Shown: positions 1 through 64,000 of the stretch, piece by piece
Layout: every line of letters begins with the position of its first letter
Numbering within the stretch: the stretch's first letter is position 1
Assembly (NCBI RefSeq): GCF_000210915.2
Contig: NC_016620.1
Coordinates: 2,852,001-2,916,000, forward strand
Length of the DNA stretch: 64,000 bases
Direction: 5' to 3'
From: Halobacteriovorax marinus SJ
GTDB lineage: Bacteria; Bdellovibrionota; Bacteriovoracia; Bacteriovoracales; Bacteriovoracaceae
Made by a program: the position numbers and the translations under genes
The notes under the pieces: model-generated
The model's input: only the letters and a program-made list of their open reading frames with translations
Told to the model about the DNA's origin: nothing
The model's database searches: none

Positions 1-76
1 ATAAAGTCATAAATGCATGGTCGCCCTTAATTTGACGAGGCTCCCCATTTATATAAATCGATATATAATCTCTCAT
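1..76 (-). CDS. 2Fe-2S ferredoxin-like protein, possible xanthine dehydrogenase small subunit (N-terminus only)
   Basis: Only the first 25 codons lie in the window; the gene runs off the left edge. The ATG (complement of 74-76) follows a clear GGAG ribosome site. The peptide begins MRDYISIYINGEP and continues to HAFMTL. It resembles the first beta-strands of the plant-type ferredoxin domain that opens the small (Fe-S/FAD) subunit of xanthine dehydrogenases, where the IxxxINGxxR and TLxDxLR patterns recur. The cluster-binding cysteines would lie outside the window, so the family call is a resemblance only. It diverges from the pseudouridine synthase at 217. Confidence 0.45.
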   Translation of the reverse strand, partial: MRDYISIYINGEPRQIKGDHAFMTL

Positions 77-216
77 TAATTTTCTCCGTATTTAAGAAGC
101 TATTATCACATAAAAAGCATTCATTCGTTAATTACAATTTCTTCAATATACAGCTTCTAAAGATGCGCACTGCAATTTAACTTCACAAGAACTTAAACAT
201 AGGATAAGTTTCTCTA

Positions 217-981
217 ATGATTACTGATGAGGAAAACCTAACTCCACCTGAACCTATTGAAATTCTCTACCAAGATGAGCAAGTTGTAATTGTAACAAAG
301 CCATCTGGCCTGCTTGTGCACCCTTACTGGAAAGAGACTAACGAGCGCGATAATTTAATGAGAAGAGTAAGGGATCAAATTGGTCAAAGGGTCTATCCTA
401 TCCATCGATTGGATCGTCCAGTTTCGGGAGTTCTTTTATTTGGCCTAAATGGCGAAATCGTCAAAAGAATCCAAGAGCACTGGCATGACAAAACGAAAGT
501 TCATAAAGAGTACTTGGCCCTCGTTTTTGGAGAGATTGAAAACGAAGGTGTCTTTGATTTTCAATTAACTAACGACAAGAAAATTAAGCAAGATGCACTA
601 ACTAAGTACCGCCCTCTACAGTCGAGTGAACGCGCTACTTTAATGCAAATTACGATCGAGACAGGTAGAACTCACCAAATAAGAAGACACTTCTCTAGAT
701 CTCGTCACCACCTTATTGGCGACACGAAACATGGAAAGGGAAATATTAATCGTTACTATAGAAGTGAGCACGACTTCAATAGAATCTTTCTACACTCATA
801 TAGACTCAAATTAAATCTAGACTTTTTAAAGGTAGATATTGAATCCCCTCTTCCAAGTGAATTAACTGAATTATTAGATACGATAAAAATTGATTATAAG
901 AATGTTCCTACTTGGAAAGAAGTGGCCCACAATCCACAAGAGGCTTCTTCTCCGTCCAAGGATCTCGAATCTTCTGACTAA
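217..981 (+). CDS. RluA-family pseudouridine synthase, TruC-like
   Basis: The 254-aa protein is a single catalytic domain of the RluA superfamily without an S4 domain. The signature HRLDRPVSG places the catalytic Asp at residue 66. The later GRTHQIRRH motif (about residue 150) and the histidine-rich continuation match TruC, which isomerises U65 of tRNAs in E. coli; length is also as in TruC. The start is supported by an AGGATAAG sequence upstream. The last 24 codons (908-981) overlap the convergent gene at 908-1357 on the other strand, so the charged C-terminal tail and that gene's C-terminus are encoded by the same DNA. The family is clear; the exact RNA target is inferred. Confidence 0.88.
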   Translation: MITDEENLTPPEPIEILYQDEQVVIVTKPSGLLVHPYWKETNERDNLMRRVRDQIGQRVYPIHRLDRPVSGVLLFGLNGEIVKRIQEHWHDKTKVHKEYLALVFGEIENEGVFDFQLTNDKKIKQDALTKYRPLQSSERATLMQITIETGRTHQIRRHFSRSRHHLIGDTKHGKGNINRYYRSEHDFNRIFLHSYRLKLNLDFLKVDIESPLPSELTELLDTIKIDYKNVPTWKEVAHNPQEASSPSKDLESSD

Positions 982-1357
982 GATTTCCAGTATCCAATAA
1001 GGCCATATCTGGAAAAGATGCTTCTCGGTCATTACAATTATATTCCATCAGTGCTCTAATCTTTTTCAAGTGGCATGAGCTCTTACTGTATACGCTTACA
1101 ACTGAGTTATGAAGCTTCTTAGCATCTTTAAAATCTACTCTTTCAAGCTTATCATTGAATATATAAGTATTCTTAGGTCTATAGGCCTTTGTTAATTGAA
1201 CTCTCAATTCACAAGGAAATTTATCATTCTTAGTTTTCTTTTGAGAGAGAACCTCTCCCTCCACGCAAATAGCAGGTGGGTTGTGCGGATACTCACACAT
1301 AGCTTGTAGATTCCAACAAAAGAGAGAAATAATAAAAGACTTAAATAGAATTTTCAT
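908..1357 (-). CDS. exported protein of unknown function, 149 aa
   Basis: The protein begins with a signal peptide (MKILFKSFIISLFCWNLQA, cleavage likely after Ala19). The mature part contains six cysteines, consistent with disulfides in the periplasm. No family was recognised. Its start lies 2 bp after the stop of the nuclease-fold gene at 1360-3048, so the two are almost certainly co-transcribed. Its 3' end overlaps the pseudouridine synthase gene by 74 bp in the convergent direction. Confidence 0.7.
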   Translation of the reverse strand: MKILFKSFIISLFCWNLQAMCEYPHNPPAICVEGEVLSQKKTKNDKFPCELRVQLTKAYRPKNTYIFNDKLERVDFKDAKKLHNSVVSVYSKSSCHLKKIRALMEYNCNDREASFPDMALLDTGNLSQKIRDPWTEKKPLVDCGPLLSK

Positions 1358-1359
1358 TC

Positions 1360-3048
1360 TTACCTATTTGAGCAATTTAAAAAGATTGGATAGTGATCTG
1401 AAATAACCTCTTTATACACACGATAAAAAGTATTATTGCTTAATTGAGACAAGAATACTCTATCTCTAAAGTAACTTAAACGTTGATTAATCCTAGAGTC
1501 ATCCTTTACGATTTCACCTCTTTTAATGGTGTAAACCTTCTTTAGCTGACTCTCTAGAGAAGAGATCATCTTCTTCATATGACGCTCACCCGTCTTCGTC
1601 AGTGAGTAATCATATGATTCAGTTAGGCTCTCTTCTAAAATATCTTCAGGATAAACCTGAGTACTATTCTTTATTCTCTTCGATCTTACGATGTAATTAT
1701 CACTAATATACCTATAGACATCACCACTTAAATATTCCAAACGGCTTGTATCATAATCATCATTTTCTTTCTTACAATTGCTTAAACTATTCTTTGGAAC
1801 AATGAAGTGGTCATAGTTACTTGCCATAGCATTAGTAGGTACGCCTCTATAATTTACTTTTGCTAGACTTAAACTTGTTTCAACTTCAATTAGTAGTTCG
1901 TGTTCACCAGTTTCTTTAAGTAAATTACTCCAAAAAGGATTATCAGCAGTAAGGTTCATATCACCAACGTAAATAATATCTTTTTCTTTGTACTTACGTT
2001 TTAACTTCTGCATGAACTCCATAATTATTTTTGCCTCAGCAAAACGAGCATAATTTGTTGAGTCCAGTCCCACACCTAAGTCTTTGTAGTCAGAGACTCC
2101 AAACGAAGGCCTTAAGATATTTTCCATATCTTCTTTATCCTCAACAGGATGAGGAGAAGTAAAAACAACATGAGAGGCCAAAAGAGAAAAATCAAAGCTT
2201 CCACTCTTAAAACTTCCAAGTAGAGGTCTTCTTGAAAATACGTGAGAAGTTTCTCTACCCATAAATGATTTTCTTAAATTAGGAAAACAGGCATATTTCT
2301 TACCTGAAGTTCTAGAGTAAGTTTCTTGGCAATGTTCATTAGTAATCGGCTTTACACTACGACCTCTATAAAAGAATCCCGTCAACTCTTTTACGTGTGT
2401 AGGTTTAGCAGAGTCACCTCTCGGGCTCAGAATTAGTGACCAAGAGGAGTCTAATTTTCTGAGTTCACTTAATACTTTCAAGTACCCAGGTTCTCGGTAT
2501 AGTGACGGCGCTTTCTTTAAAGTATCTGAGATAATTGTAATTTTGGCCTTAAGCTCTTGAACTTCATCTAAGTCTCCACTTCTGTTAGCAGCATTAAGCT
2601 CCCTTTTCAGTGATCTTAATTGCGCCGGGCCTTCAGCTAAAATAGAGACAACTTCACTATTATTCTTAGCATCTAAACTTACTAAAGGTAGAAGCTCAAG
2701 TGCTCCAACGACATCTGACTTATCAATAATTTGAGCGATTAATTTATAGTCTTTATATCCTGAGTTCTGAGAACCTGGATGCCAAAGGTTGAATCCAGCA
2801 ATTCGGACCTGTCCATTTCTTCGAGCTTGTGATTGTGAGTATTGCTTATCAGAATTAGAGTTGTAGTGTTGATATAGTTCACCACAGTCAACATCAAATT
2901 CATCTTTGATGAGGTAGAGCTTATTATTTCTACATTCCTGAAGAAATTCAGCGATGGCCTCTCTATCTTCTTCAACAGTTTTTGCAAAACTATTTCCTAA
3001 GAGAGTGAGCGCAATAAATATCCATAGTGTGTAGTGTAACTTGGCCAT
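1360..3048 (-). CDS. exported endonuclease/exonuclease/phosphatase (EEP)-fold protein
   Basis: The 562-aa protein has a signal peptide (hydrophobic residues about 8-20, cleavage near NSFAK). It then shows the ordered motifs of the DNase I-like EEP fold: RIAGFNLWHPG (about residue 85), a Glu in ALELLPL, VGDMNLTADN (GDFN-type metal site), NYDHFIV and the terminal SDHYPIFL. This superfamily hydrolyses phosphodiesters of nucleic acids, lipids or phosphoinositides; the substrate cannot be told. A long insertion (about 120-330) separates the first two motif groups. The ATG at 3048 is chosen over a GTG two codons upstream because AAGGAG sits 5 nt before it and overlaps that GTG. Secretion fits a role in degrading external, perhaps prey, nucleic acid (inference). 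Confidence 0.75.
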   Translation of the reverse strand: MAKLHYTLWIFIALTLLGNSFAKTVEEDREAIAEFLQECRNNKLYLIKDEFDVDCGELYQHYNSNSDKQYSQSQARRNGQVRIAGFNLWHPGSQNSGYKDYKLIAQIIDKSDVVGALELLPLVSLDAKNNSEVVSILAEGPAQLRSLKRELNAANRSGDLDEVQELKAKITIISDTLKKAPSLYREPGYLKVLSELRKLDSSWSLILSPRGDSAKPTHVKELTGFFYRGRSVKPITNEHCQETYSRTSGKKYACFPNLRKSFMGRETSHVFSRRPLLGSFKSGSFDFSLLASHVVFTSPHPVEDKEDMENILRPSFGVSDYKDLGVGLDSTNYARFAEAKIIMEFMQKLKRKYKEKDIIYVGDMNLTADNPFWSNLLKETGEHELLIEVETSLSLAKVNYRGVPTNAMASNYDHFIVPKNSLSNCKKENDDYDTSRLEYLSGDVYRYISDNYIVRSKRIKNSTQVYPEDILEESLTESYDYSLTKTGERHMKKMISSLESQLKKVYTIKRGEIVKDDSRINQRLSYFRDRVFLSQLSNNTFYRVYKEVISDHYPIFLNCSNR

Positions 3049-3180
3049 AAACACTCCTTAAAACCAAGGAACACAAAGATACCTTAGAGCTATCTTTTTA
3101 GCAAAAATATAATCGGCATAAGGGACTGAAATTACATGAAACCATGTCAGGAATACATTAGTATTTTAAACTCTTTGTAT

Positions 3181-6100
3181 TTAGTCATCATTCTCAGACT
3201 GGGCCTTATCTAATAACCTATTGAAATATCGCATCCTAGAATTCTTAGTGTATTCAGATAGCTTTTGGCCTGTAACCTCAGGCATTAGTATGGACTTAGT
3301 ATAGTAATTTATTGCTTTCGATCCTGAAGGAGTATTTCTTAAGGTCGTCCAATCAAAATCGTGATCGTCATAGAAGAAGAACTTAGTGATTCCCCAGTGA
3401 GAGTCATTATCATTTTGTAAGAATTCCTTTGCCGCTGTAGCAGCAAATCGTTCAGCAAATCCACCATTAGCATCATCTTTAACAACTAACTCACTAACCA
3501 TTTTCAAAGTTTCTCGCTCGGCTTCATTTGAAACCCTTCCACTCGCGATAAGAGGTAGTAGGTAATTCTTTTTAATTCTATCAAGTTTCTTTCGAGACTC
3601 TTCACTTCCATCGCGAAATAATCTCTTAAAATCATAAGAAGATGTCATCTTTCTAGACTCTATTCGAAGTTGGTCAAAGCGAGAGGTCATACGCTGCCAC
3701 TTCACTCTTTCCGAAGAACTAAAGTCGCTAGTGCGGCTCTTTTTAAATTGTCTAAGAAGGATTTGCTCCTGTCTTCTTTGCTCTTTTTTAATATAGTCAT
3801 CGAAGATATTTCTCACATTCTTAGAGACTACGGCATAGGCTAAAATATCTGCGAGCCTCGTTGACTCAAAGAAGTTCTTTAACTCAGAGAGTTTTACCTC
3901 TCCATTTTGCTTATTGAGCCACCTTAGGGCACGCACAAGTTCAGATCTAAAAGTAATTAGCTCTGTTTCCATTGATTCAGGATCAAATATCAATCCCTCT
4001 TTAAGAAACTCCCCAAGCACGGATATAAGATTACCAAGCGCAGCCGTACCAAGCTCGCCAGTAACTTCAGTATTAGCTATATCAGTTTCACCAATATCAG
4101 ATCCGAAAGACTTTTTTCTTGTTAAAATTAAAAGCTCATTTAGAAGATCGTTGTTAAAGACATGTGTTATTAATCTTCTATGATTTGCATTATTAAAGGA
4201 ATCTCTACCAAGCTTAGAATCTAAGTGAATCTTATCTTGAATAAAGGTTCTAAATGAATTGAATAATTCATTATCCACATTTGACTTACAAGTACTCAAA
4301 TGGTCTTCCAACCATCCCTCTGGAACTATTTCATTATCACCTAAAATAATGAGTAAGTTCTCAATAGCGCTCTTTGTCTTAGAGTCTCCGTGAGTATAAC
4401 TCTCTAATAGCCCTCTGCTATTCGTATTTGATTCTCTTGCTTTAAATATCTTAATAAGATCAATGTCCCCTCTAGGGCTTATTGATTGTAAAAATAATTC
4501 TCTTTGCTCAGGAGTTACTACAGTGGACTTCTTAACTAAACCTGCTAAGAATAAAAATGTATTCTCATAACAAATTTCATTAACGTTTAGAGCAGCCTTC
4601 CCCTGATCTTTTAAAATAGGCTTATTTGTCGCTATCAACATATCTGAAATATTTTTTTCAATCTCAAACTGGGCCATCTCATAGCAACCATTCATTTCAG
4701 CGAGAGTGTTGACAGACTTAGAGTTAAAACTCGGCAATTTTTCGATGCACGACTCAAAGTAATGTAGAGGCGAGAGAATATTATTGGCCTCTACTGAAAG
4801 TAGATCAAAGTCCTTCGAAACTAAGTGCTCTAACTTATCTTTAGAACTTAAGAAGAAATCTTCTCGCTTTTTCTTTTCCTTACAATTAATTAAATAGTCA
4901 TTGAAAGATATATCTGTCCATGTTGGAGAATAATTTGAAAAACAATCTATAAATGCATCTTCAGAAACTTGATTCTCTTCTTTATAAACTAATAATTCCG
5001 CTTCTTTTAAGACTTGATTAGTTAAAGTATGGCCACTAATTTCTCGTCCCTTACTCGCTTGAATTCTGACCGTATACTTCACTTTAGAGGAGAGGCTCAT
5101 CTTTCTATCACCAAGTAACATAGAATGAACTTTTTCTTCGATCTCTTTTCTCTTACTTCTATCTAAGTTTGAATCAGTCAGTCTCTGCAAAACATAGAAT
5201 TCAGAATAGATAATTCGTGAGTCTTCTTTAATTTCATCATTAAATTTACGGAGTCCAGAGACATCTTTTAAATCCCCCACAGTAGATTTCAAGTACCGCT
5301 TAAGAACAGTTTTAAAATGTTCTCTCTGCTCTTCCTCCAAGTTGATATAAGAATCCTCTTGAACAATCGAGTTTGTAAAGATCTCAGGAATAAGGCTTTT
5401 AAGAGTGACAAACTCACACTCAAGTTCAACTCTAGAAAAAGATTCGATAGATTCTAAGAACTCATTTTCATTTGCACCTAAGAAGAATTTCTCTTCTAGG
5501 CATCTATCAAAACGTCTTTTAAAGTTCCTCTCATCCCTAGCATTAAAGGAAAAGTTTTCACCAGGTAGTATTGAATTCAGAGCATATTGAAGCTTACTAG
5601 ATCCTTCTGAATGACTTAACTTCTTCAGTACGGATATCATACAAAATTGATCTTGGTCACACTTCTTGAAGCTATCAGATAAGGTTTGCTCCATCGTCTT
5701 AGAAAGTAATTTACGCTCACTTCTATCTTTTAGAAATGTATCAAATGCAAAACGAATCTTGCTTTTATTTAAATGATTTCTACATTCTTGAAAGCTTAAA
5801 CTCTCTCTACACTTAGAAAATTCTTCAAAAGATTTTTCTTTAAAGAACTTACTATTAGACTCTGTTAAAAAGATCCCCTGCAACCTTGAATCATTATTAA
5901 TACCATTTTCTATTTCACTTAGCTCTACACTTTTATTTAATTTCTCAAGGCATATTTTAATATCTTCTTCTGCAATACTCATTGGAATAAGAGCAACCTT
6001 TACTTCAGATGAATCTTCGAAGAAGCCATTATTGTGTAGGCACTGATAGAAGTTATTCTTTAGATTTCTCTCTGTATATTGCCCTTCTTTAGCCAAAGAG

Positions 6101-7158
6101 ACATTCATATCGATATTGAAATCCAAGAGAGAATTAAGTTCAGATATTATACGGCAACCTCTTCTTAACTCAGGAGAATCTACATTTTCAAAGCTTCCCT
6201 TTGAAAAGTAATTAAAGATACATTTTCCAAATTCATTCTGAACCTTCTCAAAATCTTCGTCACGAAGACTATTTAAGAAACTTAATTCATCTTGTTCAAG
6301 AGACTTAAAGTAGTCCTCTCCTTTATCTACTCTAAGAACCTTCTTATGCTCTACACTATCAAAAGAGAGCTCTAACCTTCTCTTTTGTTCAACCACACTG
6401 GAAGATGAATCAAAGATAACTTTAGAGCTTAGACCGCGTTTATTAACTTCTAACTCTAAGATTGTATTTTGTGACAATAGAGGGTTGGAGGCATTCGGTC
6501 TATAGAGAACGAGCTTCTTTCTATTATCTAATAAGCGCAGGGATAGTAATTGAGTTCCAGATTTATGAACTTGAAAGAAATCATTCTCTTTCTTTATTTT
6601 AAGATCACTAATATCGACCTTATCAGAAAAAAGAGAAAATCCATTAACTTCTAGATTCTCATTTAGATGTGCTCTTAGAGATACCTCTCCTATACCTTCT
6701 ATTTCAAAAGTATGAATAATAGTTTTCTGAGTAGCCTCTTCACTATCTTTTAATTTATTTGCTATTCCCTCAACAAGTGGGCCTAGCTCATCCGCCGATG
6801 TTGGAGTTACTTTTTCAAATAGAACGATATTACATTGAGTTCCGTTCATTACCTTAACTCGGTCAAGTGCTGCTAGCAACTCTTCAAACTTAACCCCTTC
6901 AAGAACCTCTTCTCTAATCTTCTCCTCTATGACAGCCGAGGCCATATCTATAGAGCTCGTATCTTGAATATCAAAAGACAAACTCTTCTCATCATCAAAG
7001 AAGCCTTTCTTATACTTAAAAATGATCTTTCGCTCAGAGGGTTCATAGATTAATGACAGATTTGAGGACAGTGCACGGCTCGAATATAGCTCTACTTGCT
7101 CTCCACCTAGAGTGCTAAAAGCAATCACTAAAATTAAAGCTCGTATTAAGATATACAT
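3181..7158 (-). CDS. very large exported protein of unknown function, 1325 aa
   Basis: The N-terminus (MYILIRALILVIAFSTLGG) is a signal peptide without a lipobox. The rest is hydrophilic, rich in Lys, Glu, Ser and Phe, and predicted mostly helical from its composition. Cysteines are scattered through the middle (about 310-1020), often as CxxxL or FxxCL spaced as in disulfide-bonded helical repeats. No recognised domain was found. It stands alone on its strand, divergent from the exported protein at 7328 with a 169-bp spacer. Size, export and neighbours suggest an envelope or secreted factor. Confidence 0.75.
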   Translation of the reverse strand: MYILIRALILVIAFSTLGGEQVELYSSRALSSNLSLIYEPSERKIIFKYKKGFFDDEKSLSFDIQDTSSIDMASAVIEEKIREEVLEGVKFEELLAALDRVKVMNGTQCNIVLFEKVTPTSADELGPLVEGIANKLKDSEEATQKTIIHTFEIEGIGEVSLRAHLNENLEVNGFSLFSDKVDISDLKIKKENDFFQVHKSGTQLLSLRLLDNRKKLVLYRPNASNPLLSQNTILELEVNKRGLSSKVIFDSSSSVVEQKRRLELSFDSVEHKKVLRVDKGEDYFKSLEQDELSFLNSLRDEDFEKVQNEFGKCIFNYFSKGSFENVDSPELRRGCRIISELNSLLDFNIDMNVSLAKEGQYTERNLKNNFYQCLHNNGFFEDSSEVKVALIPMSIAEEDIKICLEKLNKSVELSEIENGINNDSRLQGIFLTESNSKFFKEKSFEEFSKCRESLSFQECRNHLNKSKIRFAFDTFLKDRSERKLLSKTMEQTLSDSFKKCDQDQFCMISVLKKLSHSEGSSKLQYALNSILPGENFSFNARDERNFKRRFDRCLEEKFFLGANENEFLESIESFSRVELECEFVTLKSLIPEIFTNSIVQEDSYINLEEEQREHFKTVLKRYLKSTVGDLKDVSGLRKFNDEIKEDSRIIYSEFYVLQRLTDSNLDRSKRKEIEEKVHSMLLGDRKMSLSSKVKYTVRIQASKGREISGHTLTNQVLKEAELLVYKEENQVSEDAFIDCFSNYSPTWTDISFNDYLINCKEKKKREDFFLSSKDKLEHLVSKDFDLLSVEANNILSPLHYFESCIEKLPSFNSKSVNTLAEMNGCYEMAQFEIEKNISDMLIATNKPILKDQGKAALNVNEICYENTFLFLAGLVKKSTVVTPEQRELFLQSISPRGDIDLIKIFKARESNTNSRGLLESYTHGDSKTKSAIENLLIILGDNEIVPEGWLEDHLSTCKSNVDNELFNSFRTFIQDKIHLDSKLGRDSFNNANHRRLITHVFNNDLLNELLILTRKKSFGSDIGETDIANTEVTGELGTAALGNLISVLGEFLKEGLIFDPESMETELITFRSELVRALRWLNKQNGEVKLSELKNFFESTRLADILAYAVVSKNVRNIFDDYIKKEQRRQEQILLRQFKKSRTSDFSSSERVKWQRMTSRFDQLRIESRKMTSSYDFKRLFRDGSEESRKKLDRIKKNYLLPLIASGRVSNEAERETLKMVSELVVKDDANGGFAERFAATAAKEFLQNDNDSHWGITKFFFYDDHDFDWTTLRNTPSGSKAINYYTKSILMPEVTGQKLSEYTKNSRMRYFNRLLDKAQSENDD

Positions 7159-7248
7159 TAAGATTCCCTCAACTCTCTTTACGGTATTTCAAGGTATTCC
7201 TTAAGCAATAACTGTTTATTTTTAACAACTTAGAGAATGGCTTTTTAT

Positions 7249-7276
7249 TAAAGAAATATCTGACTTAAGCCGATAA
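7249..7276 (+). promoter_or_regulatory. possible sigma-28 (FliA-type) promoter
   Basis: TAAAGAAA (7249-7256) is followed after 12 nt by GCCGATAA (7269-7276), an exact match to the FliA -10 element. The spacer is one base longer than the E. coli optimum. It lies 52 bp upstream of the start codon at 7328. Confidence 0.4.
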
Positions 7277-7327
7277 GAATGCAGAATGTTTTAGAATAAC
7301 AAGAAAAATTTTACGAGGTCAAAGGGT

Positions 7328-8278
7328 ATGTTCCTAAAGAAGTTATCAATTTTATTTTTAATTCTTACCATTTCTTCTGCTAATGCTGCAGGTGGAAAGC
7401 TAATAGATTTCCTTCTCTTTGACTCAGGTGTTGCTGAAATACTAACAAAGAATGGTGTCGATGCTATAGCAATTCCAAGAGTGAAGAGATATGTAGCAAA
7501 TTCACTACAAGCTCTCAGTCTCTCGGGTGCAAAACCTACTAAAGCTCAGTTGAAAGAAATTCTAAACGGACTTGGTGGTTCGCCTCAAGATATTAAGATT
7601 AAAAACTCTCTACTTGCTCTACTGGATAAACCAGAAGATAAAATTAGAAAGAGAGATGTCGTTACTGCGATCAATAGTCTTATTTTCCTTGCTAATAGAC
7701 ATGGTAGTACAGGCTCAGCAATGCTTGCATGTGCACAGTGTGTAAGTGATGTTTTAAGTAAGAATGGATTTAAATTCACACTTGAAGAAATTAACAATAC
7801 TGCCGCTAGAAAAGTTTTAGACCAAACTCTTCCAAAACAACCAAGACAATTAACAAACTATATTAATACTAAGATGGCAAAGTTCAACTTTGGTGATCTC
7901 TCTAGAGTTAGCCCAAAAATGCTAAGACCAGAAGAAGAGAAATCTCTAGGACTTTTCCTTGGACTTGCTGAAGCTGGAAATAAGAAACAAAAAGCACTTA
8001 TTGAGGCCGTTAGAGAATTTAGTACAGATCAAAATGGAGTAACTAACTTGGTTGACTCTAGAAACCCTCATACATTTTGGAAATTATTCAGTGAAGATAT
8101 GGATGATGAAACAGTTGAAGGGTGGACAAAAATTATTAAAGAAGCAACTGAAAGTGCTGATGGACAGACCAATAAGCAAGATGCCTTCTACGCTGCTCTA
8201 AAGAAGAGAGCTGGGGATGATCAATATATGAACGATCAGCTCGAATTTCTAAAAAAGAAGAATTGTTTCTTCAAATAA
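7328..8278 (+). CDS. exported protein of unknown function, 316 aa
   Basis: A standard signal peptide (MFLKKLSILFLILTISSANA, then A-G-G) precedes a soluble, mostly helical 296-aa mature region. There is a CAQC pair at about residues 135-138 and a final Cys near the C-terminus (KKNCFFK). No family was recognised. The gene has an AAAGGGT ribosome site and a possible FliA-type promoter upstream. It is closed by a strong hairpin terminator shared with the convergent 1572-aa gene. Confidence 0.75.
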   Translation: MFLKKLSILFLILTISSANAAGGKLIDFLLFDSGVAEILTKNGVDAIAIPRVKRYVANSLQALSLSGAKPTKAQLKEILNGLGGSPQDIKIKNSLLALLDKPEDKIRKRDVVTAINSLIFLANRHGSTGSAMLACAQCVSDVLSKNGFKFTLEEINNTAARKVLDQTLPKQPRQLTNYINTKMAKFNFGDLSRVSPKMLRPEEEKSLGLFLGLAEAGNKKQKALIEAVREFSTDQNGVTNLVDSRNPHTFWKLFSEDMDDETVEGWTKIIKEATESADGQTNKQDAFYAALKKRAGDDQYMNDQLEFLKKKNCFFK

Positions 8279-8284
8279 AAATAT

Positions 8285-8315
8285 AAAAGAAGCTCAATTG
8301 AGCTTCTTTTTTTTT
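8285..8315. terminator. bidirectional rho-independent terminator
   Basis: A perfect palindrome of 13-bp arms (8285-8310, core AAGCTCAATTGAGCTT) is followed by a T-run to 8315 on the plus strand and preceded by A's that act as U's on the minus strand. It lies between the stops of the two convergent genes at 8278 and 8314. Confidence 0.85.
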
Positions 8316-11300
8316 ACATAAAGTCTACAACACCTGGATCTCTACTAATAACTAATATCTTTAGTGCATTTACGAACTTATCAAATTCTCCTGCCGTATT
8401 GTACTCAGCTAACTCTCTTACTACTTTATATGCCATATCTCCAAGCTCTCTCATACCAAAGATGTCATCAACAGATACAGATGACCAAATCACCTGTGCA
8501 AGTGCCTCTTGCTCTGCGCCCTCTGCTTTAAAGAGTAACCTCTTAATCGACTCAGGAGACATCTCTACAAACTCTCTAAATGCAGCTTGTTTCTTCGCTC
8601 CTAATTTAGAAACGAAACTCCCAACGTTTTCAGATGAAACTTTCTGAGATGCAAATTGATGAACTCTCTTTGAGATTGAATCTTGAAACTTCTCCATTTC
8701 TGCTGCGATCCTCTTAGACTTTGAGCTTGATGCTGTACTGATAGCTTCATCTACTGTCTTATCAAATGCCTTCAGAGCTTCGAATGTTGTCTCTGCAGCC
8801 ACATATTTAGAAAGCCCAAACGTCTCTCTTGCTGTCGCCTTAGTTGATTCATAAACAAGCCTAACTCTAGCATTTAAGAACTTCTTCATAATTAGACCAT
8901 CTGCTAGATCATAAACTGCTCCTGAAACTCTATTTACGAAAGCAGAAGAAGTATTCTTTAATACACCACCAGTATGTGGTCCACCCTCAAGAAGAACCAT
9001 GTAAGGGATCTCTCTCTTTCTTACAGGTATTTTTACAAAGATATCAGAGAGATCTTCCATATTCTTTAAAAGGTACTCAGATAGATCATCTCCATTCTTC
9101 GATACGGCTTCAAGACCATCGATCATTCTATTGATTTTAGTTCCATTCTTTGCCAATTGCTCGAATCTAAATTTTCTAATCCAATTTGTTCCCCAAAGAT
9201 ATTCACCCTTATTGGCCTTTCTCATAACTGCTCTAGCGTGAACGAGCTTATCGTGAGAACTAAACCACTTTGTTGAGTATGACTTTAATAATCTCTGTAA
9301 CGCTTTTGGGTTGTGTCCAAAGTAATCAGCAACAACTTGTGCGGTTTTCTTATTGATCATCTCTGGAGTTTCTCTAACAATGACATTACTAGTATATTCA
9401 AAAATATCATCAGCACCCATTTTTGCATGCTTCTTAAATGGAGCAAGAATCTTTCCAAGCTTCTGAGTCATCTGGGCCATTGTCACTCTCCCAGTCTTAT
9501 AGAGATGCTTAACATTATCCATTTCACTCATAGCATTCTTTACTAATTCTTCAGATGCTCCACTTCTCACTAATTCTCTTGAAATACTCTCTACTGCCTG
9601 AGAAGCTTCATCAGAGTTCTTTCCTAGGGCCTTTGCTAAATCGTCTTGTAGAGATCTAAACCCTAGAACATATCTTGCAAAGCTCACATCAGCTTCAGTG
9701 GCCGCAGTTTTACCTGCAACACCTGCCATATTCCAAGCTTTCTTAAACCCGATTTTTCCTGTATTTCTAAGCATTGTCTTCGCAGAGATATATGTCATCT
9801 TAGATCCAACTTTAACAGATCTTCCAACGACACCTACCATAGGAATAAGTGAAACAGCTTCAAAAATTGCCCATCCCCATGATCTTGATACTTCATCAGA
9901 ACTTCCAGATGTTGCAAATCCCATTTCTTCCATTCTCTTTACTTTTTCCTCGTTCTCATCCGCTTCCATTTTTCTATCAACTTCTCTATAGACAAGAGTC
10001 AACTGCATCGTTAAAGCTGAAGTACCTGCAGCTATCATTGCAATTCCCAAAGGTGCACATAGTCCACCTGTTACACCAGTACAAGCAGCACCGATAATAA
10101 TTGCTGCCACACCAAGGAAACCAGCACCAAGACCTAACCACATATCAGTCCATTCTTCATCTGACATAGAGTTAATCTTATCTAATACATTCTCAGGAAC
10201 TCCTGGAAGCCCTGCTAATTGATTCAATTGGTTTTGCGCCTTAGAAGTTGCATAGAATAATGTCTTCATATCTTCGTGCGTATTAGGCTCCATATTACAG
10301 AATTCATTGAGGTTACTTAAAACCTTAAGCTTTCTCACCATTGCAGCTTCTTTAATAAGATCTTTAAAGATTGGTGATTTAATTCCATTATCAAGAGATA
10401 GAAAGTTCATCTTTGCAGAGAATTTATTATCAATTCCATTTTCCTCTGAGAACTCTTCAAATAAAGCAATTTGCTGATCAACATTTCCCTTTCTCTTATA
10501 GAGATCAAGAAAGAATTGTCCAATTTGTCCTTCATCGCTCTCTAATAGGTCATCGATTTCATCCCATGCTTCACCTGAGATTGTATTATTATACTTAGCT
10601 TCGTACTCTTCAACATTCTGTCTTGTTAATAAAGTTTGGTAAGAAAGATCCTCTAATCTTGAGTAGTAACTCTTTCCTTTAAGTTCTGTTTGAAAGATAT
10701 TTGAGTTCTCTTCATTTACTCTCTCAGCTATATCTTTCCAGAAGTAATCTTTTTCATCATCAGAAAGGATTTTATTGGCATAGCTTGGTACGAGTACTTC
10801 ATCAATATTAATTTTCTTCGCTGCCTTTTCAAGCATCTCAATATGTAATTTAATATTCTGTCTCTGAACTCTTGTCTCACTAGAAACTCTACTCCCTCTT
10901 CTTGTTTGGATATATTTAGGAGTTATTCCAGCTTCTACATGCTCAAGCTCATCCATTGCGACTAAGTAACTTAAACGAACAGAAGCCCATGGATTAAGTG
11001 CTTGCATTTGACCAGTTAAGAAATCTAATTCGCTCATATTGCTAAATGAGAACTCAGAGTTTCCTCTATTAGTATTCATATTCCAGATATATCCAAATAC
11101 AGGATAATTCTTTTCTAATTTCATTTCTTCAAGTCTTCTAAGAGGTACAAAGTCAGAACTTGTAGTAAATTCTTTCAAGTAGTCTGCCATTTGAGAGATT
11201 AAGTGCTTCCCTCTTCCGTCCTTACAGATCTCACTTCCCTTACCAACATATTGACATGCAATTTGAGCATCTCTATAAGCTGCATCAGACTTCTTTACAT

Positions 11301-13032
11301 CTCTCTTTGATTCTAAGTAGAGAGCAATATTTTTAAGGGCCCAATTTCTCCATATAGCAGCACCGTAGAGAGATGGAAACTTTATTCTTGTCTTATTCTT
11401 CTTTAATTTATTAATCAGCTTCTCTGAGAGAATTTCTGTATAGTGAGTTGCTCCCTTTCTTTGCATTAACTCTGTTAAAAATAAAGAAAGATTCTGTCTT
11501 TGAGTATTAATTGTCGCTAAAGTTCCATCACTTAATTTAGTTTCATACATTTTACCTGCGGCAGGCTTTTCAAAGAATTTCTGGAACTCTACTCCAATAT
11601 TGTAAGTGTAAGTTCTTGCAGCCGTGTGCTTCTTAGTTCTTCTATTGTAATTTGCTCTTGTCTTTCCTTTAAATACAGACATCGCCTCTTGTAACTTCAT
11701 TTGAACAATAGTTGGATAATGTGAAACATCATCGATGTCAGCCTTTGTAAAGTGACTTCCATCTCTATCGTTTCTTAGAGCACTCTTATATTCTTCAAAT
11801 GGTAGTAACCCAGAATAACCCATCTTCGTAGGATCTTTATCCGCATTATCCATGAAGTACTCTAAATACTGATAGTTATTTAAGCTAAAAGTAAGTCCAT
11901 GCCCTGACATAATATTTTGTAGATACGTGTCTCCCTGACCTTCTACAAATTGAAAGTTAAACTTCTCTGGCATACTTCCATTAAAGTGAGACTGACAAGA
12001 TCTTGGTACATCGATCGCTTCATTATCTCCAATCATTGCTTGATAAACATAGATCTGAGACATCATCATATGAAGAGTAAACCACTTTAGCGCTCTTACA
12101 TAATTTCTCTTTGTTGGCGTCTTTACCAGAGTTAGAACATCTCTAGAAAGGATTTCGTTTTCATTAAAAACAAGTCTAGATTTTCCCCATGATTCATCTA
12201 ATACATTTAAGTGATATGGATCTGTCTGCTCATCAGGTCCTAGTGTGATTAATTTTCTTTGATCAATTTGATCTTCATCAATTAAGTCCGTTGGAAACTC
12301 AGGAAGAAGTGATTCATAGAAAAACTTACCATCGTACTCTCTGTCGACATAAGATCTTTTAGATACAACGAGATCTCTCATTGGCAGAAGAACACCACCA
12401 AGGTACTTTACAAGTAAGTCTCTTCTTACTTCTTCTTCTACTTCATCGTCATAGAGGTATTTCTTTAACTCATCTTTTAAGATTTTTGCTTTCTTATTTA
12501 AACTTGTTAATAATTCATCATTTGCATTTAACGAAGGAATCTCTGACTCTCTCTCTTCTTCTTCAAGCTTCATTACTTTTTCAGCAAATTTTTCTATATG
12601 TCCCTTAACTCTCTTTGGAACACATTTTTGAGCTTCTTCTTTTGAAAGATTCTGATCAAATGTATATAAGTACTGACCACATGAAGCCTCATTGATACCT
12701 TTAACAATCTTCTCCCAATTGCTTAAAGTTGCTTCATCGTAGGCAACGATTTCATCTTCCTCAAAACCAAATAAATCATCATATGACTCTTCTTCTTCAC
12801 TGGCCTCTTCAGATACGGCTGATTCTAAAGCATCCACTGCATCTGTATTACACTCGGCCTTAAGGTCCTTTCCTTTGATAGAAGTTTTAAAGCTCTCAAT
12901 TTCTTTGAATAACTCTTCTGTTGAGTACTTATGATCAAAAGACGCCTGAGCTGGAACACGTAGAATCGTCTCAGCAAAGGCCAATTGAAATGATATTAAG
13001 TAAATTAAAAGCGCAGAGATAAATCTCTTCAT
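8314..13032 (-). CDS. giant exported protein of unknown function, 1572 aa
   Basis: I place the start at 13032 because GAGGGG lies 6 nt before this ATG and the protein then opens with a classic signal peptide (MKRFISALLIYLISFQLAFA). An in-frame extension of 17 residues lacks this logic. Residues about 45-110 are acidic. A Gly/Ala-rich hydrophobic hairpin (about 960-1010, including GLGAGFLGVAAIIIGAA and GLCAPLGIAMIAAGTSA) and a second apolar segment near 1045 could insert into a membrane. The remaining 500 residues are helical and Lys-rich. No family was recognised. The long soluble N-part plus central membrane hairpin recalls large pore-forming or effector proteins, but this is only architecture. 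A degenerate sigma-54-like site and two palindromes lie upstream. Confidence 0.8.
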   Translation of the reverse strand: MKRFISALLIYLISFQLAFAETILRVPAQASFDHKYSTEELFKEIESFKTSIKGKDLKAECNTDAVDALESAVSEEASEEEESYDDLFGFEEDEIVAYDEATLSNWEKIVKGINEASCGQYLYTFDQNLSKEEAQKCVPKRVKGHIEKFAEKVMKLEEEERESEIPSLNANDELLTSLNKKAKILKDELKKYLYDDEVEEEVRRDLLVKYLGGVLLPMRDLVVSKRSYVDREYDGKFFYESLLPEFPTDLIDEDQIDQRKLITLGPDEQTDPYHLNVLDESWGKSRLVFNENEILSRDVLTLVKTPTKRNYVRALKWFTLHMMMSQIYVYQAMIGDNEAIDVPRSCQSHFNGSMPEKFNFQFVEGQGDTYLQNIMSGHGLTFSLNNYQYLEYFMDNADKDPTKMGYSGLLPFEEYKSALRNDRDGSHFTKADIDDVSHYPTIVQMKLQEAMSVFKGKTRANYNRRTKKHTAARTYTYNIGVEFQKFFEKPAAGKMYETKLSDGTLATINTQRQNLSLFLTELMQRKGATHYTEILSEKLINKLKKNKTRIKFPSLYGAAIWRNWALKNIALYLESKRDVKKSDAAYRDAQIACQYVGKGSEICKDGRGKHLISQMADYLKEFTTSSDFVPLRRLEEMKLEKNYPVFGYIWNMNTNRGNSEFSFSNMSELDFLTGQMQALNPWASVRLSYLVAMDELEHVEAGITPKYIQTRRGSRVSSETRVQRQNIKLHIEMLEKAAKKINIDEVLVPSYANKILSDDEKDYFWKDIAERVNEENSNIFQTELKGKSYYSRLEDLSYQTLLTRQNVEEYEAKYNNTISGEAWDEIDDLLESDEGQIGQFFLDLYKRKGNVDQQIALFEEFSEENGIDNKFSAKMNFLSLDNGIKSPIFKDLIKEAAMVRKLKVLSNLNEFCNMEPNTHEDMKTLFYATSKAQNQLNQLAGLPGVPENVLDKINSMSDEEWTDMWLGLGAGFLGVAAIIIGAACTGVTGGLCAPLGIAMIAAGTSALTMQLTLVYREVDRKMEADENEEKVKRMEEMGFATSGSSDEVSRSWGWAIFEAVSLIPMVGVVGRSVKVGSKMTYISAKTMLRNTGKIGFKKAWNMAGVAGKTAATEADVSFARYVLGFRSLQDDLAKALGKNSDEASQAVESISRELVRSGASEELVKNAMSEMDNVKHLYKTGRVTMAQMTQKLGKILAPFKKHAKMGADDIFEYTSNVIVRETPEMINKKTAQVVADYFGHNPKALQRLLKSYSTKWFSSHDKLVHARAVMRKANKGEYLWGTNWIRKFRFEQLAKNGTKINRMIDGLEAVSKNGDDLSEYLLKNMEDLSDIFVKIPVRKREIPYMVLLEGGPHTGGVLKNTSSAFVNRVSGAVYDLADGLIMKKFLNARVRLVYESTKATARETFGLSKYVAAETTFEALKAFDKTVDEAISTASSSKSKRIAAEMEKFQDSISKRVHQFASQKVSSENVGSFVSKLGAKKQAAFREFVEMSPESIKRLLFKAEGAEQEALAQVIWSSVSVDDIFGMRELGDMAYKVVRELAEYNTAGEFDKFVNALKILVISRDPGVVDFM

Positions 13033-13038
13033 ATAAGT

Positions 13039-13079
13039 CCCCTCAAGTTCTATATGCAATATATATTGCAATTGAGGGG
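13039..13079 (-). promoter_or_regulatory. nested inverted repeats covering the ribosome site of the 1572-aa gene
   Basis: CCCCTCAA (13039-13046) and TTGAGGGG (13072-13079) are perfect reverse complements. They enclose the 16-bp palindrome TGCAATATATATTGCA (13055-13070). In the minus-strand mRNA the Shine-Dalgarno GAGGGG is the 3' arm, so a transcript starting upstream of 13079 would pair its ribosome site. If transcription starts near 13067 the repeat is more likely a DNA operator. Confidence 0.5.
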
Positions 13080-13093
13080 CCAATCACATGCCC
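13078..13093 (-). promoter_or_regulatory. degenerate sigma-54-like (-24/-12) site for the 1572-aa gene
   Basis: On the minus strand GGGCATGTGATTGGCC has GG and GC exactly 10 nt apart, as sigma-54 requires. It keeps GGCA and the TGATTGGC area but misses four of eleven consensus positions (TGGCACG-N4-TTGCW). Predicted +1 is near 13067, 35 nt before the ATG. Confidence 0.35.
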
Positions 13094-13133
13094 AACTTCC
13101 TTAATAATTCTAATATGTTAATTTTTATATAGT

Positions 13134-13150
13134 TGTCTAAACTTTAGACA
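13134..13150. promoter_or_regulatory. 17-bp palindrome, probable regulator binding site
   Basis: TGTCTAAACTTTAGACA is a perfect 8+1+8 inverted repeat about 75 bp upstream of the predicted start of the 1572-aa gene's transcript. A near-copy occurs at 18347-18363. Confidence 0.5.
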
Positions 13151-13175
13151 TGTTAGGATTTTAACGCTTTAGAAA

Positions 13176-13203
13176 GGTGCCAGTCGACTTTAGCCCTGGC
13201 ACC
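13176..13203 (-). terminator. hairpin after fadD, probable terminator
   Basis: GGTGCCAG (13176-13183) and CTGGCACC (13196-13203) form a perfect 8-bp stem starting 13 bp after the fadD stop. On the minus strand it is followed by TTTCT, a weak U-tract. The GGTGCCAG core also resembles the REP sequences near 54-55 kb. Confidence 0.5.
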
Positions 13204-13215
13204 CTGGATATATTT

Positions 13216-14877
13216 CTACGAGTCTCTAAGGTCTTTTCTGAGAATTTTACCGACATTTGACTTTGGTAATTCATCTCTAAATTCGTAAATTTTTGGAACT
13301 TTATATCCCGTTAGGTTTTCCTTACAAAATGCTTTTAGCTCTTCAACAGTAAGTGATTCATCTTTCTTCACAACAAATAACTTCACCACTTCTCCTGACT
13401 TTTCATCTGGAGAACCAACAGCTGCACATTCAAAAACTTTCTCATTCGAACAAACAACATCTTCAACTTCATTTGGATAAACATTGAATCCCGATACTAG
13501 AATCATATCTTTCTTTCTATCAACAATTTTAAAGAATCCTTCTTCATCCATGACTCCAATATCACCCGACTTAAAGTAACCATCATCTGTCATAACTTTC
13601 TTTGTTTCTTCTGGTCTATTCCAGTACCCCTTCATCACTTGAGGTCCCTTGATACAAATTTCTCCAACCTCTCCTACTCCAAGAGTCTTTCCATCATCGT
13701 CTTTGACCACAACTTCCGTTGAAGAAACAGGTAAACCAATTGCACCGTTATAATTCTTAAGATCAAGTGGATTGATACAAGCAGCTGGAGATGTTTCCGT
13801 TAAACCATATGCTTCGATCAAAGGAGCTCCAGTTATTTTCTTCCATCTTTCGGCCACTGCTTTCTGTACGGCCATCCCTCCACCAAGTGTTAGCTTTAAT
13901 GAAGAGAAGTTTACATCTGAAAATTCTGGAGTATTAAGAAGTCCATTGAATAGAGTATTCACACCAGTTATTGCAGTAAAGTTCCACTTATTTAATTCTT
14001 TAACAAAGCCTTTCATATCTCTTGGGTTTGTAATTAAAACGTTGAGTGCACCAACTGTAGAGAACGTGAAGCAATTCGCTGTTAAACTAAAGATGTGATA
14101 GAGAGGAAGTGGTGTGATAATAATCTCTTTACCATCCTCAATAACTGGAGAGATCCATGCTTTCGCCTGGAGAAGATTTGCAATGATATTATTATGAATA
14201 AGCTCTGCACCTTTTGAAACACCAGTAGTTCCCCCTGTATATTGAAGGAAAGCTGTATCTTCTCTTTTTATATCAGGTCTTATGAACTTAGTTTCATCAC
14301 CTTTATCAACACATGATAGAAAATCTTTTGTCCCAGAGATATTCCATGCAGGAACCATCTTTTTAACATTCTTAATGACGAAATTAACAATCATCGATTT
14401 TGGAAAACCTAGCATATCTCCAATTTTTGTAGTGAGAACATTCTCAACACCTGTATTGGCGATAACTTCTTCGAGCACGTGAGCTGAGTTTTCAAAGATA
14501 ATAATTGTCTTTGCACCAGAGTCATTGAGCTGATGCTCTAATTCTCTCGCGGTATATAAAGGGTTAACATTAACGGCAACCATTGCGGCCCTAAGAATTC
14601 CAAAGAGAGCAATTGGGTATTGTAAAATATTAGGCATCATGATCGCCACTCTATCGCCCTTAGATAGATTCAAATCATTTTGTAAGTAAGATGCAAATTT
14701 TCTACTTAGAAGATCTATCTCTGAGTAAGTCAACGTTTTGCCCATGCAATGAAAAGCAGCATTATTAGGATACTTAGTGAAGGACTCTTCTAAGATTTCA
14801 GGTATTGAGTTGTAGACCGACGTGTCAATTGTGTGCGCTACACCTTCTTGATAATGCTTAAACCATACATGTTCCAT
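13216..14877 (-). CDS. fadD: long-chain fatty acid-CoA ligase
   Basis: The 553-aa protein is a full-length member of the adenylate-forming ANL family. It has the P-loop-like YTGGTTGVSKG at residues 213-223, LIEAYGLTETSP, GYFKSGDIG and DRKKDMILVSGFNVYPNEVED. The last includes the linker and FACS signature of acyl-CoA synthetases; the C-terminal LPKSNVGKILRKDLR carries the catalytic Lys. It activates fatty acids with ATP and CoA at the inner membrane face for beta-oxidation or lipid remodelling. It stands alone; GAGGATCTC precedes the ATG. The acyl-CoA ligase call is firm; chain length is inferred from similarity to FadD. Confidence 0.92.
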   Translation of the reverse strand: MEHVWFKHYQEGVAHTIDTSVYNSIPEILEESFTKYPNNAAFHCMGKTLTYSEIDLLSRKFASYLQNDLNLSKGDRVAIMMPNILQYPIALFGILRAAMVAVNVNPLYTARELEHQLNDSGAKTIIIFENSAHVLEEVIANTGVENVLTTKIGDMLGFPKSMIVNFVIKNVKKMVPAWNISGTKDFLSCVDKGDETKFIRPDIKREDTAFLQYTGGTTGVSKGAELIHNNIIANLLQAKAWISPVIEDGKEIIITPLPLYHIFSLTANCFTFSTVGALNVLITNPRDMKGFVKELNKWNFTAITGVNTLFNGLLNTPEFSDVNFSSLKLTLGGGMAVQKAVAERWKKITGAPLIEAYGLTETSPAACINPLDLKNYNGAIGLPVSSTEVVVKDDDGKTLGVGEVGEICIKGPQVMKGYWNRPEETKKVMTDDGYFKSGDIGVMDEEGFFKIVDRKKDMILVSGFNVYPNEVEDVVCSNEKVFECAAVGSPDEKSGEVVKLFVVKKDESLTVEELKAFCKENLTGYKVPKIYEFRDELPKSNVGKILRKDLRDS

Positions 14878-14991
14878 GAGATCCTCGAGTTTAAAATTTA
14901 TGTAATATATTGATTTTATAAAATCTTTCTAAATAAGTAATCTTTGGCAGAATTTTCTTATTAAGCTATAGGATATTCTAAACTTTTTTTC

Positions 14992-15134
14992 TTGCCTACA
15001 AAAATCGCTAATGATAGAACTCTCAAACTTTATGAGAGTGATTTCCTGAATTAATGGATGTCAGCACTTCACTCTTAGAGATAGATTAATTCTATACACA
15101 CGCGTTTTAGCCTCCGGAATCGGAGGCTTTTTTG
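14992..15134 (+). ncRNA. candidate small RNA ending at a strong terminator
   Basis: No gene reads into the plus-strand terminator at 15110-15134, so a short transcript of its own is likely. The 120 bp before it can pair in two places: ACTCTC/GAGAGT (15019-15024 with 15034-15039) and GAATTAAT/ATTAATTC (15048-15055 with 15085-15092). A TTGCCT -35-like box is at 14992 with a poor -10 near 15009-15020. No match to SRP, 6S or tmRNA was seen. Confidence 0.35.
15110..15134 (+). terminator. rho-independent terminator
   Basis: GCCTCCG-GAAT-CGGAGGC (15110-15127) is a 7-bp GC stem with a tetraloop, followed directly by seven T's. It lies 31 bp before the start at 15166. Confidence 0.85.
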
Positions 15135-15165
15135 TTTCTTTACTCTGATTCTCTAGCAAGATATT

Positions 15166-15408
15166 ATGTACTCTATGACCAAGAAACTGATCGAAAATGT
15201 CGACTATTATTTCAATGATAAAGGCCTTATGGTTTTTACTGAGAAATACCATACTGAAAGAGGCCACTGCTGCCAAAGTGGTTGCCTTCACTGTCCCTAC
15301 GAATTTAGTAAGAAAGTCGACCCTGAAGTTCCATCAGAATTGCAAAATCCATGGACTCAGAGTGAAGAAGATGAGCTTGAGATCTATGATGGTCCCATCG
15401 ACGAATAA
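15166..15408 (+). CDS. small Cys-rich protein, DUF5522-like
   Basis: The 80-aa protein has a compact cluster HCCQSGCLHCPYEF at about residues 34-47, preceded by FTEKYHTERG. This is the typical signature of short proteins annotated as DUF5522, likely a metal-binding knuckle; their function is unknown. The C-terminus is acidic. A second in-frame ATG lies three codons downstream and no strong ribosome site decides between them. The last 25 bp overlap the convergent GIY-YIG gene. Confidence 0.75.
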   Translation: MYSMTKKLIENVDYYFNDKGLMVFTEKYHTERGHCCQSGCLHCPYEFSKKVDPEVPSELQNPWTQSEEDELEIYDGPIDE

Positions 15409-15644
15409 ACCAAGTGCTCTTTCTCTTTTCTAGATAATTGTTTTATCTCCCACTCTCTTTTTGAAGCAAGTGAGCGATTCTCATATTCTTCTATATGAAC
15501 AACTCGTTTAGGTCTATTAGATCTAAAGAATTTTGCGCCCTTCTTTCCACTAGCGTGTTCATTAAATCTTCTCTCAACATCAGTTGTAATTCCGGTATAG
15601 AATTTACCACTTGTCGTCTCTAAAATATAAACAAACCAAAGCAA
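15384..15644 (-). CDS. GIY-YIG domain protein, YhbQ/UPF0213-like
   Basis: The 86-aa protein is one minimal GIY-YIG nuclease domain: FVYILETTSGKFYTGIT (the two-strand GIY...YTG core), Arg25 in the DVERRFNEH helix, HIEEYENRSLASKREWEIKQL containing the catalytic-type Glu. Stand-alone proteins of this size (YhbQ group) are common and of uncertain role, possibly DNA repair. Translation appears to start at TTG (15644), with TAGG upstream. It follows the sensor kinase stop by 8 bp on the same strand, so the two are probably one transcript. Confidence 0.82.
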   Translation of the reverse strand: MLWFVYILETTSGKFYTGITTDVERRFNEHASGKKGAKFFRSNRPKRVVHIEEYENRSLASKREWEIKQLSRKEKEHLVYSSMGPS

Positions 15645-15652
15645 CTTTAAAC

Positions 15653-17434
15653 CTAGGCCTTTACATCTTGATGACGTTCTAAGACTTGAGAAAATTCATC
15701 TACATCGATAGGTTTTTGGATATAGCCATCAAATCCAATCTCTCTAGCCTTTTGCTTATCCTCTTCCATCACATTGGCAGATAGTGCATAGATAAAAGGT
15801 CTTTTCTCATCTTTCCAGTATTTAATAATTGTCCTTGCAGCCTCATACCCGTCCATGACAGGCATTTGAATATCCATAAGAATAAGGTGGAAGTCTTCTT
15901 CATTAAGAGCTTCAATGGCGAGTTTTCCATTGTCGACAATTTTAAAATTAGTGTAGCCCAGCTTCTGCAGTAACTTCTTCACCAGTAATTGATTTACCTT
16001 ATTATCTTCAGCAACTAAGATTTTAAAATCACCATAACTACCTTTAGAATTTTTCTCAACTTTCTTACTTTCAGTAGGGACTTCTTCTTCAGAAGTATAC
16101 GTCATGACAGTGAATGAAAACTCAGAACCGACACCCTCTTCACTGGAGACACTTATCTCTCCACCCATGGCCTCTACAAGTTTCTTAGAAATACTTAACC
16201 CAAGACCAGTTCCACCATACTTTCTAGAGGTTGAAACATCAGCTTGCTCAAAGGAGTAGAAAAGTCTCGCCTGTGCCTCTTGTCTAATACCAATCCCAGT
16301 ATCTTTGACTTTAAATTGTAATTTGAAATAACTATCTGACTTTTGAACGACCTTTACTTTAACTTCAATTGAGCCCTTTTCTGTAAACTTAACTGCATTT
16401 CCAATAAGGTTTGTTAAAACTTGTTTTAATCTTAATGAGTCACCAGATAGGATATCAGGGATATCACTTTCGATATCTATTTTTAGATCGATTCCTCTAG
16501 AGGTTGTTATATGATCAAATATATGGATAGTTGAAAGTACGCAATTTCTAATATTGAAATTTGATTTTACGATACTAAGTTTTCCGGCGCTAATTTTAGA
16601 AAAGTCTAGAATATCATTTATAATTGCAGCTAGACTCTCTCCACACTCTTTAATATAGCGAACCTGTTCCTTTGCTTCTGTAGAGAGTTTTAAATCTGAA
16701 AGAATTCCTGTAAAGCCAATAATTCCATTTAGAGGAGTTCTAATCTCATGACTCATATTCGCCAGGAAGTTACTCTTTAAATTTGCAACACTCTCGGCCT
16801 TAATTTTCGCCTCTACTAATTTAACACTTGTATAGTAAGTCAGCGCAAAAATGAATATAGTTGAAAAGAGTAGGCCAGTTAATAGTGCGACTTTCGCATC
16901 ATTTTCGGCTCCATTAATTCTATTCGTTGCTTCTACCTTTAAAGTAGCCTGATTATTCTTTAACCACTCAAAAGCTTCAATCGCCGGGTCGTCGTCCACT
17001 TTTACATTTTCATCAATTCTTCTAATCGAATATCCTTGATCCCTTAACTTTCTAGCAACACTTATATTGTCTTTATATTTTTGAACTGTTGAATAAATAT
17101 TTTGAATATGAATGAACTCTTCTGGAGTTATTGTTGGATTTTTCTCAAGCTCCTTTAAAATATTAAGCGCTTTTTCCAAAGAGTCGCTTGCAACTTTCGA
17201 GTACCTCTCATCCCCTCTTAAGATGTAATTCTTAAACGCGTGGTGAGCTCCACCAAAGCCTAAAGTATCTTTTAACTCTCCGTACAGTAGTCCCTTTGAG
17301 TCGACTGTATTCAAGTACTGACTCCACTCCTGCCTAATATTATCTATTTTAATATATTGAAAGATCGCCACTGAACTCAAGAAAATACAGATGAGGAGTG
17401 GTACAATCATCAAGCGCTGTTGATAGTTCTTCAA
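15653..17434 (-). CDS. hybrid sensor histidine kinase/response regulator
   Basis: The 593-aa inner-membrane protein has TM1 (about 7-26), a periplasmic helical sensor region (30-180) with the motif GGAHHAFKNYILRGDE, and TM2 (about 182-203). HisKA follows with the phospho-acceptor His229 in NMSHEIRTPLNG, then a HATPase with N, DTGIGI and GTGLGLSI boxes. A C-terminal receiver domain has phospho-Asp521 in MDIQMPVMDG and Lys in YIQKPI. It has no separate output domain, so it must pass phosphate to a partner not seen here. The start is TTG at 17434 with AGAGG 5 nt before it. The 345-bp region upstream holds a candidate structured RNA. Confidence 0.92.
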   Translation of the reverse strand: MKNYQQRLMIVPLLICIFLSSVAIFQYIKIDNIRQEWSQYLNTVDSKGLLYGELKDTLGFGGAHHAFKNYILRGDERYSKVASDSLEKALNILKELEKNPTITPEEFIHIQNIYSTVQKYKDNISVARKLRDQGYSIRRIDENVKVDDDPAIEAFEWLKNNQATLKVEATNRINGAENDAKVALLTGLLFSTIFIFALTYYTSVKLVEAKIKAESVANLKSNFLANMSHEIRTPLNGIIGFTGILSDLKLSTEAKEQVRYIKECGESLAAIINDILDFSKISAGKLSIVKSNFNIRNCVLSTIHIFDHITTSRGIDLKIDIESDIPDILSGDSLRLKQVLTNLIGNAVKFTEKGSIEVKVKVVQKSDSYFKLQFKVKDTGIGIRQEAQARLFYSFEQADVSTSRKYGGTGLGLSISKKLVEAMGGEISVSSEEGVGSEFSFTVMTYTSEEEVPTESKKVEKNSKGSYGDFKILVAEDNKVNQLLVKKLLQKLGYTNFKIVDNGKLAIEALNEEDFHLILMDIQMPVMDGYEAARTIIKYWKDEKRPFIYALSANVMEEDKQKAREIGFDGYIQKPIDVDEFSQVLERHQDVKA

Positions 17435-17544
17435 GAAAACCTCTGTTTAATAGTTACCCCTATACTTTAATCCAAAAAAAAGGAAGGTTGTAGGTTTTCC
17501 TAAAGAAATTATATTTCAATCAAAGATAAAGTACTGATTATTCA

Positions 17545-17730
17545 TAAGAAAAAAATGGCCCCCAAGAACTGGGGGCCTATATATTTAAAAGTCAATGAAG
17601 ATGGCCCTCTATTACACAACACAAATAGGAAACCAACACAACTATAGAACCCGCTCCTTATAAAGGAGCATGGCCATCCCACCAACTTACTAATTTCTTG
17701 AATGCGGCTTTATAACGCAGATTTGAAATG
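17545..17730 (-). ncRNA. candidate structured non-coding RNA with its own promoter and terminator
   Basis: This 345-bp gap between genes (17435-17779) has no credible ORF. On the minus strand, a TATACT -10 (17742-17737) precedes about 185 nt that fold well. An outer helix of about 17 bp with one bulge joins 17687-17671 to 17609-17592 (ends AAGU/ACUU, inner GAUGGCC/GGCCAUC). Inside are a GCUCC/GGAGC hairpin and a UUCUAU/AUAGAG helix, giving a three-way junction. The sequence TTGTGTTG occurs twice in the inner loop. It ends with the strong terminator at 17549-17577. No known family was recognised; length is 6S-like but the fold is not. Confidence 0.5.
17549..17577 (-). terminator. rho-independent terminator of the candidate RNA
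   Basis: GGCCCCC/GGGGGCC (17557-17563 and 17571-17577) form a 7-bp all-GC stem with a 7-nt loop. On the minus strand it is followed after one A by seven T's. It lies 115 bp before the sensor kinase start, so it could instead attenuate that gene. Confidence 0.8.
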
Positions 17731-17779
17731 ATCTCTAGTATAGATTCTAGAGTCTAAAAAAGTTACACACCTTTATATT

Positions 17780-18286
17780 CTATTGAGCAATGATTGCGCC
17801 CAATAGAGCAGCTCCAGCGGCAAAGATAATAGAGTTAGCGGCCTTATCTGAAACTCTATATCCGCCTTTAGACTTAGAAGGGTTCTCTCTATCGTAGTAA
17901 GGAATATCTGGTTCTCTTTCAACATTATCCTGCGGAGGAACTCCAAGACTGCTAAGTTCAAAAGTGCTGGCAGATTGGATATCTAAAAAGTGCACGAACT
18001 TACTTACTTCATTAATTTTAATATTCTTCTGCTTAGCAACGGCTTCAATAGTATAGGTCTTCTTTGTATTCTTACGTATAGAGTCTCTAAGCTTTGAATT
18101 CAACACTCTTACAGGATAGGCGTAACTCTTTCCCCTCTTATCTTTAATTCTAAAATAGAGATCGCTATCTTGTCCCTCAACACCCTTCTTGATAACAAAC
18201 TTACCAGAGAGTCTTAAGACCTCTTCGCTTTGTCCAAAGGACGCCAAACTAATAATTAAAGATAGTACAATTGCTAATGATTTCAT
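17780..18286 (-). CDS. exported protein of unknown function, 168 aa
   Basis: The ATG at 18286 has AGGGGA 5 nt upstream; an upstream in-frame TTG lacks this. A signal peptide (MKSLAIVLSLIISLASFGQS) is followed by a compact beta-rich region that looks like a small OB- or SH3-like barrel (KDKRGKSYAYPVRVLN), a linker rich in charged residues, and a final hydrophobic segment (SIIFAAGAALLGAIIAQ) that may anchor it to a membrane. No family was recognised. It is divergent from the sigma-54-linked gene at 18486 and shares the intergenic palindrome with it. Confidence 0.7.
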   Translation of the reverse strand: MKSLAIVLSLIISLASFGQSEEVLRLSGKFVIKKGVEGQDSDLYFRIKDKRGKSYAYPVRVLNSKLRDSIRKNTKKTYTIEAVAKQKNIKINEVSKFVHFLDIQSASTFELSSLGVPPQDNVEREPDIPYYDRENPSKSKGGYRVSDKAANSIIFAAGAALLGAIIAQ

Positions 18287-18346
18287 TATTTCCCCTAGTT
18301 TCAACTCATTCTATCTTATCTAAGTGAAAATCAATAGCGTAAAAAG

Positions 18347-18363
18347 TGTCTAAAATTTAAACA
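18347..18363. promoter_or_regulatory. palindrome matching that at 13134, probable activator site
   Basis: TGTCTAAAATTTAAACA is an 8+1+8 inverted repeat with one imperfect pair. It differs from the palindrome at 13134-13150 at two positions. Its centre is about 105 bp upstream of the predicted sigma-54 start at 18460, a normal distance for an enhancer-binding protein. Confidence 0.5.
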
Positions 18364-18433
18364 GCTATGGAAATTTTCTATACATAATTTCCTGAAAAGA
18401 TCTCTAACTATGCTTAAGTATGTACTTCTTTTT

Positions 18434-18449
18434 TGGCACGCTGATTGCT
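18434..18449 (+). promoter_or_regulatory. sigma-54 (RpoN) promoter, full consensus match
   Basis: TGGCACGCTGATTGCT matches TGGCACG-N4-TTGCW at every fixed position, with GG and GC 10 nt apart. The predicted +1 is near 18460, 26 nt before the ATG at 18486, leaving room for the GGAGAG ribosome site. Confidence 0.75.
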
Positions 18450-18485
18450 CTATATTAACTAGAAATAGTAACTGGAGAGATTACA

Positions 18486-18854
18486 ATGAACACTTTAAGA
18501 ACAGTCTTTTTTACGATGCTGACACTTTCATTTATGCAAGTGATTCAAGCAAGAGCAGCTGTCCATACGAAGCTAGAGTGCCATACTCCTAGAATGAAGA
18601 AGTCTTTTGTTATTTTAAATAATAAGATTAGTTTCCTCGAAGAAACGGATAATGGCAGAATGGTTGCCTCAGCAAATGCGATGAGAACAAATTATAAGAA
18701 GAATGGATTTACCAAAGTTCTAAATTATTGGGGACAAAGGCATGAAATCCATATCGGCGATGTTGATAAGCTGTCGGAGCTTAACGACTATCTCACGATT
18801 CGAACTAATAAAGGACATGAGATCACGTACCCCCTAACGTGTTATCAGAGATAG
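18486..18854 (+). CDS. small exported protein of unknown function, 122 aa
   Basis: A signal peptide (MNTLRTVFFTMLTLSFMQVIQARA, cleavage near AVHTK) precedes a basic 98-aa mature protein with two cysteines near its ends (LECHTPR and LTCYQR), likely one disulfide. No family was recognised. GGAGAG sits 7 nt before the ATG. A consensus sigma-54 promoter lies directly upstream, so expression probably needs RpoN and an activator. A bidirectional terminator follows. Confidence 0.75.
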   Translation: MNTLRTVFFTMLTLSFMQVIQARAAVHTKLECHTPRMKKSFVILNNKISFLEETDNGRMVASANAMRTNYKKNGFTKVLNYWGQRHEIHIGDVDKLSELNDYLTIRTNKGHEITYPLTCYQR

Positions 18855-18879
18855 AAAAAGCCCGAAAGGGCTTTTTTTT
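18855..18879. terminator. bidirectional rho-independent terminator
   Basis: AAAAAGCCC-GAAA-GGGCTTTTT with a longer T-run lies between the convergent stops at 18854 and 18883. Confidence 0.85.
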
Positions 18880-18882
18880 GGC

Positions 18883-19674
18883 TTACTTATTCCATTTAAA
18901 TTGATTTATTCCACTTCCATCGTCCATACGCGGTGGGATCTTATAATTTTCACAGCCACTTAAAGGAATAGACTGCTCTCTAACGACTTTGGCAGATCCA
19001 TCTAACTCTATAAAGTTAGAAAGTTTGGTCTTTCTCTCTTTATTGTAAAAAGCGATATCGACGTAGTAATCACCTCTTAATTCCTTCCCTCCATTGAGAG
19101 AGGTATTCGAGTAATTAAAGTCCTCAACAGCAACGAGTAATCTCTCCTCTTCAACAGGAGAAACGCTTATCTTAGAAGAAAATGGTTTCTCGCTTCCAAC
19201 TTCCGTTTTTTCAATGAGAAGATCATGCTTAAATGCTGGGCAAGGAGAATTTGAAAAACGTGCAGACACAGAAGAAGCAGAGTAGAGAATTCTAAAGCTT
19301 CCTTTTTTAAGCTGATTAATTCTCATAGCATTCTTTTGCCCGGGAAGAATAATTGGAACATAGAGGTAGCCGATGGTTTCATTTCTCATCATCCCCTTTC
19401 TCTTCACTCGAACAATCCAGCTATCGACACCATACTTATCTACTAAGTATCTTAGGTCTTTATTTTCAAATTGCGGAAAGGTGAAGGTAACTTGAACACC
19501 ACGAGAAATTGTAATATTTCTCATAATGCCGGCTTTCCAAATAATAGGAGTAATATCTGTAATTTCAGAAGAAGTCGGCTCTATCGACACTCTTTCTCCA
19601 TCATAGGAAAATTGTGATTTCTTTTGACAAGAAAATAGCAAGAATAAAGAAAGAATAAATAGAGTGAACTTCAT
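18883..19674 (-). CDS. lipoprotein of unknown function, 263 aa
   Basis: The lipobox LLFSC (Cys16) follows a short hydrophobic stretch, so the mature protein is lipidated. The rest is beta-rich, with alternating Val/Ile/Arg strands and phrases such as GVQVTFTFPQF and LRGDYYVDIAFYN, suggesting a beta-sandwich. No family was recognised. Its start lies 9 bp after the manA stop; a shared transcript is likely although the functions look unrelated. Confidence 0.75.
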   Translation of the reverse strand: MKFTLFILSLFLLFSCQKKSQFSYDGERVSIEPTSSEITDITPIIWKAGIMRNITISRGVQVTFTFPQFENKDLRYLVDKYGVDSWIVRVKRKGMMRNETIGYLYVPIILPGQKNAMRINQLKKGSFRILYSASSVSARFSNSPCPAFKHDLLIEKTEVGSEKPFSSKISVSPVEEERLLVAVEDFNYSNTSLNGGKELRGDYYVDIAFYNKERKTKLSNFIELDGSAKVVREQSIPLSGCENYKIPPRMDDGSGINQFKWNK

Positions 19675-19682
19675 ATCTTCTC

Positions 19683-20603
19683 CTACTTAATAATTAAAAA
19701 GCTACCCTTGCCTACTACGCTAAAGCTATTCTCTTCTTCTAGAGGAAAGATTGCCGCTTCATATTGAGAGAGGGACTCTGACACTCCTCCTCGAGTAACT
19801 TGGACTTCTCCACTAAGGACGAGAATTGAAGAAACTCTTTTTTCAAAAGAGACCTCAATTTTAAATTCATCCTCTCTACTATAACTAAAAAGTTCAAAGT
19901 CATTTAACTCAAGAAGTTTTAAGTCTTGGTTAAAAATATTATTTTGAATTTTAAAATTAATTGGAAAGTTAAACTCTTCATCAAAACGAATAACGTCTAG
20001 AGACTTTTGAACGTGAAGTTCTCTAGAGTTTCCTTTTTCATCAACTCTATTCCAATCCCATACACGGTAAGTAATATCTGAGCACTGTTGAACTTCAGCC
20101 AGGAAGACATCTTCTCCAATTGCGTGAATAGTGCCGGCCGGGACATAGAAGAAGTCACCTCTTTTGACTGGGTAGAAGTTTAAAAACTTAGATAGATCAT
20201 CTTTAGATTCGATTGCATCTCTAAAAGTTTCTTTATCAACACCTGGCTTAACTCCAAGATAAATTCCTGCACCTTCTTTAGCATCTAAAATAATCCAACA
20301 CTCAGACTTGCCTTTAGAGTTCTCTACTCTCTTAGCGTACTCATCCTGAGGGTGTACTTGGACAGAGAGATTCTTCGCCGTATCTATAAACTTAACTAGG
20401 TAAGGAATATCTTCTAGGTTAAAAATTTTATTTAAAGGACCTTCTTCACTAAAAGACGCACCATCATCGTGAGCTGATATTTCCCAAGTTTCACCTAGAG
20501 GATCTTGCTCCGGTGCAACGTTTATATTTCTAATCTTTGAAAGCAATTGCCCTCCCCAAATTTTATGGGAAGCGAATGGTTTCAAAGGCATAATTGATTT
20601 CAT
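19683..20603 (-). CDS. manA: mannose-6-phosphate isomerase, class I
   Basis: The 306-aa cytoplasmic enzyme interconverts mannose-6-P and fructose-6-P, feeding GDP-mannose and surface polysaccharides. Visible are KIWGGQLLSK near the start, VQVHPQDEYA (zinc ligands Gln and His, about residues 80-90), the Glu in KSECWIIL, and GTIHAIG (His ligand). Length matches the short bacterial class (about 310 aa). The start at 20603 is preferred to a codon 16 residues upstream because AAGAGG lies 7 nt before it. A plausible sigma-70 promoter (GTGACA-N17-TATCAT) lies upstream. Confidence 0.92.
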   Translation of the reverse strand: MKSIMPLKPFASHKIWGGQLLSKIRNINVAPEQDPLGETWEISAHDDGASFSEEGPLNKIFNLEDIPYLVKFIDTAKNLSVQVHPQDEYAKRVENSKGKSECWIILDAKEGAGIYLGVKPGVDKETFRDAIESKDDLSKFLNFYPVKRGDFFYVPAGTIHAIGEDVFLAEVQQCSDITYRVWDWNRVDEKGNSRELHVQKSLDVIRFDEEFNFPINFKIQNNIFNQDLKLLELNDFELFSYSREDEFKIEVSFEKRVSSILVLSGEVQVTRGGVSESLSQYEAAIFPLEEENSFSVVGKGSFLIIK

Positions 20604-20764
20604 TTTATAACCTCTTAATATCATGATACTGATAACATGATTTATTGTCACTTTTATGGCCTAAATTTCTAAATTCTCGCCACTCTTTTCTTAATAAACT
20701 ACTGAAACTAGGCATATTCATAAACTCTTCAAGTTCTCTTCAACATCAGCGGTTACAATGACGT

Positions 20765-21445
20765 ATGGAAACTTTAAGACTTCCCGTATTACCAATCCCA
20801 AATGTCGTTCTCTTCTCCAGAACATCTCTACCCATTTATATCTTGGAACCCGTTTACATTGATATGGTCAAAAAGTGCATTCGTGACAATACACCTATTG
20901 CTATAAGTAAGGCTGTTGAGATTGGAAGAGAGGACTATAAAGTAAGATACTCACCTTGTGACATTTGTGGCTACGGAAGACCTGTTATCTTAGAAGAAAA
21001 TGTTGATGGAACTTTGAAGGTACTTATTAAGGCCATTGGTAGAGTTCGCCTTCTCAATGTCGAACAAAACCTTCCCTACCTCGTCTATGAAGCGGAATAC
21101 TTCCACGATAAAATTGAATCTGAAAAACTTCACGGTCCACAAATTCAAAACCTAAAGAAGCTTCTCGACAACTGGTTAGAAGTAAATATTCTAGACTCAT
21201 TTGAGAGAGAGACATTTGCAAACTCTCTCACTAGCATCTATCACATTATTGATTATATCTGCATGTTCTTAGTTCAGGACCCTGAACTGCGGCAACTGCT
21301 CTTAGAGAATAATTCTCTCTTTGAGAGGATTCAATTACTCAACTCATTATTTGAAGAGCCTTCTCAATTTGAAGAAAGCTCCCTCGTTGTATCTGCAATA
21401 AAAAGATATGAAGAGATTGAGAAGACTTCTCGAATCGCCCACTAA
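20765..21445 (+). CDS. LON substrate-binding domain protein
   Basis: The 226-aa protein is the isolated N-terminal domain of Lon protease: LRLPVLPIPNVVLFSRTSLPIYILEPVY at the start (PLFPLxxxVLFPGxxLPLxIFE pattern), then AIGRVRLLN in the second barrel and a helical C-terminal bundle. The ATPase and protease parts are absent. Such stand-alone domains are common and may act as adaptors; the function is unproven. The gene overlaps the convergent kinase-like gene by 4 bp. Confidence 0.88.
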   Translation: METLRLPVLPIPNVVLFSRTSLPIYILEPVYIDMVKKCIRDNTPIAISKAVEIGREDYKVRYSPCDICGYGRPVILEENVDGTLKVLIKAIGRVRLLNVEQNLPYLVYEAEYFHDKIESEKLHGPQIQNLKKLLDNWLEVNILDSFERETFANSLTSIYHIIDYICMFLVQDPELRQLLLENNSLFERIQLLNSLFEEPSQFEESSLVVSAIKRYEEIEKTSRIAH

Positions 21446-22089
21446 AAGATTGGTATTAAAATATTAATGGCGGTTATTCCCAGACCTGAGAGAACTGGAA
21501 TTGTTAGATTGTCATCAATCACAATACTGCACAACTCTGAAAGCGCGCCAAATAATCCAGCGAGAACACTAAAGACGAGAAGATCTACTCCCGGTCTGTA
21601 AAAGTAACTCCCGTAAGCAAAAGTTAAAATATAGCAAACGAGAAACCCTGCGATACAGCCTTGCAGTGATTTATTAGAAATAATTTTATCCTTTCCGTAT
21701 AGAATTCCAAAGAATGAGCTAATTGGATCAGCGAAAATAAGAAAGAGGATTGAGAGAATTGCGATCTTCTCTTCAAAGAGAAGTAGCGAAATCGCCGCAC
21801 CGAGCGCATAGAATGGAAATCCACTTAATGAATTTCTCTCGGACTCTCTCATAAAAGGCTTCATCACCTTCAAAACAATTGCATTAAATGAGCTGACATT
21901 GAGGCGAGTAAACTCAACCAAGAGAGCTGCAAGCCCTAGTGCCATTAAGTAAATCCCCATATCTCTTGATTCAAGAGAGAAGTGATTATAAATCGACAGT
22001 CCGCTTAAACCTGTTCCCATGTGCCACAGTTTTCTAGTCAAATGAACTTCTGAGCGCAGGGCCATTGAATTATTTATTTCAGTACTCAT
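21442..22089 (-). CDS. diacylglycerol/polyprenol kinase-like membrane protein (SEC59/CdsA-like)
   Basis: The 215-aa protein has about six TM segments. The cytoplasmic RKLWHMGTG motif lies near the start, and FADPISSFFGILYGK with the KSLQGCIAGF segment matches the conserved block of the CTP-dependent dolichol kinase/phytol kinase family. These enzymes phosphorylate polyprenols or phytol at the membrane. The substrate here is unknown; a CDP-diglyceride synthetase-like role is less likely at this length. It stands alone on the minus strand. Confidence 0.8.
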   Translation of the reverse strand: MSTEINNSMALRSEVHLTRKLWHMGTGLSGLSIYNHFSLESRDMGIYLMALGLAALLVEFTRLNVSSFNAIVLKVMKPFMRESERNSLSGFPFYALGAAISLLLFEEKIAILSILFLIFADPISSFFGILYGKDKIISNKSLQGCIAGFLVCYILTFAYGSYFYRPGVDLLVFSVLAGLFGALSELCSIVIDDNLTIPVLSGLGITAINILIPIF

Positions 22090-22222
22090 AATGAGCCTCC
22101 AGTGATTGCGAAAGCACTCTAGCTAGCAAAGCGGAGACTGTCCATACTTAAGCAAAATATACAACTATTTGTATTTACATTGAAAAAGTTTAATATACGA
22201 ACTTTTTTAAGCACTTAATGCC

Positions 22223-22250
22223 TTACATATTGAAATTTCTTATCTATAAT
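22223..22250 (+). promoter_or_regulatory. sigma-70-type promoter for the 22280 operon
   Basis: TTACAT (22223-22228) and TATAAT (22245-22250) are separated by 16 nt. Predicted +1 is about 22257, before the first gene of a six-gene run. Confidence 0.6.
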
Positions 22251-22279
22251 TAAGTGAATTTTCAGGGATAGAAAAATTT

Positions 22280-23218
22280 ATGCAAAATACAACGCAAGAT
22301 GTTCACGATATATTAGACTCGACGCAGAGAACAAAAATTTGGGCCATTGGTGGCGGAAAAGGTGGCGTAGGAAAAAGCCTCGTTACAGCTAACCTCTCCA
22401 TTTGCCTCGCCCTTATGGGTTATAAAGTAGTTACTATTGACCTCGACCTTGGTGGAGCAAATCTTCACACCTGTCTTGGAATGCCAATTCCAGAAAAAAC
22501 TCTTTCTGACTATTTAACTAAGAAAGTTAGAGACCTAAGCGAAGTGGTCACACAAACACCTATTCAAAACTTATCCATTATCAGTGGTGCTCAAGATGAC
22601 GTAGGCATTGCAAACCTAAAGCAAATGCAAAAGGCCAAAATCATCAGTAAAGTTGGCTCACTTGATGCTGACTACGTTCTCTTTGACCTAGGTGCTGGTA
22701 CGACCTTCAATACTTTGGATTTCTTTATCTCAGCTGACCAGGGAATTTTAACAGCTCTTCCTGAGCCAACGAGTATTGAGAATACTTATAGATTTATTAA
22801 AAGTATTTACCACCGTAAGCTTAATATGGTGGAGGATCTTTTAGAGATTGGTCCACTCATTGATCAGGCCATGAATGCAAAGATATCTCAAAACTCAACT
22901 CCTGCTGATTTAGTTTCAAGAGTGATAGAGATCAATCCTGAAATTGGACACAAGCTAAAGATGGAAATTGAGAAATTATCACCTAAGCTCATTATCAACC
23001 AAGTCAGAACTCAAGCTGATATTGATATTGGTTTTTCTATGAAAATCATTTGTAGAAAGTACTTTGGAATAAACTTAGATTACGTTGGTTTTCTCGACTA
23101 CGATGCTACTGTTTGGCAAAGTGTAAAGAGAAGAAGACCGCTATTAATGGAATTTCCAAACTCAGCACTCGTCAACAACTTTGATAAAATCGTTCACAGA
23201 CTGCTCAATATTTCTTAA
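22280..23218 (+). CDS. MinD/ParA-family P-loop ATPase (FlhG/YlxH-like)
   Basis: The 312-aa protein has the deviant Walker A motif GGGKGGVGKS at residues 24-33, the switch/Walker A' region VTIDLDLGGANLH, and FDLGAGTTFNTLDFF (Walker B/switch II). It therefore is a dimerising membrane- or DNA-surface ATPase. It is longer than Mrp and lacks its cysteines. FlhG-type proteins set flagellar number; related ParA-like proteins position other structures. It is directly followed by a J-domain/HTH gene, a pairing that may point to a cell-polarity role (inference). A TATAAT promoter lies upstream. Confidence 0.85.
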   Translation: MQNTTQDVHDILDSTQRTKIWAIGGGKGGVGKSLVTANLSICLALMGYKVVTIDLDLGGANLHTCLGMPIPEKTLSDYLTKKVRDLSEVVTQTPIQNLSIISGAQDDVGIANLKQMQKAKIISKVGSLDADYVLFDLGAGTTFNTLDFFISADQGILTALPEPTSIENTYRFIKSIYHRKLNMVEDLLEIGPLIDQAMNAKISQNSTPADLVSRVIEINPEIGHKLKMEIEKLSPKLIINQVRTQADIDIGFSMKIICRKYFGINLDYVGFLDYDATVWQSVKRRRPLLMEFPNSALVNNFDKIVHRLLNIS

Positions 23219-23234
23219 GGAAGAGGAAAAATAA

Positions 23235-23915
23235 TTGGAAAAGCAAAAGAATTACTACGATGTATTAGAAATACCACCTAGTGCGACTCAAGAAGATATT
23301 CAGCAAGGGTATGTTAGAGCAAAGAATGCATACTCGATGGACTCCCTAGCACTCTATTCTCTTATGACAAAAGAAGAGTGTGACTCTATTTTAAACTTAA
23401 TAGAAGAGGCCTATAGCATAATTAGTGATCCTATAAAGAGACAACAATACGATGAGGCTAGAGGTCTTAATAAGAACTTCAGCTATCATGAGAGACAAAC
23501 TGCTTCAGATAGCTTTACTCGCAACGACTCACCTGACTCTAAACTAGATGCTCAACTTGGGACAGATACAAAACCTAATGAAGGTAATGTTAAGAGAATT
23601 GTTGCAAGTAAGAAATTTGCTTTGGACTACCAAGAAAATCCTGAAATGGAAGAAAAGATTACTCAGGCCACAGATTTCACAGGGGATTTTCTAAAAGAAA
23701 TTAGAGAATATAAGAATGTAGATATCTTACGTATGAGTGAGATGACAAAAGTTTCAAAAACATATTTAAAATATATAGAAGAGGAAGCAATTACAAAACT
23801 TCCGGCCACTGTCTATGTTAGAGGTTTTGTATATCAATATGCAAAGTGCTTAAAGCTTAATCCAGAGATGGTCGCCTCTTCTTACTTAAATAGAATCAAA
23901 GAATTAAAAGGTTAA
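23235..23915 (+). CDS. degenerate J-domain fused to a RodZ-like helix-turn-helix
   Basis: The 226-aa protein starts with a DnaJ-like domain (NYYDVLEIPPSATQEDIQQGY to SIISDPIKRQQYDEARG, residues 7-77). The HPD tripeptide that stimulates DnaK is replaced by SMD (34-36), so normal co-chaperone activity is unlikely. After a polar linker, residues about 145-215 form an HTH of the RodZ/HTH_25 type (ILRMSEMTKVSKTYLKYIEEE...YVRGFVYQYAKCLKL). No TM segment follows, unlike RodZ. Translation appears to start at TTG (23235) with AGAGG upstream, 16 bp after the ATPase gene. Confidence 0.8.
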   Translation: MEKQKNYYDVLEIPPSATQEDIQQGYVRAKNAYSMDSLALYSLMTKEECDSILNLIEEAYSIISDPIKRQQYDEARGLNKNFSYHERQTASDSFTRNDSPDSKLDAQLGTDTKPNEGNVKRIVASKKFALDYQENPEMEEKITQATDFTGDFLKEIREYKNVDILRMSEMTKVSKTYLKYIEEEAITKLPATVYVRGFVYQYAKCLKLNPEMVASSYLNRIKELKG

Positions 23916-23919
23916 TCAT

Positions 23920-24903
23920 ATGTCCGCTTCTGATGGTAGTGAATCATTTACTTTTACTATTACAGAGGAGGACAAGGCCAACTTTAAAAGGCTCGATCAA
24001 TTCTTATCTCACAAGCTTGTTGATCAAAGTAGATCATATATAAAGATGCTCTTTGAAAAGGGAGAGATATCTTCTCCCAATGCTGCCAAGAAGATTGAAC
24101 TCAAAAAATTTCCCGATGTTGGCACAGAGATCATCGTCAACATACCACCTCCGGCACCTGCTGATGCAATTGCTGAGAATATTCCTCTAGAGATTCACTA
24201 TGAGGACGAAGATTTAATTATTGTTAACAAAGCGGCAGGGATGGTCGTTCATCCAGCTCCGGGAAATTATACTGGAACTTTAGTCAACGCGATCCTCTAC
24301 CACTGTAAAGATATAAAAGGTGTTGGAGATCAACGCAGACCAGGAATTGTTCATCGCCTTGATAAGGGAACATCCGGCATCATGGTGGTTGCTAAGAATC
24401 AAAAATGTCATGAAGGCCTTGTGAAGCTCTTTAGCACTCACGATATCACTAGAAGATATGAATGCATTGCCATGGGAAAATCGTTTCCTACAGGTGGAAA
24501 GCTAGAGTCTAATATTGGAAGACATCCACAAAATAGATTAAAGATGTCGACGGAATCAAAAGCTGGCAAACATGCGCTCACTCACTACCGAGTCCTCAAG
24601 CAATTTGATAAAGTTGCCCATGTGGAATTAAAGCTAGAAACGGGAAGAACTCATCAGATTAGGGTTCACCTTAGTCAATTACTTCATCGCCCTATTCTCT
24701 GTGATCCACTCTATGGAAACCCCAAAGAGCACCTTCAAAGAATTGGCCCTGAGCTCAGTGATATTATCGGTGACTACGAGCACCCATTTCTTCATGCAAA
24801 AGAGCTTGGATTTATCCATCCGATTACTAAGAAAGAGTTGCACTTTACTGCACCTCCACCAGAACTTTTTCAAAATGTTCTCAATCATTTGAATGGATGC
24901 TAA
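23920..24903 (+). CDS. rluD: RluD-type 23S rRNA pseudouridine synthase
   Basis: The 327-aa protein has an N-terminal S4 RNA-binding domain (RLDQFLSHKL...RSYIKMLFEKGEI, residues about 24-75). The catalytic RluA-family domain follows with GIVHRLDKGTSG; the catalytic Asp is residue 148. Length and domain order match RluD, which modifies helix 69 of 23S rRNA (U1911/1915/1917 in E. coli). As in E. coli, it directly precedes a PgeF/YfiH gene (overlap 11 bp), which strengthens the RluD rather than RluC call. The precise target is inferred. Confidence 0.88.
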   Translation: MSASDGSESFTFTITEEDKANFKRLDQFLSHKLVDQSRSYIKMLFEKGEISSPNAAKKIELKKFPDVGTEIIVNIPPPAPADAIAENIPLEIHYEDEDLIIVNKAAGMVVHPAPGNYTGTLVNAILYHCKDIKGVGDQRRPGIVHRLDKGTSGIMVVAKNQKCHEGLVKLFSTHDITRRYECIAMGKSFPTGGKLESNIGRHPQNRLKMSTESKAGKHALTHYRVLKQFDKVAHVELKLETGRTHQIRVHLSQLLHRPILCDPLYGNPKEHLQRIGPELSDIIGDYEHPFLHAKELGFIHPITKKELHFTAPPPELFQNVLNHLNGC

Positions 24904-25489
24904 CGTGATGGCCCCAATTTTTAGCCAACACTTAAATCAGTATATCTATGAAGTCTGGCCAGCGAGACCAGAGTTAAACAATATAAAAGAATTAATCCAA
25001 GTTCATGGCAATGATATTGTCGAAGCAACGAGCATTAATGCAGACACTCAAGCTGATGGATTAATATCCTATGCAGACGAAGTCCTATGTATAAGGACTG
25101 CCGACTGCCTACCCGTTTGTTTTACCTCCAATAAAGGCCACGCTCTTATTCACGCGGGCTGGCGAGGAATAGCCAAGGAAATTTTATTGGATGATAAATT
25201 GAAGCAAATATCTCCAGAAACTATTTATATTGGTCCTCATATTAGGGCCTTGAATTACGAAGTCTCGGCAGAGTTTACAAAGAATTTTCCTAAATCTAAC
25301 AATTTTAAAGAGATTGAAGGTAGAATATTCTTTGATATCTCACAAGAGGCCATTGACCAGTTATCAAAAAACTACCCACAATCAGAAATAATTGACTGCG
25401 GTATTGATACTTATTCTCACACAGATTTCTATAGCTATAGAAATGGAGATATCGAAAAAAGAAATTGGAATGTACTAAGGAAAATATAG
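24893..25489 (+). CDS. pgeF: peptidoglycan editing factor PgeF (YfiH/laccase-domain family)
   Basis: The 198-aa protein carries the family hallmarks: QVHGNDIV (about residue 35), CIRTADCLPVCF (about 65) and HAGWRGIAKEIL (about 85), which supply the His and Cys metal ligands. PgeF removes mis-incorporated amino acids from peptidoglycan precursors; older annotation calls it polyphenol oxidase. It is shorter than the usual 240 aa, mostly at the N-terminus, so the true start could be reduced. Starts at 24893 and 24908 are both possible. The overlap with the RluD gene suggests translational coupling. Confidence 0.87.
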   Translation: MDANVMAPIFSQHLNQYIYEVWPARPELNNIKELIQVHGNDIVEATSINADTQADGLISYADEVLCIRTADCLPVCFTSNKGHALIHAGWRGIAKEILLDDKLKQISPETIYIGPHIRALNYEVSAEFTKNFPKSNNFKEIEGRIFFDISQEAIDQLSKNYPQSEIIDCGIDTYSHTDFYSYRNGDIEKRNWNVLRKI

Positions 25490-25497
25490 GAGAAGAA

Positions 25498-26646
25498 ATG
25501 GAAAAGAAGTCTTTTTACAAAGATGGCACATTTAATGCGCATGTCATTTTGGGTGTACTAGCTGTTGCAATGATCGCAGTTTCAATTTATTTAACAAATC
25601 ACTACTTTGGAGTGAAGTTTCCAACAAGTATTAGCGATAGCTCTACTATGTGTAACTTCAATTCATTCTTTAACTGTGACACAACAACCAACTCACCTGC
25701 TTCAAATATTGCAGGAGTACCAATCTCTCTCTTTGGTGCACTTATTGGAGCATTCCTCCTCTTTGGTTTCCTATTTAAAGACGAAGAATTTGAAGGTACT
25801 AATCACATACTACTTCTTGTTAACGCTGTAGGATGCTTAGTACTATTTCTCTATTCACTTATAGCTCTTGGTGGACTTTGTCCTATGTGCTCTGTTTACT
25901 ACTTCCTCTCTTGGGGTGCTCTCTTTATTTTCTACAAGAACAGCTCCCATAGATTTTTAAGTATTAAGCCAGTTGCTATTTACCTAGTAGTTACGCTTGT
26001 TGCTTCTGGTATCACGTACTATGGAGTTTCTGGAAAGCAAGATGAAATAAATAAGCTTGCTCCTTCTCTTTTAAGTCAATACTGGAACCTTCCTAACCTT
26101 GGAAAGCCAGCAACGGATTCAGAGTTTAGAATTGCTTCTGCAAGTGAGAACTTCACAGATGCACCACTTCAATTAACATTCTTTTCTGATTTTCAATGTC
26201 CTGCGTGTAAGGCCCTTTCAGATAATTCTCACGCAATTGCAAGAAAGTACCAAGGGAAGATTAATATTCAATATATGTACTACCCTCTCGATCACAACTG
26301 TAACCCTAAGATGCAAAGACCTCTTCACACTCTGGCATGTCAGGCCGCTTACTTAACAACTTGTCTTCCAGAGAAGTTTGGAAAAGTTCATGATGATATC
26401 TTTAACAATCAACAGAGTCTTTCTATGCAATGGCTTACTGATTACGCAAAGAAAGAGAATGTACTTGAGTGTATGAATGCTCCTGAAACAAAGAAGAAAG
26501 TTCAGGATATCATCGCTAGAGCAGAGCCATTTAATATTAACTCAACACCTACAATGCTAGTGAATGGAGTTAAGATTGAGGGTGTACTTCCTCTTAATCA
26601 ACTCTACATCATCTTAGATGATATATTAGCTAAATCTAAAAAGTAG
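25498..26646 (+). CDS. VKOR-DsbA fusion, disulfide-bond-forming membrane protein
   Basis: The 382-aa protein joins both parts of a disulfide system. Residues about 15-175 are the four- to five-helix VKOR domain, with the loop cysteines in MCNFNSFFNC and the quinone-proximal CPMC at 128-131. Residues about 210-380 are a periplasmic DsbA-like thioredoxin domain with CPAC at 234-237 and the cis-Pro in NSTPTMLVNG. The VKOR half re-oxidises the DsbA half and passes electrons to quinone, replacing DsbB. This suits the many Cys-containing exported proteins in the window. The start at 25498 is set by AGGAG 6 nt upstream; an in-frame extension into the pgeF gene is rejected. Confidence 0.92.
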   Translation: MEKKSFYKDGTFNAHVILGVLAVAMIAVSIYLTNHYFGVKFPTSISDSSTMCNFNSFFNCDTTTNSPASNIAGVPISLFGALIGAFLLFGFLFKDEEFEGTNHILLLVNAVGCLVLFLYSLIALGGLCPMCSVYYFLSWGALFIFYKNSSHRFLSIKPVAIYLVVTLVASGITYYGVSGKQDEINKLAPSLLSQYWNLPNLGKPATDSEFRIASASENFTDAPLQLTFFSDFQCPACKALSDNSHAIARKYQGKINIQYMYYPLDHNCNPKMQRPLHTLACQAAYLTTCLPEKFGKVHDDIFNNQQSLSMQWLTDYAKKENVLECMNAPETKKKVQDIIARAEPFNINSTPTMLVNGVKIEGVLPLNQLYIILDDILAKSKK

Positions 26647-26652
26647 TCATAC

Positions 26653-27456
26653 ATGGGCAAGAAGAGAAGAGAGATACCAACCTTTGAGAATCCAATAATC
26701 GAGACGCACTGTCATCTCGATTATTTGAAAGAAGAAGAGCTAAAGGATGTTCTCTCAAAAACTCTTGCCCATAATATTGAGAAAATCATAACAATTTCAG
26801 TTGCTCCCAATAATCTACAACCTGTTCTAGAATTAGCTCAAACTCACTCCAATATCTACTGCACGCAGGGAATTCACCCTCATGAGGCAAAGGACTGGAG
26901 TGACGAGGTTGAAAAGAGAATCAGAGAAAACCTTAAAGACGAGAGCGTTGTCGCTGTCGGAGAGATTGGCCTTGATTTCTACTACAACAAGTCGGTTAAA
27001 GATATACAAATTGAAGTCTTTAAAAAGCAATTAGAGTTGGCCATTGAATTTGAAATGCCAGTGGTCATTCACACTAGAGAAGCGGATGAAGAGACCATCG
27101 AAATCCTAAAAGAGTACGCTCCCAAAATGAAATACAAAGGCGTTGTCCATAGTTTTACTTCGGGACAAGAGCTCGCCAAGTGCGCTATCGACTTAGGCTT
27201 CTACCTTGGCTTCAATGGAATCATTACTTTTAATAACGCACAAAATGTCCGCGATGTTCTAGAGCTCTGTCCACTTGAGAGAGTCCTACTTGAAACTGAT
27301 GCTCCCTTCTTAACTCCTGTACCATACAGAGGAAAAGAGAATGCTCCCTACTACCTACCTTTTGTTGCCGAAAAGGTGGCCGAGGTGAAGAATTGCGAGC
27401 TGGATTTAGTGCTCAAAACTTGCTACCAGAACTCGAAGGACTGCTTCCTCCTTTAA
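26653..27456 (+). CDS. TatD-family metal-dependent hydrolase
   Basis: The 267-aa TIM-barrel protein has the metal site ETHCHLD (HxH, residues 17-23), GEIGLDFYY (Glu ligand), VVIHTREAD, KGVVHSFTSG and LLETDAPFLTP (Asp ligand). TatD proteins are 3'-5' exonucleases active on DNA/RNA ends and damaged DNA. Length is typical. It lies 6 bp after the VKOR-DsbA gene and ends the operon; no hairpin terminator is obvious. Confidence 0.9.
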   Translation: MGKKRREIPTFENPIIETHCHLDYLKEEELKDVLSKTLAHNIEKIITISVAPNNLQPVLELAQTHSNIYCTQGIHPHEAKDWSDEVEKRIRENLKDESVVAVGEIGLDFYYNKSVKDIQIEVFKKQLELAIEFEMPVVIHTREADEETIEILKEYAPKMKYKGVVHSFTSGQELAKCAIDLGFYLGFNGIITFNNAQNVRDVLELCPLERVLLETDAPFLTPVPYRGKENAPYYLPFVAEKVAEVKNCELDLVLKTCYQNSKDCFLL

Positions 27457-27551
27457 AATCAAACACTTAGTCACGAGTAGAATCTACACACTCCCTTTAT
27501 TTGGATAAATTCTCTGTTAAAATAACGCACTTCACAAAAAGGTGGGAGCTT

Positions 27552-28946
27552 ATGAAATCTATTCTTAAAATGGCAGCGTTATTGTTGTTAAGTACAATGA
27601 TAAATACTTCTTTTGCTAAGAACTTCAGTGCCAATGTTCTTGCTCCAAATTTGGTTGGATTTACAAATGATGTAGAAGAAAATAGAAATCAGTGGGCCAA
27701 GTTTGAAAGCGATTTAGAAAAAATGAAAGAGCTTGGAATCCAATCCATCTCAACAAATATCTGGTGGTCTCTAGTTGAATCATCAGATAATAATTTCAAC
27801 TGGAGCTATTATAAAAAGCTCTCTGAAATCATTATTGATAAGGGGTTAAAATGGTCCCCAATCATTTCTTTTCACAGCTGTAAAAGTAATGAAGACGACT
27901 GCAATATACCTCTTCCAAGCTGGGTATTTAATAAGTACTCTGCTCATGAAAGTATTAATGACATTAATGATCTAAAGTTCATTTCTCAAAGTGGTGCCGT
28001 AAATGACGAATATATTTCTTTCTGGGCCACTGAAATTGTGGCCACAGAATATAAAGAGTTCATTCAATCCTTTATAACTGAATTCAACTCTAAGAGTTCA
28101 AGTATTCTAGAGATCATTGTTTCCCTTGGACCAAATGCCGAACTTAGATTTCCAACTAATAACAATGAAGTGAGTTCATCAGCATACTCTAATCTTGCAA
28201 AGAGCTCTTTTAGATCGTTTATCAAAACAAAGTATAAGACGATTGATAATGTTAATGCTGCTTGGGAAAGTAATCTTGAGACAATCGAAGATATTCAACC
28301 TCCTCTAGATTCTTCATTCTATACAGCAGAAGAGTTCAAGAGCAATTATGGAAAAGACTTTTATGATTGGTATAACTCTTCTTTAAGTGAGCATGGAATT
28401 ATTGTTCTTACGACTTTAATTAGAGAGCTTAATAAAGAAGATTCTTCATTTTTAGGAAAGCCAATCGGTACAATTATTCCAGGTTCAATCTGGTCTCCTA
28501 CAAAAGATCTCAATCGACTCAATGAACTTAATGCTGGACTTATAAGATCCAGTGACAATTTCTGGGACAATAAGAATCCTGCATCAGGGTATGATCATAT
28601 TATTGGAACACTTAAGGATGCATCAGTTCTAACGAAGTTTGAAAATTTAAATATTCACTTAACTTCAATTGAAATGACGGCCCCAAAAGAGTCTAAGGTT
28701 GATGAGGAAGAGAGTACAAATTTAGCTTTTGAAATATCTAAGTTAGCAAAGATTTCAAATCTAGGAATAATGGGACAAAATCAGTCGGCCAATGTTCTTG
28801 GTTCTAATATAGCTTGGGACAATATTTGGAATGCCGTTCAGAATGCAAATTACACAGGATTAACGATTAAAACGATGAACGATATTTCTGAAAATCCACT
28901 TGCCTACGATTTCTATAAGTGGATTATTGAAAATATGAAGAAGTAG
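27552..28946 (+). CDS. exported beta-amylase (glycoside hydrolase family 14)
   Basis: The 464-aa protein has a signal peptide (MKSILKMAALLLLSTMINTSFA). It then follows soybean beta-amylase block by block: SISTNIWWSLVE, IISFHSCKSNEDDCNIPLPSWV and GPNAELRFP, whose Glu197 corresponds to the acid Glu186. TSIEM follows with Glu374 at the base Glu380 position, then GQNQSAN where GENA is usual. GH14 enzymes release maltose from the non-reducing ends of starch or glycogen. No starch-binding domain follows, so the protein is short. GGTGGGAG precedes the chosen ATG. Secretion suggests use of external, perhaps prey, glycogen (inference). Confidence 0.88.
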   Translation: MKSILKMAALLLLSTMINTSFAKNFSANVLAPNLVGFTNDVEENRNQWAKFESDLEKMKELGIQSISTNIWWSLVESSDNNFNWSYYKKLSEIIIDKGLKWSPIISFHSCKSNEDDCNIPLPSWVFNKYSAHESINDINDLKFISQSGAVNDEYISFWATEIVATEYKEFIQSFITEFNSKSSSILEIIVSLGPNAELRFPTNNNEVSSSAYSNLAKSSFRSFIKTKYKTIDNVNAAWESNLETIEDIQPPLDSSFYTAEEFKSNYGKDFYDWYNSSLSEHGIIVLTTLIRELNKEDSSFLGKPIGTIIPGSIWSPTKDLNRLNELNAGLIRSSDNFWDNKNPASGYDHIIGTLKDASVLTKFENLNIHLTSIEMTAPKESKVDEEESTNLAFEISKLAKISNLGIMGQNQSANVLGSNIAWDNIWNAVQNANYTGLTIKTMNDISENPLAYDFYKWIIENMKK

Positions 28947-28998
28947 AAAAGGGCAAAATTTTCCTCATCAATTAAAAAGAATAACCGATTAGCTAAGT

Positions 28999-29361
28999 AT
29001 GAAAAAAATCTACTTAGCTATTACTTTACTAATATTATCAACATCTATTAGTGCCAAGACTCAAGCGCTCTCTGTACGAAGTTATCTAGATACAGAATTC
29101 GATGCAATGTTTGAACTTAAGGTTCTAGAGTATCCAAAAATTATTCTAGACTGCCAAAGCTTCTTTCACCAACTTGTCGTCTATAGAAATAATTCTCAAT
29201 CAGGTGAGAAAACAACTTTTCATCTAGATTTTAGTCAGTGCTATGAAGCTCATGAATTTCTGTCACAGTCACAAATAGAGAGAAAGCCAATTTGTTTGAA
29301 GCTAGATTTCGACTACGGTGAAATTGGACTCTCCAACGAGCCTCAAGAATACTGCAAATAA
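28999..29361 (+). CDS. small exported protein of unknown function, 120 aa
   Basis: A signal peptide (MKKIYLAITLLILSTSISA) is followed by a 101-aa mature region with four cysteines, presumably two disulfides. No family was recognised. It follows the amylase by 52 bp on the same strand and ends 1 bp before the stop of the convergent lipase-like gene. Confidence 0.7.
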   Translation: MKKIYLAITLLILSTSISAKTQALSVRSYLDTEFDAMFELKVLEYPKIILDCQSFFHQLVVYRNNSQSGEKTTFHLDFSQCYEAHEFLSQSQIERKPICLKLDFDYGEIGLSNEPQEYCK

Positions 29362-29362
29362 T

Positions 29363-30346
29363 TTACTTTAAGATTTCTAATGCATTTGGGTGGGCCAATA
29401 TTTTTGAGAGGAAACTCTTCATTAAGTTGGTCTGTTCTTTTTCTTGCTCGTAACTTTCTCTTATTCTTGAGATCTCTCCCCAAATTGTTTCCCTAACCTC
29501 TCTAGAGTCATCTATTTGAGTATGTCCCTCTTTTCTAAGGTTATTAATCACCTCAGTTTTTGAATTATCTCTAGCGATATTTGGACCATCATTGAAGAAA
29601 GCGTCTTTATCTCCGATAAAGTTAATATTCTTTTTTACATTCTTAGGAATAATATCGTTATCAAAGCCAACAGAATCTAGCGTCACCAAGAGATCAATCT
29701 TTCTAAAACCATTTGCAAATGTATTTAAGTTATTAGCAATATTTACGATGGCATCTCCACCAAGGGAGTGACCTATGAGAATGATAGGCTCATCTTTTGG
29801 AGTTCTCTTTATCTGATCAATTACAACTTCTTCATCTTTCCAGCTAAAGTGAGAAGCGCCTTCGAGATCTTTGGCCATGCCCTCTAGCCCCTCATCATTA
29901 GAGCTTATCCCAGCTAAATGAAGACCACTCACGAAGATAACTTTAGCCCCTTCAATTTGACCGGCCTCTTCCTTATCAACAAAGACTTCTTTAACTTCTT
30001 CAATGGCCTCACTCTCAGGAATAACAGAGGACACAAGATCTATAGCTGTTCCAATCCCAGGCATATTCACTGCATTCTTGGCGACTCCAACAGCATCTTT
30101 CAAAAGATGTTTTGAAGCGCTCTTTAGCTCTCTTTCATTTTGCTTTAGGTTTTCCTTAACTTTTGAACCGAGATCTTTACTTTGATCTTTCGAAGTTTGC
30201 GACAACTCAACTTTGTCGGTAGGAGCTTTCTCAACTGGTAAATCACCGCTTCCCCCCTTGGCAGGAGAGATCAACTTCTTCCCTCTATTTTGAAGATAAT
30301 CGCTATGGGACTTATAGTGGCGCACGCCATTTCCAGTTTTCATCAC
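29363..30346 (-). CDS. alpha/beta-hydrolase (lipase)-like protein
   Basis: The 327-aa protein has no signal peptide. The first 110 residues are polar and basic with a helical part. From about residue 130 an alpha/beta-hydrolase core is visible: AKVIFVSGLHLAG (oxyanion strand), IILIGHSLGGDAIVN (nucleophile elbow GHSLGG) and LVTLDSVGFDND (likely acid). A candidate His lies in KEGHTQID. Triglyceride or phospholipid cleavage is plausible but not shown. Either of two adjacent ATGs may start it. Confidence 0.7.
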   Translation of the reverse strand: MMKTGNGVRHYKSHSDYLQNRGKKLISPAKGGSGDLPVEKAPTDKVELSQTSKDQSKDLGSKVKENLKQNERELKSASKHLLKDAVGVAKNAVNMPGIGTAIDLVSSVIPESEAIEEVKEVFVDKEEAGQIEGAKVIFVSGLHLAGISSNDEGLEGMAKDLEGASHFSWKDEEVVIDQIKRTPKDEPIILIGHSLGGDAIVNIANNLNTFANGFRKIDLLVTLDSVGFDNDIIPKNVKKNINFIGDKDAFFNDGPNIARDNSKTEVINNLRKEGHTQIDDSREVRETIWGEISRIRESYEQEKEQTNLMKSFLSKILAHPNALEILK

Positions 30347-30504
30347 TTTATTTTACTCTTGTGAGAGCTTTGACGCAGCCTAGAAAAACTCTCCCTATTT
30401 AATCCGAGGGAAATATTCAGGATTTCATCAAAGAACTACCCAAGTGCGTGTATTTATGGCATAGTCCTAGACATTAATATACCTTAAAATAACGCGGAGT
30501 AACT

Positions 30505-31521
30505 ATGTCCAAAATCAGAGTTGGAATTAATGGAATGGGAAGAATTGGTCGTACAGTTCTAAGAGAATTTTTCAATCGTGGAGTTGAAGAATTTGAAATT
30601 GTTGCAGTCAACAGTCCAGGTCATCCTGAAGACTATGTTCACCTACTGAAGTACGATTCTCTTCATGGAAAGTTCAATGCTGAAGTTTCAATTCAGGATG
30701 GACATATTTTAAATATTAATGGAACTAAAATTACATTTCATAAATACAAAGACCCTTCTGAAATTCCTTGGTCACATGACAAAGTTGATATTGTTATCGA
30801 TGCCACAGGAGTTTTCAAAGACAAGAAAGGACTTGGTAAGCACTTAAATGGAACAGTTAAGAAAGTTATTATGTGTGCCCCAGGAAAAGATCTTGATGGA
30901 ACATTTGTAATGGGAATTAATAACGAAGAATACGACTCTGAAAAACACCACATTATTTCAAATGCTAGTTGTACGACAAACTGTCTAGCACCAGTTGCAA
31001 AAGTTTTAAACGATGCTTTTGGAATTGAAAGTGGATTTATGACTACTGTTCACTCATATACTGGTGATCAAAGAATCCTAGACTCATCTCACTCTGATAA
31101 GAGAAGATCTAGAGCCGCTGCGATGTCAATGATCCCTACAACAACAGGAGCTGCAAAAGCTGTTGGACTTGTTATTCCTGAGCTTAAAGGAAAACTCGAT
31201 GGTTTCGCGATTAGAGTACCTACTCCAAACGTTTCTCTTGTTGATTTAAACGTAACACTTAAGAAAGAAGTTACTGCCGATGAAGTTAATGCTGTTTTAA
31301 AAGAAGCTGCAAATGGTGCTTTAAGTGGAGTTCTTGGATATGAAGAAGAAGAACTTGTTTCAGTAGACTATATGGGAATGAGAGAGTCATCTTGTGTTGA
31401 TGCTGGACTTACAAATGTACTAGATGGAACAAATGTAAAAGTTGTAACTTGGTATGATAACGAAGCCGGTTTCTCAAATAGAGTTATCGACCTTACAGTA
31501 TTTATCGGGAAACAACTCTAA
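30505..31521 (+). CDS. gapA: glyceraldehyde-3-phosphate dehydrogenase, type I
   Basis: The 338-aa enzyme oxidises glyceraldehyde-3-P with NAD and phosphate. It has the Rossmann start INGMGRIGRTVLREF, the catalytic SNASCTTNCLAP, HSYTGDQRILDSSH, and the C-terminal WYDNEAGFSNR. CGGAGTAACT precedes the ATG. It heads a gap-pgk-tpiA-secG run; its stop TAA shares its last A with the ATG of pgk. The upstream 158 bp contain a weak -35 and TAATAT-like -10 near 30472. Confidence 0.96.
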   Translation: MSKIRVGINGMGRIGRTVLREFFNRGVEEFEIVAVNSPGHPEDYVHLLKYDSLHGKFNAEVSIQDGHILNINGTKITFHKYKDPSEIPWSHDKVDIVIDATGVFKDKKGLGKHLNGTVKKVIMCAPGKDLDGTFVMGINNEEYDSEKHHIISNASCTTNCLAPVAKVLNDAFGIESGFMTTVHSYTGDQRILDSSHSDKRRSRAAAMSMIPTTTGAAKAVGLVIPELKGKLDGFAIRVPTPNVSLVDLNVTLKKEVTADEVNAVLKEAANGALSGVLGYEEEELVSVDYMGMRESSCVDAGLTNVLDGTNVKVVTWYDNEAGFSNRVIDLTVFIGKQL

Positions 31522-32726
31522 TGGCCCTTCACTTTATTGATGAATTAACAGAGGAACTCAAAGACAAGGTTGTCATTGCACGCTTTGACTTTAATGTTCC
31601 TCTAGATAAATCAGACAGAACGAAAATTACAGATACCACTAGAATTGATATGGCCCTTGAGACCATTCAATATCTATTGGAAAATGGCGTGAAGAAGTTA
31701 ATTCTGATGAGCCACCTCGGTAGACCAAAAGGAAAAGTAAACGAAGAGTTTACTCTCGAGCCAGTAGCGACATATCTTGCTGAGAAACTTAGAGAAGATG
31801 TTGTTCTAACTGAGTCTTGTTTGGACAGAGGAATTAGAACATTATTAAACCTCAATGAATCAAAAGTTATTCTTCTACAAAACTTACGTTTTCACCCAGA
31901 GGAAGAAGCTGGTTCATCTGAATTTGCAAAAGCTCTTGCAAGCTACGCTGATATTTATGTGAATGATGCATTTGGTGTCGCACATAGAAAGCATGCATCT
32001 GCTTATACAATCAATGCTTACTTTAAGAATAAGGCCTATGGTGGATTCTTACTAAAGAAAGAGATTCAAGCTCTAAGTAAAATTGTAGAGTCTCCAAAGT
32101 CACCATTTGTAGCAATTGTTGGTGGAGCAAAAGTTTCTGACAAAATTAAAATCATTGAAAGATTAATTATTAATGTCGACCACTTAATTATAGGTGGTGC
32201 TATGGCCTATCCATTTCTAGTGGCGAGAGGTCACGAAGTTGGTAACTCTCTTTGTTCACAAAGCGACGTTGCTCTGGCCAAGAGAATCCTTATGGGTTCA
32301 GGTAAGAATAAAGTTGTTCTCCCTGTAGATCACGTTGTTTCATCTGAGTTTGGTGGAAAACCAGAAGCATGTGACAATGTTGAAATTGATGGAGATAAGA
32401 TGGGCCTAGATATTGGTCCAAAGACTATCGCTCTATACACAGAGAAGCTAGCAGGAGCAGCGACAGTTCTATGGAATGGTCCAATGGGGCTATTTGAAAA
32501 TGAAGACTACGCAGCAGGAACGATGGCCATTGCAAAAACTCTAAGTGAGATGGAATCGGCCTTCACTCTAGTTGGTGGTGGAGACTCAGTAAGTGCAGTA
32601 AGAAAGTCGGGACTCTTTGATAAGATGTCTCATGTTTCAACTGGAGGCGGAGCTTCTCTTGAGTTTATTGAAGAAGGAAGCCTACCTGGAATACAGGCCC
32701 TAAAATTTGGTGTAGATTTAAATTAA
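31521..32726 (+). CDS. pgk: phosphoglycerate kinase
   Basis: The 401-aa monomeric glycolytic kinase transfers phosphate from 1,3-bisphosphoglycerate to ADP. Motifs are ARFDFNVPLDK, LMSHLGRPKGK, RFHPEEE, YVNDAFGVAHRKHAS, VAIVGGAKVSDKI, WNGPMGLFE and the closing VGGGDSVSAVRK...STGGGASLEF. All expected segments are present at normal length. The start overlaps the gapA stop by one base, which implies translational coupling. Confidence 0.97.
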   Translation: MALHFIDELTEELKDKVVIARFDFNVPLDKSDRTKITDTTRIDMALETIQYLLENGVKKLILMSHLGRPKGKVNEEFTLEPVATYLAEKLREDVVLTESCLDRGIRTLLNLNESKVILLQNLRFHPEEEAGSSEFAKALASYADIYVNDAFGVAHRKHASAYTINAYFKNKAYGGFLLKKEIQALSKIVESPKSPFVAIVGGAKVSDKIKIIERLIINVDHLIIGGAMAYPFLVARGHEVGNSLCSQSDVALAKRILMGSGKNKVVLPVDHVVSSEFGGKPEACDNVEIDGDKMGLDIGPKTIALYTEKLAGAATVLWNGPMGLFENEDYAAGTMAIAKTLSEMESAFTLVGGGDSVSAVRKSGLFDKMSHVSTGGGASLEFIEEGSLPGIQALKFGVDLN

Positions 32727-32735
32727 GGAGTTCAA

Positions 32736-33476
32736 ATGAGAGAGATACATATCGTTGGAAATTGGAAAATGAATCAAGAGCTTGAACAAGTTCGTGAATT
32801 TGCCAAGGCCCTTGAAGCAATGCCCTCTCTCAATTGCCAGGCATGGATTGCTCCACAAGCGATTCACGTTACAACTCTATTGAGTGCGACTTCTAAAGTT
32901 AAGGTTGGTGCCCAGAATTGCTCTAACCACAACTCAGGAGCCTTCACTGGAGAAACAAGTCCTAAATCACTTAAAGACCTTGGTGCACACTTTGTCATCA
33001 TTGGTCACTCTGAGAGAAGGGCCATTTTTAACGAAGAAGACACTCTTTTAAATGAAAAGGTCCTAAACGCTCTAGATAACGGACTCAAGACTATTCTCTG
33101 TGTTGGAGAAACTCTTGAGCAAAGAGAGAGTGGAGAATTTAAAGATGTCTTGGCCACTCAACTTCACTCAGGACTAAAAGGTATTAAAGCAGCTGACAAA
33201 GAAAATATCATCATTGCATATGAGCCAGTTTGGGCCATTGGGACAGGAAAAGTTGCTTCACCAGAACAAGCGGCGGAAGTTCACACTTTCCTCAGAGAGG
33301 AATTATCTAAAGTTGAGGCCCTAGACTCTGAGCAAACACCTATTCTCTATGGCGGTAGCGTAAAGCCTGAAAATATTGAAGGCTTATTAGAAAAAGTAGA
33401 TATTGATGGAGCTTTGGTTGGAGGAGCCTCTCTTAAAGCCGATAGTTTCATGGAATTATGTAAATTAAGTAAATAA
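32736..33476 (+). CDS. tpiA: triosephosphate isomerase
   Basis: The 246-aa TIM barrel interconverts DHAP and glyceraldehyde-3-P. Visible are GNWKMNQ (Lys), FVIIGHSERR (catalytic His), AYEPVWAIGTGK (catalytic Glu and flexible loop) and LYGGSVKPEN. It is preceded by AAGGAG and lies 9 bp after pgk. Confidence 0.97.
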   Translation: MREIHIVGNWKMNQELEQVREFAKALEAMPSLNCQAWIAPQAIHVTTLLSATSKVKVGAQNCSNHNSGAFTGETSPKSLKDLGAHFVIIGHSERRAIFNEEDTLLNEKVLNALDNGLKTILCVGETLEQRESGEFKDVLATQLHSGLKGIKAADKENIIIAYEPVWAIGTGKVASPEQAAEVHTFLREELSKVEALDSEQTPILYGGSVKPENIEGLLEKVDIDGALVGGASLKADSFMELCKLSK

Positions 33477-33571
33477 CATTTAATGACTAGATGCGTTTTC
33501 TTGCCAAAGCTAGTGATTATTTGATATTTAACTAGATACGTTTTATTAAGATTTTATAAGGTACTAAAATT

Positions 33572-33937
33572 ATGTTTCACTCTTTAATGATTTTCCATAT
33601 TGTTATTTCTGTTCTTCTAATTGTTCTTGTTCTCCTTCAATTTGGAAAGGGAGCCGAGGCAGGACTTCTATCAGGAGGAGCTGGAGACTCTACTTTCACA
33701 GGGACACAGCAGGGAAATATTCTTGGTAAGATCACAACAATCTTAGCAGTTCTCTTCTTAGGAAACTCAATTCTCTTAGCGAAGATTCAATCTACAAAAT
33801 CTTCTTCTTCGATTTTAGACGGTGAAGCTCCAATTGCAGCACCACTTAATAACGATGCAATGATGCCAAAAGCACAAGAGACAAAAACTCCTGAAACTGC
33901 AACACCGGCAGAAACAAAGAAAGAAGAAACAAAGTAA
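33572..33937 (+). CDS. secG: SecG, Sec translocon subunit
   Basis: The 121-aa inner-membrane protein has TM1 (about 5-25), the conserved LLQFGKGAEAGLLSGGAGDSTF segment, TM2 (TTILAVLFLGNSILLAK) and a polar Pro/Lys/Glu-rich tail. SecG assists SecYEG export. The gap-pgk-tpiA-secG order is common in proteobacteria. A 95-bp gap before it contains the imperfect repeat ACTAGATRCGTTTT twice (33486-33499, 33531-33544), perhaps for a separate promoter. Confidence 0.92.
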   Translation: MFHSLMIFHIVISVLLIVLVLLQFGKGAEAGLLSGGAGDSTFTGTQQGNILGKITTILAVLFLGNSILLAKIQSTKSSSSILDGEAPIAAPLNNDAMMPKAQETKTPETATPAETKKEETK

Positions 33938-33965
33938 TTAAAATAAGAAATTAAAAATAGACTAG

Positions 33966-33996
33966 GGCCTCTTTTTTAAGAGGCCTTTTTCTTTTT
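33966..33996. terminator. bidirectional terminator after secG
   Basis: GGCCTCTT-TTTT-AAGAGGCC (33966-33985) is followed by TTTTTCTTTTT. The stem includes the stop codon of the convergent HD-GYP gene. Confidence 0.8.
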
Positions 33997-35199
33997 AGCA
34001 CCATCGTCAACAGCAACTTTACCAAAGTTTTGCTCTTCCTTCTTAAAGAAGTCTGTCTGTTGCTTCTTGGCCGCAACCTGTCTAAACGGTAGTACATCAT
34101 GAGGCTGGCAAGGATCAAAGTCAGATGGGAGCTCTTTATTATGCGCCCTATCCACAACCTTAGAAATATTATTTGAAAAGAGCTCAAAGAGCTTTGGATC
34201 AATCTTCTTTCCAACACTTCTAGACATTACGCCTAGGGCCTCTTCTGGAGTTAAGGCCTCATGATAAGACCTCTTTGTTGTAATAGCATCAAAGAAATCA
34301 GCAATAGCTGTCACTCTTGCAAGAAGGTGAATATCATTGCCTTTTAGACCTGCAGGATAGCCTGTACCATCGAAGTTTTCATGGTGCTCATGAACGATTC
34401 TTTTAACAATTGAAAAGTCTACACCAGGACAGTCAATTTCACTTCCTTCAAGAAGATCAAAACCAAACTTTGGGTGCTTCTTAATAATAGTAAATTGCTC
34501 ATCATCAAGTTTACCAGCGTTATTGATAATATGAGTTGGAATTTTAATTTTTCCAAGATCGTGTAATAGACCTCCTAACCCAGCTAGAACCATTTCTTCT
34601 CTAGCAGCATTTGGTCTAAGAATCTTAAACATTGAAATACAATACATCGAAACATTTATCGAATGATCGTAGGTATAGAAGTCATGGAAACTTAAGTCTC
34701 CAATTAAACTTTGAACTTGCTTAACATCATAATCTTTAATCACGTCTACCATTGATTCAACGGAGTCTCTACAGCCACTAATAGTCTCTGTTAAAACTTC
34801 ATTGGAAAATTCTTTTGTAGGATCAAAGATAGTATCGAGGTAGTGTATCGCCGAGTCTTTTATGATCTCAGTCTTTAGCGTATCCGCCACACCTGAACAA
34901 TCCACTAAACTTCTGAGGTACATATCTCTCTGTGTCTCTGGAATATATAATTGATGATATTTTTTCTTAAAAGTAGTTATATCCTCAGAGTTAAGTATTC
35001 CATTCATAGGGAAGATTCTTACAAACTTCTCCTTGGCCTCATTAGTCGATGAGTTAACGTAGAGGTCATACGGAAGCGACTTCTCAACGAGAATCAAATC
35101 AAACCCTACAGAGAAAAAGCTTGTGTTCTTTGGTCTTAATATTTCAGACATAATACCTCTACATTTATCATATACTATATCGGCGAATTCCCCTCTCAT
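33976..35199 (-). CDS. HD-GYP domain protein, probable cyclic-di-GMP phosphodiesterase
   Basis: The 407-aa protein has an uncharacterised N-terminal region (1-150; it contains no receiver or PAS signature that I can see). The HD-GYP domain follows (about 165-365), with FYTYDHSINVS, LGGLLHDLGKIKIP, the HEHHENFDGTGYP signature and ARVTAIADFFDAITTKRSY. All metal-binding His/Asp residues are present, so hydrolysis of c-di-GMP is likely. The C-terminus is Lys-rich. The ATG at 35199 has AAGG upstream; a second in-frame ATG at 35151 has AGAGG 4 nt before it and is also possible. Confidence 0.88.
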   Translation of the reverse strand: MRGEFADIVYDKCRGIMSEILRPKNTSFFSVGFDLILVEKSLPYDLYVNSSTNEAKEKFVRIFPMNGILNSEDITTFKKKYHQLYIPETQRDMYLRSLVDCSGVADTLKTEIIKDSAIHYLDTIFDPTKEFSNEVLTETISGCRDSVESMVDVIKDYDVKQVQSLIGDLSFHDFYTYDHSINVSMYCISMFKILRPNAAREEMVLAGLGGLLHDLGKIKIPTHIINNAGKLDDEQFTIIKKHPKFGFDLLEGSEIDCPGVDFSIVKRIVHEHHENFDGTGYPAGLKGNDIHLLARVTAIADFFDAITTKRSYHEALTPEEALGVMSRSVGKKIDPKLFELFSNNISKVVDRAHNKELPSDFDPCQPHDVLPFRQVAAKKQQTDFFKKEEQNFGKVAVDDGAKKKKAS

Positions 35200-35362
35200 C
35201 TTTAACCTTATCCTTAAAAGTTTTCTGCCTAAACTACTGTTTTTACTAACTAAGTACGGAAAAAGAATTCACGAACTCCAGTAAATTCAACAACAAAAAA
35301 GCCTTTATTTATCCTCAATTAAAAGTGATAATGAAAGAGATTCAATAAAATTGATAATAATT

Positions 35363-36076
35363 ATGCCCAAAGAAAGCCTCATTCTAATTCTCCCCCTATA
35401 TAACGAAGAAGAAGTCATTTCACATGTTCTTGAAACTTGGGTAACGACTCTGTCTAAATTTGATCTCAAATACGAGATTATTGTTATCAATGATGGCTCC
35501 AGAGATAAGAGTTTAGCCGTGGCCCAAAAAGCTGCTTCTTGCTTAGAGAATATTCAGATTATTACAGGTGAGAATTCTGGGCACGGTCTTGCAATTACTA
35601 AAGGCTATCAAATAGCAATTGAGAAAAAACCAGATTGGATTTTTCAATGTGATAGCGATGATCAAATTAGCAGTGATCAATTTTATAAATTATGGAACGA
35701 AAGAGAAGCTTGTGAACTAGTGCTAGGAAATAGAAAAAAGCGCGAAGATCCCCTACTTAGAATTATTGGATCAAATGCCCTTTCACTTCTTCTTAACTCA
35801 CTCTTTAAACTTAGAATGAATGATTATAACTGCCCTTTTAGATTGATTAAAACGGATCTCCTAAGAAAGTTCTATCAACAATATACGCAGCCTTTCTTTG
35901 CTCCGAATATTTTCATCTCCATCTTCTTTGCTCAACACAGTAGAGTAAAGAGTATTCAAATTTCTCATTCCATGAGAAGAACCGGTCGTCCCTCACTAAA
36001 TATAAAGGGAGTGTTTATTGCAGCACTAAAGACATTAAAGAATATTATTAGCTTTAAACAAATTGATAAAATATGA
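35363..36076 (+). CDS. glycosyltransferase family 2
   Basis: The 237-aa protein is a GT-A fold: ILPLYNEEEVISHVLETW at the start, IIVINDGSRDKS, GHGLAITKGYQIAIEKK, and QCDSDDQI as the DXD-type metal site. The C-terminal ANIFISIFFAQHSRVKSI...RTGRPS block resembles polyprenyl-phosphate glycosyltransferases, but no TM segments follow. The ATG at 35363 is preferred over an upstream in-frame TTG, though neither has a strong ribosome site. It overlaps the next gene by 4 bp and opens a three-gene polysaccharide-type operon. Confidence 0.88.
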   Translation: MPKESLILILPLYNEEEVISHVLETWVTTLSKFDLKYEIIVINDGSRDKSLAVAQKAASCLENIQIITGENSGHGLAITKGYQIAIEKKPDWIFQCDSDDQISSDQFYKLWNEREACELVLGNRKKREDPLLRIIGSNALSLLLNSLFKLRMNDYNCPFRLIKTDLLRKFYQQYTQPFFAPNIFISIFFAQHSRVKSIQISHSMRRTGRPSLNIKGVFIAALKTLKNIISFKQIDKI

Positions 36077-37323
36077 AAGTAAAGAATTTAATTATTGGTG
36101 CGGGTCCATGTGGTCTTGGAGCTGGCTATAAACTTAAAGAAAATAATAATGATGACTTTCTTATATTAGAGAGAGAAAGCTGTGCTGGTGGCCTATCTAG
36201 AAGCTTTATCACTGATGAGGGCTACCTCTTTGAGATTGGTGGACATGTGCACTTTTCAGAGGACGCAACATACTTAGATGCTATTTCAAATGTATTTGGA
36301 AAAGAGAATATCTTCTTTCATGAAAGAAAAGCCTATGTCTATATGGACTCATACTTTGTTGATTACCCATTCCAGTCCAACTTAGAGCAAGTAAGAGATA
36401 AGAGAATCCTAGATAATAAAGTTGATGAGAACTTAAAGGTTCAAAATTTTCATGACTGGCTTAATAAGACTTTTGGAGATAAGGTCTGCGAAATTTTTAT
36501 GACTCCGTATAACTCAAAGGTTTGGTCTCATTCACTAGAGGATATGTCTTTTGAATGGATCGAAAAGAGAGTGGCAACTCCAGTAGAGAGGAAAACTAAA
36601 TCCTGGGGACCAAATAGTCAGTTCTTCTTTCCTAAAAAAGGTGGAACAAGTGCAATCTGGAACTCATTCGCGAAGTATATTGGCGAAGAGAAGATAAAGT
36701 ACAATACAAGTGTCATTAGTATCGATTTAGAAAATAAGCAGGTCACCACAGATAATAATCTCATCATTGAATTTGAAAACCTACTTAACACTACCCCACT
36801 CATAAATTTAGTAAAATACGCGAATTTAAAAATTGATCATCAAGACTTGAAGTTCAACTCTCTTTACTGTCTTGGATTGGGGATAGAAGGTAAGGCGCCA
36901 AAGAAAATAGAAGATAAGTCTTGGATATATTTTCCTGGAAAAGCTCCTTTCTACAGAATGACAGTCCTCTCCAACTACTCTAATAATAATACCCCAAATG
37001 ACCACTGTTACTCTCTACTTCTAGAGATGACTTCATCTAATAAAGAAATAGATACAATAGAGCTAGAGAATATGGCCCTAGCATATCTTGAAGAAGAGGG
37101 GTTTATTGAAAATAGAGAATCAATTCAGTCTAAGTGGTCTTTTCAAAGTAAATTTGCCTATCCAATTCCAACTCTTGGAAGAAATGAAAATCTCGAAGAG
37201 ATTAATCGCACACTAGATAAGTACTCTATTAAAAGTAAGGGGCGCTTTGGCGCATGGAAATATGAGCTAGGTAATCAGGACCACTGCTTTATGCAAGGAT
37301 ATAACTGGGCAAAAGATGTTTAA
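36073..37323 (+). CDS. FAD-dependent oxidoreductase, UDP-galactopyranose mutase/protoporphyrinogen oxidase-like
   Basis: The 416-aa protein has an N-terminal dinucleotide-binding motif (LIIGAGPCGLGAGYKL, residues 6-21) and the following ERESCAGGLSRSF...FEIGGHVHFSED block typical of amine oxidase/UDP-galactopyranose mutase-like flavoproteins. Next come DYPFQSNLEQ and a C-terminal YELGNQDHCFMQGYNWA that closes the FAD site. Given the neighbouring glycosyltransferase and SGNH hydrolase, it may modify a nucleotide sugar. Overlaps of 4 and 8 bp show tight coupling. Confidence 0.82.
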   Translation: MKVKNLIIGAGPCGLGAGYKLKENNNDDFLILERESCAGGLSRSFITDEGYLFEIGGHVHFSEDATYLDAISNVFGKENIFFHERKAYVYMDSYFVDYPFQSNLEQVRDKRILDNKVDENLKVQNFHDWLNKTFGDKVCEIFMTPYNSKVWSHSLEDMSFEWIEKRVATPVERKTKSWGPNSQFFFPKKGGTSAIWNSFAKYIGEEKIKYNTSVISIDLENKQVTTDNNLIIEFENLLNTTPLINLVKYANLKIDHQDLKFNSLYCLGLGIEGKAPKKIEDKSWIYFPGKAPFYRMTVLSNYSNNNTPNDHCYSLLLEMTSSNKEIDTIELENMALAYLEEEGFIENRESIQSKWSFQSKFAYPIPTLGRNENLEEINRTLDKYSIKSKGRFGAWKYELGNQDHCFMQGYNWAKDV

Positions 37324-38248
37324 CCTTAAGTACTTCCTATTCACTTCATTACTTTTACTATTTCTCTTCGAAGTACTTATAAGAGTCAATGACAATACTT
37401 TTCGTGCTTGGCCTAAGAATCCAAACTCATGGACACTTTATGATAGTGAATTAGGCTGGAAGCATAAGAAAAACTTCAAGACTCTCGATGAGTTCAAGCA
37501 AGATGTGCATTTAAATAACTATGGTCTAAGAGAAGATAGAGACTTTTTAATTGGTGACTTTAAAATTGTAGCACTTGGAGATAGTTATACTTTTGGAGAT
37601 GGAGTTAAATCAAAAGAGAGTTGGCCTACAATCCTTGGCGAGAGGATTAATAGCGAAGTAGCAAACTTAGGTGTTTGTGCATATGGATTAGACCAAATGA
37701 TTTCTTGGTACAATCAGTTAAGTTTAAACGCAGCCCCTTCTCTAGTTATCCTCGCAATGATTGAAGAAGATATAACGAGAACAAACCTGACTCACTGGAT
37801 TTCTGGCCATCGAAAAAATAGATTGAGCGCTAGTAATGGAGAATTTCAATTGGAATTTGAAGATCTTCCAAAGGTTGTTCACAATGAGATTAACTTTGAT
37901 CGCAATGGTTTCTTAGATTTCTCCAGATCATACTTATTAGATCGTGTGACTTTTGGTCAAACATATAAGTCTCGTGCATATGAGAGAGCAAACTCACTTT
38001 TAAAAGAGTTTAAGAGAGTATTATCGAATAAAGGTACAAACCTTATCATTGTGAAGCTCTCTAGTTTTTCACCTAAGTTTGAAAATATTTTAAATGATTT
38101 AAAAATAGAAGCTTTTACATGTGATTCATTTGATGAAGTGAAGGGTGGTCGTATCTCAGATACAAATCCACATCCTTCTGCTCGAGGGCATCAATTAATC
38201 TCTGATTGTATACAGAAGAACGTTAATTGGAATGATTATTTAAAATAA
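37316..38248 (+). CDS. membrane-anchored SGNH/GDSL-family hydrolase
   Basis: The 310-aa protein has an N-terminal signal anchor (FLFTSLLLLFLFEVLI), then IVALGDSYTFGDGV (block I, nucleophile Ser about 94), GVCAYGLDQM (Gly block), and DTNPHPSARGHQLISD (block V Asp-x-x-His). A catalytic Asn block is not obvious. This fold removes or transfers acyl groups on sugars, fitting the glycan-modifying operon. Its 3' end overlaps the convergent gene by 26 bp. Confidence 0.82.
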   Translation: MFNLKYFLFTSLLLLFLFEVLIRVNDNTFRAWPKNPNSWTLYDSELGWKHKKNFKTLDEFKQDVHLNNYGLREDRDFLIGDFKIVALGDSYTFGDGVKSKESWPTILGERINSEVANLGVCAYGLDQMISWYNQLSLNAAPSLVILAMIEEDITRTNLTHWISGHRKNRLSASNGEFQLEFEDLPKVVHNEINFDRNGFLDFSRSYLLDRVTFGQTYKSRAYERANSLLKEFKRVLSNKGTNLIIVKLSSFSPKFENILNDLKIEAFTCDSFDEVKGGRISDTNPHPSARGHQLISDCIQKNVNWNDYLK

Positions 38249-38909
38249 TATTCATCTTAGAGCTTTCACAACAGCCAAATTCACATAGATCTCCTTGATC
38301 AAAAGGAACTTCTACAATTAAATGAATTTTTGCCATCTTTATAAATCGACTTAATCTTAAGCGTTGTTCAAACATCTTAATAGAAGAGACTACTTCCTCT
38401 CTAGAGAGGGATACCTCTTTTTGAAAATAATTATATGAAATGTTGCAATCTCTTGAGACACTAGAAGATAGACTAGAGATATTGATCGCACATTGTTCGC
38501 TTTTAAAAAACCACTCTCCTTTTCCGTCTACGTTATTGTACTCTCCTCTAAAATCTCTTAAAAAAAGAGCCCCTTTCATTACAATTTTCTTTATATTGCT
38601 AAAGTTTTCTTTATCTAAGTAATCTATTGGATAAGCGAATTGATTAGTTTTTCCACATAGAAATTGGCAAGATACAAACTTCTCCTTGGGTAAGGAGCTA
38701 AACTCGACTTCACCTTCTACTCTATCAAAAATACTTATCCCCTTTGATAGACAGAATTTGCGACCAGTATCATGATTCGTATTTAGAATACTTAAGGCCT
38801 GTATAGAAGTACTCTTTGTTAATTTATTATACTTAACTCCTGGCCACACAAATAGAGCAAAAATTAAAGTATATAAAAGACAAAGGAGTACTCTCTTACT
38901 AATCATCAA
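38223..38909 (-). CDS. membrane-anchored protein of unknown function, 228 aa
   Basis: One N-terminal TM or signal segment (LLCLLYTLIFALFVWPGV) precedes a soluble region with many cysteines (FCLSKG, CQFLCGK, CAINI, CEFGCCESS), most likely periplasmic and disulfide-bonded. No family was recognised. Its start lies inside the end of the GT-C gene (11-bp overlap), so the two are translationally coupled and may act together. Confidence 0.68.
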   Translation of the reverse strand: MMISKRVLLCLLYTLIFALFVWPGVKYNKLTKSTSIQALSILNTNHDTGRKFCLSKGISIFDRVEGEVEFSSLPKEKFVSCQFLCGKTNQFAYPIDYLDKENFSNIKKIVMKGALFLRDFRGEYNNVDGKGEWFFKSEQCAINISSLSSSVSRDCNISYNYFQKEVSLSREEVVSSIKMFEQRLRLSRFIKMAKIHLIVEVPFDQGDLCEFGCCESSKMNIILNNHSN

Positions 38910-40023
38910 ACATCTCTTTTAGAATACTTCTTGAGTTTTCATCTACTAACGAATGATCAATGAACTTTGTCTCTTTAAGATCATCCAAAATAATTCCTCT
39001 ATCTCTTTGAATACTTGGAACGTAGAGAATGAAAAAGAGTCCAATCAACAAAGGCCTTAGATAATTTTCTTTCTTATTTAAAATCTTCAACATCGGAATT
39101 AAAGAAATATACCAACAGCAAAATATCATAGGAGCGAGATGCCTTGTTAACTCTGCCCTCCCCTTCATAAAGAACCATAGAAAGTAGAAGAGAAAAGAGA
39201 GAAATAAAGGAGTGAGGTCATCAAATGATTTTTCTCTCCAATTTCTTATTCCAAAAATAAGAGTGATACATGAGAGAAGAAAAATCCCAATACCAGTATT
39301 TGAGTATACTATCTTCACATTTTCTAATACTAGGGAAATAGATACTTGATTCATTTCAGAATTTAATCCTGAGCCATTCTGACTAAATGCCGCTATGACA
39401 TCAAAGGGATACTGTAGAACTCCTGCAAGTCCTCTATCAAAGAATATATTCACGAGAACAAATCCAAGAGGAGACATTGATAATAGAATGATATTGATCT
39501 TATTTTTCAAGGGTATATTCTTTAATAAGAGAAGTAGAAAGTATCCTAAGACAGGTAACACGAATATAGTCTTTACAAGTATGGCGGCACTACTAAAAAG
39601 TAAAAACGCACTTCTAAGTTTTCCTTGCTGGTAGTGCAATACTCCCGCAACAAGTATCAAGCTCCCAAAGACCTCCCCCCACATTATAGAAAAGTATAAT
39701 GCTATTTCACTCCAACAGCCCAGGAGTATTCCGCTTAGAGTTAGTACTTGATAGAATTTAAAATTATGAAAGCGTGCAATTTTATTCAGTAAAAATATCA
39801 ATAGAGAAAGAGAGACCAATAAGAATAGTACTCTTGAATAAAGTACTGGGAATCCAAGAACTAGTGGCAATCCACCAATTAGTGTTGCCAGAGGGCCAGT
39901 TGTAATGAAAGGATCAAAGCTTTGAGTGTAATTTCCGAAAGTATTTGAATAGCTAAACGAACTTAAGAAATTTGCCCCCGCCTCTAAATTGACGACTTCA
40001 TCAATGAAGATAGGATAACCCAT
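38899..40023 (-). CDS. GT-C type membrane glycosyltransferase, N-terminus probably longer
   Basis: This is an 8-10 TM protein with an acidic pair close to the start (FIDEVVNLEAG), as in ArnT/PMT-type transferases where the Asp/Glu follows TM1. With the ATG at 40023 (374 aa) TM1 is missing. The open frame continues upstream, encoding a KELNSDKTITYLLTIVLFIK stretch that would be TM1. It reaches back to ATA at 40107, preceded by GGGAG with a 6-nt spacer; a stop lies just beyond. ATG 40023 has its purine-rich site only 1 nt away. No other ATG/GTG/TTG is in frame. The substrate is unknown. Confidence 0.75.
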   Translation of the reverse strand: MGYPIFIDEVVNLEAGANFLSSFSYSNTFGNYTQSFDPFITTGPLATLIGGLPLVLGFPVLYSRVLFLLVSLSLLIFLLNKIARFHNFKFYQVLTLSGILLGCWSEIALYFSIMWGEVFGSLILVAGVLHYQQGKLRSAFLLFSSAAILVKTIFVLPVLGYFLLLLLKNIPLKNKINIILLSMSPLGFVLVNIFFDRGLAGVLQYPFDVIAAFSQNGSGLNSEMNQVSISLVLENVKIVYSNTGIGIFLLSCITLIFGIRNWREKSFDDLTPLFLSFLFYFLWFFMKGRAELTRHLAPMIFCCWYISLIPMLKILNKKENYLRPLLIGLFFILYVPSIQRDRGIILDDLKETKFIDHSLVDENSRSILKEMFDD

Positions 40024-40123
40024 TCCTTCCAGGAAGAGTTTAATGAATAAAACGATAGTGAGTAGATAGGTAATCGTTTTATCAGAATTTAATTCCTTAA
40101 GCTTTATACAACTCTCCCGCTAG

Positions 40124-40155
40124 AATAAAAAAAGGGCATTTAAATAAATGCCCTT
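40124..40155 (-). terminator. rho-independent terminator of ssb
   Basis: AAGGGCATTT-AAAT-AAATGCCCTT (40132-40155) is a 10-bp stem followed on the minus strand by a T-run (40131-40124). Confidence 0.85.
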
Positions 40156-40189
40156 CTCTAACTATGTTAATTGTATTTAATCACAATTT

Positions 40190-40651
40190 CTAGAACGGAA
40201 TATCATCGCTTGTGAAGTTCGAGTCAGTTGAAATATCATAATCCTGGCTCATAGCGCTGTTATCTTGTGATGGAGAAGATTGTTGAGAGTAATTGCTATT
40301 ATCTCTTGATTGAGAAGCTCCCGTAGAGGCTCCACCAATAAATTGAACAGTTCTCACATTGATTTCAGTTGTGTAATGCTTTTGTCCTTCTTTTTCCCAC
40401 ATTCTTGTTTGAAGTGAACCTTCGAAGTAAGCTTGTCTTCCTTTTGAAAGGTACTGGTTACAAAGCTCAGCTGTTTTTCCCCAAACAACCATTCTATGCC
40501 ATTCAGTTTTTTCTTGTTTTTGACCACTTTTATCAGTCCAACCTTCAGAAGTCGCAACAGAGAAATTACAAACTGCAGCACCAGATGGTGTGTACTTTAA
40601 TTCTGGTTCAGTTCCTAAACGACCTAAAATAATCACTTTATTTACACTCAT
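40190..40651 (-). CDS. ssb: single-stranded DNA-binding protein
   Basis: The 153-aa protein has the OB-fold ([24 protein letters not shown] to TVQFIGG, residues 1-108), a Ser/Gln/Asn-rich flexible linker, and the acidic C-terminal tip DDIPF that recruits replication and repair proteins. AAGGAGG lies 6 nt before the ATG at 40651, ruling out the 8-codon longer frame. It stands alone with a strong terminator. Confidence 0.95.
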
Positions 40652-40841
40652 GATTTCCTCCTTCATGATGAGCACCTACGATACTTTCTCACCAAAGCTA
40701 AGTGTGTGTTGGTATCGTTAAAACATATTACGAAAACAGCCCTTTTAAAAGATATTTTCTTCGCTTTTGAACAAAGCAAAGATGGAGGAAATACTTAAAA
40801 TCCTAAGTGTTTGAAATTAAAAATAACTTTTAGATCCAGCT

Positions 40842-41300
40842 CTAATAACTGGCGTAGGGGTTTGAAGAATTCTGCTGAGGCGGAGGCATTTGCCCTTCAT
40901 CGAACTCATTAATCTTCTCCTGCATTTGGGCATTTGGTTGCTTCGTGGCCCAGAAATCATGAACGATTTTCCTCGCCATTTTCACGTCTTTCTTATACCA
41001 AGAGGCGTCGAATCCACAATGTGGGCAAGGGATGTCTTTTCTAAAGTTCATTCTTACTGCCGCTTCAAAAATGGCCCAGAAAACAAAGAAGACAAAGTAT
41101 GATCTTGCGCCCATCAAAGGTGCGAGCGCAGCTCCCACTAAAAGAGAACTTAGTACGAGTTGTAGATAATTCTTAGGTGATAGTCTTGGAGTTGAGTGAA
41201 AGGCTCTCTTAGTGCCACAGAGAGGGCAGAAGAATTCCATCTTTGGATTCTTATGTTTAAACGTTCTGTACTCTAAGGGCTGCCAGTCTGGTCTTCTCAT
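40842..41300 (-). CDS. zinc-ribbon membrane protein of unknown function
   Basis: The 152-aa protein has two Cys pairs, CPLC (about residue 27) and CPHC (about 88). They are separated by a hydrophobic stretch of one or two TM segments (LQLVLSSLLVGAALAPLMG, YFVFFVFWAIFEAAV), so the pairs may form one zinc site on the same membrane side. The C-terminus is Pro/Gln-rich. I prefer ATG 41300 (GGAG 10 nt upstream); an ATG at 41333 is an alternative without ribosome site. A probable structured RNA lies upstream on the same strand and may be its leader. Confidence 0.7.
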   Translation of the reverse strand: MRRPDWQPLEYRTFKHKNPKMEFFCPLCGTKRAFHSTPRLSPKNYLQLVLSSLLVGAALAPLMGARSYFVFFVFWAIFEAAVRMNFRKDIPCPHCGFDASWYKKDVKMARKIVHDFWATKQPNAQMQEKINEFDEGQMPPPQQNSSNPYASY

Positions 41301-41379
41301 TAAATTCTTTCTCCAAAAGAGTTTTACCTTCATCTATTCTAGCAATAAAACACTTCTACTTTTAGAGCGTAAAATCTTC

Positions 41380-41540
41380 CAAACGCACCGCAAATAGAGC
41401 TCCGATGGCCCCGCGACCACCGGAGAAAGACGTGTTTTAGACGCACCGAAGTGCCAAGAAAGTAAAACTGTTGATAGGATGAGCCGTGCACCAACGTTCC
41501 GCGCTACGCTACCGACAATTCAGCATAGCCTATGCACTAT
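41380..41540 (-). ncRNA. candidate structured RNA or 5' leader upstream of the zinc-ribbon gene
   Basis: This part of the 406-bp gap (41301-41706) is far more G+C-rich than its surroundings. On the minus strand, 41425-41400 gives CUCCGGUGG-UCGCGGGG-CCAUCGGAG, a 9-bp stem that needs a G-U pair. The plus strand would have an A-C mismatch there, which favours minus-strand transcription. 41454-41443 gives GCAC-UUCG-GUGC with a stable cUUCGg tetraloop. TATATAGT near 41536-41543 could be the -10. GCATAGCCTATGC (41523-41535) is palindromic. No known riboswitch was recognised. Confidence 0.4.
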
Positions 41541-41706
41541 ATATCAAGATTCATTCCAATTTTTGCTATGCCCAAAACACTGATTTCACAATGGGGCCGG
41601 TGCCAAAGCAGTCTAAGTGGTCTCTCCTTGCTCCCGGCAATATTTTCCACATTATTAGATTTCAGACCTTTTTTATCAGTATCTTATAGTGCTAAGATAG
41701 AGCCCA

Positions 41707-44373
41707 ATGAGAAAGATCTACAAAAGCGAAAAAGGACAGCTCAGTATTTTCCTGGGAATTATTATGGTGATTATTATTACCATGATGGCCTTTATCATTA
41801 ATGTTGGTCTCTTCGTTAAGGCCAAGATCAATCTTCAAAATGCAGTCGATGCTGCCGCATGGTCTGGAGCAGCCGTTCAAGCAAGACAATTATCCAATAT
41901 CGCCTATATGAATTGGGAGATGAGAAATACTTATAAAGAGTGGATGTTTAAGTACTATGTCATTGGACACCTTGGACTTAGCGACCAACTCAAGGCCGAC
42001 GTTGTCGCAACTAAGAATAAAACAAGCTTCAGACTCCTCCCCTTCCCTGGTTCAAGTGAAGTAGATCCCTATAATCTTCCATCAACATGTATGGCCTTCG
42101 GTGGATCAAAAGATATTTGTAAACTTGTCTCAACTCCTGGTCTTCCAAGGTTTGAGGCTCCGGGCCTTGCTGGAATTGATGACCAACACGAGAGTTTTGA
42201 AAATACAATTGCAAAGATCAAAGCAGATAACTGTTCTACTAAGTCAGTCAAAAATTTTGCGAGTGCAATGATTTGGGCATACGGAATCAAGAAAGACTTC
42301 TTTAGCGATACTCCAGCAGCCGCAACTCATAGACCTGGGGCTTGGATTCAAGCAATGGAGTTGGCCCTTAGAATGAGAAACCTTGAGGCCATCGTCAATC
42401 GCCCACCAGTCGATGACCCTATCTGCTTTGGAAGTTCTTCGTGTAAAACAATTGAGTCTTTGGCCAGTGACAACGCTGGAGGATCTTTTGGTAACCCTTA
42501 TAACGAAAGACCAATTAAGGCCTTTAAATCGGCCTTTAGAAATCTCTCAGGTGGAACCTATAAGTCTGGTGAGATTAAAGACGAGTTTAGTGGATCATTT
42601 AAGTTAACAGAGCTTAAGCCAAAAATATTTGATGCAAAGAACGGAACACTCAGTAGACTTTTAATGCCACCGAGTCCAAACGTTAACCTTGGCTCAACAT
42701 CTTTTGATCCCTCTCAAAAAAGGTATCTTGACCTTATCGCCTATCCACTTAATCTAGTAACTTTCTACACAACGATGGTAACTAATAATAGTGGTGAAGC
42801 GATCCAATCTATCGTTGGATCAACACCTGTAGAATCGGCGTGTGGTTCTACAAAAACCGGATTGCCAGTTCCTGGATACATCTTCGGTTATGTTAAGAAC
42901 CCAAAAGTTCTCACTTACTACGCAGTAAAAGGTGAAGCGAACTTTGTTGGGCTCTTCTATCCATTTACAGATACTAATGGAATCACACTTCAGGCCTATG
43001 CAGCGGCCAAGCCGTTTGGCGGTAGAGTCGGTCCAATGCTCTTTGGCTTTGGAGATGAAAATGCTTCCACTCTTATTCCAAGAGTTGAAAATGCTCAAAA
43101 TAGAACACTTCCTTATGTCTCCGCACTTCTTGTCCCTCCGGGACCATTTAGGGCAGGAAGACCAATCCCTAACAATCAGGACTTCTGGGTTCAGAGTGCA
43201 ACCTCAGTTATCGGTGGCTCGCCAGCAGCGGGGATCGATGTAAAGTTTGGTATTCCAAATATTCTCTACGACTATGTTTCAATGGGAGATCTCACTCAGC
43301 ATACAACGAGTACAGAAGGTGCAATTTTAACTATTCGTGAAACCACCTCAGCCATTGCAGAGCCACTTGAAGAGCTTGGTCTCTACGACGCAAAACAATA
43401 CTCTAAGTTTGCCAGCCACCTTCAAGTTGCTGACCCAACAATTGTTGGAGCTGTCGAGATTGAAAGGGCCCTTGAGAGCGTCAGACAACCTACAAGGTAT
43501 GAAGCCCTTAACTATATGATTCCAACATTTGAAGAGGGAGATTCTAATCCTGAGAAGCTAGCTGCCTACCCTGTGGTCAAAAAGAAAGGAAACAGTCCTT
43601 TTACAGGAAACACTCTCTACCAACTCTTTGGACCAATCTGGGGAAGTGATACTCTTTACTCAACACCTGATGCTATTATCTCGATTATTCAAAGCTTTAT
43701 GATGAGTAATCAAACGGCCATCGATAAATATTTAGACTCTCTAAAAGAAGTTGCCGAATCAATTGCTGCAACTCCTTCAACGGGAACCGATACATATAAG
43801 AATGCAGCGGAAACCATCTACCCACTAGCCGCTGGCCTAGACAACCTAAGTAATTGTGACTCTCTAAGTATGGCCACTCGTTTTAATCAATTCTTTAACG
43901 GCGGTAGTACTCAGTGTGACATCAAGCCTCTCGGAGAGCTTGTTAGAGATTATATTAAAACAGAGAGTGATACGGGTGGAGAAAATTATAAGTATTTTTA
44001 TTTAACAAGTTACGTTAAACCCAATAGTGGAACTCCCTATAAGCAACCTGTCTCAAATAAAGAGCTTCTAACTGCGTACGCACCAGGTGAGAGACAAGGC
44101 TCAAACGACGAGGGAGAGCTTCTTCACCCCTTCAATGTTTACTCCACTATCTTGAGTGCAAAGAGAAATTACTACTCGACAAAATTAGTGGCAATGAGGG
44201 CCCTCGCAGAGAGTGGACAAGGAACATATCAAGAAAAACCAATATATTCCGAAGCGGCGGGAAGTAGTTCTGGAAGTGTAAGTTTTAAAATTCCTAGTGA
44301 CTTATTGAGTACAAAAATTGTAAATGAACTAGAAAATGGACAATTGAATGATTTTGGCGATTTGACGCACTAA
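41707..44373 (+). CDS. TadG/TadE-like pilus-assembly-type protein, 888 aa
   Basis: The N-terminus KSEKGQLSIFLGIIMVIIITMMAFIINVGLFVKAKINLQNAVDAAAWSGA is the classic TadE/TadG start: a charged leader, one long TM helix, then the LQNAVDAAALAGA-like helix. The following about 830 residues form a large periplasmic domain with a few cysteines and no recognised fold. TadG-like proteins accompany Flp pili or type II-like secretion, but no other tad genes are nearby. It is the largest plus-strand gene here and stands alone between a putative TATAGT promoter (41685 area) and the sigma-70 promoter of the next gene. Confidence 0.78.
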   Translation: MRKIYKSEKGQLSIFLGIIMVIIITMMAFIINVGLFVKAKINLQNAVDAAAWSGAAVQARQLSNIAYMNWEMRNTYKEWMFKYYVIGHLGLSDQLKADVVATKNKTSFRLLPFPGSSEVDPYNLPSTCMAFGGSKDICKLVSTPGLPRFEAPGLAGIDDQHESFENTIAKIKADNCSTKSVKNFASAMIWAYGIKKDFFSDTPAAATHRPGAWIQAMELALRMRNLEAIVNRPPVDDPICFGSSSCKTIESLASDNAGGSFGNPYNERPIKAFKSAFRNLSGGTYKSGEIKDEFSGSFKLTELKPKIFDAKNGTLSRLLMPPSPNVNLGSTSFDPSQKRYLDLIAYPLNLVTFYTTMVTNNSGEAIQSIVGSTPVESACGSTKTGLPVPGYIFGYVKNPKVLTYYAVKGEANFVGLFYPFTDTNGITLQAYAAAKPFGGRVGPMLFGFGDENASTLIPRVENAQNRTLPYVSALLVPPGPFRAGRPIPNNQDFWVQSATSVIGGSPAAGIDVKFGIPNILYDYVSMGDLTQHTTSTEGAILTIRETTSAIAEPLEELGLYDAKQYSKFASHLQVADPTIVGAVEIERALESVRQPTRYEALNYMIPTFEEGDSNPEKLAAYPVVKKKGNSPFTGNTLYQLFGPIWGSDTLYSTPDAIISIIQSFMMSNQTAIDKYLDSLKEVAESIAATPSTGTDTYKNAAETIYPLAAGLDNLSNCDSLSMATRFNQFFNGGSTQCDIKPLGELVRDYIKTESDTGGENYKYFYLTSYVKPNSGTPYKQPVSNKELLTAYAPGERQGSNDEGELLHPFNVYSTILSAKRNYYSTKLVAMRALAESGQGTYQEKPIYSEAAGSSSGSVSFKIPSDLLSTKIVNELENGQLNDFGDLTH

Positions 44374-44379
44374 AATTAC

Positions 44380-44409
44380 TTGAAAAAAGTCACTATTTAT
44401 TTATATACT
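44380..44409 (+). promoter_or_regulatory. sigma-70-type promoter for the histone-like gene
   Basis: TTGAAA (44380-44385) and TATACT (44404-44409) are separated by 18 nt. AGAGGAA precedes the ATG at 44461. Confidence 0.6.
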
Positions 44410-44460
44410 CAGAAAAAATATTAAATAAATTATCAATAGAATTATACAGAGGAATTTCCT

Positions 44461-44940
44461 ATGGCAGCGAAGAAGAAAGTAGCCAAGAAAAAGGTTGCTA
44501 AGAAAGTGGCTAAAAAAGCGACTAAAAAGAAAGTTGCAAAAAAAGTAGCTAAGAAAAAAGTTGCAAAGAAAGCGACTAAGAAAAAAGTCGCGAAGAAAGT
44601 AGCTAAGAAAAAAGTTGCAAAGAAAGCAGCTAAGAAAAAAGTTGCAAAGAAAGCGACAAAGAAAAAAGTTGCAAAGAAAGCGACTAAGAAAAAGGTTGCA
44701 AAGAAAGCGACAAAGAAAAAAGTTGCAAAGAAAGCGACTAAGAAAAAAGTTGCGAAAAAAGCGACAAAGAAAAAAGTTGCGAAGAAAGCGACTAAGAAAA
44801 AGGTTGCAAAGAAAGTAGCGAAGAAAAAAGTTGCGAAGAAAGCAGCAAAGAAAAAAGTTGCAAAGAAAGTAGCGAAGAAAAAGGTTGCAAAGAAAGTAGC
44901 GAAGAAAACAGCGAAGAAAAAGGTTGCAAAGAAAGCGACA
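44461..44940 (+). repeat. in-gene minisatellite of 27-bp/15-bp units
   Basis: The DNA coding for the Lys/Ala region repeats AAGAAAAAAGTTGCAAAGAA-type units with only synonymous or A/V/T changes. The most regular part (about 44640-44810) has 27-bp units. Copy number is likely to vary by slippage. Confidence 0.85.
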
Positions 44941-45366
44941 ACATCTTCTGCTAAGAAGAAGACTCCAGTGGACAAGGGCCCTAAGAAGCTCTCTAAAGAA
45001 GAGGCCATTGAGAAATATAAGAGAGAACACAAACTAGAGCTCAACGACGACCTAAAAGAGTCAGAGGAAATCTTTGTAAAAGAAGATAAAGAAGTTGAAA
45101 CAGTAGAAATTGCAGCGGCAAGTGAAGACCTTGCTCCAGAGATTGCAGCAGAAATTGAAGAAAAGTCGACTAACAATACTGACTCTCTCGATGAGTATAA
45201 TCCTGACGATGAGAAGGATGATGAGACAGCAAATTTTGGTTACGGTTGGGGATATAACGACGCCTTTGACAAGCCAGAAGACGAAGATGAAGTTAATCCT
45301 TATGATGAAGATGAACTTTACGCTAAAGGTCTCGATACAGACGACGAAAGGGATAACGAATTATAA
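44461..45366 (+). CDS. histone H1-like Lys/Ala-repeat protein with acidic C-terminal tail
   Basis: The first about 160 of 301 residues are made of KKKVA and KKAT/KKVA/KKAA units, including at least six consecutive KKKVAKKAT nonapeptides. Such AAKKK-type tails occur in histone H1-like proteins (Hc1, AlgP, HctB-like) and bind DNA without sequence preference. Residues 160-220 are mixed charge. Residues about 225-301 are strongly acidic with aromatics (NFGYGWGYNDAFDKP, NPYDEDELYAKG). The opposite charges could fold back on each other or recruit a partner. Sigma-70 boxes and an AGAGG site suggest good expression; a strong terminator follows. Confidence 0.85.
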   Translation: MAAKKKVAKKKVAKKVAKKATKKKVAKKVAKKKVAKKATKKKVAKKVAKKKVAKKAAKKKVAKKATKKKVAKKATKKKVAKKATKKKVAKKATKKKVAKKATKKKVAKKATKKKVAKKVAKKKVAKKAAKKKVAKKVAKKKVAKKVAKKTAKKKVAKKATTSSAKKKTPVDKGPKKLSKEEAIEKYKREHKLELNDDLKESEEIFVKEDKEVETVEIAAASEDLAPEIAAEIEEKSTNNTDSLDEYNPDDEKDDETANFGYGWGYNDAFDKPEDEDEVNPYDEDELYAKGLDTDDERDNEL

Positions 45367-45373
45367 TATTTAA

Positions 45374-45400
45374 GCCCCCATTTCGGGGGCTTTTTTTTTT
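45374..45400 (+). terminator. rho-independent terminator
   Basis: GCCCCC-ATTTC-GGGGGC (45374-45390) is followed by ten T's, directly after the histone-like gene. Confidence 0.88.
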
Positions 45401-45423
45401 ACATAATCAAAGGTTAATTACAC

Positions 45424-45675
45424 ATGAAATTAGAATTGTTCTACTATGACGCTTGTCCGTTTTGCCAACTCGTATTAGGGGTCATTGATGAATTAAATAT
45501 TGCTGTTGATTATTGCAATATCCAAGAGTCTATGGAGCACCTGAATCGTCTTACTAGCGATACAGGTAGAAGAACTGTTCCTTGTCTTTACATAGACAAT
45601 AAGCCAATGTTCGAATCATCTGACATTGTTGATTGGCTCAAAGAGAATCAATCTAAACTTCAAAAAAAGGCGTAA
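45424..45675 (+). CDS. glutaredoxin-like protein
   Basis: The 83-aa thioredoxin-fold protein has LELFYYDACPFCQLV (redox pair C-P-F-C, residues 11-14), the cis-Pro in RRTVPCLYIDN and ESSDIVDWL, the glutathione-binding helix. It probably reduces disulfides or carries glutathione in the cytoplasm. It is 5 bp upstream of the HD hydrolase gene. Confidence 0.88.
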   Translation: MKLELFYYDACPFCQLVLGVIDELNIAVDYCNIQESMEHLNRLTSDTGRRTVPCLYIDNKPMFESSDIVDWLKENQSKLQKKA

Positions 45676-45680
45676 ACAAG

Positions 45681-46985
45681 ATGGAAGTTAGAGATCCTGT
45701 ACACGGTTCAATCCATATTCTAGATGAAGAAATTGCAATTATTCAGCATGATTTTTTTCAAAGACTTCGAAATATTAAGCAACTTGGATTTTCAGAGTAT
45801 GTTTTTCCAGGAGCAACTCACACTCGCTTTATTCACTCAATTGGAGTTATGAATATTGGAGACAAGGCCTTTGATAAATTATTTAGAGATAAGATTGGTC
45901 ACAAAGATTTTCAAAGACTGAAAGAAACATTCAAGCTTGGATGCTTACTACATGATATTGGGCATGCCCCTCTTTCACATTCTACAGAATCAGTCATGCC
46001 TTCTCTTAAAGAGCTGAAAATTCCTGCGCGTTTTCTAAGTGAAAAGGATCAAAACTCTGATCGCCAAGCAACTCACGAAGATTATACAATCAAGGCAATT
46101 GCCGATAGCTCTTTTGCCGAATCTTTCACTGATGTAGAAAAAAGTTTTGGAGTAGAGAGAAAGTATATTGCTGACCTCATTCGTGGAGATACTGACGAGC
46201 CAGAGTACTTTACAATTGATGGTATAAATTACTTTGGAATACTTCATCAGCTTGTTTCAAGTGAACTTGATTGTGATCGCATGGACTATCTTCTTAGAGA
46301 TAGCTATTTCTGTGGCGTGAGCTATGGTTCTTACGATCTTGACTGGCTACTAGACAATCTTGAGCCGGCCATCATCGATAATAAGGCCTACTTAGGTATC
46401 TCTGAAAGAGCTGTTGTTACTTTTGATGACTTTCTCTTAAGTCGATATCATATGTTTGTTATGGTGTACTTCCACTATAGGGCCGTATGTCTTGAGCAAT
46501 TGCTCTTTAGATACTTTAGAACAGCACCAGGGGAATACTCTATACCTGCTGATATTGAAAAGTATATTGAGCACGACGATCATTATCTCATGAAGATTAT
46601 GAGAAATAGTAAAAATGAATACGCTCAATCTATTGTGAAAAATAAAATTCCTCAAAAGATATTTGAGTCGTTTAACTCAGAACAAGTTCTACATTTAGAG
46701 CAAGTTCAGAAATATCTAGAAGACCAAAATATAGACTTTATTAGATGCTCATCTAAGGGAAGACTTTCCAAGTATTACAGCGAGGGAAATACATCTAATA
46801 AGTACTCCATGAAAGTCGTAAGAAAAACTCATGGAAGTAATAAGAAGGAATACTTTGATATTGATGAGGCGACAGACTTATTCACAAAATTCTCCGCTTC
46901 TCATTCAATAAATAGACTTCACTGCAACCTCGACCTTCTCTCAGAATCTCAGAAGAAGGAAATCGAGAAGCTTATTCGTTCATAA
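45681..46985 (+). CDS. HD-domain phosphohydrolase (dGTPase-like)
   Basis: The 434-aa protein opens with RDPVHGSIHI and QRLRNIKQLG...PGATHTRFIHSIGVM, followed by the HD motif in LGCLLHDIGHAPLSHSTE and the later SSELDCDRMDYLLRDSY. This is the SAMHD1/YwfO-type group, which hydrolyses dNTPs to nucleosides. All metal ligands (H...HD...D) are present. The C-terminal about 120 residues are unassigned. It is co-transcribed with the glutaredoxin gene. Confidence 0.88.
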   Translation: MEVRDPVHGSIHILDEEIAIIQHDFFQRLRNIKQLGFSEYVFPGATHTRFIHSIGVMNIGDKAFDKLFRDKIGHKDFQRLKETFKLGCLLHDIGHAPLSHSTESVMPSLKELKIPARFLSEKDQNSDRQATHEDYTIKAIADSSFAESFTDVEKSFGVERKYIADLIRGDTDEPEYFTIDGINYFGILHQLVSSELDCDRMDYLLRDSYFCGVSYGSYDLDWLLDNLEPAIIDNKAYLGISERAVVTFDDFLLSRYHMFVMVYFHYRAVCLEQLLFRYFRTAPGEYSIPADIEKYIEHDDHYLMKIMRNSKNEYAQSIVKNKIPQKIFESFNSEQVLHLEQVQKYLEDQNIDFIRCSSKGRLSKYYSEGNTSNKYSMKVVRKTHGSNKKEYFDIDEATDLFTKFSASHSINRLHCNLDLLSESQKKEIEKLIRS

Positions 46986-46986
46986 C

Positions 46987-47015
46987 TTGAATGTTACTGC
47001 CGCTTGAGAGATAAT
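46987..47015 (+). promoter_or_regulatory. sigma-70-type promoter for the 47052 operon
   Basis: TTGAAT (46987-46992) and GATAAT (47010-47015) have a 17-nt spacer. A perfect inverted repeat overlaps it (see next entry). Confidence 0.6.
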
Positions 47016-47044
47016 AACCTATATTCTCAAGCGGTACGGAACAT
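47000..47044. promoter_or_regulatory. 10-bp inverted repeat around the promoter, probable operator
   Basis: CCGCTTGAGA (47000-47009) and TCTCAAGCGG (47035-47044) are perfect reverse complements 25 bp apart. They bracket the -10 element and predicted +1. There is no T-run, so it is not a terminator. Confidence 0.5.
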
Positions 47045-47051
47045 ATAGAAA

Positions 47052-47729
47052 ATGAATAAAATTTCAATTTATATTTTATTAACACTCATCTATCTTGGAC
47101 TCTCTAAGAGTTTCTCGCCGTCAGAGAAAAGGGCCCCTCATGTTCCCAATGAAAAGATCTTTCCTAGTTTCTTCTTTGGCGCTCCTATTTCCATAATTCT
47201 GCTCGACAGTTTTCAAACAGGCTTTTTAATAAAGACCTATTTCCAAAAATATAAAATTGTTCACGGTTTTAAACATCCAGAGACGATTATTGTTAGAACT
47301 TCTTACTCTTTTTGGGAGAAGAATAAAGGCAATATCGGAATGTCTATTTTCCGCAGAGGTGAAAAGAAGAATACTCAAAGCGATATCCCTATGCCTCCTG
47401 GAATTCTCTATGTTGGAGACCCTGCTTACGGACACTGGGAAATGCTCAATTCAGGAGAAAAGGGATGGGTCTTCCATAGGGCCTATAGACACTTCCCTGC
47501 CATTTTTAATTGGGGAACATTTACGCCTACAGAAAGATTTTATAACACTGCCGTTGCCTTTGAAGAGCACGATAAAACTTATTACGGAGATAATAACGAG
47601 TTTGGAACCAACGGTAAGCTCTCTGAAGAGAAGAATCAATTAGAGAAAGAAAAAGATGAAGAAGTTCGAAAGACTGACTTTCGTGAACGTATAGACCGCT
47701 TATTTCACATTCCAAGTTGGAATGATTAA
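47052..47729 (+). CDS. membrane-associated protein of unknown function, 225 aa
   Basis: The N-terminus has a hydrophobic segment (ISIYILLTLIYLGLS) that may be a signal peptide or anchor. A second apolar stretch (FFFGAPISIILLDSF) follows at about 37-55. The middle is aromatic-rich (DPAYGHWEMLN, HRAYRHFPAIFNWGTF) and the C-terminus highly charged. No family was recognised. It lies 17 bp upstream of the DUF350-like gene, so the two probably work together. Confidence 0.68.
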   Translation: MNKISIYILLTLIYLGLSKSFSPSEKRAPHVPNEKIFPSFFFGAPISIILLDSFQTGFLIKTYFQKYKIVHGFKHPETIIVRTSYSFWEKNKGNIGMSIFRRGEKKNTQSDIPMPPGILYVGDPAYGHWEMLNSGEKGWVFHRAYRHFPAIFNWGTFTPTERFYNTAVAFEEHDKTYYGDNNEFGTNGKLSEEKNQLEKEKDEEVRKTDFRERIDRLFHIPSWND

Positions 47730-47746
47730 CTTAGAGAACTAATTGC

Positions 47747-48655
47747 ATGAATGAATTATTTGATAAACTTATTTTAAGAATTGTATTTACACTCTTTCTA
47801 TGTGGAATCTTATTTCTTTATAAATATGCTCACAGTTTTCTCTACCCTTCATCGAGAACTCAAATTTTCAAAAGATTTTTCCCGTCCAAGAACTCTGCCG
47901 ATACAATTCATTTATTCTCGCGTTTAATAGGTATTGGAATTATTCTTTCAGAGTTCTACTTTACGATGTCGGATAAATTCTATCTAGTGCTCATTGATTT
48001 CTTCGTTCATGCGACTCTGGTAAGCTTCATCTATTTAATTTCAATTTATATCATTGAAAGTATTGTTCTATATAACTTCGAATATCATGACGAAATCATC
48101 AAGAGAAAGAATATGTCCTACGCACTCATTTCTTTCTCTAACGCCATTGCCGTGGCCTATATCCTAAAGGGTGTTTCATCAGTTTCTCAGTCTTCAATAA
48201 TTATACTTCTATTTCTTTGGTTACTCTCAATGGTGCTCCTTGGGTTTTCAACTAAGAGTTACTCGCTTATCTCAAAGCTTTCTTTTAACCGACTACTCGT
48301 ACAAAAGAATCTTGCTGTAGGAATCTCATACCTTGGATTTATTTGGGGCTGGGCACTTGTTATTAATGCCTCATTTGATCACGAGCTTTTAAATATTAAG
48401 TGGTACTCCATTCACGTTATATTAAAATTGATTCTCGCTCTTCTCATTATTCCAATTTTTAGAAGTGGACTCATTTTTATATTCAAATTACAAGACGACT
48501 TTAATATCGCAAATAAGTCTAAAACCAATACTAGTGATTCATCTGCAGAGATTGGATATGGAGTCTATGAAGGTGCTATCTTCTTTACTTCATGCTTCTT
48601 AACAACTGTAATTACTGGAAATATTAACTTTGGTAACTTCTATCCTGTCTTTTAA
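47747..48655 (+). CDS. DUF350-like integral membrane protein
   Basis: The 302-aa protein has about eight TM segments in two related halves. EYHDEIIKRKNMSYALISFSNAIAVAYILKG and the C-terminal SAEIGYGVYEGAIFFTSCFLTTVI fit the DUF350 pattern (short TM pairs with EI.rgN.AvAi). DUF350 proteins are found in membrane-stress or lipid-handling gene sets; their activity is unknown. The similarity is by eye only. An inverted-repeat-flanked promoter drives the pair. Confidence 0.65.
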   Translation: MNELFDKLILRIVFTLFLCGILFLYKYAHSFLYPSSRTQIFKRFFPSKNSADTIHLFSRLIGIGIILSEFYFTMSDKFYLVLIDFFVHATLVSFIYLISIYIIESIVLYNFEYHDEIIKRKNMSYALISFSNAIAVAYILKGVSSVSQSSIIILLFLWLLSMVLLGFSTKSYSLISKLSFNRLLVQKNLAVGISYLGFIWGWALVINASFDHELLNIKWYSIHVILKLILALLIIPIFRSGLIFIFKLQDDFNIANKSKTNTSDSSAEIGYGVYEGAIFFTSCFLTTVITGNINFGNFYPVF

Positions 48656-48747
48656 TTGAGTGAAAAACTCTGGGATATCTTGCCTTATTCCATTTGATCC
48701 CCACTATTTTATATAATACTCATTGAGTACTTTAATGGGGATTTTAT

Positions 48748-49251
48748 ATGGATTTAAAAATGTTTCAAATGCTTGAGTTTATGAATAATAGACTTAGCAA
48801 TATTGAAAAGAATATTTCTAGAATTGATGAGAAACTAGAGTTCTCTCTCTCCCTTCAAAGAAATCATCTTATTAGAATAAAGAATGGTGAGTTCATTGAT
48901 GATGCAAATATTTTAATGGGAAAGCCATATAACGACCTCTCCCCTCAGAGGGCCTTCGAGATTTTTCAAAACCCCAACCTCGATTTTCTCATTCTAGATG
49001 TAAGCCACGAAAACTTTAAAGGCAGAAAGAAGCTAGAGGGAAGCGTAAAAATTCCTCTCGAAGAATTACCGAGAAGATACGCTGAGATCAGCAGTAAAAC
49101 GACACCTATTCTCGTTTTTTCTGAACAAGGACTTAGATCTATTCAAGCCTGTGAATTACTCATTAAAAAGGGATTCTTTAATTTAAATAATGTGTCTGGC
49201 GGACATCGTTTCTGGCCAAGTCTTGATGAAAATCTAGGCCCTACAACTTAG
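48748..49251 (+). CDS. rhodanese-like protein lacking the catalytic cysteine
   Basis: The 167-aa protein begins with a helical, likely coiled-coil region (1-40). A rhodanese domain follows at about 65-165, with FLILDVSHENFKGRKKLEGSVKIPLEEL and VSGGHRFWPSL. The active-site loop reads FSEQGLRS, with Ser125 where the persulfide-forming Cys of CxxGxRS should be. It therefore cannot transfer sulfur in the usual way and may bind a partner instead. GGGGAT lies before the ATG; TATAAT is at 48712. Confidence 0.8.
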   Translation: MDLKMFQMLEFMNNRLSNIEKNISRIDEKLEFSLSLQRNHLIRIKNGEFIDDANILMGKPYNDLSPQRAFEIFQNPNLDFLILDVSHENFKGRKKLEGSVKIPLEELPRRYAEISSKTTPILVFSEQGLRSIQACELLIKKGFFNLNNVSGGHRFWPSLDENLGPTT

Positions 49252-49255
49252 GGCC
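49237..49255. terminator. hairpin between convergent genes
   Basis: GGCCCTA-CAACT-TAGGGCC is a perfect 7-bp stem that includes the rhodanese stop and ends 1 bp before the MarR stop. T-tracts are weak on both sides, so termination efficiency is uncertain. Confidence 0.55.
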
Positions 49256-49256
49256 C

Positions 49257-49742
49257 TTAGAAATCGAGAGTTAAATTTTGAAATGCCTGGGAAGCCTTTC
49301 TTTGAATTTGATTTGTCGTAAGTCTCGTATGGAAATTTTCAAGAACATGCTCAATTCTATCCATTTCCACTTCACCAACTAGGAAGGAATAACTCTGCTC
49401 AATATTTGATAAGCATTCAAAGAGGTTTAACTTAAACTTCTCTCCGTATTCTGTAAGATAGATTCTCTGCTCTCTCTTATCAGAGGCATTAACTTGTCTA
49501 AATATATAACCACGCTTCTCTAATTCATTGAGATGGCTCGTCATGGTTTGTTTCTTCAGTCCACAACCACTTCCAATATCTTTGATCGATGGACCTTCAT
49601 TTTCACAAATATAGAGTAGAACTTCCAAGAAACTTGGTCTTAAGTCAGTGAAGCCGCGCGACTCTAAAACAGAAAGCATTTGAGAATTATACATTCTGTA
49701 GAGTCTTTTTAATAAACTTCCAATATTTGAAACTCTTTTCAT
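49257..49742 (-). CDS. MarR-family transcriptional regulator
   Basis: The 161-aa protein has the winged-helix core SFLEVLLYICENEGPSIKDIGSGCGLKKQTMTSHLNELEKRGYIFRQVNASDKREQRIYLTEYG with the typical DxRxxxxxLT wing (residues about 40-110). Helices at both ends would form the dimer. MarR proteins repress nearby or own genes and respond to small molecules. A perfect inverted repeat lies 16 bp before the start codon and is the likely autoregulatory operator. The rhodanese gene is convergent, so its regulatory target is not evident. Confidence 0.88.
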   Translation of the reverse strand: MKRVSNIGSLLKRLYRMYNSQMLSVLESRGFTDLRPSFLEVLLYICENEGPSIKDIGSGCGLKKQTMTSHLNELEKRGYIFRQVNASDKREQRIYLTEYGEKFKLNLFECLSNIEQSYSFLVGEVEMDRIEHVLENFHTRLTTNQIQRKASQAFQNLTLDF

Positions 49743-49757
49743 ATTTTAGTACCTACC

Positions 49758-49774
49758 ACATACTACTAGTATGT
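49758..49774. promoter_or_regulatory. probable MarR operator
   Basis: ACATAC-TACTA-GTATGT is a perfect 6+5+6 inverted repeat, the usual size for a MarR dimer site, 16-32 bp upstream of the regulator's ATG. Confidence 0.6.
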
Positions 49775-49904
49775 TAATAAGACTATATAACTACGCTCGT
49801 CTTAATGAGTCAAGCCTAGGTTACTGTTCTAACAAAAACATGTTTGATTAACTATAGGAAAATACGTCAAGGGGAACGCGACGCAAAATAAGAGTTCATC
49901 TACT

Positions 49905-51446
49905 TCACTTGCGCGTAACCCCATCGAAGATATTTTTTAGATCGCTATGCTTTCTTCGCTCTTTCAAAAGAAGTTCATTCATAAGATCTCTTTCAGCCTG
50001 AGTTAAGTTAAACTCCGAAACGGCATTATTATCAAACTCTTTTAGGGTCATCTCTCTAGGCCACTCAGCTCCATCAAATTTCTCATCAACAACCTTCTTA
50101 AAGACCTTTCTTTCTGAGATATAGATAATACCAAAACCATTGCCAGAAACTTCTTTCTCAAAATCTCCTAACTTTGCTACCAGATCTTTATCATTTTGAA
50201 CTGTAAGACTAACACCACTAGGAACTGAGGCTAAACCTCTAAAGTTTCCTCGTCCTCCGCCAGGGCCTCCAAGACCTCTAGATCCACCAACTCCCGCGCG
50301 ACTTCCCGCACTCGCTGTCGCTGCCGCTCCCTTCTTAGAAGAAGGTACTTGAGCGCTAGAAGAGCTCGTGTCGAGTTCATTACTTCCTTTATTTGAAGAA
50401 GTCGATTCAACTTCCTCGTCACTATTCTCGTTACTGTATTCATCACCATTCACTTCTGGCAAATTGGCTGAAATCTCAGGAACTATAAAGCTAGAATTCG
50501 TTTTAGAACTATAAGATGGCGAAGATTGAAAAGAGTCTGGTTCAGATGAAAAGAACCTATCTACAAATTGTTTTGCAGGTTTTTTTCCAGTGATTCTTGT
50601 CACTTCATCGATCTCACGCTTAAGTGCACCGAGCTCACTTGAAAAAATATTCTTCCCATTCGGCCTAGACGCCAATCTTCCATATCTTCTAACTAATGAG
50701 TCTTGAATCTTGTTGAGCTTTTCATCTCTATACTTATCAGCACTTCTAATAAAACTCTGCTTCGCTTTGGCAAATTCCTCATCACTCATACCGACTCTGA
50801 TTTTTCCATCCAATGATTCAGGAATTAAATTCTCATAACTATCTGTTAGCTCTTTAAACTCAGGAGTCCCTTCTTTAATTCCAACATCACGAGCGTAACT
50901 TCTTACTCGGTCCCTTACGCTTTCAACAAAGGCAAGCTCCGCCATTTTCATTTCGTGCAGGGCCTTCTGTTCTGCAACTGTTCTATCAGTCTCTGAAATA
51001 GTCGGTGGAGCCTTCATATCAATAGGAGCAGTATCTAAAGCACCTAAGACCTCTGCACGAGCAGGCTTTGGGCCCATTAGGCAGCTCAAGTTACTAGCAA
51101 AGTCCAAGTTTCTATCTAAATCTGATTTCGATTGACTCGACATATGTAAAAGAGCATTTCTTGAAGCTGAATCATTCGTTTTATTTGCCTCTTCCACAAG
51201 CGCATGGATCTCCATTGTAGGAATACTACAAATAAGACTCACTCTCTTACTTAAATTTTCACAGCGCTTTGAGACTTCTTTTGCAAATTCATCTCTAAAT
51301 TCACTCTTTAAAGCATTTGCTAGAAAAGGCTCCGTATCTACATTCTGAGAAGACTTATTTATCAAATCTGCTAAGGCCCGACTCTTCTTTTCAAACCTGA
51401 GCTTCTGTCTCATTATCTGCACAAGAGAAGCGAGAAAGTGACTCAT
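49905..51446 (-). CDS. protein of unknown function, up to 513 aa, possibly the second half of a split gene
   Basis: No family was recognised. The first 230 residues are helical and charged with several cysteines (KRCENL, LICSIP, LSCLMG), unusual for a cytoplasmic protein here. A low-complexity stretch at about 330-405 contains Ser-rich and Gly-rich runs (GVGGSRGLGGPGGGRGNFRG), followed by a charged C-terminal domain (420-513). There is no signal peptide. Starts at 51446 and 51413 are possible, neither with a good ribosome site, and both inside the upstream gene. This suggests translational coupling or a frameshift with the upstream exported gene. Confidence 0.6.
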   Translation of the reverse strand: MSHFLASLVQIMRQKLRFEKKSRALADLINKSSQNVDTEPFLANALKSEFRDEFAKEVSKRCENLSKRVSLICSIPTMEIHALVEEANKTNDSASRNALLHMSSQSKSDLDRNLDFASNLSCLMGPKPARAEVLGALDTAPIDMKAPPTISETDRTVAEQKALHEMKMAELAFVESVRDRVRSYARDVGIKEGTPEFKELTDSYENLIPESLDGKIRVGMSDEEFAKAKQSFIRSADKYRDEKLNKIQDSLVRRYGRLASRPNGKNIFSSELGALKREIDEVTRITGKKPAKQFVDRFFSSEPDSFQSSPSYSSKTNSSFIVPEISANLPEVNGDEYSNENSDEEVESTSSNKGSNELDTSSSSAQVPSSKKGAAATASAGSRAGVGGSRGLGGPGGGRGNFRGLASVPSGVSLTVQNDKDLVAKLGDFEKEVSGNGFGIIYISERKVFKKVVDEKFDGAEWPREMTLKEFDNNAVSEFNLTQAERDLMNELLLKERRKHSDLKNIFDGVTRK

Positions 51447-52488
51447 GAGTGAGTATCTTCATTTTGAGTTCTTTCACTTTATCTGAATCACTATCACTAA
51501 ACTTACAGAGAGATTTCATAATTTTGCCTGAGTCTTCTAAAGCCAATTCATTCTTTATAAAGCCCTCTAGACTATTTCCATTTTCTTTTACGTCCAAACG
51601 TAAGGCGTGCATATCCATCATGTACTGGTGTGTTGGTTTGCCTATTAACTTTTGTAAGTCAGAGGAATTTTTAATATTCTGAAACTTAGCACTATCTATA
51701 CTACTGCTTCTATTCTTCAAATAATTCTTTAAAGTAGCTGAGTGAAGCTCAAGCTTAGGCTGATAGAAATTCCCTTTCTTCTTCTTAAGACTCTTCAAAT
51801 AACTAATAGGATTAAATTGCTTATCTTTTAAAAAAGAAAACATTTTATTTTCTTCATTTAGATCTAGATCAATCTCACTATAGGCCTTCTCAATTCCCTC
51901 ACACTTGGGCTCAATTTCTTCTTCACATAACCCTTCTTCAATACCGTAGTATCTCATCATATCAAGAAGGTGCTCGGCCTCTCTTTCTAACTGAATAGAA
52001 TTGGTGATAAGAACTTTATTTGCACTTTCTTGTATATGCTGTTTGATAGGATGCTTATCATCATCACTTGAGCAGATTGACTTTTTCGTTTCATCAAAAT
52101 TATTGACCATATCGCAGATACATGAGTTTTGAGGAAGTTCATACTCCGAACTATATGCAGTCAAACTTAACTTCTCCCAACCTCTCTTGTACTTTCTACT
52201 GCAAAGATTTTCTAAAGTACCTTGAGCTTTTCTCTTATTAAAAAAGTTATCTATATCTAAAAGGCTTGGCTTTATTGGGATTAAACTTCCACTTTGATCA
52301 ACACACATAGTCCCCTGAACTTTAGAAGTTAGAACAATTTTACTTCTTTTCAAACTATCTACACTTTCCATACTACAAAAAGAAGTGACTCTTCTATTAA
52401 ATGATTCGAGGCTAACCTCAGCTTGAGAAAGTGACACTAAAGAAATAAATGTAAGGACCGTTTTCGCTAATATATTCATTACCTTCAT
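51391..52488 (-). CDS. exported protein of unknown function, 365 aa
   Basis: A signal peptide (ILAKTVLTFISLVSLSQA) is followed by a helical, Cys-rich mature region (CSME, MCVD, CSRK, CICD, CEEEIEPKCEG, CKFSD, FSCAD). No family was recognised. Its last 56 bp overlap the next ORF in another frame. Either of two ATGs three codons apart may start it. Confidence 0.68.
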   Translation of the reverse strand: MKVMNILAKTVLTFISLVSLSQAEVSLESFNRRVTSFCSMESVDSLKRSKIVLTSKVQGTMCVDQSGSLIPIKPSLLDIDNFFNKRKAQGTLENLCSRKYKRGWEKLSLTAYSSEYELPQNSCICDMVNNFDETKKSICSSDDDKHPIKQHIQESANKVLITNSIQLEREAEHLLDMMRYYGIEEGLCEEEIEPKCEGIEKAYSEIDLDLNEENKMFSFLKDKQFNPISYLKSLKKKKGNFYQPKLELHSATLKNYLKNRSSSIDSAKFQNIKNSSDLQKLIGKPTHQYMMDMHALRLDVKENGNSLEGFIKNELALEDSGKIMKSLCKFSDSDSDKVKELKMKILTHESLSRFSCADNETEAQV

Positions 52489-52580
52489 TCTAATTCAAGT
52501 TATTAAACTTATCTGCTTTACGGTATAACCGACTGAAAACTTTAACTATTACCTGGCAATTATTATTGGCGATTTTGGAA

Positions 52581-52608
52581 ATAAAAAAGCCACTCATTGA
52601 GCGGCTTT
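52581..52608 (-). terminator. rho-independent terminator after the protease gene
   Basis: AAAGCCGCTC/GAGTGGCTTT (minus strand, one G-U pair, loop AAT) is followed by a T-run on the minus strand. It lies 29 bp past the stop at 52637. Confidence 0.75.
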
Positions 52609-52636
52609 ATCAATATTTAGAAATTACTTTTTACTT

Positions 52637-53641
52637 TTAGAAATCCCAATCTGGCTCATCGGCAATCCCATCAATCTTTCCATTATACTTTTCCATATAG
52701 TCAGCTAGGTCTAAGTCAAATTTCTCATAAGTCACAAACCTTGTATTATTCGACCCCTCAACACCATTAGAGCTAGCAAAGTCATTTGTGAGACCACCCT
52801 TAATCACTCCAAAGAGAAAGGCCTGCTTTCCTTCTAATATTCCTGGAGCGTAGTCTTCATCTACTTCATAACTCAAAATTATTGCACCACCACTGGCTCC
52901 ACCAAACGTCGTAATATCATCACTGACACCGCCAATTGGATCTCCTGAAACATCACTCGCCGCCATATCACCTGTAACATCGTAAGTGAGAACCGTTCCG
53001 CCCTTTCCTTTCTCTGCATCGGCACTATAGCCTGCTGCCGCAAACTCAACTCCATTACTCATGTGACCATCTAGAGAAGATCCTCCATTATAGTCTAAGA
53101 TAAGTGGGGGAACATCTCTGAAGTCTACAAAGTCTTCTAAGAGTAGAAAGGCGACGTCTGATTCCCAATTATTATGAATTACTTCTTTTACTTTTCTAGT
53201 GATGGTCTTTCCATCTTTAGTCTTTGTTGTCCAAGTTGCAGTATTCCCAGCTAGACAATGTAGCGAAGTCACTACAATGCGAGAACTCTGCTTTGGAGTA
53301 AAGGCCACAAGGGATCCTCCACAAATATTTGCCTTTCCATTAGACTTCTCAATTCTAAGTCTTCCAACTGCATCTAAATATCTTGGTGAGTCTGGACCTT
53401 TGACTAGCCTATCATCTGAAGGGTGAATTGCTTTATCTGATTTTAAATATAAACCTTTTGAAACCTCAGTTGATCTGTCTGTTGAAATAAACGAATCAAT
53501 AGTCTTTACTTCAGAAGCGATACTTCTAGAGTTTCCAGTAGTTGGTGTTACGGTTTTAGAGCTATGGCATTCCGAAGCTGTGGAATATCCGCAGATGAAT
53601 AGAACATTAACAGTGAATAGAATTTTAACAACGGCTCTCAT
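52637..53641 (-). CDS. exported trypsin-like serine protease (S1 family)
   Basis: The 334-aa protein has a signal peptide (MRAVVKILFTVNVLFICGYSTA). The chymotrypsin-fold triad is visible: His in VVTSLHCLAG, Asp in SDVAFLLLEDF and Ser in FGGASGGAIIL (GASGG instead of the common GDSGG). A propeptide-like region of about 70 residues precedes the catalytic domain. The start at 53641 has AAAGGAAA upstream; the frame 22 codons longer overlaps the promoter. A sigma-54-like promoter lies 50-65 bp before it. Secreted proteolysis fits a predatory or scavenging life (inference). Confidence 0.85.
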   Translation of the reverse strand: MRAVVKILFTVNVLFICGYSTASECHSSKTVTPTTGNSRSIASEVKTIDSFISTDRSTEVSKGLYLKSDKAIHPSDDRLVKGPDSPRYLDAVGRLRIEKSNGKANICGGSLVAFTPKQSSRIVVTSLHCLAGNTATWTTKTKDGKTITRKVKEVIHNNWESDVAFLLLEDFVDFRDVPPLILDYNGGSSLDGHMSNGVEFAAAGYSADAEKGKGGTVLTYDVTGDMAASDVSGDPIGGVSDDITTFGGASGGAIILSYEVDEDYAPGILEGKQAFLFGVIKGGLTNDFASSNGVEGSNNTRFVTYEKFDLDLADYMEKYNGKIDGIADEPDWDF

Positions 53642-53690
53642 GTAATTTCCTTTACTTACAATAAAAACATTCGCTCGATACCCTCTATGT

Positions 53691-53706
53691 AGCATACACC
53701 ATGCCA
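53691..53706 (-). promoter_or_regulatory. sigma-54 (RpoN)-like promoter of the protease gene
   Basis: The minus strand reads TGGCATGGTGTATGCT: GG and GC are 10 nt apart and only two fixed positions differ from TGGCACG-N4-TTGCW. The predicted +1 near 53680 leaves a 39-nt leader. Confidence 0.6.
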
Positions 53707-53750
53707 AAACTCACCAGAAAATACTATTTATTGTAATTACTCCCCAATTA

Positions 53751-53773
53751 GTTCCAGGTGCTTTTTCAGGACA
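53751..53773 (+). repeat. REP-like sequence, lone copy
   Basis: GTTCCAGGTGCTTTTTCAGG is identical over 20 bp to the REP-like sequence at 54833-54852, about 1.1 kb away, in the same orientation. Confidence 0.7.
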
Positions 53774-53788
53774 CAACAAAGACTAAAC

Positions 53789-53815
53789 GGAGCTGCTTAA
53801 GCCAGTCGCAGCTCC
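53789..53815 (-). terminator. inverted repeat, possible terminator of the lipoprotein gene
   Basis: GGAGCTGC (53789-53796) and GCAGCTCC (53808-53815) form a perfect 8-bp stem. On the minus strand it is followed by GTTTAGTCTTTG, only moderately T-rich. It could alternatively be an activator site for the protease promoter, about 120 bp upstream of its +1. Confidence 0.45.
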
Positions 53816-53884
53816 AAGGAAAGTTTTCAAACTGATTAAACTCTCACAATAGCCCTTTCAAGAATGGATAATAATTCCTAAATA

Positions 53885-54679
53885 TTAGGAATTAGGCTTT
53901 CCTAAAAGAGATACGAATTCAACCTTCTCAATTCCATTTTCTTCTAATCGTTTTGAAAGCATCTCAAGATATTCTTCATTCGTTTTTAATTGAAATTCCT
54001 CAATGAAGGCACGACTCTTTTTATATTCTTCATCTTCCTGAATTTTAACAATTTCAGAAAGAGTTTTAGTTGGCACAGCTTGAAATAAGTAGAGATTCAA
54101 TTGAAGAGTTATTAACTTTAAATTGGAAATTAATCTTCTATAAAAAGATAGCTGTTTTTTAGTGCTATCAAGTTTACTAATCATAAGAAGTAACTTTGCT
54201 GAGAAGTCTCCTTGGTAAAAGTTTGGAAAGTCTACTTCAACAATCTTCTCTACAAGATCTAATCTCTTTGCTGCATCTTCAATCCTATTGAAGTTCTCTA
54301 TATACTTAGTAAACTCAGGCCCATCAATTTTTTTTAATCTAAGAAGATTCAATTTCCTTACGATTGGTTTATCTATAAACTTGAAAGAATTTTCCTCAAA
54401 TTCGGAATAGCTCTTTGAACTTTGAGCTTTATCAAAGAGTAACTCACTATAGTTACTCTCTCTAATAAAACTCTCCGCTACTTCTGCAGCCTCCTTATTC
54501 ACTACATTTTCAGCACCTTTAGAGTACTCTTCAATCATAGCAATTAATTCATTCTGATCTAAAATAACCCCATTAAAGAGTTTATAGACCTTCTGATCAT
54601 CCTGTGAAACCTTCAAGCTAGATGTGCTACACGACACGAAAGTTAGACTCATTAGAATTGTCATCAATATTTTTTTCAT
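53885..54679 (-). CDS. lipoprotein of unknown function, 264 aa
   Basis: GGGGG lies 5 nt before the ATG at 54679, and the protein opens MKKILMTILMSLTFVSC with the lipobox Cys17. A 22-codon longer frame is rejected because it would bury the signal peptide. The mature region is helical and Lys/Glu-rich with no other cysteines. No family was recognised. A sigma-54 promoter and an inverted repeat lie upstream. Confidence 0.75.
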   Translation of the reverse strand: MKKILMTILMSLTFVSCSTSSLKVSQDDQKVYKLFNGVILDQNELIAMIEEYSKGAENVVNKEAAEVAESFIRESNYSELLFDKAQSSKSYSEFEENSFKFIDKPIVRKLNLLRLKKIDGPEFTKYIENFNRIEDAAKRLDLVEKIVEVDFPNFYQGDFSAKLLLMISKLDSTKKQLSFYRRLISNLKLITLQLNLYLFQAVPTKTLSEIVKIQEDEEYKKSRAFIEEFQLKTNEEYLEMLSKRLEENGIEKVEFVSLLGKPNS

Positions 54680-54740
54680 TTTGCCCCCACTTAAGTTTGA
54701 AAAATCAATTTGAATACTTTTCTTAATTTGATCTATGTAA

Positions 54741-54756
54741 AGCAATTAGCTTGCCA
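54741..54756 (-). promoter_or_regulatory. sigma-54 (RpoN) promoter of the lipoprotein gene
   Basis: The minus strand reads TGGCAAGCTAATTGCT, one mismatch from TGGCACG-N4-TTGCW with correct GG-N10-GC spacing. Predicted +1 is near 54730, 51 nt before the ATG. Confidence 0.68.
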
Positions 54757-54803
54757 ATTTTTTTGAATGTAATATTGGGAAGATATAGAAAGATAAAAGG
54801 AAA

Positions 54804-54821
54804 TGTTCTAATTCAAGAACA
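54804..54821. promoter_or_regulatory. inverted repeat, possible activator site
   Basis: TGTTCT-AATTCA-AGAACA is a perfect 6+6+6 inverted repeat centred about 82 bp upstream of the predicted sigma-54 start at 54730. Confidence 0.45.
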
Positions 54822-54830
54822 CCTATAGAC

Positions 54831-54856
54831 GGGTTCCAGGTGCTTTTTCAGGGACC
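54831..54856 (+). repeat. REP-like sequence, left of the transposase
   Basis: GGGTTCCAGGTGC (54831-54843), then TTTTTCAGGGACC. It faces the inverted copy at 55661-55686 across the RAYT gene. Confidence 0.75.
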
Positions 54857-54897
54857 AGTGGTCTTACACATTTTAAAAGGTCGATAAATCTAAGGTA

Positions 54898-55545
54898 CTA
54901 AGCATCCTTAATAAAAAGATTGGGCTTAATTTGTTTTTTAGTGTTGTTATTTTTTGCATAAGAGAAAATAGGTCTTTTTAATCCAGTTCTAATACTATGA
55001 TCCTCTTCTTCACTATACTCAATATTGAGCCAGTCAATGACCTTTTGGTCAGTAATAAGACTATGGTCTTTCAAGTCAACTAGAGGCTCAATTTTTAGGA
55101 TATCACTTTGGAAGTGCTCACAAATTGAAAATGGATAGTATTCACATTTCTTAGTGATATGAGCCTTAACAGGGTTTCTCAAAATGTACTTATAAGTATT
55201 CAATCTATGAGTAGGCTCTATTAGAAGAGATGACTTGTATCGGCCTCCATAAATAGAGTTAATACGACTTGTTTTTCTTTGAACTCTCAATGTCGATTTC
55301 TTCATGAACCAATACATCACGATATCAATATTTGAGAGTGGTGTTTGAATCATCAAATGATAATGATTATTCATTAACGTGAAGGCATAAATTCGAACAT
55401 CGAATTCATCCATTAGAAATTCAAGTAACTCAATGTAGAGACTCCACATTTGATCTATCGGTAGCGGAAACCACTCTTTATTATGAGCTCTTGCTACAAT
55501 GTGATATGGATATTTATTTTCTCTTATAGTAGGTCTTCGTCCCAT
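54898..55545 (-). CDS. REP-associated tyrosine transposase (RAYT, Y1_Tnp/IS200-like)
   Basis: The 215-aa protein has the Y1 HUH-transposase motif NNHYHLMIQTP (about residues 56-66; His-x-His metal ligands). The opening PYHIVARAHNKEWF and the later SIYGGRYKSSLLIE and YKYILRNPVKA blocks are typical of RAYT proteins. The catalytic Tyr cannot be fixed by eye. RAYTs are single-copy, domesticated enzymes that cut REP hairpins. Inverted REP-like sequences on both sides (54831-54856 and 55661-55686) support this rather than an IS200 element. Confidence 0.88.
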   Translation of the reverse strand: MGRRPTIRENKYPYHIVARAHNKEWFPLPIDQMWSLYIELLEFLMDEFDVRIYAFTLMNNHYHLMIQTPLSNIDIVMYWFMKKSTLRVQRKTSRINSIYGGRYKSSLLIEPTHRLNTYKYILRNPVKAHITKKCEYYPFSICEHFQSDILKIEPLVDLKDHSLITDQKVIDWLNIEYSEEEDHSIRTGLKRPIFSYAKNNNTKKQIKPNLFIKDA

Positions 55546-55660
55546 ACTAGACTTTCTGCAATCTAAAAATAAATATTATTCACTCAAGGTGTTAGTTCTA
55601 TTGGTTTTTTACAAAAATAAATCAAAAAATTATTTTCTCGAGCTGCCTTTTTTGTGCGAA

Positions 55661-55686
55661 GCCGCCTTAAAAGGCACCTGGAACCC
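55661..55686 (-). repeat. REP-like sequence, right of the transposase
   Basis: On the minus strand GGGTTCCAGGTGCC (55686-55673), then TTTTAAGGCGGC, containing a short GCCTTTTAAGGC hairpin. It shares 13 bp with the left copy and lies 1 bp past the stop of the 92-aa gene. Confidence 0.75.
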
Positions 55687-55687
55687 A

Positions 55688-55966
55688 TTAGGATTCAAAC
55701 TTTGCAATGGCCAAATCGAGCTCCTCTGGCACTTCCAACTCCTGCTGCGAAGCCACCTCAGCAGACTCTTCCTTACTCTCTTCTATCTGCTCAGCAAATT
55801 GAGTAATCCCCTGCTCAACCATTTCAACCTCTGTTGTACTCGAGTTATCGACACCAAAGACCCACAAACTATTTCTCACTTGTTTAAAAGAGCTTGCAGC
55901 AGACGAGGACGTTACACTCGCAATGAAAACGAACAAGACAATTGATAAAAACTTAGTCACTTTCAT
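55688..55966 (-). CDS. small exported acidic protein of unknown function, 92 aa
   Basis: A signal peptide (MKVTKFLSIVLFVFIASVTSSSAA) leaves a mature peptide of about 68 residues. It is rich in Glu, Gln and Ser, without cysteine, and probably helical or disordered. No family was recognised. AAGGGG precedes the ATG, and a sigma-54-like promoter lies 52-67 bp upstream. Confidence 0.68.
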   Translation of the reverse strand: MKVTKFLSIVLFVFIASVTSSSAASSFKQVRNSLWVFGVDNSSTTEVEMVEQGITQFAEQIEESKEESAEVASQQELEVPEELDLAIAKFES

Positions 55967-56017
55967 TGGTATAACCCCTTGTTATTGCGTTATTTAAAAT
56001 AGTTATACCTATATAAG

Positions 56018-56033
56018 AGCAAGTTCCATGCCG
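56018..56033 (-). promoter_or_regulatory. sigma-54 (RpoN)-like promoter of the 92-aa gene
   Basis: The minus strand reads CGGCATGGAACTTGCT, two mismatches from TGGCACG-N4-TTGCW with intact GG-N10-GC and TTGCT. Predicted +1 is near 56007, 41 nt before the ATG. Perfect inverted repeats lie upstream at 56034-56048 and 56061-56077. Confidence 0.62.
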
Positions 56034-56105
56034 AGAAATCGCATTTCTTTGACTTTGAAGATTCTTTTTGAAAGAATTTAAGTGACTCTATTCATGGATG
56101 AAATA

Positions 56106-56885
56106 ATGTCTAAACTACTGCTAATCTTAGCAATCACTCTTGCCCTGCCTGTAAATGCTTCATTTACAGTGAGTACACAAAACCTTTGGCACTATACCAA
56201 CGATTACGAAAATAGACTTAAGAATTTAAATGATGAGTACTTTTCTGAAAGTGCAGACATTATGAACTTCCAAGAAGCTTGGCAAAGTTTTACTGGCAAG
56301 AGTCTCTTTAATACCATTGTAAAAAAAGAAGAATTTAACACTCACTACTATAGAACCAATAATACTTTAATTATCAAAGAGGGCCTGGCCACTCTCTCTA
56401 GATTTGAAATTCTAGAAAAGACTGCTTTTGAGCTTCCCCATAGTAAACTCTTTAGAAAGAGAACAATGATTATTACAAAGATTCTCTCACCTACTAAGAA
56501 AGAGCTTTATATGATCAATATTCATTTAAGCCCATTCACTCAGGGTAAGGTCGAGAGAGTTGATCAGCTCGACTATATACTAAAGAAGATTGAAAGTGAT
56601 TTTAGCGATGCACCTGTGATTCTTACGGGGGATTTTAATCAAGAAGAAGATGAAAACTTTTTTACTAAGTTAGTTGACGCCGGCTACTCTTCGACACTTC
56701 CGGGAATTTGTACATATTGTGCTAATGAAAATGAATACGTTGATTCTGAATATATTAGTAAATTAGATTATATCTTCTATCCAAAAGAAGTTTTCCAGCT
56801 TCAAAAAGCGAGAAGAACTTTTGTTGAAAAACCTATTTCAGATCACTTTGGAATTAAGGCCGAATTTATTGACCTGAGAGATTAA
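56106..56885 (+). CDS. exported endonuclease/exonuclease/phosphatase-family protein
   Basis: The 259-aa protein has a signal peptide (MSKLLLILAITLALPVNA) and a complete EEP fold: STQNLWHYTN, the catalytic-type Glu in IMNFQEAWQ, INIHLSPF (His), LTGDFNQEED, SKLDYIFYP and the final ISDHFGIKAEF. Length matches secreted sphingomyelinase/DNase-like enzymes. The substrate is undecided. In-frame starts also exist at 56082 (GTG) and 56094 (ATG); 56106 gives the best signal peptide. It overlaps the convergent lipoprotein gene by 20 bp. Confidence 0.82.
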   Translation: MSKLLLILAITLALPVNASFTVSTQNLWHYTNDYENRLKNLNDEYFSESADIMNFQEAWQSFTGKSLFNTIVKKEEFNTHYYRTNNTLIIKEGLATLSRFEILEKTAFELPHSKLFRKRTMIITKILSPTKKELYMINIHLSPFTQGKVERVDQLDYILKKIESDFSDAPVILTGDFNQEEDENFFTKLVDAGYSSTLPGICTYCANENEYVDSEYISKLDYIFYPKEVFQLQKARRTFVEKPISDHFGIKAEFIDLRD

Positions 56886-58242
56886 CAATAAAGTCTCCAT
56901 ACTGATCAGTCTCTACGATTTCTTTATCAACGCCAATGACTGTCACTTTTCGACCTAGAATCTTAGACCACTTTTGATTGAATTCTTTTAATGCCGCGAA
57001 CTCACTCTCCATCCATCGAGATTTAAAATACTCTTCATGGGAGTTCCACTTATAATTAGCTTCTCTCATTCTTTGCGCCATCGCTGGTGAGAATACCTTA
57101 AAATCAATATCACTCTTAAGCATTCCTTTAACAGTAAAAGCCTTCCCTAAACTCTTTGTTGGATTATTTGAATAGAATGTAGTTGATGTGCCATCTACAA
57201 TGAAATTACCATTTTCAACTTTTTCAGCATTGAGGGCCTGTAGAAGTTCCGCTTTCATCTGTTTAAATTGCTCTAAGTTCATTCCAAGTGGAACTTTCTT
57301 ATTAACCATTAAGTCAATCTGCTCTTCAGTGATACCTTGCTTATAAGCTGGGCCATAGCCAAACTCTCTCCATAACTTTACGTTTTGTAGCTGTCTGACT
57401 TTTACATCGAGTTCATTGGCCAAAGACTTCATCGCTTTTGCATCTTCACTCTTGGCCATAAAACGATTAAGCGCGCTGTACTTCTTTCTCTGAGAGCTTA
57501 ACTCCTCAATCATATCTGAAAGCTCAGTGTCGCTAATATGACTCTTGTAGAGAATTTTCTTTGCATCAGTAACATCTTCTCCCGTTTCGTAAAGATGCTT
57601 TCTTCTAATTTCAATTAGGTGTTTTATTTTAGAGTATTCAATATCGTAGAGTTCAATTGAAATTGGAATATTTGCTAACTTCTCTTGCTCAGCAAATTCT
57701 CTAAGAGCGAAGAGTCTTCCATTTCCATCAAAGACAATATAATTTCCATCATCAGTCTTAACTGCTCTCATCAACATTCTAGACTTTATAGTCGCTTCTT
57801 GAATATCAGTTGTAATGACATCGGGAATACCTTCTTTCGAAGTGTACTGAGCGAGACTTGCCGCTCTGGCCTTTGTTTTTTCTAGAGACGCTCCTCTATT
57901 TATAGGGTGGATCGCCTTTAACTTAGAAAGAGGAATATCCACAACTCTCTTTCCATTATTTTGAGTAACTAATCTATAACGAAGTAAGATCGCCACAAGA
58001 TTAGATTTGTCGATATGCTTTATTTCCGAAAATTTCTGCGTCAGATACTTTAATCCGGAAATATTTGCTAATTCAGTATTTGCGGAATCAACTTGAATAA
58101 AGTTGGTACTAACTTCTTTGCACGAAAGTTCAGTACTAGTCGTCTTTACAGAAGCAGGTAACCTAAGCCCAGAGTTAGTTGTCGAGCATGAGGTAAATTG
58201 TAGGAAAAGTAGAAATGTAACCAATAAATGAACTATTCTCAT
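56866..58242 (-). CDS. lipoprotein with a ParB/sulfiredoxin-like motif, 458 aa
   Basis: The lipobox is LQFTSC (Cys19). Residues about 98-205 resemble the ParB N-terminal nuclease/CTPase fold: VVDIPLSKLKAIHPINRG at the start, a middle helix, and NYIVFDGNGRLFALREF (residues 168-183), which matches the conserved GNxRLxA segment. A helical region (220-290) and an unassigned C-terminal domain follow. This fold is normally cytoplasmic, so a lipid-anchored, presumably periplasmic version is odd. The similarity is by eye. Confidence 0.7.
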   Translation of the reverse strand: MRIVHLLVTFLLFLQFTSCSTTNSGLRLPASVKTTSTELSCKEVSTNFIQVDSANTELANISGLKYLTQKFSEIKHIDKSNLVAILLRYRLVTQNNGKRVVDIPLSKLKAIHPINRGASLEKTKARAASLAQYTSKEGIPDVITTDIQEATIKSRMLMRAVKTDDGNYIVFDGNGRLFALREFAEQEKLANIPISIELYDIEYSKIKHLIEIRRKHLYETGEDVTDAKKILYKSHISDTELSDMIEELSSQRKKYSALNRFMAKSEDAKAMKSLANELDVKVRQLQNVKLWREFGYGPAYKQGITEEQIDLMVNKKVPLGMNLEQFKQMKAELLQALNAEKVENGNFIVDGTSTTFYSNNPTKSLGKAFTVKGMLKSDIDFKVFSPAMAQRMREANYKWNSHEEYFKSRWMESEFAALKEFNQKWSKILGRKVTVIGVDKEIVETDQYGDFIVNLSGQ

Positions 58243-58314
58243 AGCTCACTTATCGGTTTTTATATGGTTTTTCCTTAGGAAAAAAGAAATTTCGAAGTAA
58301 ATATTTTCAACAAC

Positions 58315-59427
58315 TTAGAAGAGGTTTCTCGAATTACTTATAGAGGTTGCAATCCCGCAACAAATTCCAAATGTCATCAAACTCGAACCTCCATAACTCA
58401 TTAATGGAAGAGGAAGCCCTACAATAGGCATCAGTCCCGCGACCATTCCCATATTGATGAAGGTGTGCCAAAAGAAAATCGACATAATTCCTATGATAAC
58501 TATGGACTCATAAATCCGAGGCACAGACTGCGCCAGCCATATAAATCGGTAGAAGAGAACGATAAATAAAGTGATCAAAAAGAGGGAGCCAACAAAACCG
58601 TGTTCCTCATTAAAGATAGAGAAAACAAAGTCAGTGTGGTTCTCAGGAAGATAATTTAAAGACGCCTGAGATGATTTTCTAAATCCCTTTCCAATCACCT
58701 TCCCTGAGCCAATCGCTATTTTTGATTGAATAGCATTATAACCAGAACCCTTGGCATCGGCGGCAGGATTTAAGAAAGTAACGATTCTTCTCTTTTGATA
58801 ATCCTTTAAACCAAATTGATACATGACTCCGCCACTTATCACTCCAATAATGGCAAGAATCGCAATCGTCTTCCACTTTAATTTTCTATAAAAAGAAATC
58901 ACAAAAAAGATAAGTAAGATCAGAAGTCCTGTCCCTAAGTCTGGCTGAATAACAATGAGTAACGTCGGAACGAATGCAATAAGAAACGGAATGATCAATT
59001 GCTTAAAACCAAGCTCCTTATCTGGATCCCTCTTAGCATACCATCTCGCTAAGACAAGAATTGACGACATCTTCATAAACTCAGAAGGCTGCAACCTAAT
59101 AGGCCCAATGACTAACCAACGCTGGGCACCCATTCCCTTATGTCCTAAGATGAGAACAAGTACGAGAAGGAATATATTGACTGCAAAAATAAGCCAAGAG
59201 AATCTAAAAAAGTTCTTTGGTTGAATAAAGCTTATGACTACTCCAATCAGTAGGGAAACTAAGTACCAACCGATCTGAACTTTGTAGAGATTTGCCATGT
59301 GATCGCTCACTGAGGCGTGAGTGGCGGAGTAGAGATTAACAACACCCATTAGAAAAATGGCTCCACAAATTCCAAAGAAACTAAAATCATATTTCTTTAA
59401 TGCTTCTATAAGTGCAGAAGTGTTCAT
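58315..59427 (-). CDS. rodA: RodA, peptidoglycan glycosyltransferase (SEDS)
   Basis: The 370-aa protein has ten TM segments and SEDS signatures: GWYLVSLLIG, GAQRWLVIGPIRLQPSEFMK, LIVIQPDLGTGLLIL, PENHTDFVFSIFNEEHGFVGS and the final GLPLPLMSYGGSSLM. With PBP2 it polymerises lateral-wall glycan. The start overlaps the end of the PBP2 gene by 4 bp. No obvious terminator separates it from the next lipoprotein gene. Confidence 0.95.
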   Translation of the reverse strand: MNTSALIEALKKYDFSFFGICGAIFLMGVVNLYSATHASVSDHMANLYKVQIGWYLVSLLIGVVISFIQPKNFFRFSWLIFAVNIFLLVLVLILGHKGMGAQRWLVIGPIRLQPSEFMKMSSILVLARWYAKRDPDKELGFKQLIIPFLIAFVPTLLIVIQPDLGTGLLILLIFFVISFYRKLKWKTIAILAIIGVISGGVMYQFGLKDYQKRRIVTFLNPAADAKGSGYNAIQSKIAIGSGKVIGKGFRKSSQASLNYLPENHTDFVFSIFNEEHGFVGSLFLITLFIVLFYRFIWLAQSVPRIYESIVIIGIMSIFFWHTFINMGMVAGLMPIVGLPLPLMSYGGSSLMTFGICCGIATSISNSRNLF

Positions 59428-61400
59428 TCGCTTTCCTCTTCTAATTTTTTCTTAGCCGCTGCTTCCTCTTTCTTTCTCTTTTCTTCGAGATAGATTTTTC
59501 TCGCATACTCTTTATCTTCTTTAGAGTACTTTGCATAAAGCTCTGGCTCATACTTTTTCATATATGTCTCAGTAACATTTCGAACGACTGGAGCTGCTGC
59601 ACCAGAACCCGAACAACCGTGTTCGACAACTGCAGCAACTGCAACTTTTGGGTTATCAAATGGTGCAAATGCCACAAAGATTCCGTGGTGCCTATCTTCG
59701 TAAGGCATATCAACACAACGTGAGAAGAGTTCTTTCTTTGACATAGATCGAACCTGAGATGTTCCAGACTTACCGGCCATCCTTATTCCTCTCCCTCTAT
59801 ACCACCAAGCAGTTCCCTTTCTGTGGTTCACAACCTGATAGAGACCTTTTTTAACGTGCTCCAAAGAATCCTGGCTAACTGTTACAGTGTTTACAACCTT
59901 TGGAGAAAATTTCTTTTTGATCGTTCCATCACTAGAGAAAATTTCCTTTATTAAATGTGGCTGCATTAATTTACCACCATTGGCAATAGTCGCATAGGCC
60001 ATGGCCAATTGGATTGGAGTTGCAAGAACATAAGACTGTCCAATAACACAAGAGAGAGTCTCACCCTTTTGCCATGGTTCTCCCGTCTTTTTTAACTTCC
60101 ACTCTTTATTTGGAAGAAGACCAGGTATTTCTCTAGGAAGAGGCACACCAGTCTTGGAGTTGAACCCAAATTGTTGTGCGTACTTATAAAGATCATCAAT
60201 ATCTAGTTTTGTGGCAATCTTATAGAAGTAAACGTCCACCGACCTTCTAAGTGACTTATAAATATCTGTAGGTCCATGACCGTTTCTCTTCCAATCGTGA
60301 AAGACCCTTCTCCCCAATCTAAATGTCGGAGGACAACTCACCTCTTGAGTTGGTGTAACAATCTTCTCTTCTAATGCGGCTATCGCCGTGAAGGTTTTAA
60401 AAGTCGAACCTGGAGAATAGTGCTCTTGAATAGTTCTATCCGTCATTGGTTTGTGCTCATCACGGCTCAGTTTATTCCATCTCTCACGAGTTATTCCTCT
60501 GGAAAACTCTGTTGGATCAAAACTTGGTCTTGAAACCATCGCCAGTATTTCCCCCGTATTTACATCAACGGCAACGGCGGCGCCTACTTTTCCCTCTAAG
60601 GATTCATAGGCCGTTCTTTGCATATCTCTATCTATAGTAAGGCGAATATTATTTCCCGGAGTGGCCGGCTTATTCTCAATTCCCGCAAAGAGATTCTTCC
60701 CACCGATAAGACGCTTCATTCGTCCTCTAGCGTCGACCTCCATAAATTGATAGCCGTCTTCTCCTCTTAAATCTAAGTCGAAGTTCTTCTCTATCCCCGC
60801 TTGACCAATAAAATCACCAAGCTTGTAATCGTAATTATCTCTATCTCTAAATGTTCGAATTTTACTTTGTGAAATTTCAGAAATATATCCAAGAGCGTGA
60901 CTCCCTATTTCCTTATCCGCATACTCTCTGGCAATAAATGTTTGAACACTTACCCCCGGCATCTTCGAGTTCTCTGTTTCAATAACGGCAACTTCTTTTT
61001 GAGAGATATTCTTCTTGATAATGACTGGACGATAGCGCGCTTGATAAGCGTTCTTCTTTAAAATTGAGTTAATTGACTTCTCACTCATATCTAAAATTTT
61101 AGATAGCTTTGATAGCGTCTCTTTTTTATTTGTTAGATACTGAGGAACAATAATTGCGTCAAATCTTGGAACATTCTGTACAAGTAATTGATTATTTCTA
61201 GAAAAGATCATTCCCCTTGGGGCCTTAACCGTTTCCTTTCTTAGTCTATTTTGAACAGAATACTTATAGAACTCATCGCCCTTATAGATCTGAAGGTACC
61301 AAAGTCTAATGAGGATAATGATAAAGCATCCTACAACAATATTAAAAATGAGGTCTGCTCTTCCTTTATGGGAGCGGACAATATCATCTTCACCAAACAT
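59424..61400 (-). CDS. mrdA: penicillin-binding protein 2 (elongation transpeptidase)
   Basis: The 658-aa class B PBP has one TM near the start (LIFNIVVGCFIIILIRLW), a dimerisation/pedestal domain (about 45-235) and the transpeptidase domain. The catalytic Ser332 is in YSPGSTFKTF, SVDVYFYK takes the SxN-type position, and KSGTSQ follows. The C-terminus is a Lys/Glu-rich coiled tail. The ATG at 61400 overlaps the mreD stop (TAATG), with GGAG 10 nt upstream; a 14-codon longer frame inside mreD is rejected. It crosslinks glycan made by RodA. Confidence 0.95.
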   Translation of the reverse strand: MFGEDDIVRSHKGRADLIFNIVVGCFIIILIRLWYLQIYKGDEFYKYSVQNRLRKETVKAPRGMIFSRNNQLLVQNVPRFDAIIVPQYLTNKKETLSKLSKILDMSEKSINSILKKNAYQARYRPVIIKKNISQKEVAVIETENSKMPGVSVQTFIAREYADKEIGSHALGYISEISQSKIRTFRDRDNYDYKLGDFIGQAGIEKNFDLDLRGEDGYQFMEVDARGRMKRLIGGKNLFAGIENKPATPGNNIRLTIDRDMQRTAYESLEGKVGAAVAVDVNTGEILAMVSRPSFDPTEFSRGITRERWNKLSRDEHKPMTDRTIQEHYSPGSTFKTFTAIAALEEKIVTPTQEVSCPPTFRLGRRVFHDWKRNGHGPTDIYKSLRRSVDVYFYKIATKLDIDDLYKYAQQFGFNSKTGVPLPREIPGLLPNKEWKLKKTGEPWQKGETLSCVIGQSYVLATPIQLAMAYATIANGGKLMQPHLIKEIFSSDGTIKKKFSPKVVNTVTVSQDSLEHVKKGLYQVVNHRKGTAWWYRGRGIRMAGKSGTSQVRSMSKKELFSRCVDMPYEDRHHGIFVAFAPFDNPKVAVAAVVEHGCSGSGAAAPVVRNVTETYMKKYEPELYAKYSKEDKEYARKIYLEEKRKKEEAAAKKKLEEESE

Positions 61401-61933
61401 TAAATATCTTCTCCAAGCATCCCTTCTGCTCCACCTTTCCAAACTTTATCAAGGATGGCGAAGAAAAATGGTGCCATTAATGAGATCACAATACTCTCAG
61501 GTATAAAGCGCCACATCTTTTCTACAATAAGAACAAAACTATTCGTTTTTAAGTAAAAGAGAATTGAAACAATTAAGAACCAAACAACCTGAAAGATCTG
61601 AGTTACGGTAATAGTAATTATGGCAGATGAGAAGTGAATGACATCTCTTAAGTATGAAATAACGATACAGATAAAAACACCTGCAATTGTACCGAGCTCC
61701 CATCCTTCTATTGAGAAGAATGAATGAAAGTATTGCACAATCAAAATCAAAACAGATAAATACGGAGTCTCTAACTTAAATCCTAAATAAAGAACAATTA
61801 AAATATTAAATGGAATGATATATTTCTGTATTCCAAAAGCAGGAAGAAGTGCCGTAGAGATTATCTCTAAAACAATTAGGATTAGAAGAGTAATTATCAG
61901 AGGAACGATAAGATCTTTTAACTGAGTTTTCAT
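61400..61933 (-). CDS. mreD: rod shape-determining protein MreD
   Basis: The 177-aa protein is almost entirely hydrophobic with five to six TM segments and sits between mreC and mrdA, as in most rod-shaped bacteria. Sequence similarity to MreD is weak, as usual for this family; position and topology carry the call. It overlaps mreC by 4 bp. Confidence 0.85.
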   Translation of the reverse strand: MKTQLKDLIVPLIITLLILIVLEIISTALLPAFGIQKYIIPFNILIVLYLGFKLETPYLSVLILIVQYFHSFFSIEGWELGTIAGVFICIVISYLRDVIHFSSAIITITVTQIFQVVWFLIVSILFYLKTNSFVLIVEKMWRFIPESIVISLMAPFFFAILDKVWKGGAEGMLGEDI

Positions 61934-62841
61934 TTATCTTTCTCCTCTGAGTTACTATCGAGGGCATTCCACTCTAGGTCTTTCTTTTCATCACCTTCAG
62001 AAACCAGAACAATGACTTCCTCAAGTTTTCCAAAATTCACACTTGGAGAAATTGCTACATCTTGAGTCATCCCATAGGACTCTCTTTCGATGCGAGATAC
62101 CTTTCCAATTAAAATTCCCTTTGGGTAAAGATTCCCAAGGCCAGAAGTTAGAATTTCATCGTTTAATATAATTGGCTCGGTTCTCTTTACATACTTCATG
62201 AGACATTGACGATCAGAGTCCCCTTCAACGATTCCATGAGCGCGTACCCTTTTAACTAAAGCATCAACTCTATTATTTGGATCTAGAATTGTTAAAATAT
62301 CTGCAAATTGATCAGTCAGTCTGTAGACAAAACCTACTAGGCCCTCTCCTGTTACAACAGTAGACTGAAGCTTCAATCCGTCTTTTAGTCCTTTATTAAT
62401 ACGAAGTACTCTAAAGTCACTAGAAGCATCTCTGGCCACAACTTGGGCAAGAATTTTCTTATAAGGTAGCTCCTCTCCAAAATCTAAGAGTTTTTTGAGT
62501 CGTACATTCTCCAATTCCATTTCACTAAAAGAGAATATCTTACTATTCATTTCTGATAGCTTCATCTTCAATGCTTCATTTTCCTTAGAAACATTTACAT
62601 TGGCGATGTAATTTTCAAATATTGAATTAAAGCTTGTTTGTACAAAAGTTACACTTTTTTGAATTGGGGCAAAGAAGTCAATCATTACGTTCTCAAATGC
62701 ACTTGTCTTGTGCTGCGCAAAGTCTTTCGTAGATATTCCATATAACGCGACTGCACATACTAAGACATTTAAGATGATCTTGGTCTTCTGCCCTTCTCCT
62801 TCACCAATTCTCACTTGGCCCATCCTTGAGTTATTATTCAT
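61930..62841 (-). CDS. mreC: rod shape-determining protein MreC
   Basis: The 303-aa bitopic protein has one TM (about 24-41), a periplasmic coiled coil (about 75-118), and the MreC beta-domain with KILAQVVARDASSDFRVLRINKGLKDGL, TVVTGEGLVGFVYRL, and LTSGLGNLYPKGILIGKVSRIE. It bridges MreB, RodA and PBP2. No mreB is adjacent; the operon starts here. The first ATG lacks a strong ribosome site; an ATG six codons later has AAGG directly next to it. Confidence 0.93.
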   Translation of the reverse strand: MNNNSRMGQVRIGEGEGQKTKIILNVLVCAVALYGISTKDFAQHKTSAFENVMIDFFAPIQKSVTFVQTSFNSIFENYIANVNVSKENEALKMKLSEMNSKIFSFSEMELENVRLKKLLDFGEELPYKKILAQVVARDASSDFRVLRINKGLKDGLKLQSTVVTGEGLVGFVYRLTDQFADILTILDPNNRVDALVKRVRAHGIVEGDSDRQCLMKYVKRTEPIILNDEILTSGLGNLYPKGILIGKVSRIERESYGMTQDVAISPSVNFGKLEEVIVLVSEGDEKKDLEWNALDSNSEEKDK

Positions 62842-62965
62842 TTTATTGAGAAGTCATATAAAGAGTAACTAATTAAGCCTCAACTGCCAATAATCTTTAC
62901 GGATTTAATAAGTCCATGGAATAATATGGCACTAAAAAAATAAATATCGAAAAGGATTTTGCACT

Positions 62966-64000
62966 ATGTCTGAAATTGAATCTACACCGAAGAAGTCTTC
63001 AAATATTTTTGTGACGATTTTCATCGGCTTAATTGTTATTTCATTTATGTTTACGGGTTACCAAAGTTTAACAACTTCTCCTAACTCTGTGGCCAAGGTT
63101 GGCGACGAATTTATCAAAGTTGAAGAATATCAAAGAGAGTACAACAGACAACTCGAGTTCTTTAGAAATATTCTTGGTGGAAAAGATCTGACTACGCAAC
63201 AAATTCAGCAATTCAGAATCAAAGAAACTGCGCTAAGTAACTTAGTTCAACTAAAGCTAACTCTTATCCTTGGTGACAAAGTTGGAGTTATCCCTAGTTC
63301 TGAAGAAATCAAAACTGAAATTAAGAGACAGCCTTACTTTCAAGTTAATGGACAATTTAGCATCAATAGATACAAGGACCTCTTAGCTGCAAATAGAATG
63401 AACCCAGCGCAATTTGAAGAGAGCATCAAAGATCAAGTGAGAGGAATGAACTCAGACGCTATCTTTACTTCAATGCCAATCTCTGAGTCTTACCTTAAAG
63501 ATGTTGAAAATTTTAGATCTCAAAAAATTGAAGCTAATATTATTGAAATTGATAAAGAAGCGCTTAGAAAGAAGCTAACAATTTCAAATGATGAAATAAC
63601 TAAGTATCTAGCTGATGAAACTAATGCAAACAGAGTTCAATCTCTATTCAATGAAAGAAAGCCTACTCTTGATCAAAAGGAAGAAGTTAAGGCCAGACAT
63701 ATTCTCTTTAAGACAGATGGTAAAAACGATAAGCAAAAGCTAAAAGCAATCACGACTCTTAGAGGAAAGTTAACAAAATCAAACTTTATTTCTCAAGCGA
63801 AGCAACACACTGAAGAAGAAGCTGGTAAAAGTACTGGTGGTGACCTGAGATGGTTTACAAGAGGTGCTATGGTTCCTGAGTTTGAAAAAGTTGCCTTTGA
63901 ACTTAAGCCAGGGACAATCTCTAGACCTGTTAAAACTCCTTTTGGTTACCATATTATCTACGTTGAAGATAAGAAAGAAGCTAAAGAAGCAACTCTGGAA
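62966..64000 (+). CDS. ppiD: PpiD/SurA-type periplasmic peptidyl-prolyl isomerase (C-terminus outside window)
   Basis: 345 codons are visible and the frame is still open at the right edge. After a short cytoplasmic start there is one TM (IFVTIFIGLIVISFMFTGY). SurA_N-type chaperone helices follow (AKVGDEFIKVEEYQREYNRQLE...), then a parvulin domain (KARHILFKTDG, GGDLRWFTRGAMVPEFEKVAFELKPGTISRPVKTPFGYHII, about residues 240-335). PpiD helps fold proteins leaving the Sec channel. AAAAGG lies upstream of the ATG at 62966, divergent from mreC. Confidence 0.92.
   Translation, partial: MSEIESTPKKSSNIFVTIFIGLIVISFMFTGYQSLTTSPNSVAKVGDEFIKVEEYQREYNRQLEFFRNILGGKDLTTQQIQQFRIKETALSNLVQLKLTLILGDKVGVIPSSEEIKTEIKRQPYFQVNGQFSINRYKDLLAANRMNPAQFEESIKDQVRGMNSDAIFTSMPISESYLKDVENFRSQKIEANIIEIDKEALRKKLTISNDEITKYLADETNANRVQSLFNERKPTLDQKEEVKARHILFKTDGKNDKQKLKAITTLRGKLTKSNFISQAKQHTEEEAGKSTGGDLRWFTRGAMVPEFEKVAFELKPGTISRPVKTPFGYHIIYVEDKKEAKEATLE

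Follow-up and report, generated by a model that had tools for sequence, protein, structure and literature searches.

A genus-wide structured small RNA of Halobacteriovorax and a candidate target in the leader of an L,D-transpeptidase gene

What does the intergenic gap at 17435-17779 (345 bp) of Halobacteriovorax marinus SJ encode? The window analysed here is a 64-kb stretch out of a 3.44-Mb genome in two contigs, and an earlier note had placed in this gap, on the minus strand, a compact structured RNA with a three-way junction and a strong terminator. The terminator was found, and the fold, the homologues and the covariation bear this reading out: the gap contains an RNA gene on the minus strand, at about 17703-17549. 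It is a short non-coding RNA, located between two genes and folded as a conserved three-way junction, and we regard it as a real and new structured small RNA gene, of a kind that is already known. Its elements are the following.

17672-17688, minus strand: 5' arm of the outer helix P1 (fold, covariation and hand-set helices)
17653-17669, minus strand: P2 hairpin, 17669-17663 pairing with 17659-17653 (covariation and hand-set helices)
17644-17649, minus strand: 5' arm of P3, UUCUAU (hand-set helices)
17613-17643, minus strand: large exposed G/U-rich loop on P3, 30-32 nt in the homologues; proposed pairing region
17619-17631, minus strand: UUCCUAUUUGUGU within the loop, invariant in all five genomes of the genus, complement of ACACAAAUAGGAA; proposed seed
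17607-17612, minus strand: 3' arm of P3, AUAGAG (hand-set helices)
17589-17606, minus strand: 3' arm of P1, with C17600 bulged (fold, covariation and hand-set helices)
17576-17584, minus strand: AUAUAUAGG, invariant in all five genomes, single-stranded except for its last two G
17549-17577, minus strand: intrinsic terminator, a stem of 9 pairs (17577-17557) followed by a U run, with compensatory changes between genomes in the stem

The region 17742-17545 folds with -58.4 kcal/mol (z -2.84), a stability equalled by 2 of 200 dinucleotide shuffles, and the core without the terminator reaches z -3.05 (1 of 200 shuffles as stable). At z about -3, the fold energy is moderately better than that of dinucleotide shuffles; the unconstrained fold of one homologue taken alone (G002) is weak, with z -1.21. 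As the earlier note had described, an outer helix of 17 pairs encloses two inner helices. In the window five of the outer pairs are G-U, P2 has 7 pairs and P3 has 6. The second inner helix had to be corrected to P3 (17649-17644 with 17612-17607), which is absent from the minimum-energy fold and is backed by the homologues.

These homologues were found with a custom covariance model built from the sequences of the five genomes of the genus (G000-G004, G000 being this genome). Searched against 143 genomes, the model recovered the RNA in all five (144.7-170.5 bits) and in none of the 138 genomes outside the genus, and the next best match scored 39.8 bits; stricter filters are applied to a search of more than 40 genomes, and very diverged relatives may be missed by it. 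Six weaker matches that we inspected owe their alignment mainly to a terminator; four of these also pair loosely over a stretch at P1, and the loop is missing from all six. When 59 genomes were searched at the DNA level, only the five of the genus gave clear matches. The loop pattern, with up to three mismatches, was present in four of 129 genomes, all of the genus (a one-base deletion hides G002 from the pattern), and in no viral contig. The RNA is thus genus-wide and, within the reach of these searches, limited to the genus.

The earlier note had named a lack of covariation in the outer helix among the outcomes that would speak against it, and P1 does show changes on both sides. In the alignment fitted to the model, 92.3% of 183 cells are paired, a value that none of 500 shuffles attained, compared with at most 57.4% when the pairing partners were slid. 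Changes on both sides affect eight pairs, distributed over P1, P2, P3 and the terminator (all five helices of the model-fitted alignment), and again none of 500 shuffles reached this number. Since only five related sequences are compared and the alignment is fitted to the model, these figures lean towards structure. The counts come from this alignment together with hand-set helices, because MAFFT put the 3' arm in the wrong place for G001 and G002. In the hand-set registers, only standard pairs occur in P1, P2, P3 and the terminator of the five genomes. The inner part of P1, for instance, is AUGGCC/GGCCAU in three genomes, with UUACC/GGUAA instead in G002, and P3 has a U-A inner pair in G000 and G004 where G001 and G002 have A-U.

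We then asked whether the RNA belongs to a known family. No Rfam 15 family reached its gathering score in the window, the scan found no riboswitch there, and in the gap, up to an E-value of 5, only terminator-like or chance matches were obtained. The covariance searches thus returned five genus homologues and no known family, in agreement with the initial reading, which could not match the RNA to 6S, SRP, tmRNA, RNase P or a known riboswitch; for SRP, tmRNA and RNase P this agreement comes from the Rfam scan of the window only. The 6S RNA was ruled out separately: the sole RF00013 match in the genome lies away from this RNA, at G000:C1:179900-180098. It scores 53.8 bits for a gathering score of 46.4, which indicates that the 6S RNA of this lineage has diverged from the Rfam model.

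The RNA is framed by two genes.

17780-18286, minus strand: gene for a small exported protein without Pfam match, directly upstream of the RNA in all five genus genomes
15653-17434, minus strand: hybrid histidine kinase gene (HisKA, HATPase_c and receiver domains), adjoining the RNA in only three of the five

The kinase gene starts about 115 nt beyond the RNA terminator in this genome, a position from which the RNA could be taken for a leader or a riboswitch of the kinase. The position upstream of a hybrid kinase, given in the earlier note, holds here and in two of the four relatives. In the other two it fails: the downstream gene of G001 lies convergently, on the opposite strand, and G002 has another gene at this place. 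The kinase is thus incidental. With a strong terminator in between and no Rfam match, a function as kinase leader or riboswitch is extremely improbable, and the constancy of the upstream gene, set against a kinase present in three of the five genomes, led us to rule it out. The RNA is the leader of neither the kinase, nor the convergent gene, nor the other downstream gene.

The upstream side raises another question. No terminator was found between the exported-protein gene and the RNA, so that this gene would use the terminator of the RNA, and for this reason the RNA could originate from its 3' untranslated region. It would then be a conserved mRNA 3' end with its terminator, acting in cis on stability or localisation and perhaps also released as a small RNA, and the identity of the upstream gene in the five genomes fits such an origin. 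What makes it quite unlikely in our opinion is, for one part, that a plain 3' end would not be expected to have such a conserved loop and that more distant homologues of the upstream gene are devoid of the RNA (none related was found downstream of them at 10 loci outside the genus). For the other part, two conserved elements stand at a fixed spacing between the gene and the RNA in all five genomes.

17752-17767, minus strand: block TGTAAYTT.TTTA.A, present in all five genomes with its start exactly 53 nt ahead of the -10-like box
17709-17714, minus strand: -10-like box TATAAA (alignment of the five genomes)

The box reads TATAAA, TATAAG, TATAAG, TAAAAG and TACAAA in the five genomes, and a TATAAR-like box at such a fixed spacing would fit a -10 element with an upstream activator site. 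The TGTAAY block is a putative activator site near -60, or possibly a promoter element. A search by consensus gave no sigma-70 promoter match for the RNA gene, a point against a free-standing gene. The -10 box first proposed, TATACT at 17741-17736, is not conserved and has to be abandoned in favour of the TATAAR-like box. As the latter sits at 17714-17709, transcription would start near 17702, and a length of about 155 nt is more likely than the 185 nt initially estimated.

As a separate observation, another hairpin is found about 100-200 nt downstream of a homologue of the upstream gene in another genus (loci L035 and L036, from genomes G077 and G010). It shows apparent compensatory changes, GGGATAAGGCTGATT..AATCAGCTTAT versus GGGATAGGGTGATT..AATCACTCTAT, and has no Rfam match.

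The most constrained part of the RNA is not its outer helix, since the arms of P1 drift while the P3 loop is nearly invariant across the five genomes. The loop had been reported to carry TTGTGTTG twice. This is true in the window (17641-17634 and 17624-17617) and does not extend to the genus, each of the two UUGUGUUG copies being broken in at least one homologue. One could wonder whether the loop is conserved as a short coding gene, and a frame through it does read VLVSYLCCVI, or near it, in several homologues. However, the frame is shared as a consequence of the nucleotide identity in the loop. Moreover, start codons vary between homologues, a one-base deletion precedes the frame in G002, and in G004 the changes affect the encoded residues. 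The five homologues have no conserved small reading frame, and we ruled out a coding gene, which would be very improbable. We also observed that AUAGG, before the terminator (17584-17576), can pair with CCUAU of the loop (17629-17625). This could form a putative pseudoknot; both segments being invariant, covariation cannot test their pairing.

We propose, giving this proposal about even chances, that the RNA is a free-standing trans-acting antisense small RNA of about 155 nt that is independent of Hfq and whose loop blocks ribosome-binding sites. P1-P3 would form a rigid scaffold presenting the 30-32-nt G/U-rich loop, the centre of which, GUUGUGUUGGUUUCCUAUUUGUGUUGUGU, would act as an anti-Shine-Dalgarno sequence. 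By pairing with target mRNAs at their ribosome-binding site, the loop would block translation, the presumed outcome being repression and not activation, and would do so without Hfq. Hfq (PF17209) was detected in none of the five genus genomes at an E-value of 0.01 or better, and in 5 of 14 control genomes.

Alternatively, an RNA-binding protein could land on the conserved G/U-rich loop, through its UUGUGUUG motifs, and on the invariant AUAUAUAGG. The RNA would titrate or guide this protein, and the match with the transpeptidase leader described below would then be due to chance or to the same protein site. A 30-nt conserved loop exceeds the usual seed of 7-12 nt, its motif is repeated, and a second invariant single-stranded segment lies near the terminator, three features that would suit such an RNA. 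Nevertheless, the invariant core of the loop is complementary to a sequence resembling a Shine-Dalgarno, and no candidate protein partner was identified. CsrA-like proteins recognise a GGA motif; the conserved loop is without it, which argues against a CsrA-like partner. We thus consider a protein-binding RNA unlikely.

Coming back to an antisense RNA, the best candidate target mRNA would be that of a YkuD-type L,D-transpeptidase (G000:C1:1837335-1838726, minus strand; PF03734, 31.4 bits for a cut-off of 23.4), with orthologues in all five genus genomes. It was chosen from a genome-wide pattern search for one long match in a single genome, G003, whose leader contains a 12-nt perfect complement of the loop. 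Watson-Crick matches between leader and loop amount to 11/12 in G000, 9/9 in G004, 14/15 in G003, 11/11 in G001 and 10/11 in G002. With the loop of each genome and at most one mismatch, the complementarity ends 7-8 nt before the ATG in the five genomes. The leader is short, a ACACAAAUAGG-like sequence running into the Shine-Dalgarno, and is preceded by a conserved promoter (TTGACT or TTGACG, a 17-nt spacer, then TTTATT or CATTAT). In all five genomes (L269-L273), the -10 box is also followed by a C run before the leader begins. This run resembles a GC-rich discriminator and, if transcribed, pairs with the G-rich Shine-Dalgarno; such a fold of the leader upon itself would count against the proposal.

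We compared the transpeptidase leaders with other orthologous leaders, 78 sets in all with the transpeptidase included, drawn from two neighbourhoods, none longer than 80 kb, in the five genomes. By ungapped complementarity, the transpeptidase comes first of the 78 sets, with 24.2 for 17.8 for the next one. Among 400 shuffled loops, one did as well on it, and two when the discovery genome G003 was left out; since the five leaders are related by descent, these counts suggest more independence than there is. The signal is weak when duplex energy is used instead. The transpeptidase is then first or second of the 78 sets without standing out, with 14 of 400 shuffles as good for it, and 28 of 400 when the top set of the 78 is taken, whichever it is. 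When duplex energy was computed with the loop of each genome, the transpeptidase ranked second of 78, behind a translation-factor-like gene, which we take to be infB-like. The complementarity suggests, without proving it, that the RNA controls the transpeptidase gene. That the latter is a real target seems to us possible, with the balance leaning against it. The first idea of a target-pairing loop has thus gained one conserved candidate, found by complementarity, and it remains a candidate.

Two further searches yielded no target site common to three or more genomes, a point against the proposal. A 13-nt complement of the loop, with at most one mismatch, occurs at 55 sites in the five genomes, five of which are the RNA itself; among the remaining 50, no conserved site at a start codon was found. 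A search for AAATAGGAA followed by ATG returned 78 sites. A plausible start is present at 38 of these, and no site is common to more than two genomes; AAATAGGAA is a common Shine-Dalgarno in the genus genomes. A search for AACACAA, a Shine-Dalgarno and an ATG gave 59 sites at 57 distinct loci, 23 of them with a plausible start; the transpeptidase came from this search. A second AACACAA locus, for an exported protein, was pursued and set aside, being present in only two of the five genomes, and an apparent excess of exported proteins among these sites was dropped after 91 of 400 shuffled loops equalled it on the 78 leader sets. As a side observation, the window also has a gene (8314-13083, minus strand) whose product, a protein of about 1570 residues predicted to be exported, has no Pfam match; of four genomes compared, three have AGGGGACUUAU ahead of the ATG in its leader and the fourth has AGGGGACAAUU.

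What would be the benefit of such a regulation for the bacterium? In Bdellovibrio, the prey wall is modified by L,D-transpeptidases, and these are upregulated when the prey is invaded (PMC12546842, PMC10482364). A regulatory RNA acting on an enzyme of this type would therefore link RNA control to predation. On this basis, a more speculative hypothesis, which we hold to be doubtful, would be that a genus-specific, Hfq-independent small RNA controls a cell-wall L,D-transpeptidase by pairing of its loop at the ribosome-binding site and could time the remodelling of the wall at prey invasion, the pairing of AUAUAUAGG with CCUAU keeping the loop closed until the target displaces it. This presumes that the RNA is transcribed, that it pairs with the leader in vivo and that it plays a role in predation. 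We found no published small-RNA work on Halobacteriovorax, nor any on Bdellovibrionota small RNA with Hfq, in the open-licence literature. The discovery is still that of one further lineage-specific small RNA. With a genus-wide structured RNA and a named candidate target, post-transcriptional control in an apparently Hfq-free predator nevertheless becomes directly testable.

Parallels can be drawn with several known RNAs. The 6S RNA (RF00013) has a similar length and a long closing helix with an open centre, whereas the RNA described here does not match its covariance model. MicC (RF00121) gave the top Rfam score in the gap, 25.1 bits, but its gathering score, 90, is far higher and what pairs in this match is essentially the terminator. 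Known small RNAs with a G/U seed, such as GcvB, use Hfq, which counts against the proposal in a host where no Hfq was found. GcvB (RF00022), an enterobacterial small RNA, is nevertheless the closest in its proposed action: an unstructured and highly conserved GU-rich region of GcvB, R1, pairs with CA-rich sequences in or near ribosome-binding sites (PMC3879156), and the loop is G/U-rich like this R1 region. Unlike GcvB, our RNA has a three-way junction and an anti-Shine-Dalgarno centre in its loop, its host lacks a detectable Hfq, no link with amino-acid transporters was seen, and the covariance model of GcvB does not match it up to an E-value of 5. Finally, the attack phase of Bdellovibrio bacteriovorus has its own phase-specific small RNAs of 98-655 nt, APsRNA1-7 and merRNA, for which the authors report no homologues outside B. 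bacteriovorus (PMC3627812). A c-di-GMP riboswitch is part of merRNA, whereas no riboswitch was found in this window. These RNAs and the RNA of Halobacteriovorax are alike as lineage-restricted, intergenic and structured RNAs of a predator.

What the first reader, a model, noticed from the sequence alone, without database searches (positions are those of the whole stretch)
53691..56033. Three sigma-54-like promoters in 2.4 kb, each before an exported protein
TGGCATGGTGTATGCT (protease, 53641), TGGCAAGCTAATTGCT (lipoprotein, 54679) and CGGCATGGAACTTGCT (92-aa protein, 55966) all keep GG-N10-GC. All lie 50-65 bp before the start codon on the coding strand. With 18434 and the weaker 13078 site, all five downstream genes encode signal-peptide or lipobox proteins. 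This looks like an RpoN-dependent set of envelope or secreted factors, possibly tied to a stage of the life cycle.
Basis: partly seen in the sequence, partly recalled or inferred. Interest (0 to 1): 0.72.

Follow-up and report, generated by a model that had tools for sequence, protein, structure and literature searches.

The report
Sigma-54 promoters before exported-protein genes

Summary
The genome encodes one complete RpoN and seven strong enhancer-binding proteins. The -24/-12 pattern occurs 49 times against 9 for its reversed control. This was replicated in another genus (21/27 vs 31/86) and in unselected DNA. The focus sites are conserved before orthologues: 4/4 congeneric genomes for the 92-aa protein, 1/1 for the lipoprotein, and protease homologues in four other species. 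A palindromic upstream site (TGTCTAAA-N-TTTAGACA) marks part of the set, including the 13 kb and 18 kb promoters; a second class precedes the lipoprotein. So the three focus promoters share sigma-54 but probably not one activator. They are neighbours because a 5.9-kb block lies beside the ancestral 92-aa gene. RpoN dependence and a life-cycle link remain undemonstrated. Some sites drive apparent small RNAs instead; one occurs in 73 of 115 family genomes and is absent from Rfam.

The parts
53691..53706 (-). sigma-54 promoter TGGCATGGTGTATGCT of the protease gene; predicted start of transcription near 53680
   Evidence: matching sites before protease homologues in G001, G002, G010, G013
52637..53641 (-). 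exported trypsin-like serine protease, 334 aa, signal peptide, invariant H128, D162, S250 (GASGG)
   Evidence: marginal Trypsin_2 match just under the Pfam cut-off; alignment of 10 homologues
54741..54756 (-). sigma-54 promoter TGGCAAGCTAATTGCT of the lipoprotein gene; predicted start near 54730
   Evidence: orthologue in G003 has TGGCAAGGTAATTGCT at the same spacing
54805..54820 (.). palindrome GTTCTTGAATTAGAAC (U2 class), candidate activator site 64 bp before the promoter
   Evidence: kept as GTTCCTAATTTGGAAC before the G003 orthologue
53885..54679 (-). lipoprotein, 264 aa, lipobox FVSC, no Pfam family
56018..56033 (-). sigma-54 promoter CGGCATGGAACTTGCT of the 92-aa gene; predicted start near 56007
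   Evidence: conserved in 4 of 4 congeneric orthologues
56050..56080 (.). block AAATTSTTTCAAA-N11/12-(T)GTCAAA shared upstream of the 92-aa promoters, candidate activator site (seen by eye)
   Evidence: sequences of L278, L280, L281 and the window
55688..55966 (-). exported 92-aa protein, signal peptide, conserved motif NSLWVFGVDN, no Pfam family
18434..18449 (+). sigma-54 promoter TGGCACGCTGATTGCT before the exported 122-aa protein at 18486
   Evidence: orthologue with site in G013
18347..18363 (.). U1 palindrome TGTCTAAAATTTAAACA, candidate activator site 79 bp from centre to promoter
13067..13082 (-). weaker sigma-54 promoter TGGCCCCTCAATTGCA before the exported 1572-aa protein starting at 13032
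   Evidence: homologue with site in G013
13134..13150 (.). U1 palindrome TGTCTAAACTTTAGACA, candidate activator site upstream of 13082
49743..55687 (.). block absent between the same flanking genes in relatives; carries the protease, lipoprotein and Y1 transposase genes

Best explanation
The three elements are sigma-54 (RpoN) promoters. RNA polymerase with sigma-54 binds the -24/-12 element as a closed complex, and a AAA+ enhancer-binding protein bound some 50-100 bp further upstream opens it, giving a short leader before a gene for an exported protein. In this organism and its family sigma-54 is used mainly for exported proteins (roughly 40-60 genes by extrapolation) plus a few small RNAs. 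Several activators split the set: one binds TGTCTAAA-N-TTTAGACA (18434, 13082 and others), another GTTC-N8-GAAC (the lipoprotein and others); those of the protease and 92-aa promoters are unknown. Shown here: the sequences, their position, the excess over controls, the exported-gene bias, conservation before orthologues, and co-occurrence of the first palindrome with sigma-54 sites. Inferred: actual RpoN dependence, activator binding, timing of expression.
For: Pattern excess 49 vs 9 and 36 vs 3, and an excess in nearly all 39 genomes examined. One RpoN with AID, CBD and DBD domains and seven strong enhancer-binding proteins. Exported genes 26/32 vs 40/124, p=6e-7; 21/27 vs 31/86 in G013, p=1.5e-4; unselected 400 kb 6/98 vs 1/253, p=0.0023, control matrix 0. 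Site conserved before 4/4 orthologues of the 92-aa gene, the lipoprotein orthologue and protease homologues of four species. Ten target pairs shared between genera. Upstream palindrome found de novo, 88.8 vs 39 for shuffles, 15 vs 1 in the genome, positioned 47-97 bp upstream of sigma-54 sites in three genomes, p 3e-8 to 4e-7.
Against: No start-site, expression or rpoN-mutant data. Gene starts and signal peptides come from simple home-made rules. The matrix was trained on sites that include four of the five in the window. The protease promoter has no recognised activator site. The second palindrome was found on the set in which it is counted and is weak in G013 (1/34). No activator could be assigned to a motif. 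Site and exported bias could partly reflect chance sites in the weaker matches: about one in six of the 49 hits would be expected by chance.
Confidence: 0.88

Rival explanations
1. The matches are chance or composition-driven, and the exported bias is a by-product of a genome rich in exported proteins.
For: About 28-36% of genes are called exported in any case, and 9 of 49 hits are expected from the reversed control.
Against: Five-fold excess over control, bias against a matched background, replication in another genus, and conserved core with changing spacer before orthologues.
Confidence: 0.04
2. The promoters are real sigma-54 promoters, but the three focus genes are a functional unit switched on together by one activator as a secreted set.
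For: They are adjacent, in the same orientation, and all exported. Tightness has p=0.024 under random placement.
Against: No shared upstream palindrome. In relatives the 92-aa gene stands alone and the lipoprotein lies elsewhere.
Confidence: 0.12
3. The genes are transcribed mainly from other promoters (sigma-70 or FliA) and the sigma-54 sites are secondary.
For: In Bdellovibrio bacteriovorus two thirds of attack-phase promoters, including those of proteases and surface proteins, carry a FliA motif (PMC3627812). Other promoter types were not examined here.
Against: Conserved distance to the start codon and conservation of the site before orthologues.
Confidence: 0.08

Closest known systems
[quoted passage not shown] 2011, PMC3162934)
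   Same: Sigma-54 promoters linked to the cell exterior, including lipoproteins.
   Different: That study stresses biosynthesis and transport of exterior building blocks and does not mention Bdellovibrio. Here the targets are mostly individual signal-peptide proteins of unknown function in a predator.
FliA attack-phase regulon of Bdellovibrio bacteriovorus (PMC3627812)
   Same: An alternative sigma factor in front of proteases and surface proteins of a predator.
   Different: Different sigma factor; the non-FliA third of those promoters had no strong motif, and no sigma-54 motif was reported.
QseF/GlrR-GlmY system of enterobacteria (PMC8745638, PMC6075780)
   Same: Sigma-54 promoters with TGTC...GACA activator sites that drive an envelope-related small RNA and rpoE.
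   Different: Spacing N10 there, N9 here; no protein here reaches the GlrR model cut-off; the small RNA is unrelated by Rfam.
Sigma 54 regulon of Chlamydia trachomatis (PMC7482065)
   Same: Reported link of sigma 54 to membrane reorganisation and secreted effectors in a biphasic life cycle (title and abstract).
   Different: Unrelated organism and targets; a stage link is not shown here.

Membership tests
sigma-54-dependent promoter | GG at -24 and GC at -12 with 10 bases between, in a TGGCAYR-N4-TTGCW context | tested here: met
sigma-54-dependent promoter | genome encodes RpoN with activator-interacting, core-binding and DNA-binding domains | tested here: met
   above the NCBIfam rpoN_sigma cut-off
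sigma-54-dependent promoter | genome encodes AAA+ enhancer-binding proteins with the GAFTGA loop | tested here: met
   (exact GAFTGA found in four of them)
sigma-54-dependent promoter | right strand and distance before a gene, conserved before orthologues | tested here: met
sigma-54-dependent promoter | upstream activator binding site | tested here: inconclusive
   clear palindromes for 18434 and 13082, a conserved one for the lipoprotein, a candidate block for the 92-aa gene, none recognised for the protease
sigma-54-dependent promoter | transcription requires RpoN and ATP hydrolysis by an activator | not testable with these tools
   needs an experiment
exterior-type sigma-54 regulon | targets enriched for exported or envelope proteins | tested here: met
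exterior-type sigma-54 regulon | one stage-specific or commonly regulated set | tested here: inconclusive
   at least two activator-site classes; stage not testable
QseF/GlrR regulon | TGTC-N10-GACA activator sites and a GlrR orthologue | tested here: not met
   spacing here is N9 (N10 from PMC8745638); no protein over the GlrR model cut-off
S1-type (trypsin-like) protease | His-Asp-Ser triad with GxSGG | tested here: met
   H128, D162, S250 invariant in 10 homologues; Pfam Trypsin_2 only just under cut-off, 26.2 vs 27.6 bits

The most novel reading that the evidence does not exclude
Halobacteriovorax and its relatives run a dedicated sigma-54 circuit for exported proteins, with activators of undescribed binding specificity and a family-wide sigma-54-driven small RNA, that deploys prey-directed proteins at a set point of the predatory cycle, in place of or beside the FliA programme of Bdellovibrio.
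Probability: 0.35. Interest if true: 0.78.

Novelty: new member of a known kind. Interest (0 to 1): 0.6.

Why it matters
Much of what makes predation inside prey cells work is thought to lie in exported proteins, many of unknown function. A promoter signature that picks out such genes gives a short candidate list and makes their control directly testable. My searches of the held library found no published sigma-54 regulon for Bdellovibrio-like predators; the H. marinus SJ genome paper (Crossman et al. 2013) was not held and could not be checked. Sigma-54 control of exterior functions is an established theme, so the kind is known; the target set, the activator sites and the small RNA appear new.

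Tried and rejected
A first gene-start rule cut off signal peptides and was replaced. The U1-like match 92 bp before the 92-aa promoter was rejected: it is the start of the divergent nuclease gene (ATGTCTAAA). The U1 search at 2 mismatches was little above control (41 vs 26), so only up to 1 mismatch was used for counts. A stricter U1 formula (TGTY-N9-RACA) gave only 3/32 in the own genome (p=0.013) but 8/34 in G013 (p=4e-8). U2 is weak in G013 (1/34). NCBIfam did not name any activator over its cut-off. Rfam had no match for the small RNAs; one of the 49 hits (L016) lies inside tmRNA and is a chance match. The window is not a hotspot by number of sites. Coding-strand and intragenic hits were set aside as probable chance.

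Full report
ORIGIN. The window is bases 2852001-2916000 of a 3,435,933-bp contig in a genome of 3,437,906 bp, the rest being a second contig of 1,973 bp. These sizes and the 36.7% G+C equal those published for Halobacteriovorax marinus SJ, a marine predator of bacteria, and its plasmid (PMC5760749).

Genome-wide the sigma-54 pattern gives 49 hits at up to one mismatch against 9 for the reversed pattern, and TGGCAN7TGCT gives 36 against 3. The logo is classical, with an AT-rich stretch after the -12 element. Four of the five sites were in the training set, so the ranking alone is not independent proof. The machinery is present: one RpoN with all three domains and seven strong enhancer-binding proteins, plus weaker or divergent ones.

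Sites in promoter position precede exported-protein genes in 26 of 32 cases, against 40 of 124 promoter-bearing background genes, p=6e-7. By eye, two of the six exceptions (L002, L022) carry signal-peptide sequence that the rule missed, and another (L047) looks like a flagellar rod protein. In another genus (G013) the figures are 21/27 against 31/86, p=1.5e-4. In 400 kb taken at roughly even steps, 6 of 98 exported genes but 1 of 253 others have a site scoring 12 or more within 200 bp, p=0.0023; the one exception, beginning MTSCGVKK, looks like a lipoprotein with a mis-called start, and a column-reversed control matrix finds none. At the stricter cut-offs of 16 and 18 the numbers in this sample are too small to be significant. 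All of this rests on simple rules for genes and signal peptides.

FOOTPRINTS AT THE THREE GENES. The 92-aa gene has orthologues in all four congeneric genomes; each has a site scoring 19.6-25.4 some 52-55 bp before the start, with changed spacers. The lipoprotein has one orthologue (G003, 63% identical), with TGGCAAGGTAATTGCT in a different neighbourhood. Protease homologues in G001 (L136), G002 (L128), G010 (L129) and G013 (L127, L131, L133 twice) have sites scoring 11.6-19.4 about 38-53 bp before the start; the shorter paralogues of G001 do not. The protease has an invariant His-Asp-Ser triad and a marginal Trypsin_2 match. Ten target proteins of the own genome match G013 targets, including those of the 18434 and 13082 promoters.

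ACTIVATOR SITES. A de novo search upstream of the promoters found a 21-bp palindrome, A.TGTCTAAA.TTTAGACA.T, log-likelihood 88.8 against 39 in shuffled sequence. At up to one mismatch it occurs 15 times against 1 in the own genome; summing the table over the 25 family genomes I get 192 against 36. It lies 47-97 bp upstream of independently found sigma-54 hits far more often than chance in three genomes. In the window its two best copies sit before the 13082 and 18434 promoters. The three focus promoters lack it. The lipoprotein promoter instead has a GTTC-N8-GAAC palindrome that the G003 orthologue keeps. A block shared upstream of the 92-aa promoters is a third candidate, seen by eye. No activator could be assigned to any motif.

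WHY THREE IN A ROW. In all four congeneric genomes the MarR-like gene and the 92-aa gene are neighbours; in the window 5.9 kb lie between them, carrying the protease, the lipoprotein and a Y1 transposase gene. That this is an insertion here rather than a loss in the relatives is inference. The 16-mer GTTCCAGGTGCNTTTT occurs only three times in the genome, all here, around the lipoprotein and transposase genes. The cluster is thus best read as a juxtaposition; its tightness has p=0.024 under random placement.

NOT ONLY PROTEINS. Some of the best sites have no gene downstream. One drives an apparent transcript of about 100 nt that ends in a terminator hairpin. It was found in 73 of 115 family genomes from 28 genera; 30 aligned copies, nearly all with the promoter core, keep a GTGTGTGTGT start, a hairpin with loop GGA and an invariant ATGTCTCTC, while terminator stems differ in sequence. 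Rfam has no match. The covariation term of the automatic fold is weak (-0.66), in part because the terminators are hard to align.

VERDICT. RpoN-type promoters: very likely. Exported-protein bias: well supported by sequence. One common regulon or a life-cycle stage: not shown. The kind is known (PMC3162934); the members are new as far as the held library shows.

Noticed in passing
L003 (own genome C1:2219896-2220024, minus); L227-L256: Apparent small RNA of about 100 nt behind a perfect sigma-54 promoter, found in 73 of 115 family genomes and 28 genera, not in Rfam; GGA in a hairpin loop and an invariant ATGTCTCTC.
   Followed up: yes
L035:5016 minus (own C1:2117688) and L168:1516 minus (G013): Second candidate sigma-54-driven RNA: long closing stem GGCCTTGATCAG/CTGATCAAGGCC with a different but pairing stem in G013, repeated CCTACCTT motifs, a marC-like gene nearby in both.
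   Followed up: partly
L010:1501 plus (own C1:309563): Third gene-less sigma-54 site, followed after about 270 nt by a terminator-like GGTACC hairpin.
   Followed up: no
window 54898-55545, with 53751-53766, 54833-54848 and 55669-55684: Y1 (IS200-like) transposase gene with inverted flanking copies of GTTCCAGGTGC; a third copy lies beyond the lipoprotein gene; these are the only three copies in the genome.
   Followed up: partly
L028/L029 (own C1:1790430-1790655): Divergent pair of sigma-54 promoters with U1 palindromes between them, driving a non-exported protein one way and an exported protein the other.
   Followed up: no
L113 (own C1:176132): U1 palindrome about 120 bp before a flagellin-like gene, without a recognised sigma-54 site.
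   Followed up: no
L126, L130, L132, L134 (G001): Shorter paralogues of the protease have multiplied in one congeneric genome, two in tandem, without sigma-54 sites.
   Followed up: partly
genomes G027, G031, G035: Distant genomes of the same phylum have about 100 sigma-54 pattern hits in 2 Mb against 7-12 for the control, denser than here; their targets were not examined.
   Followed up: no
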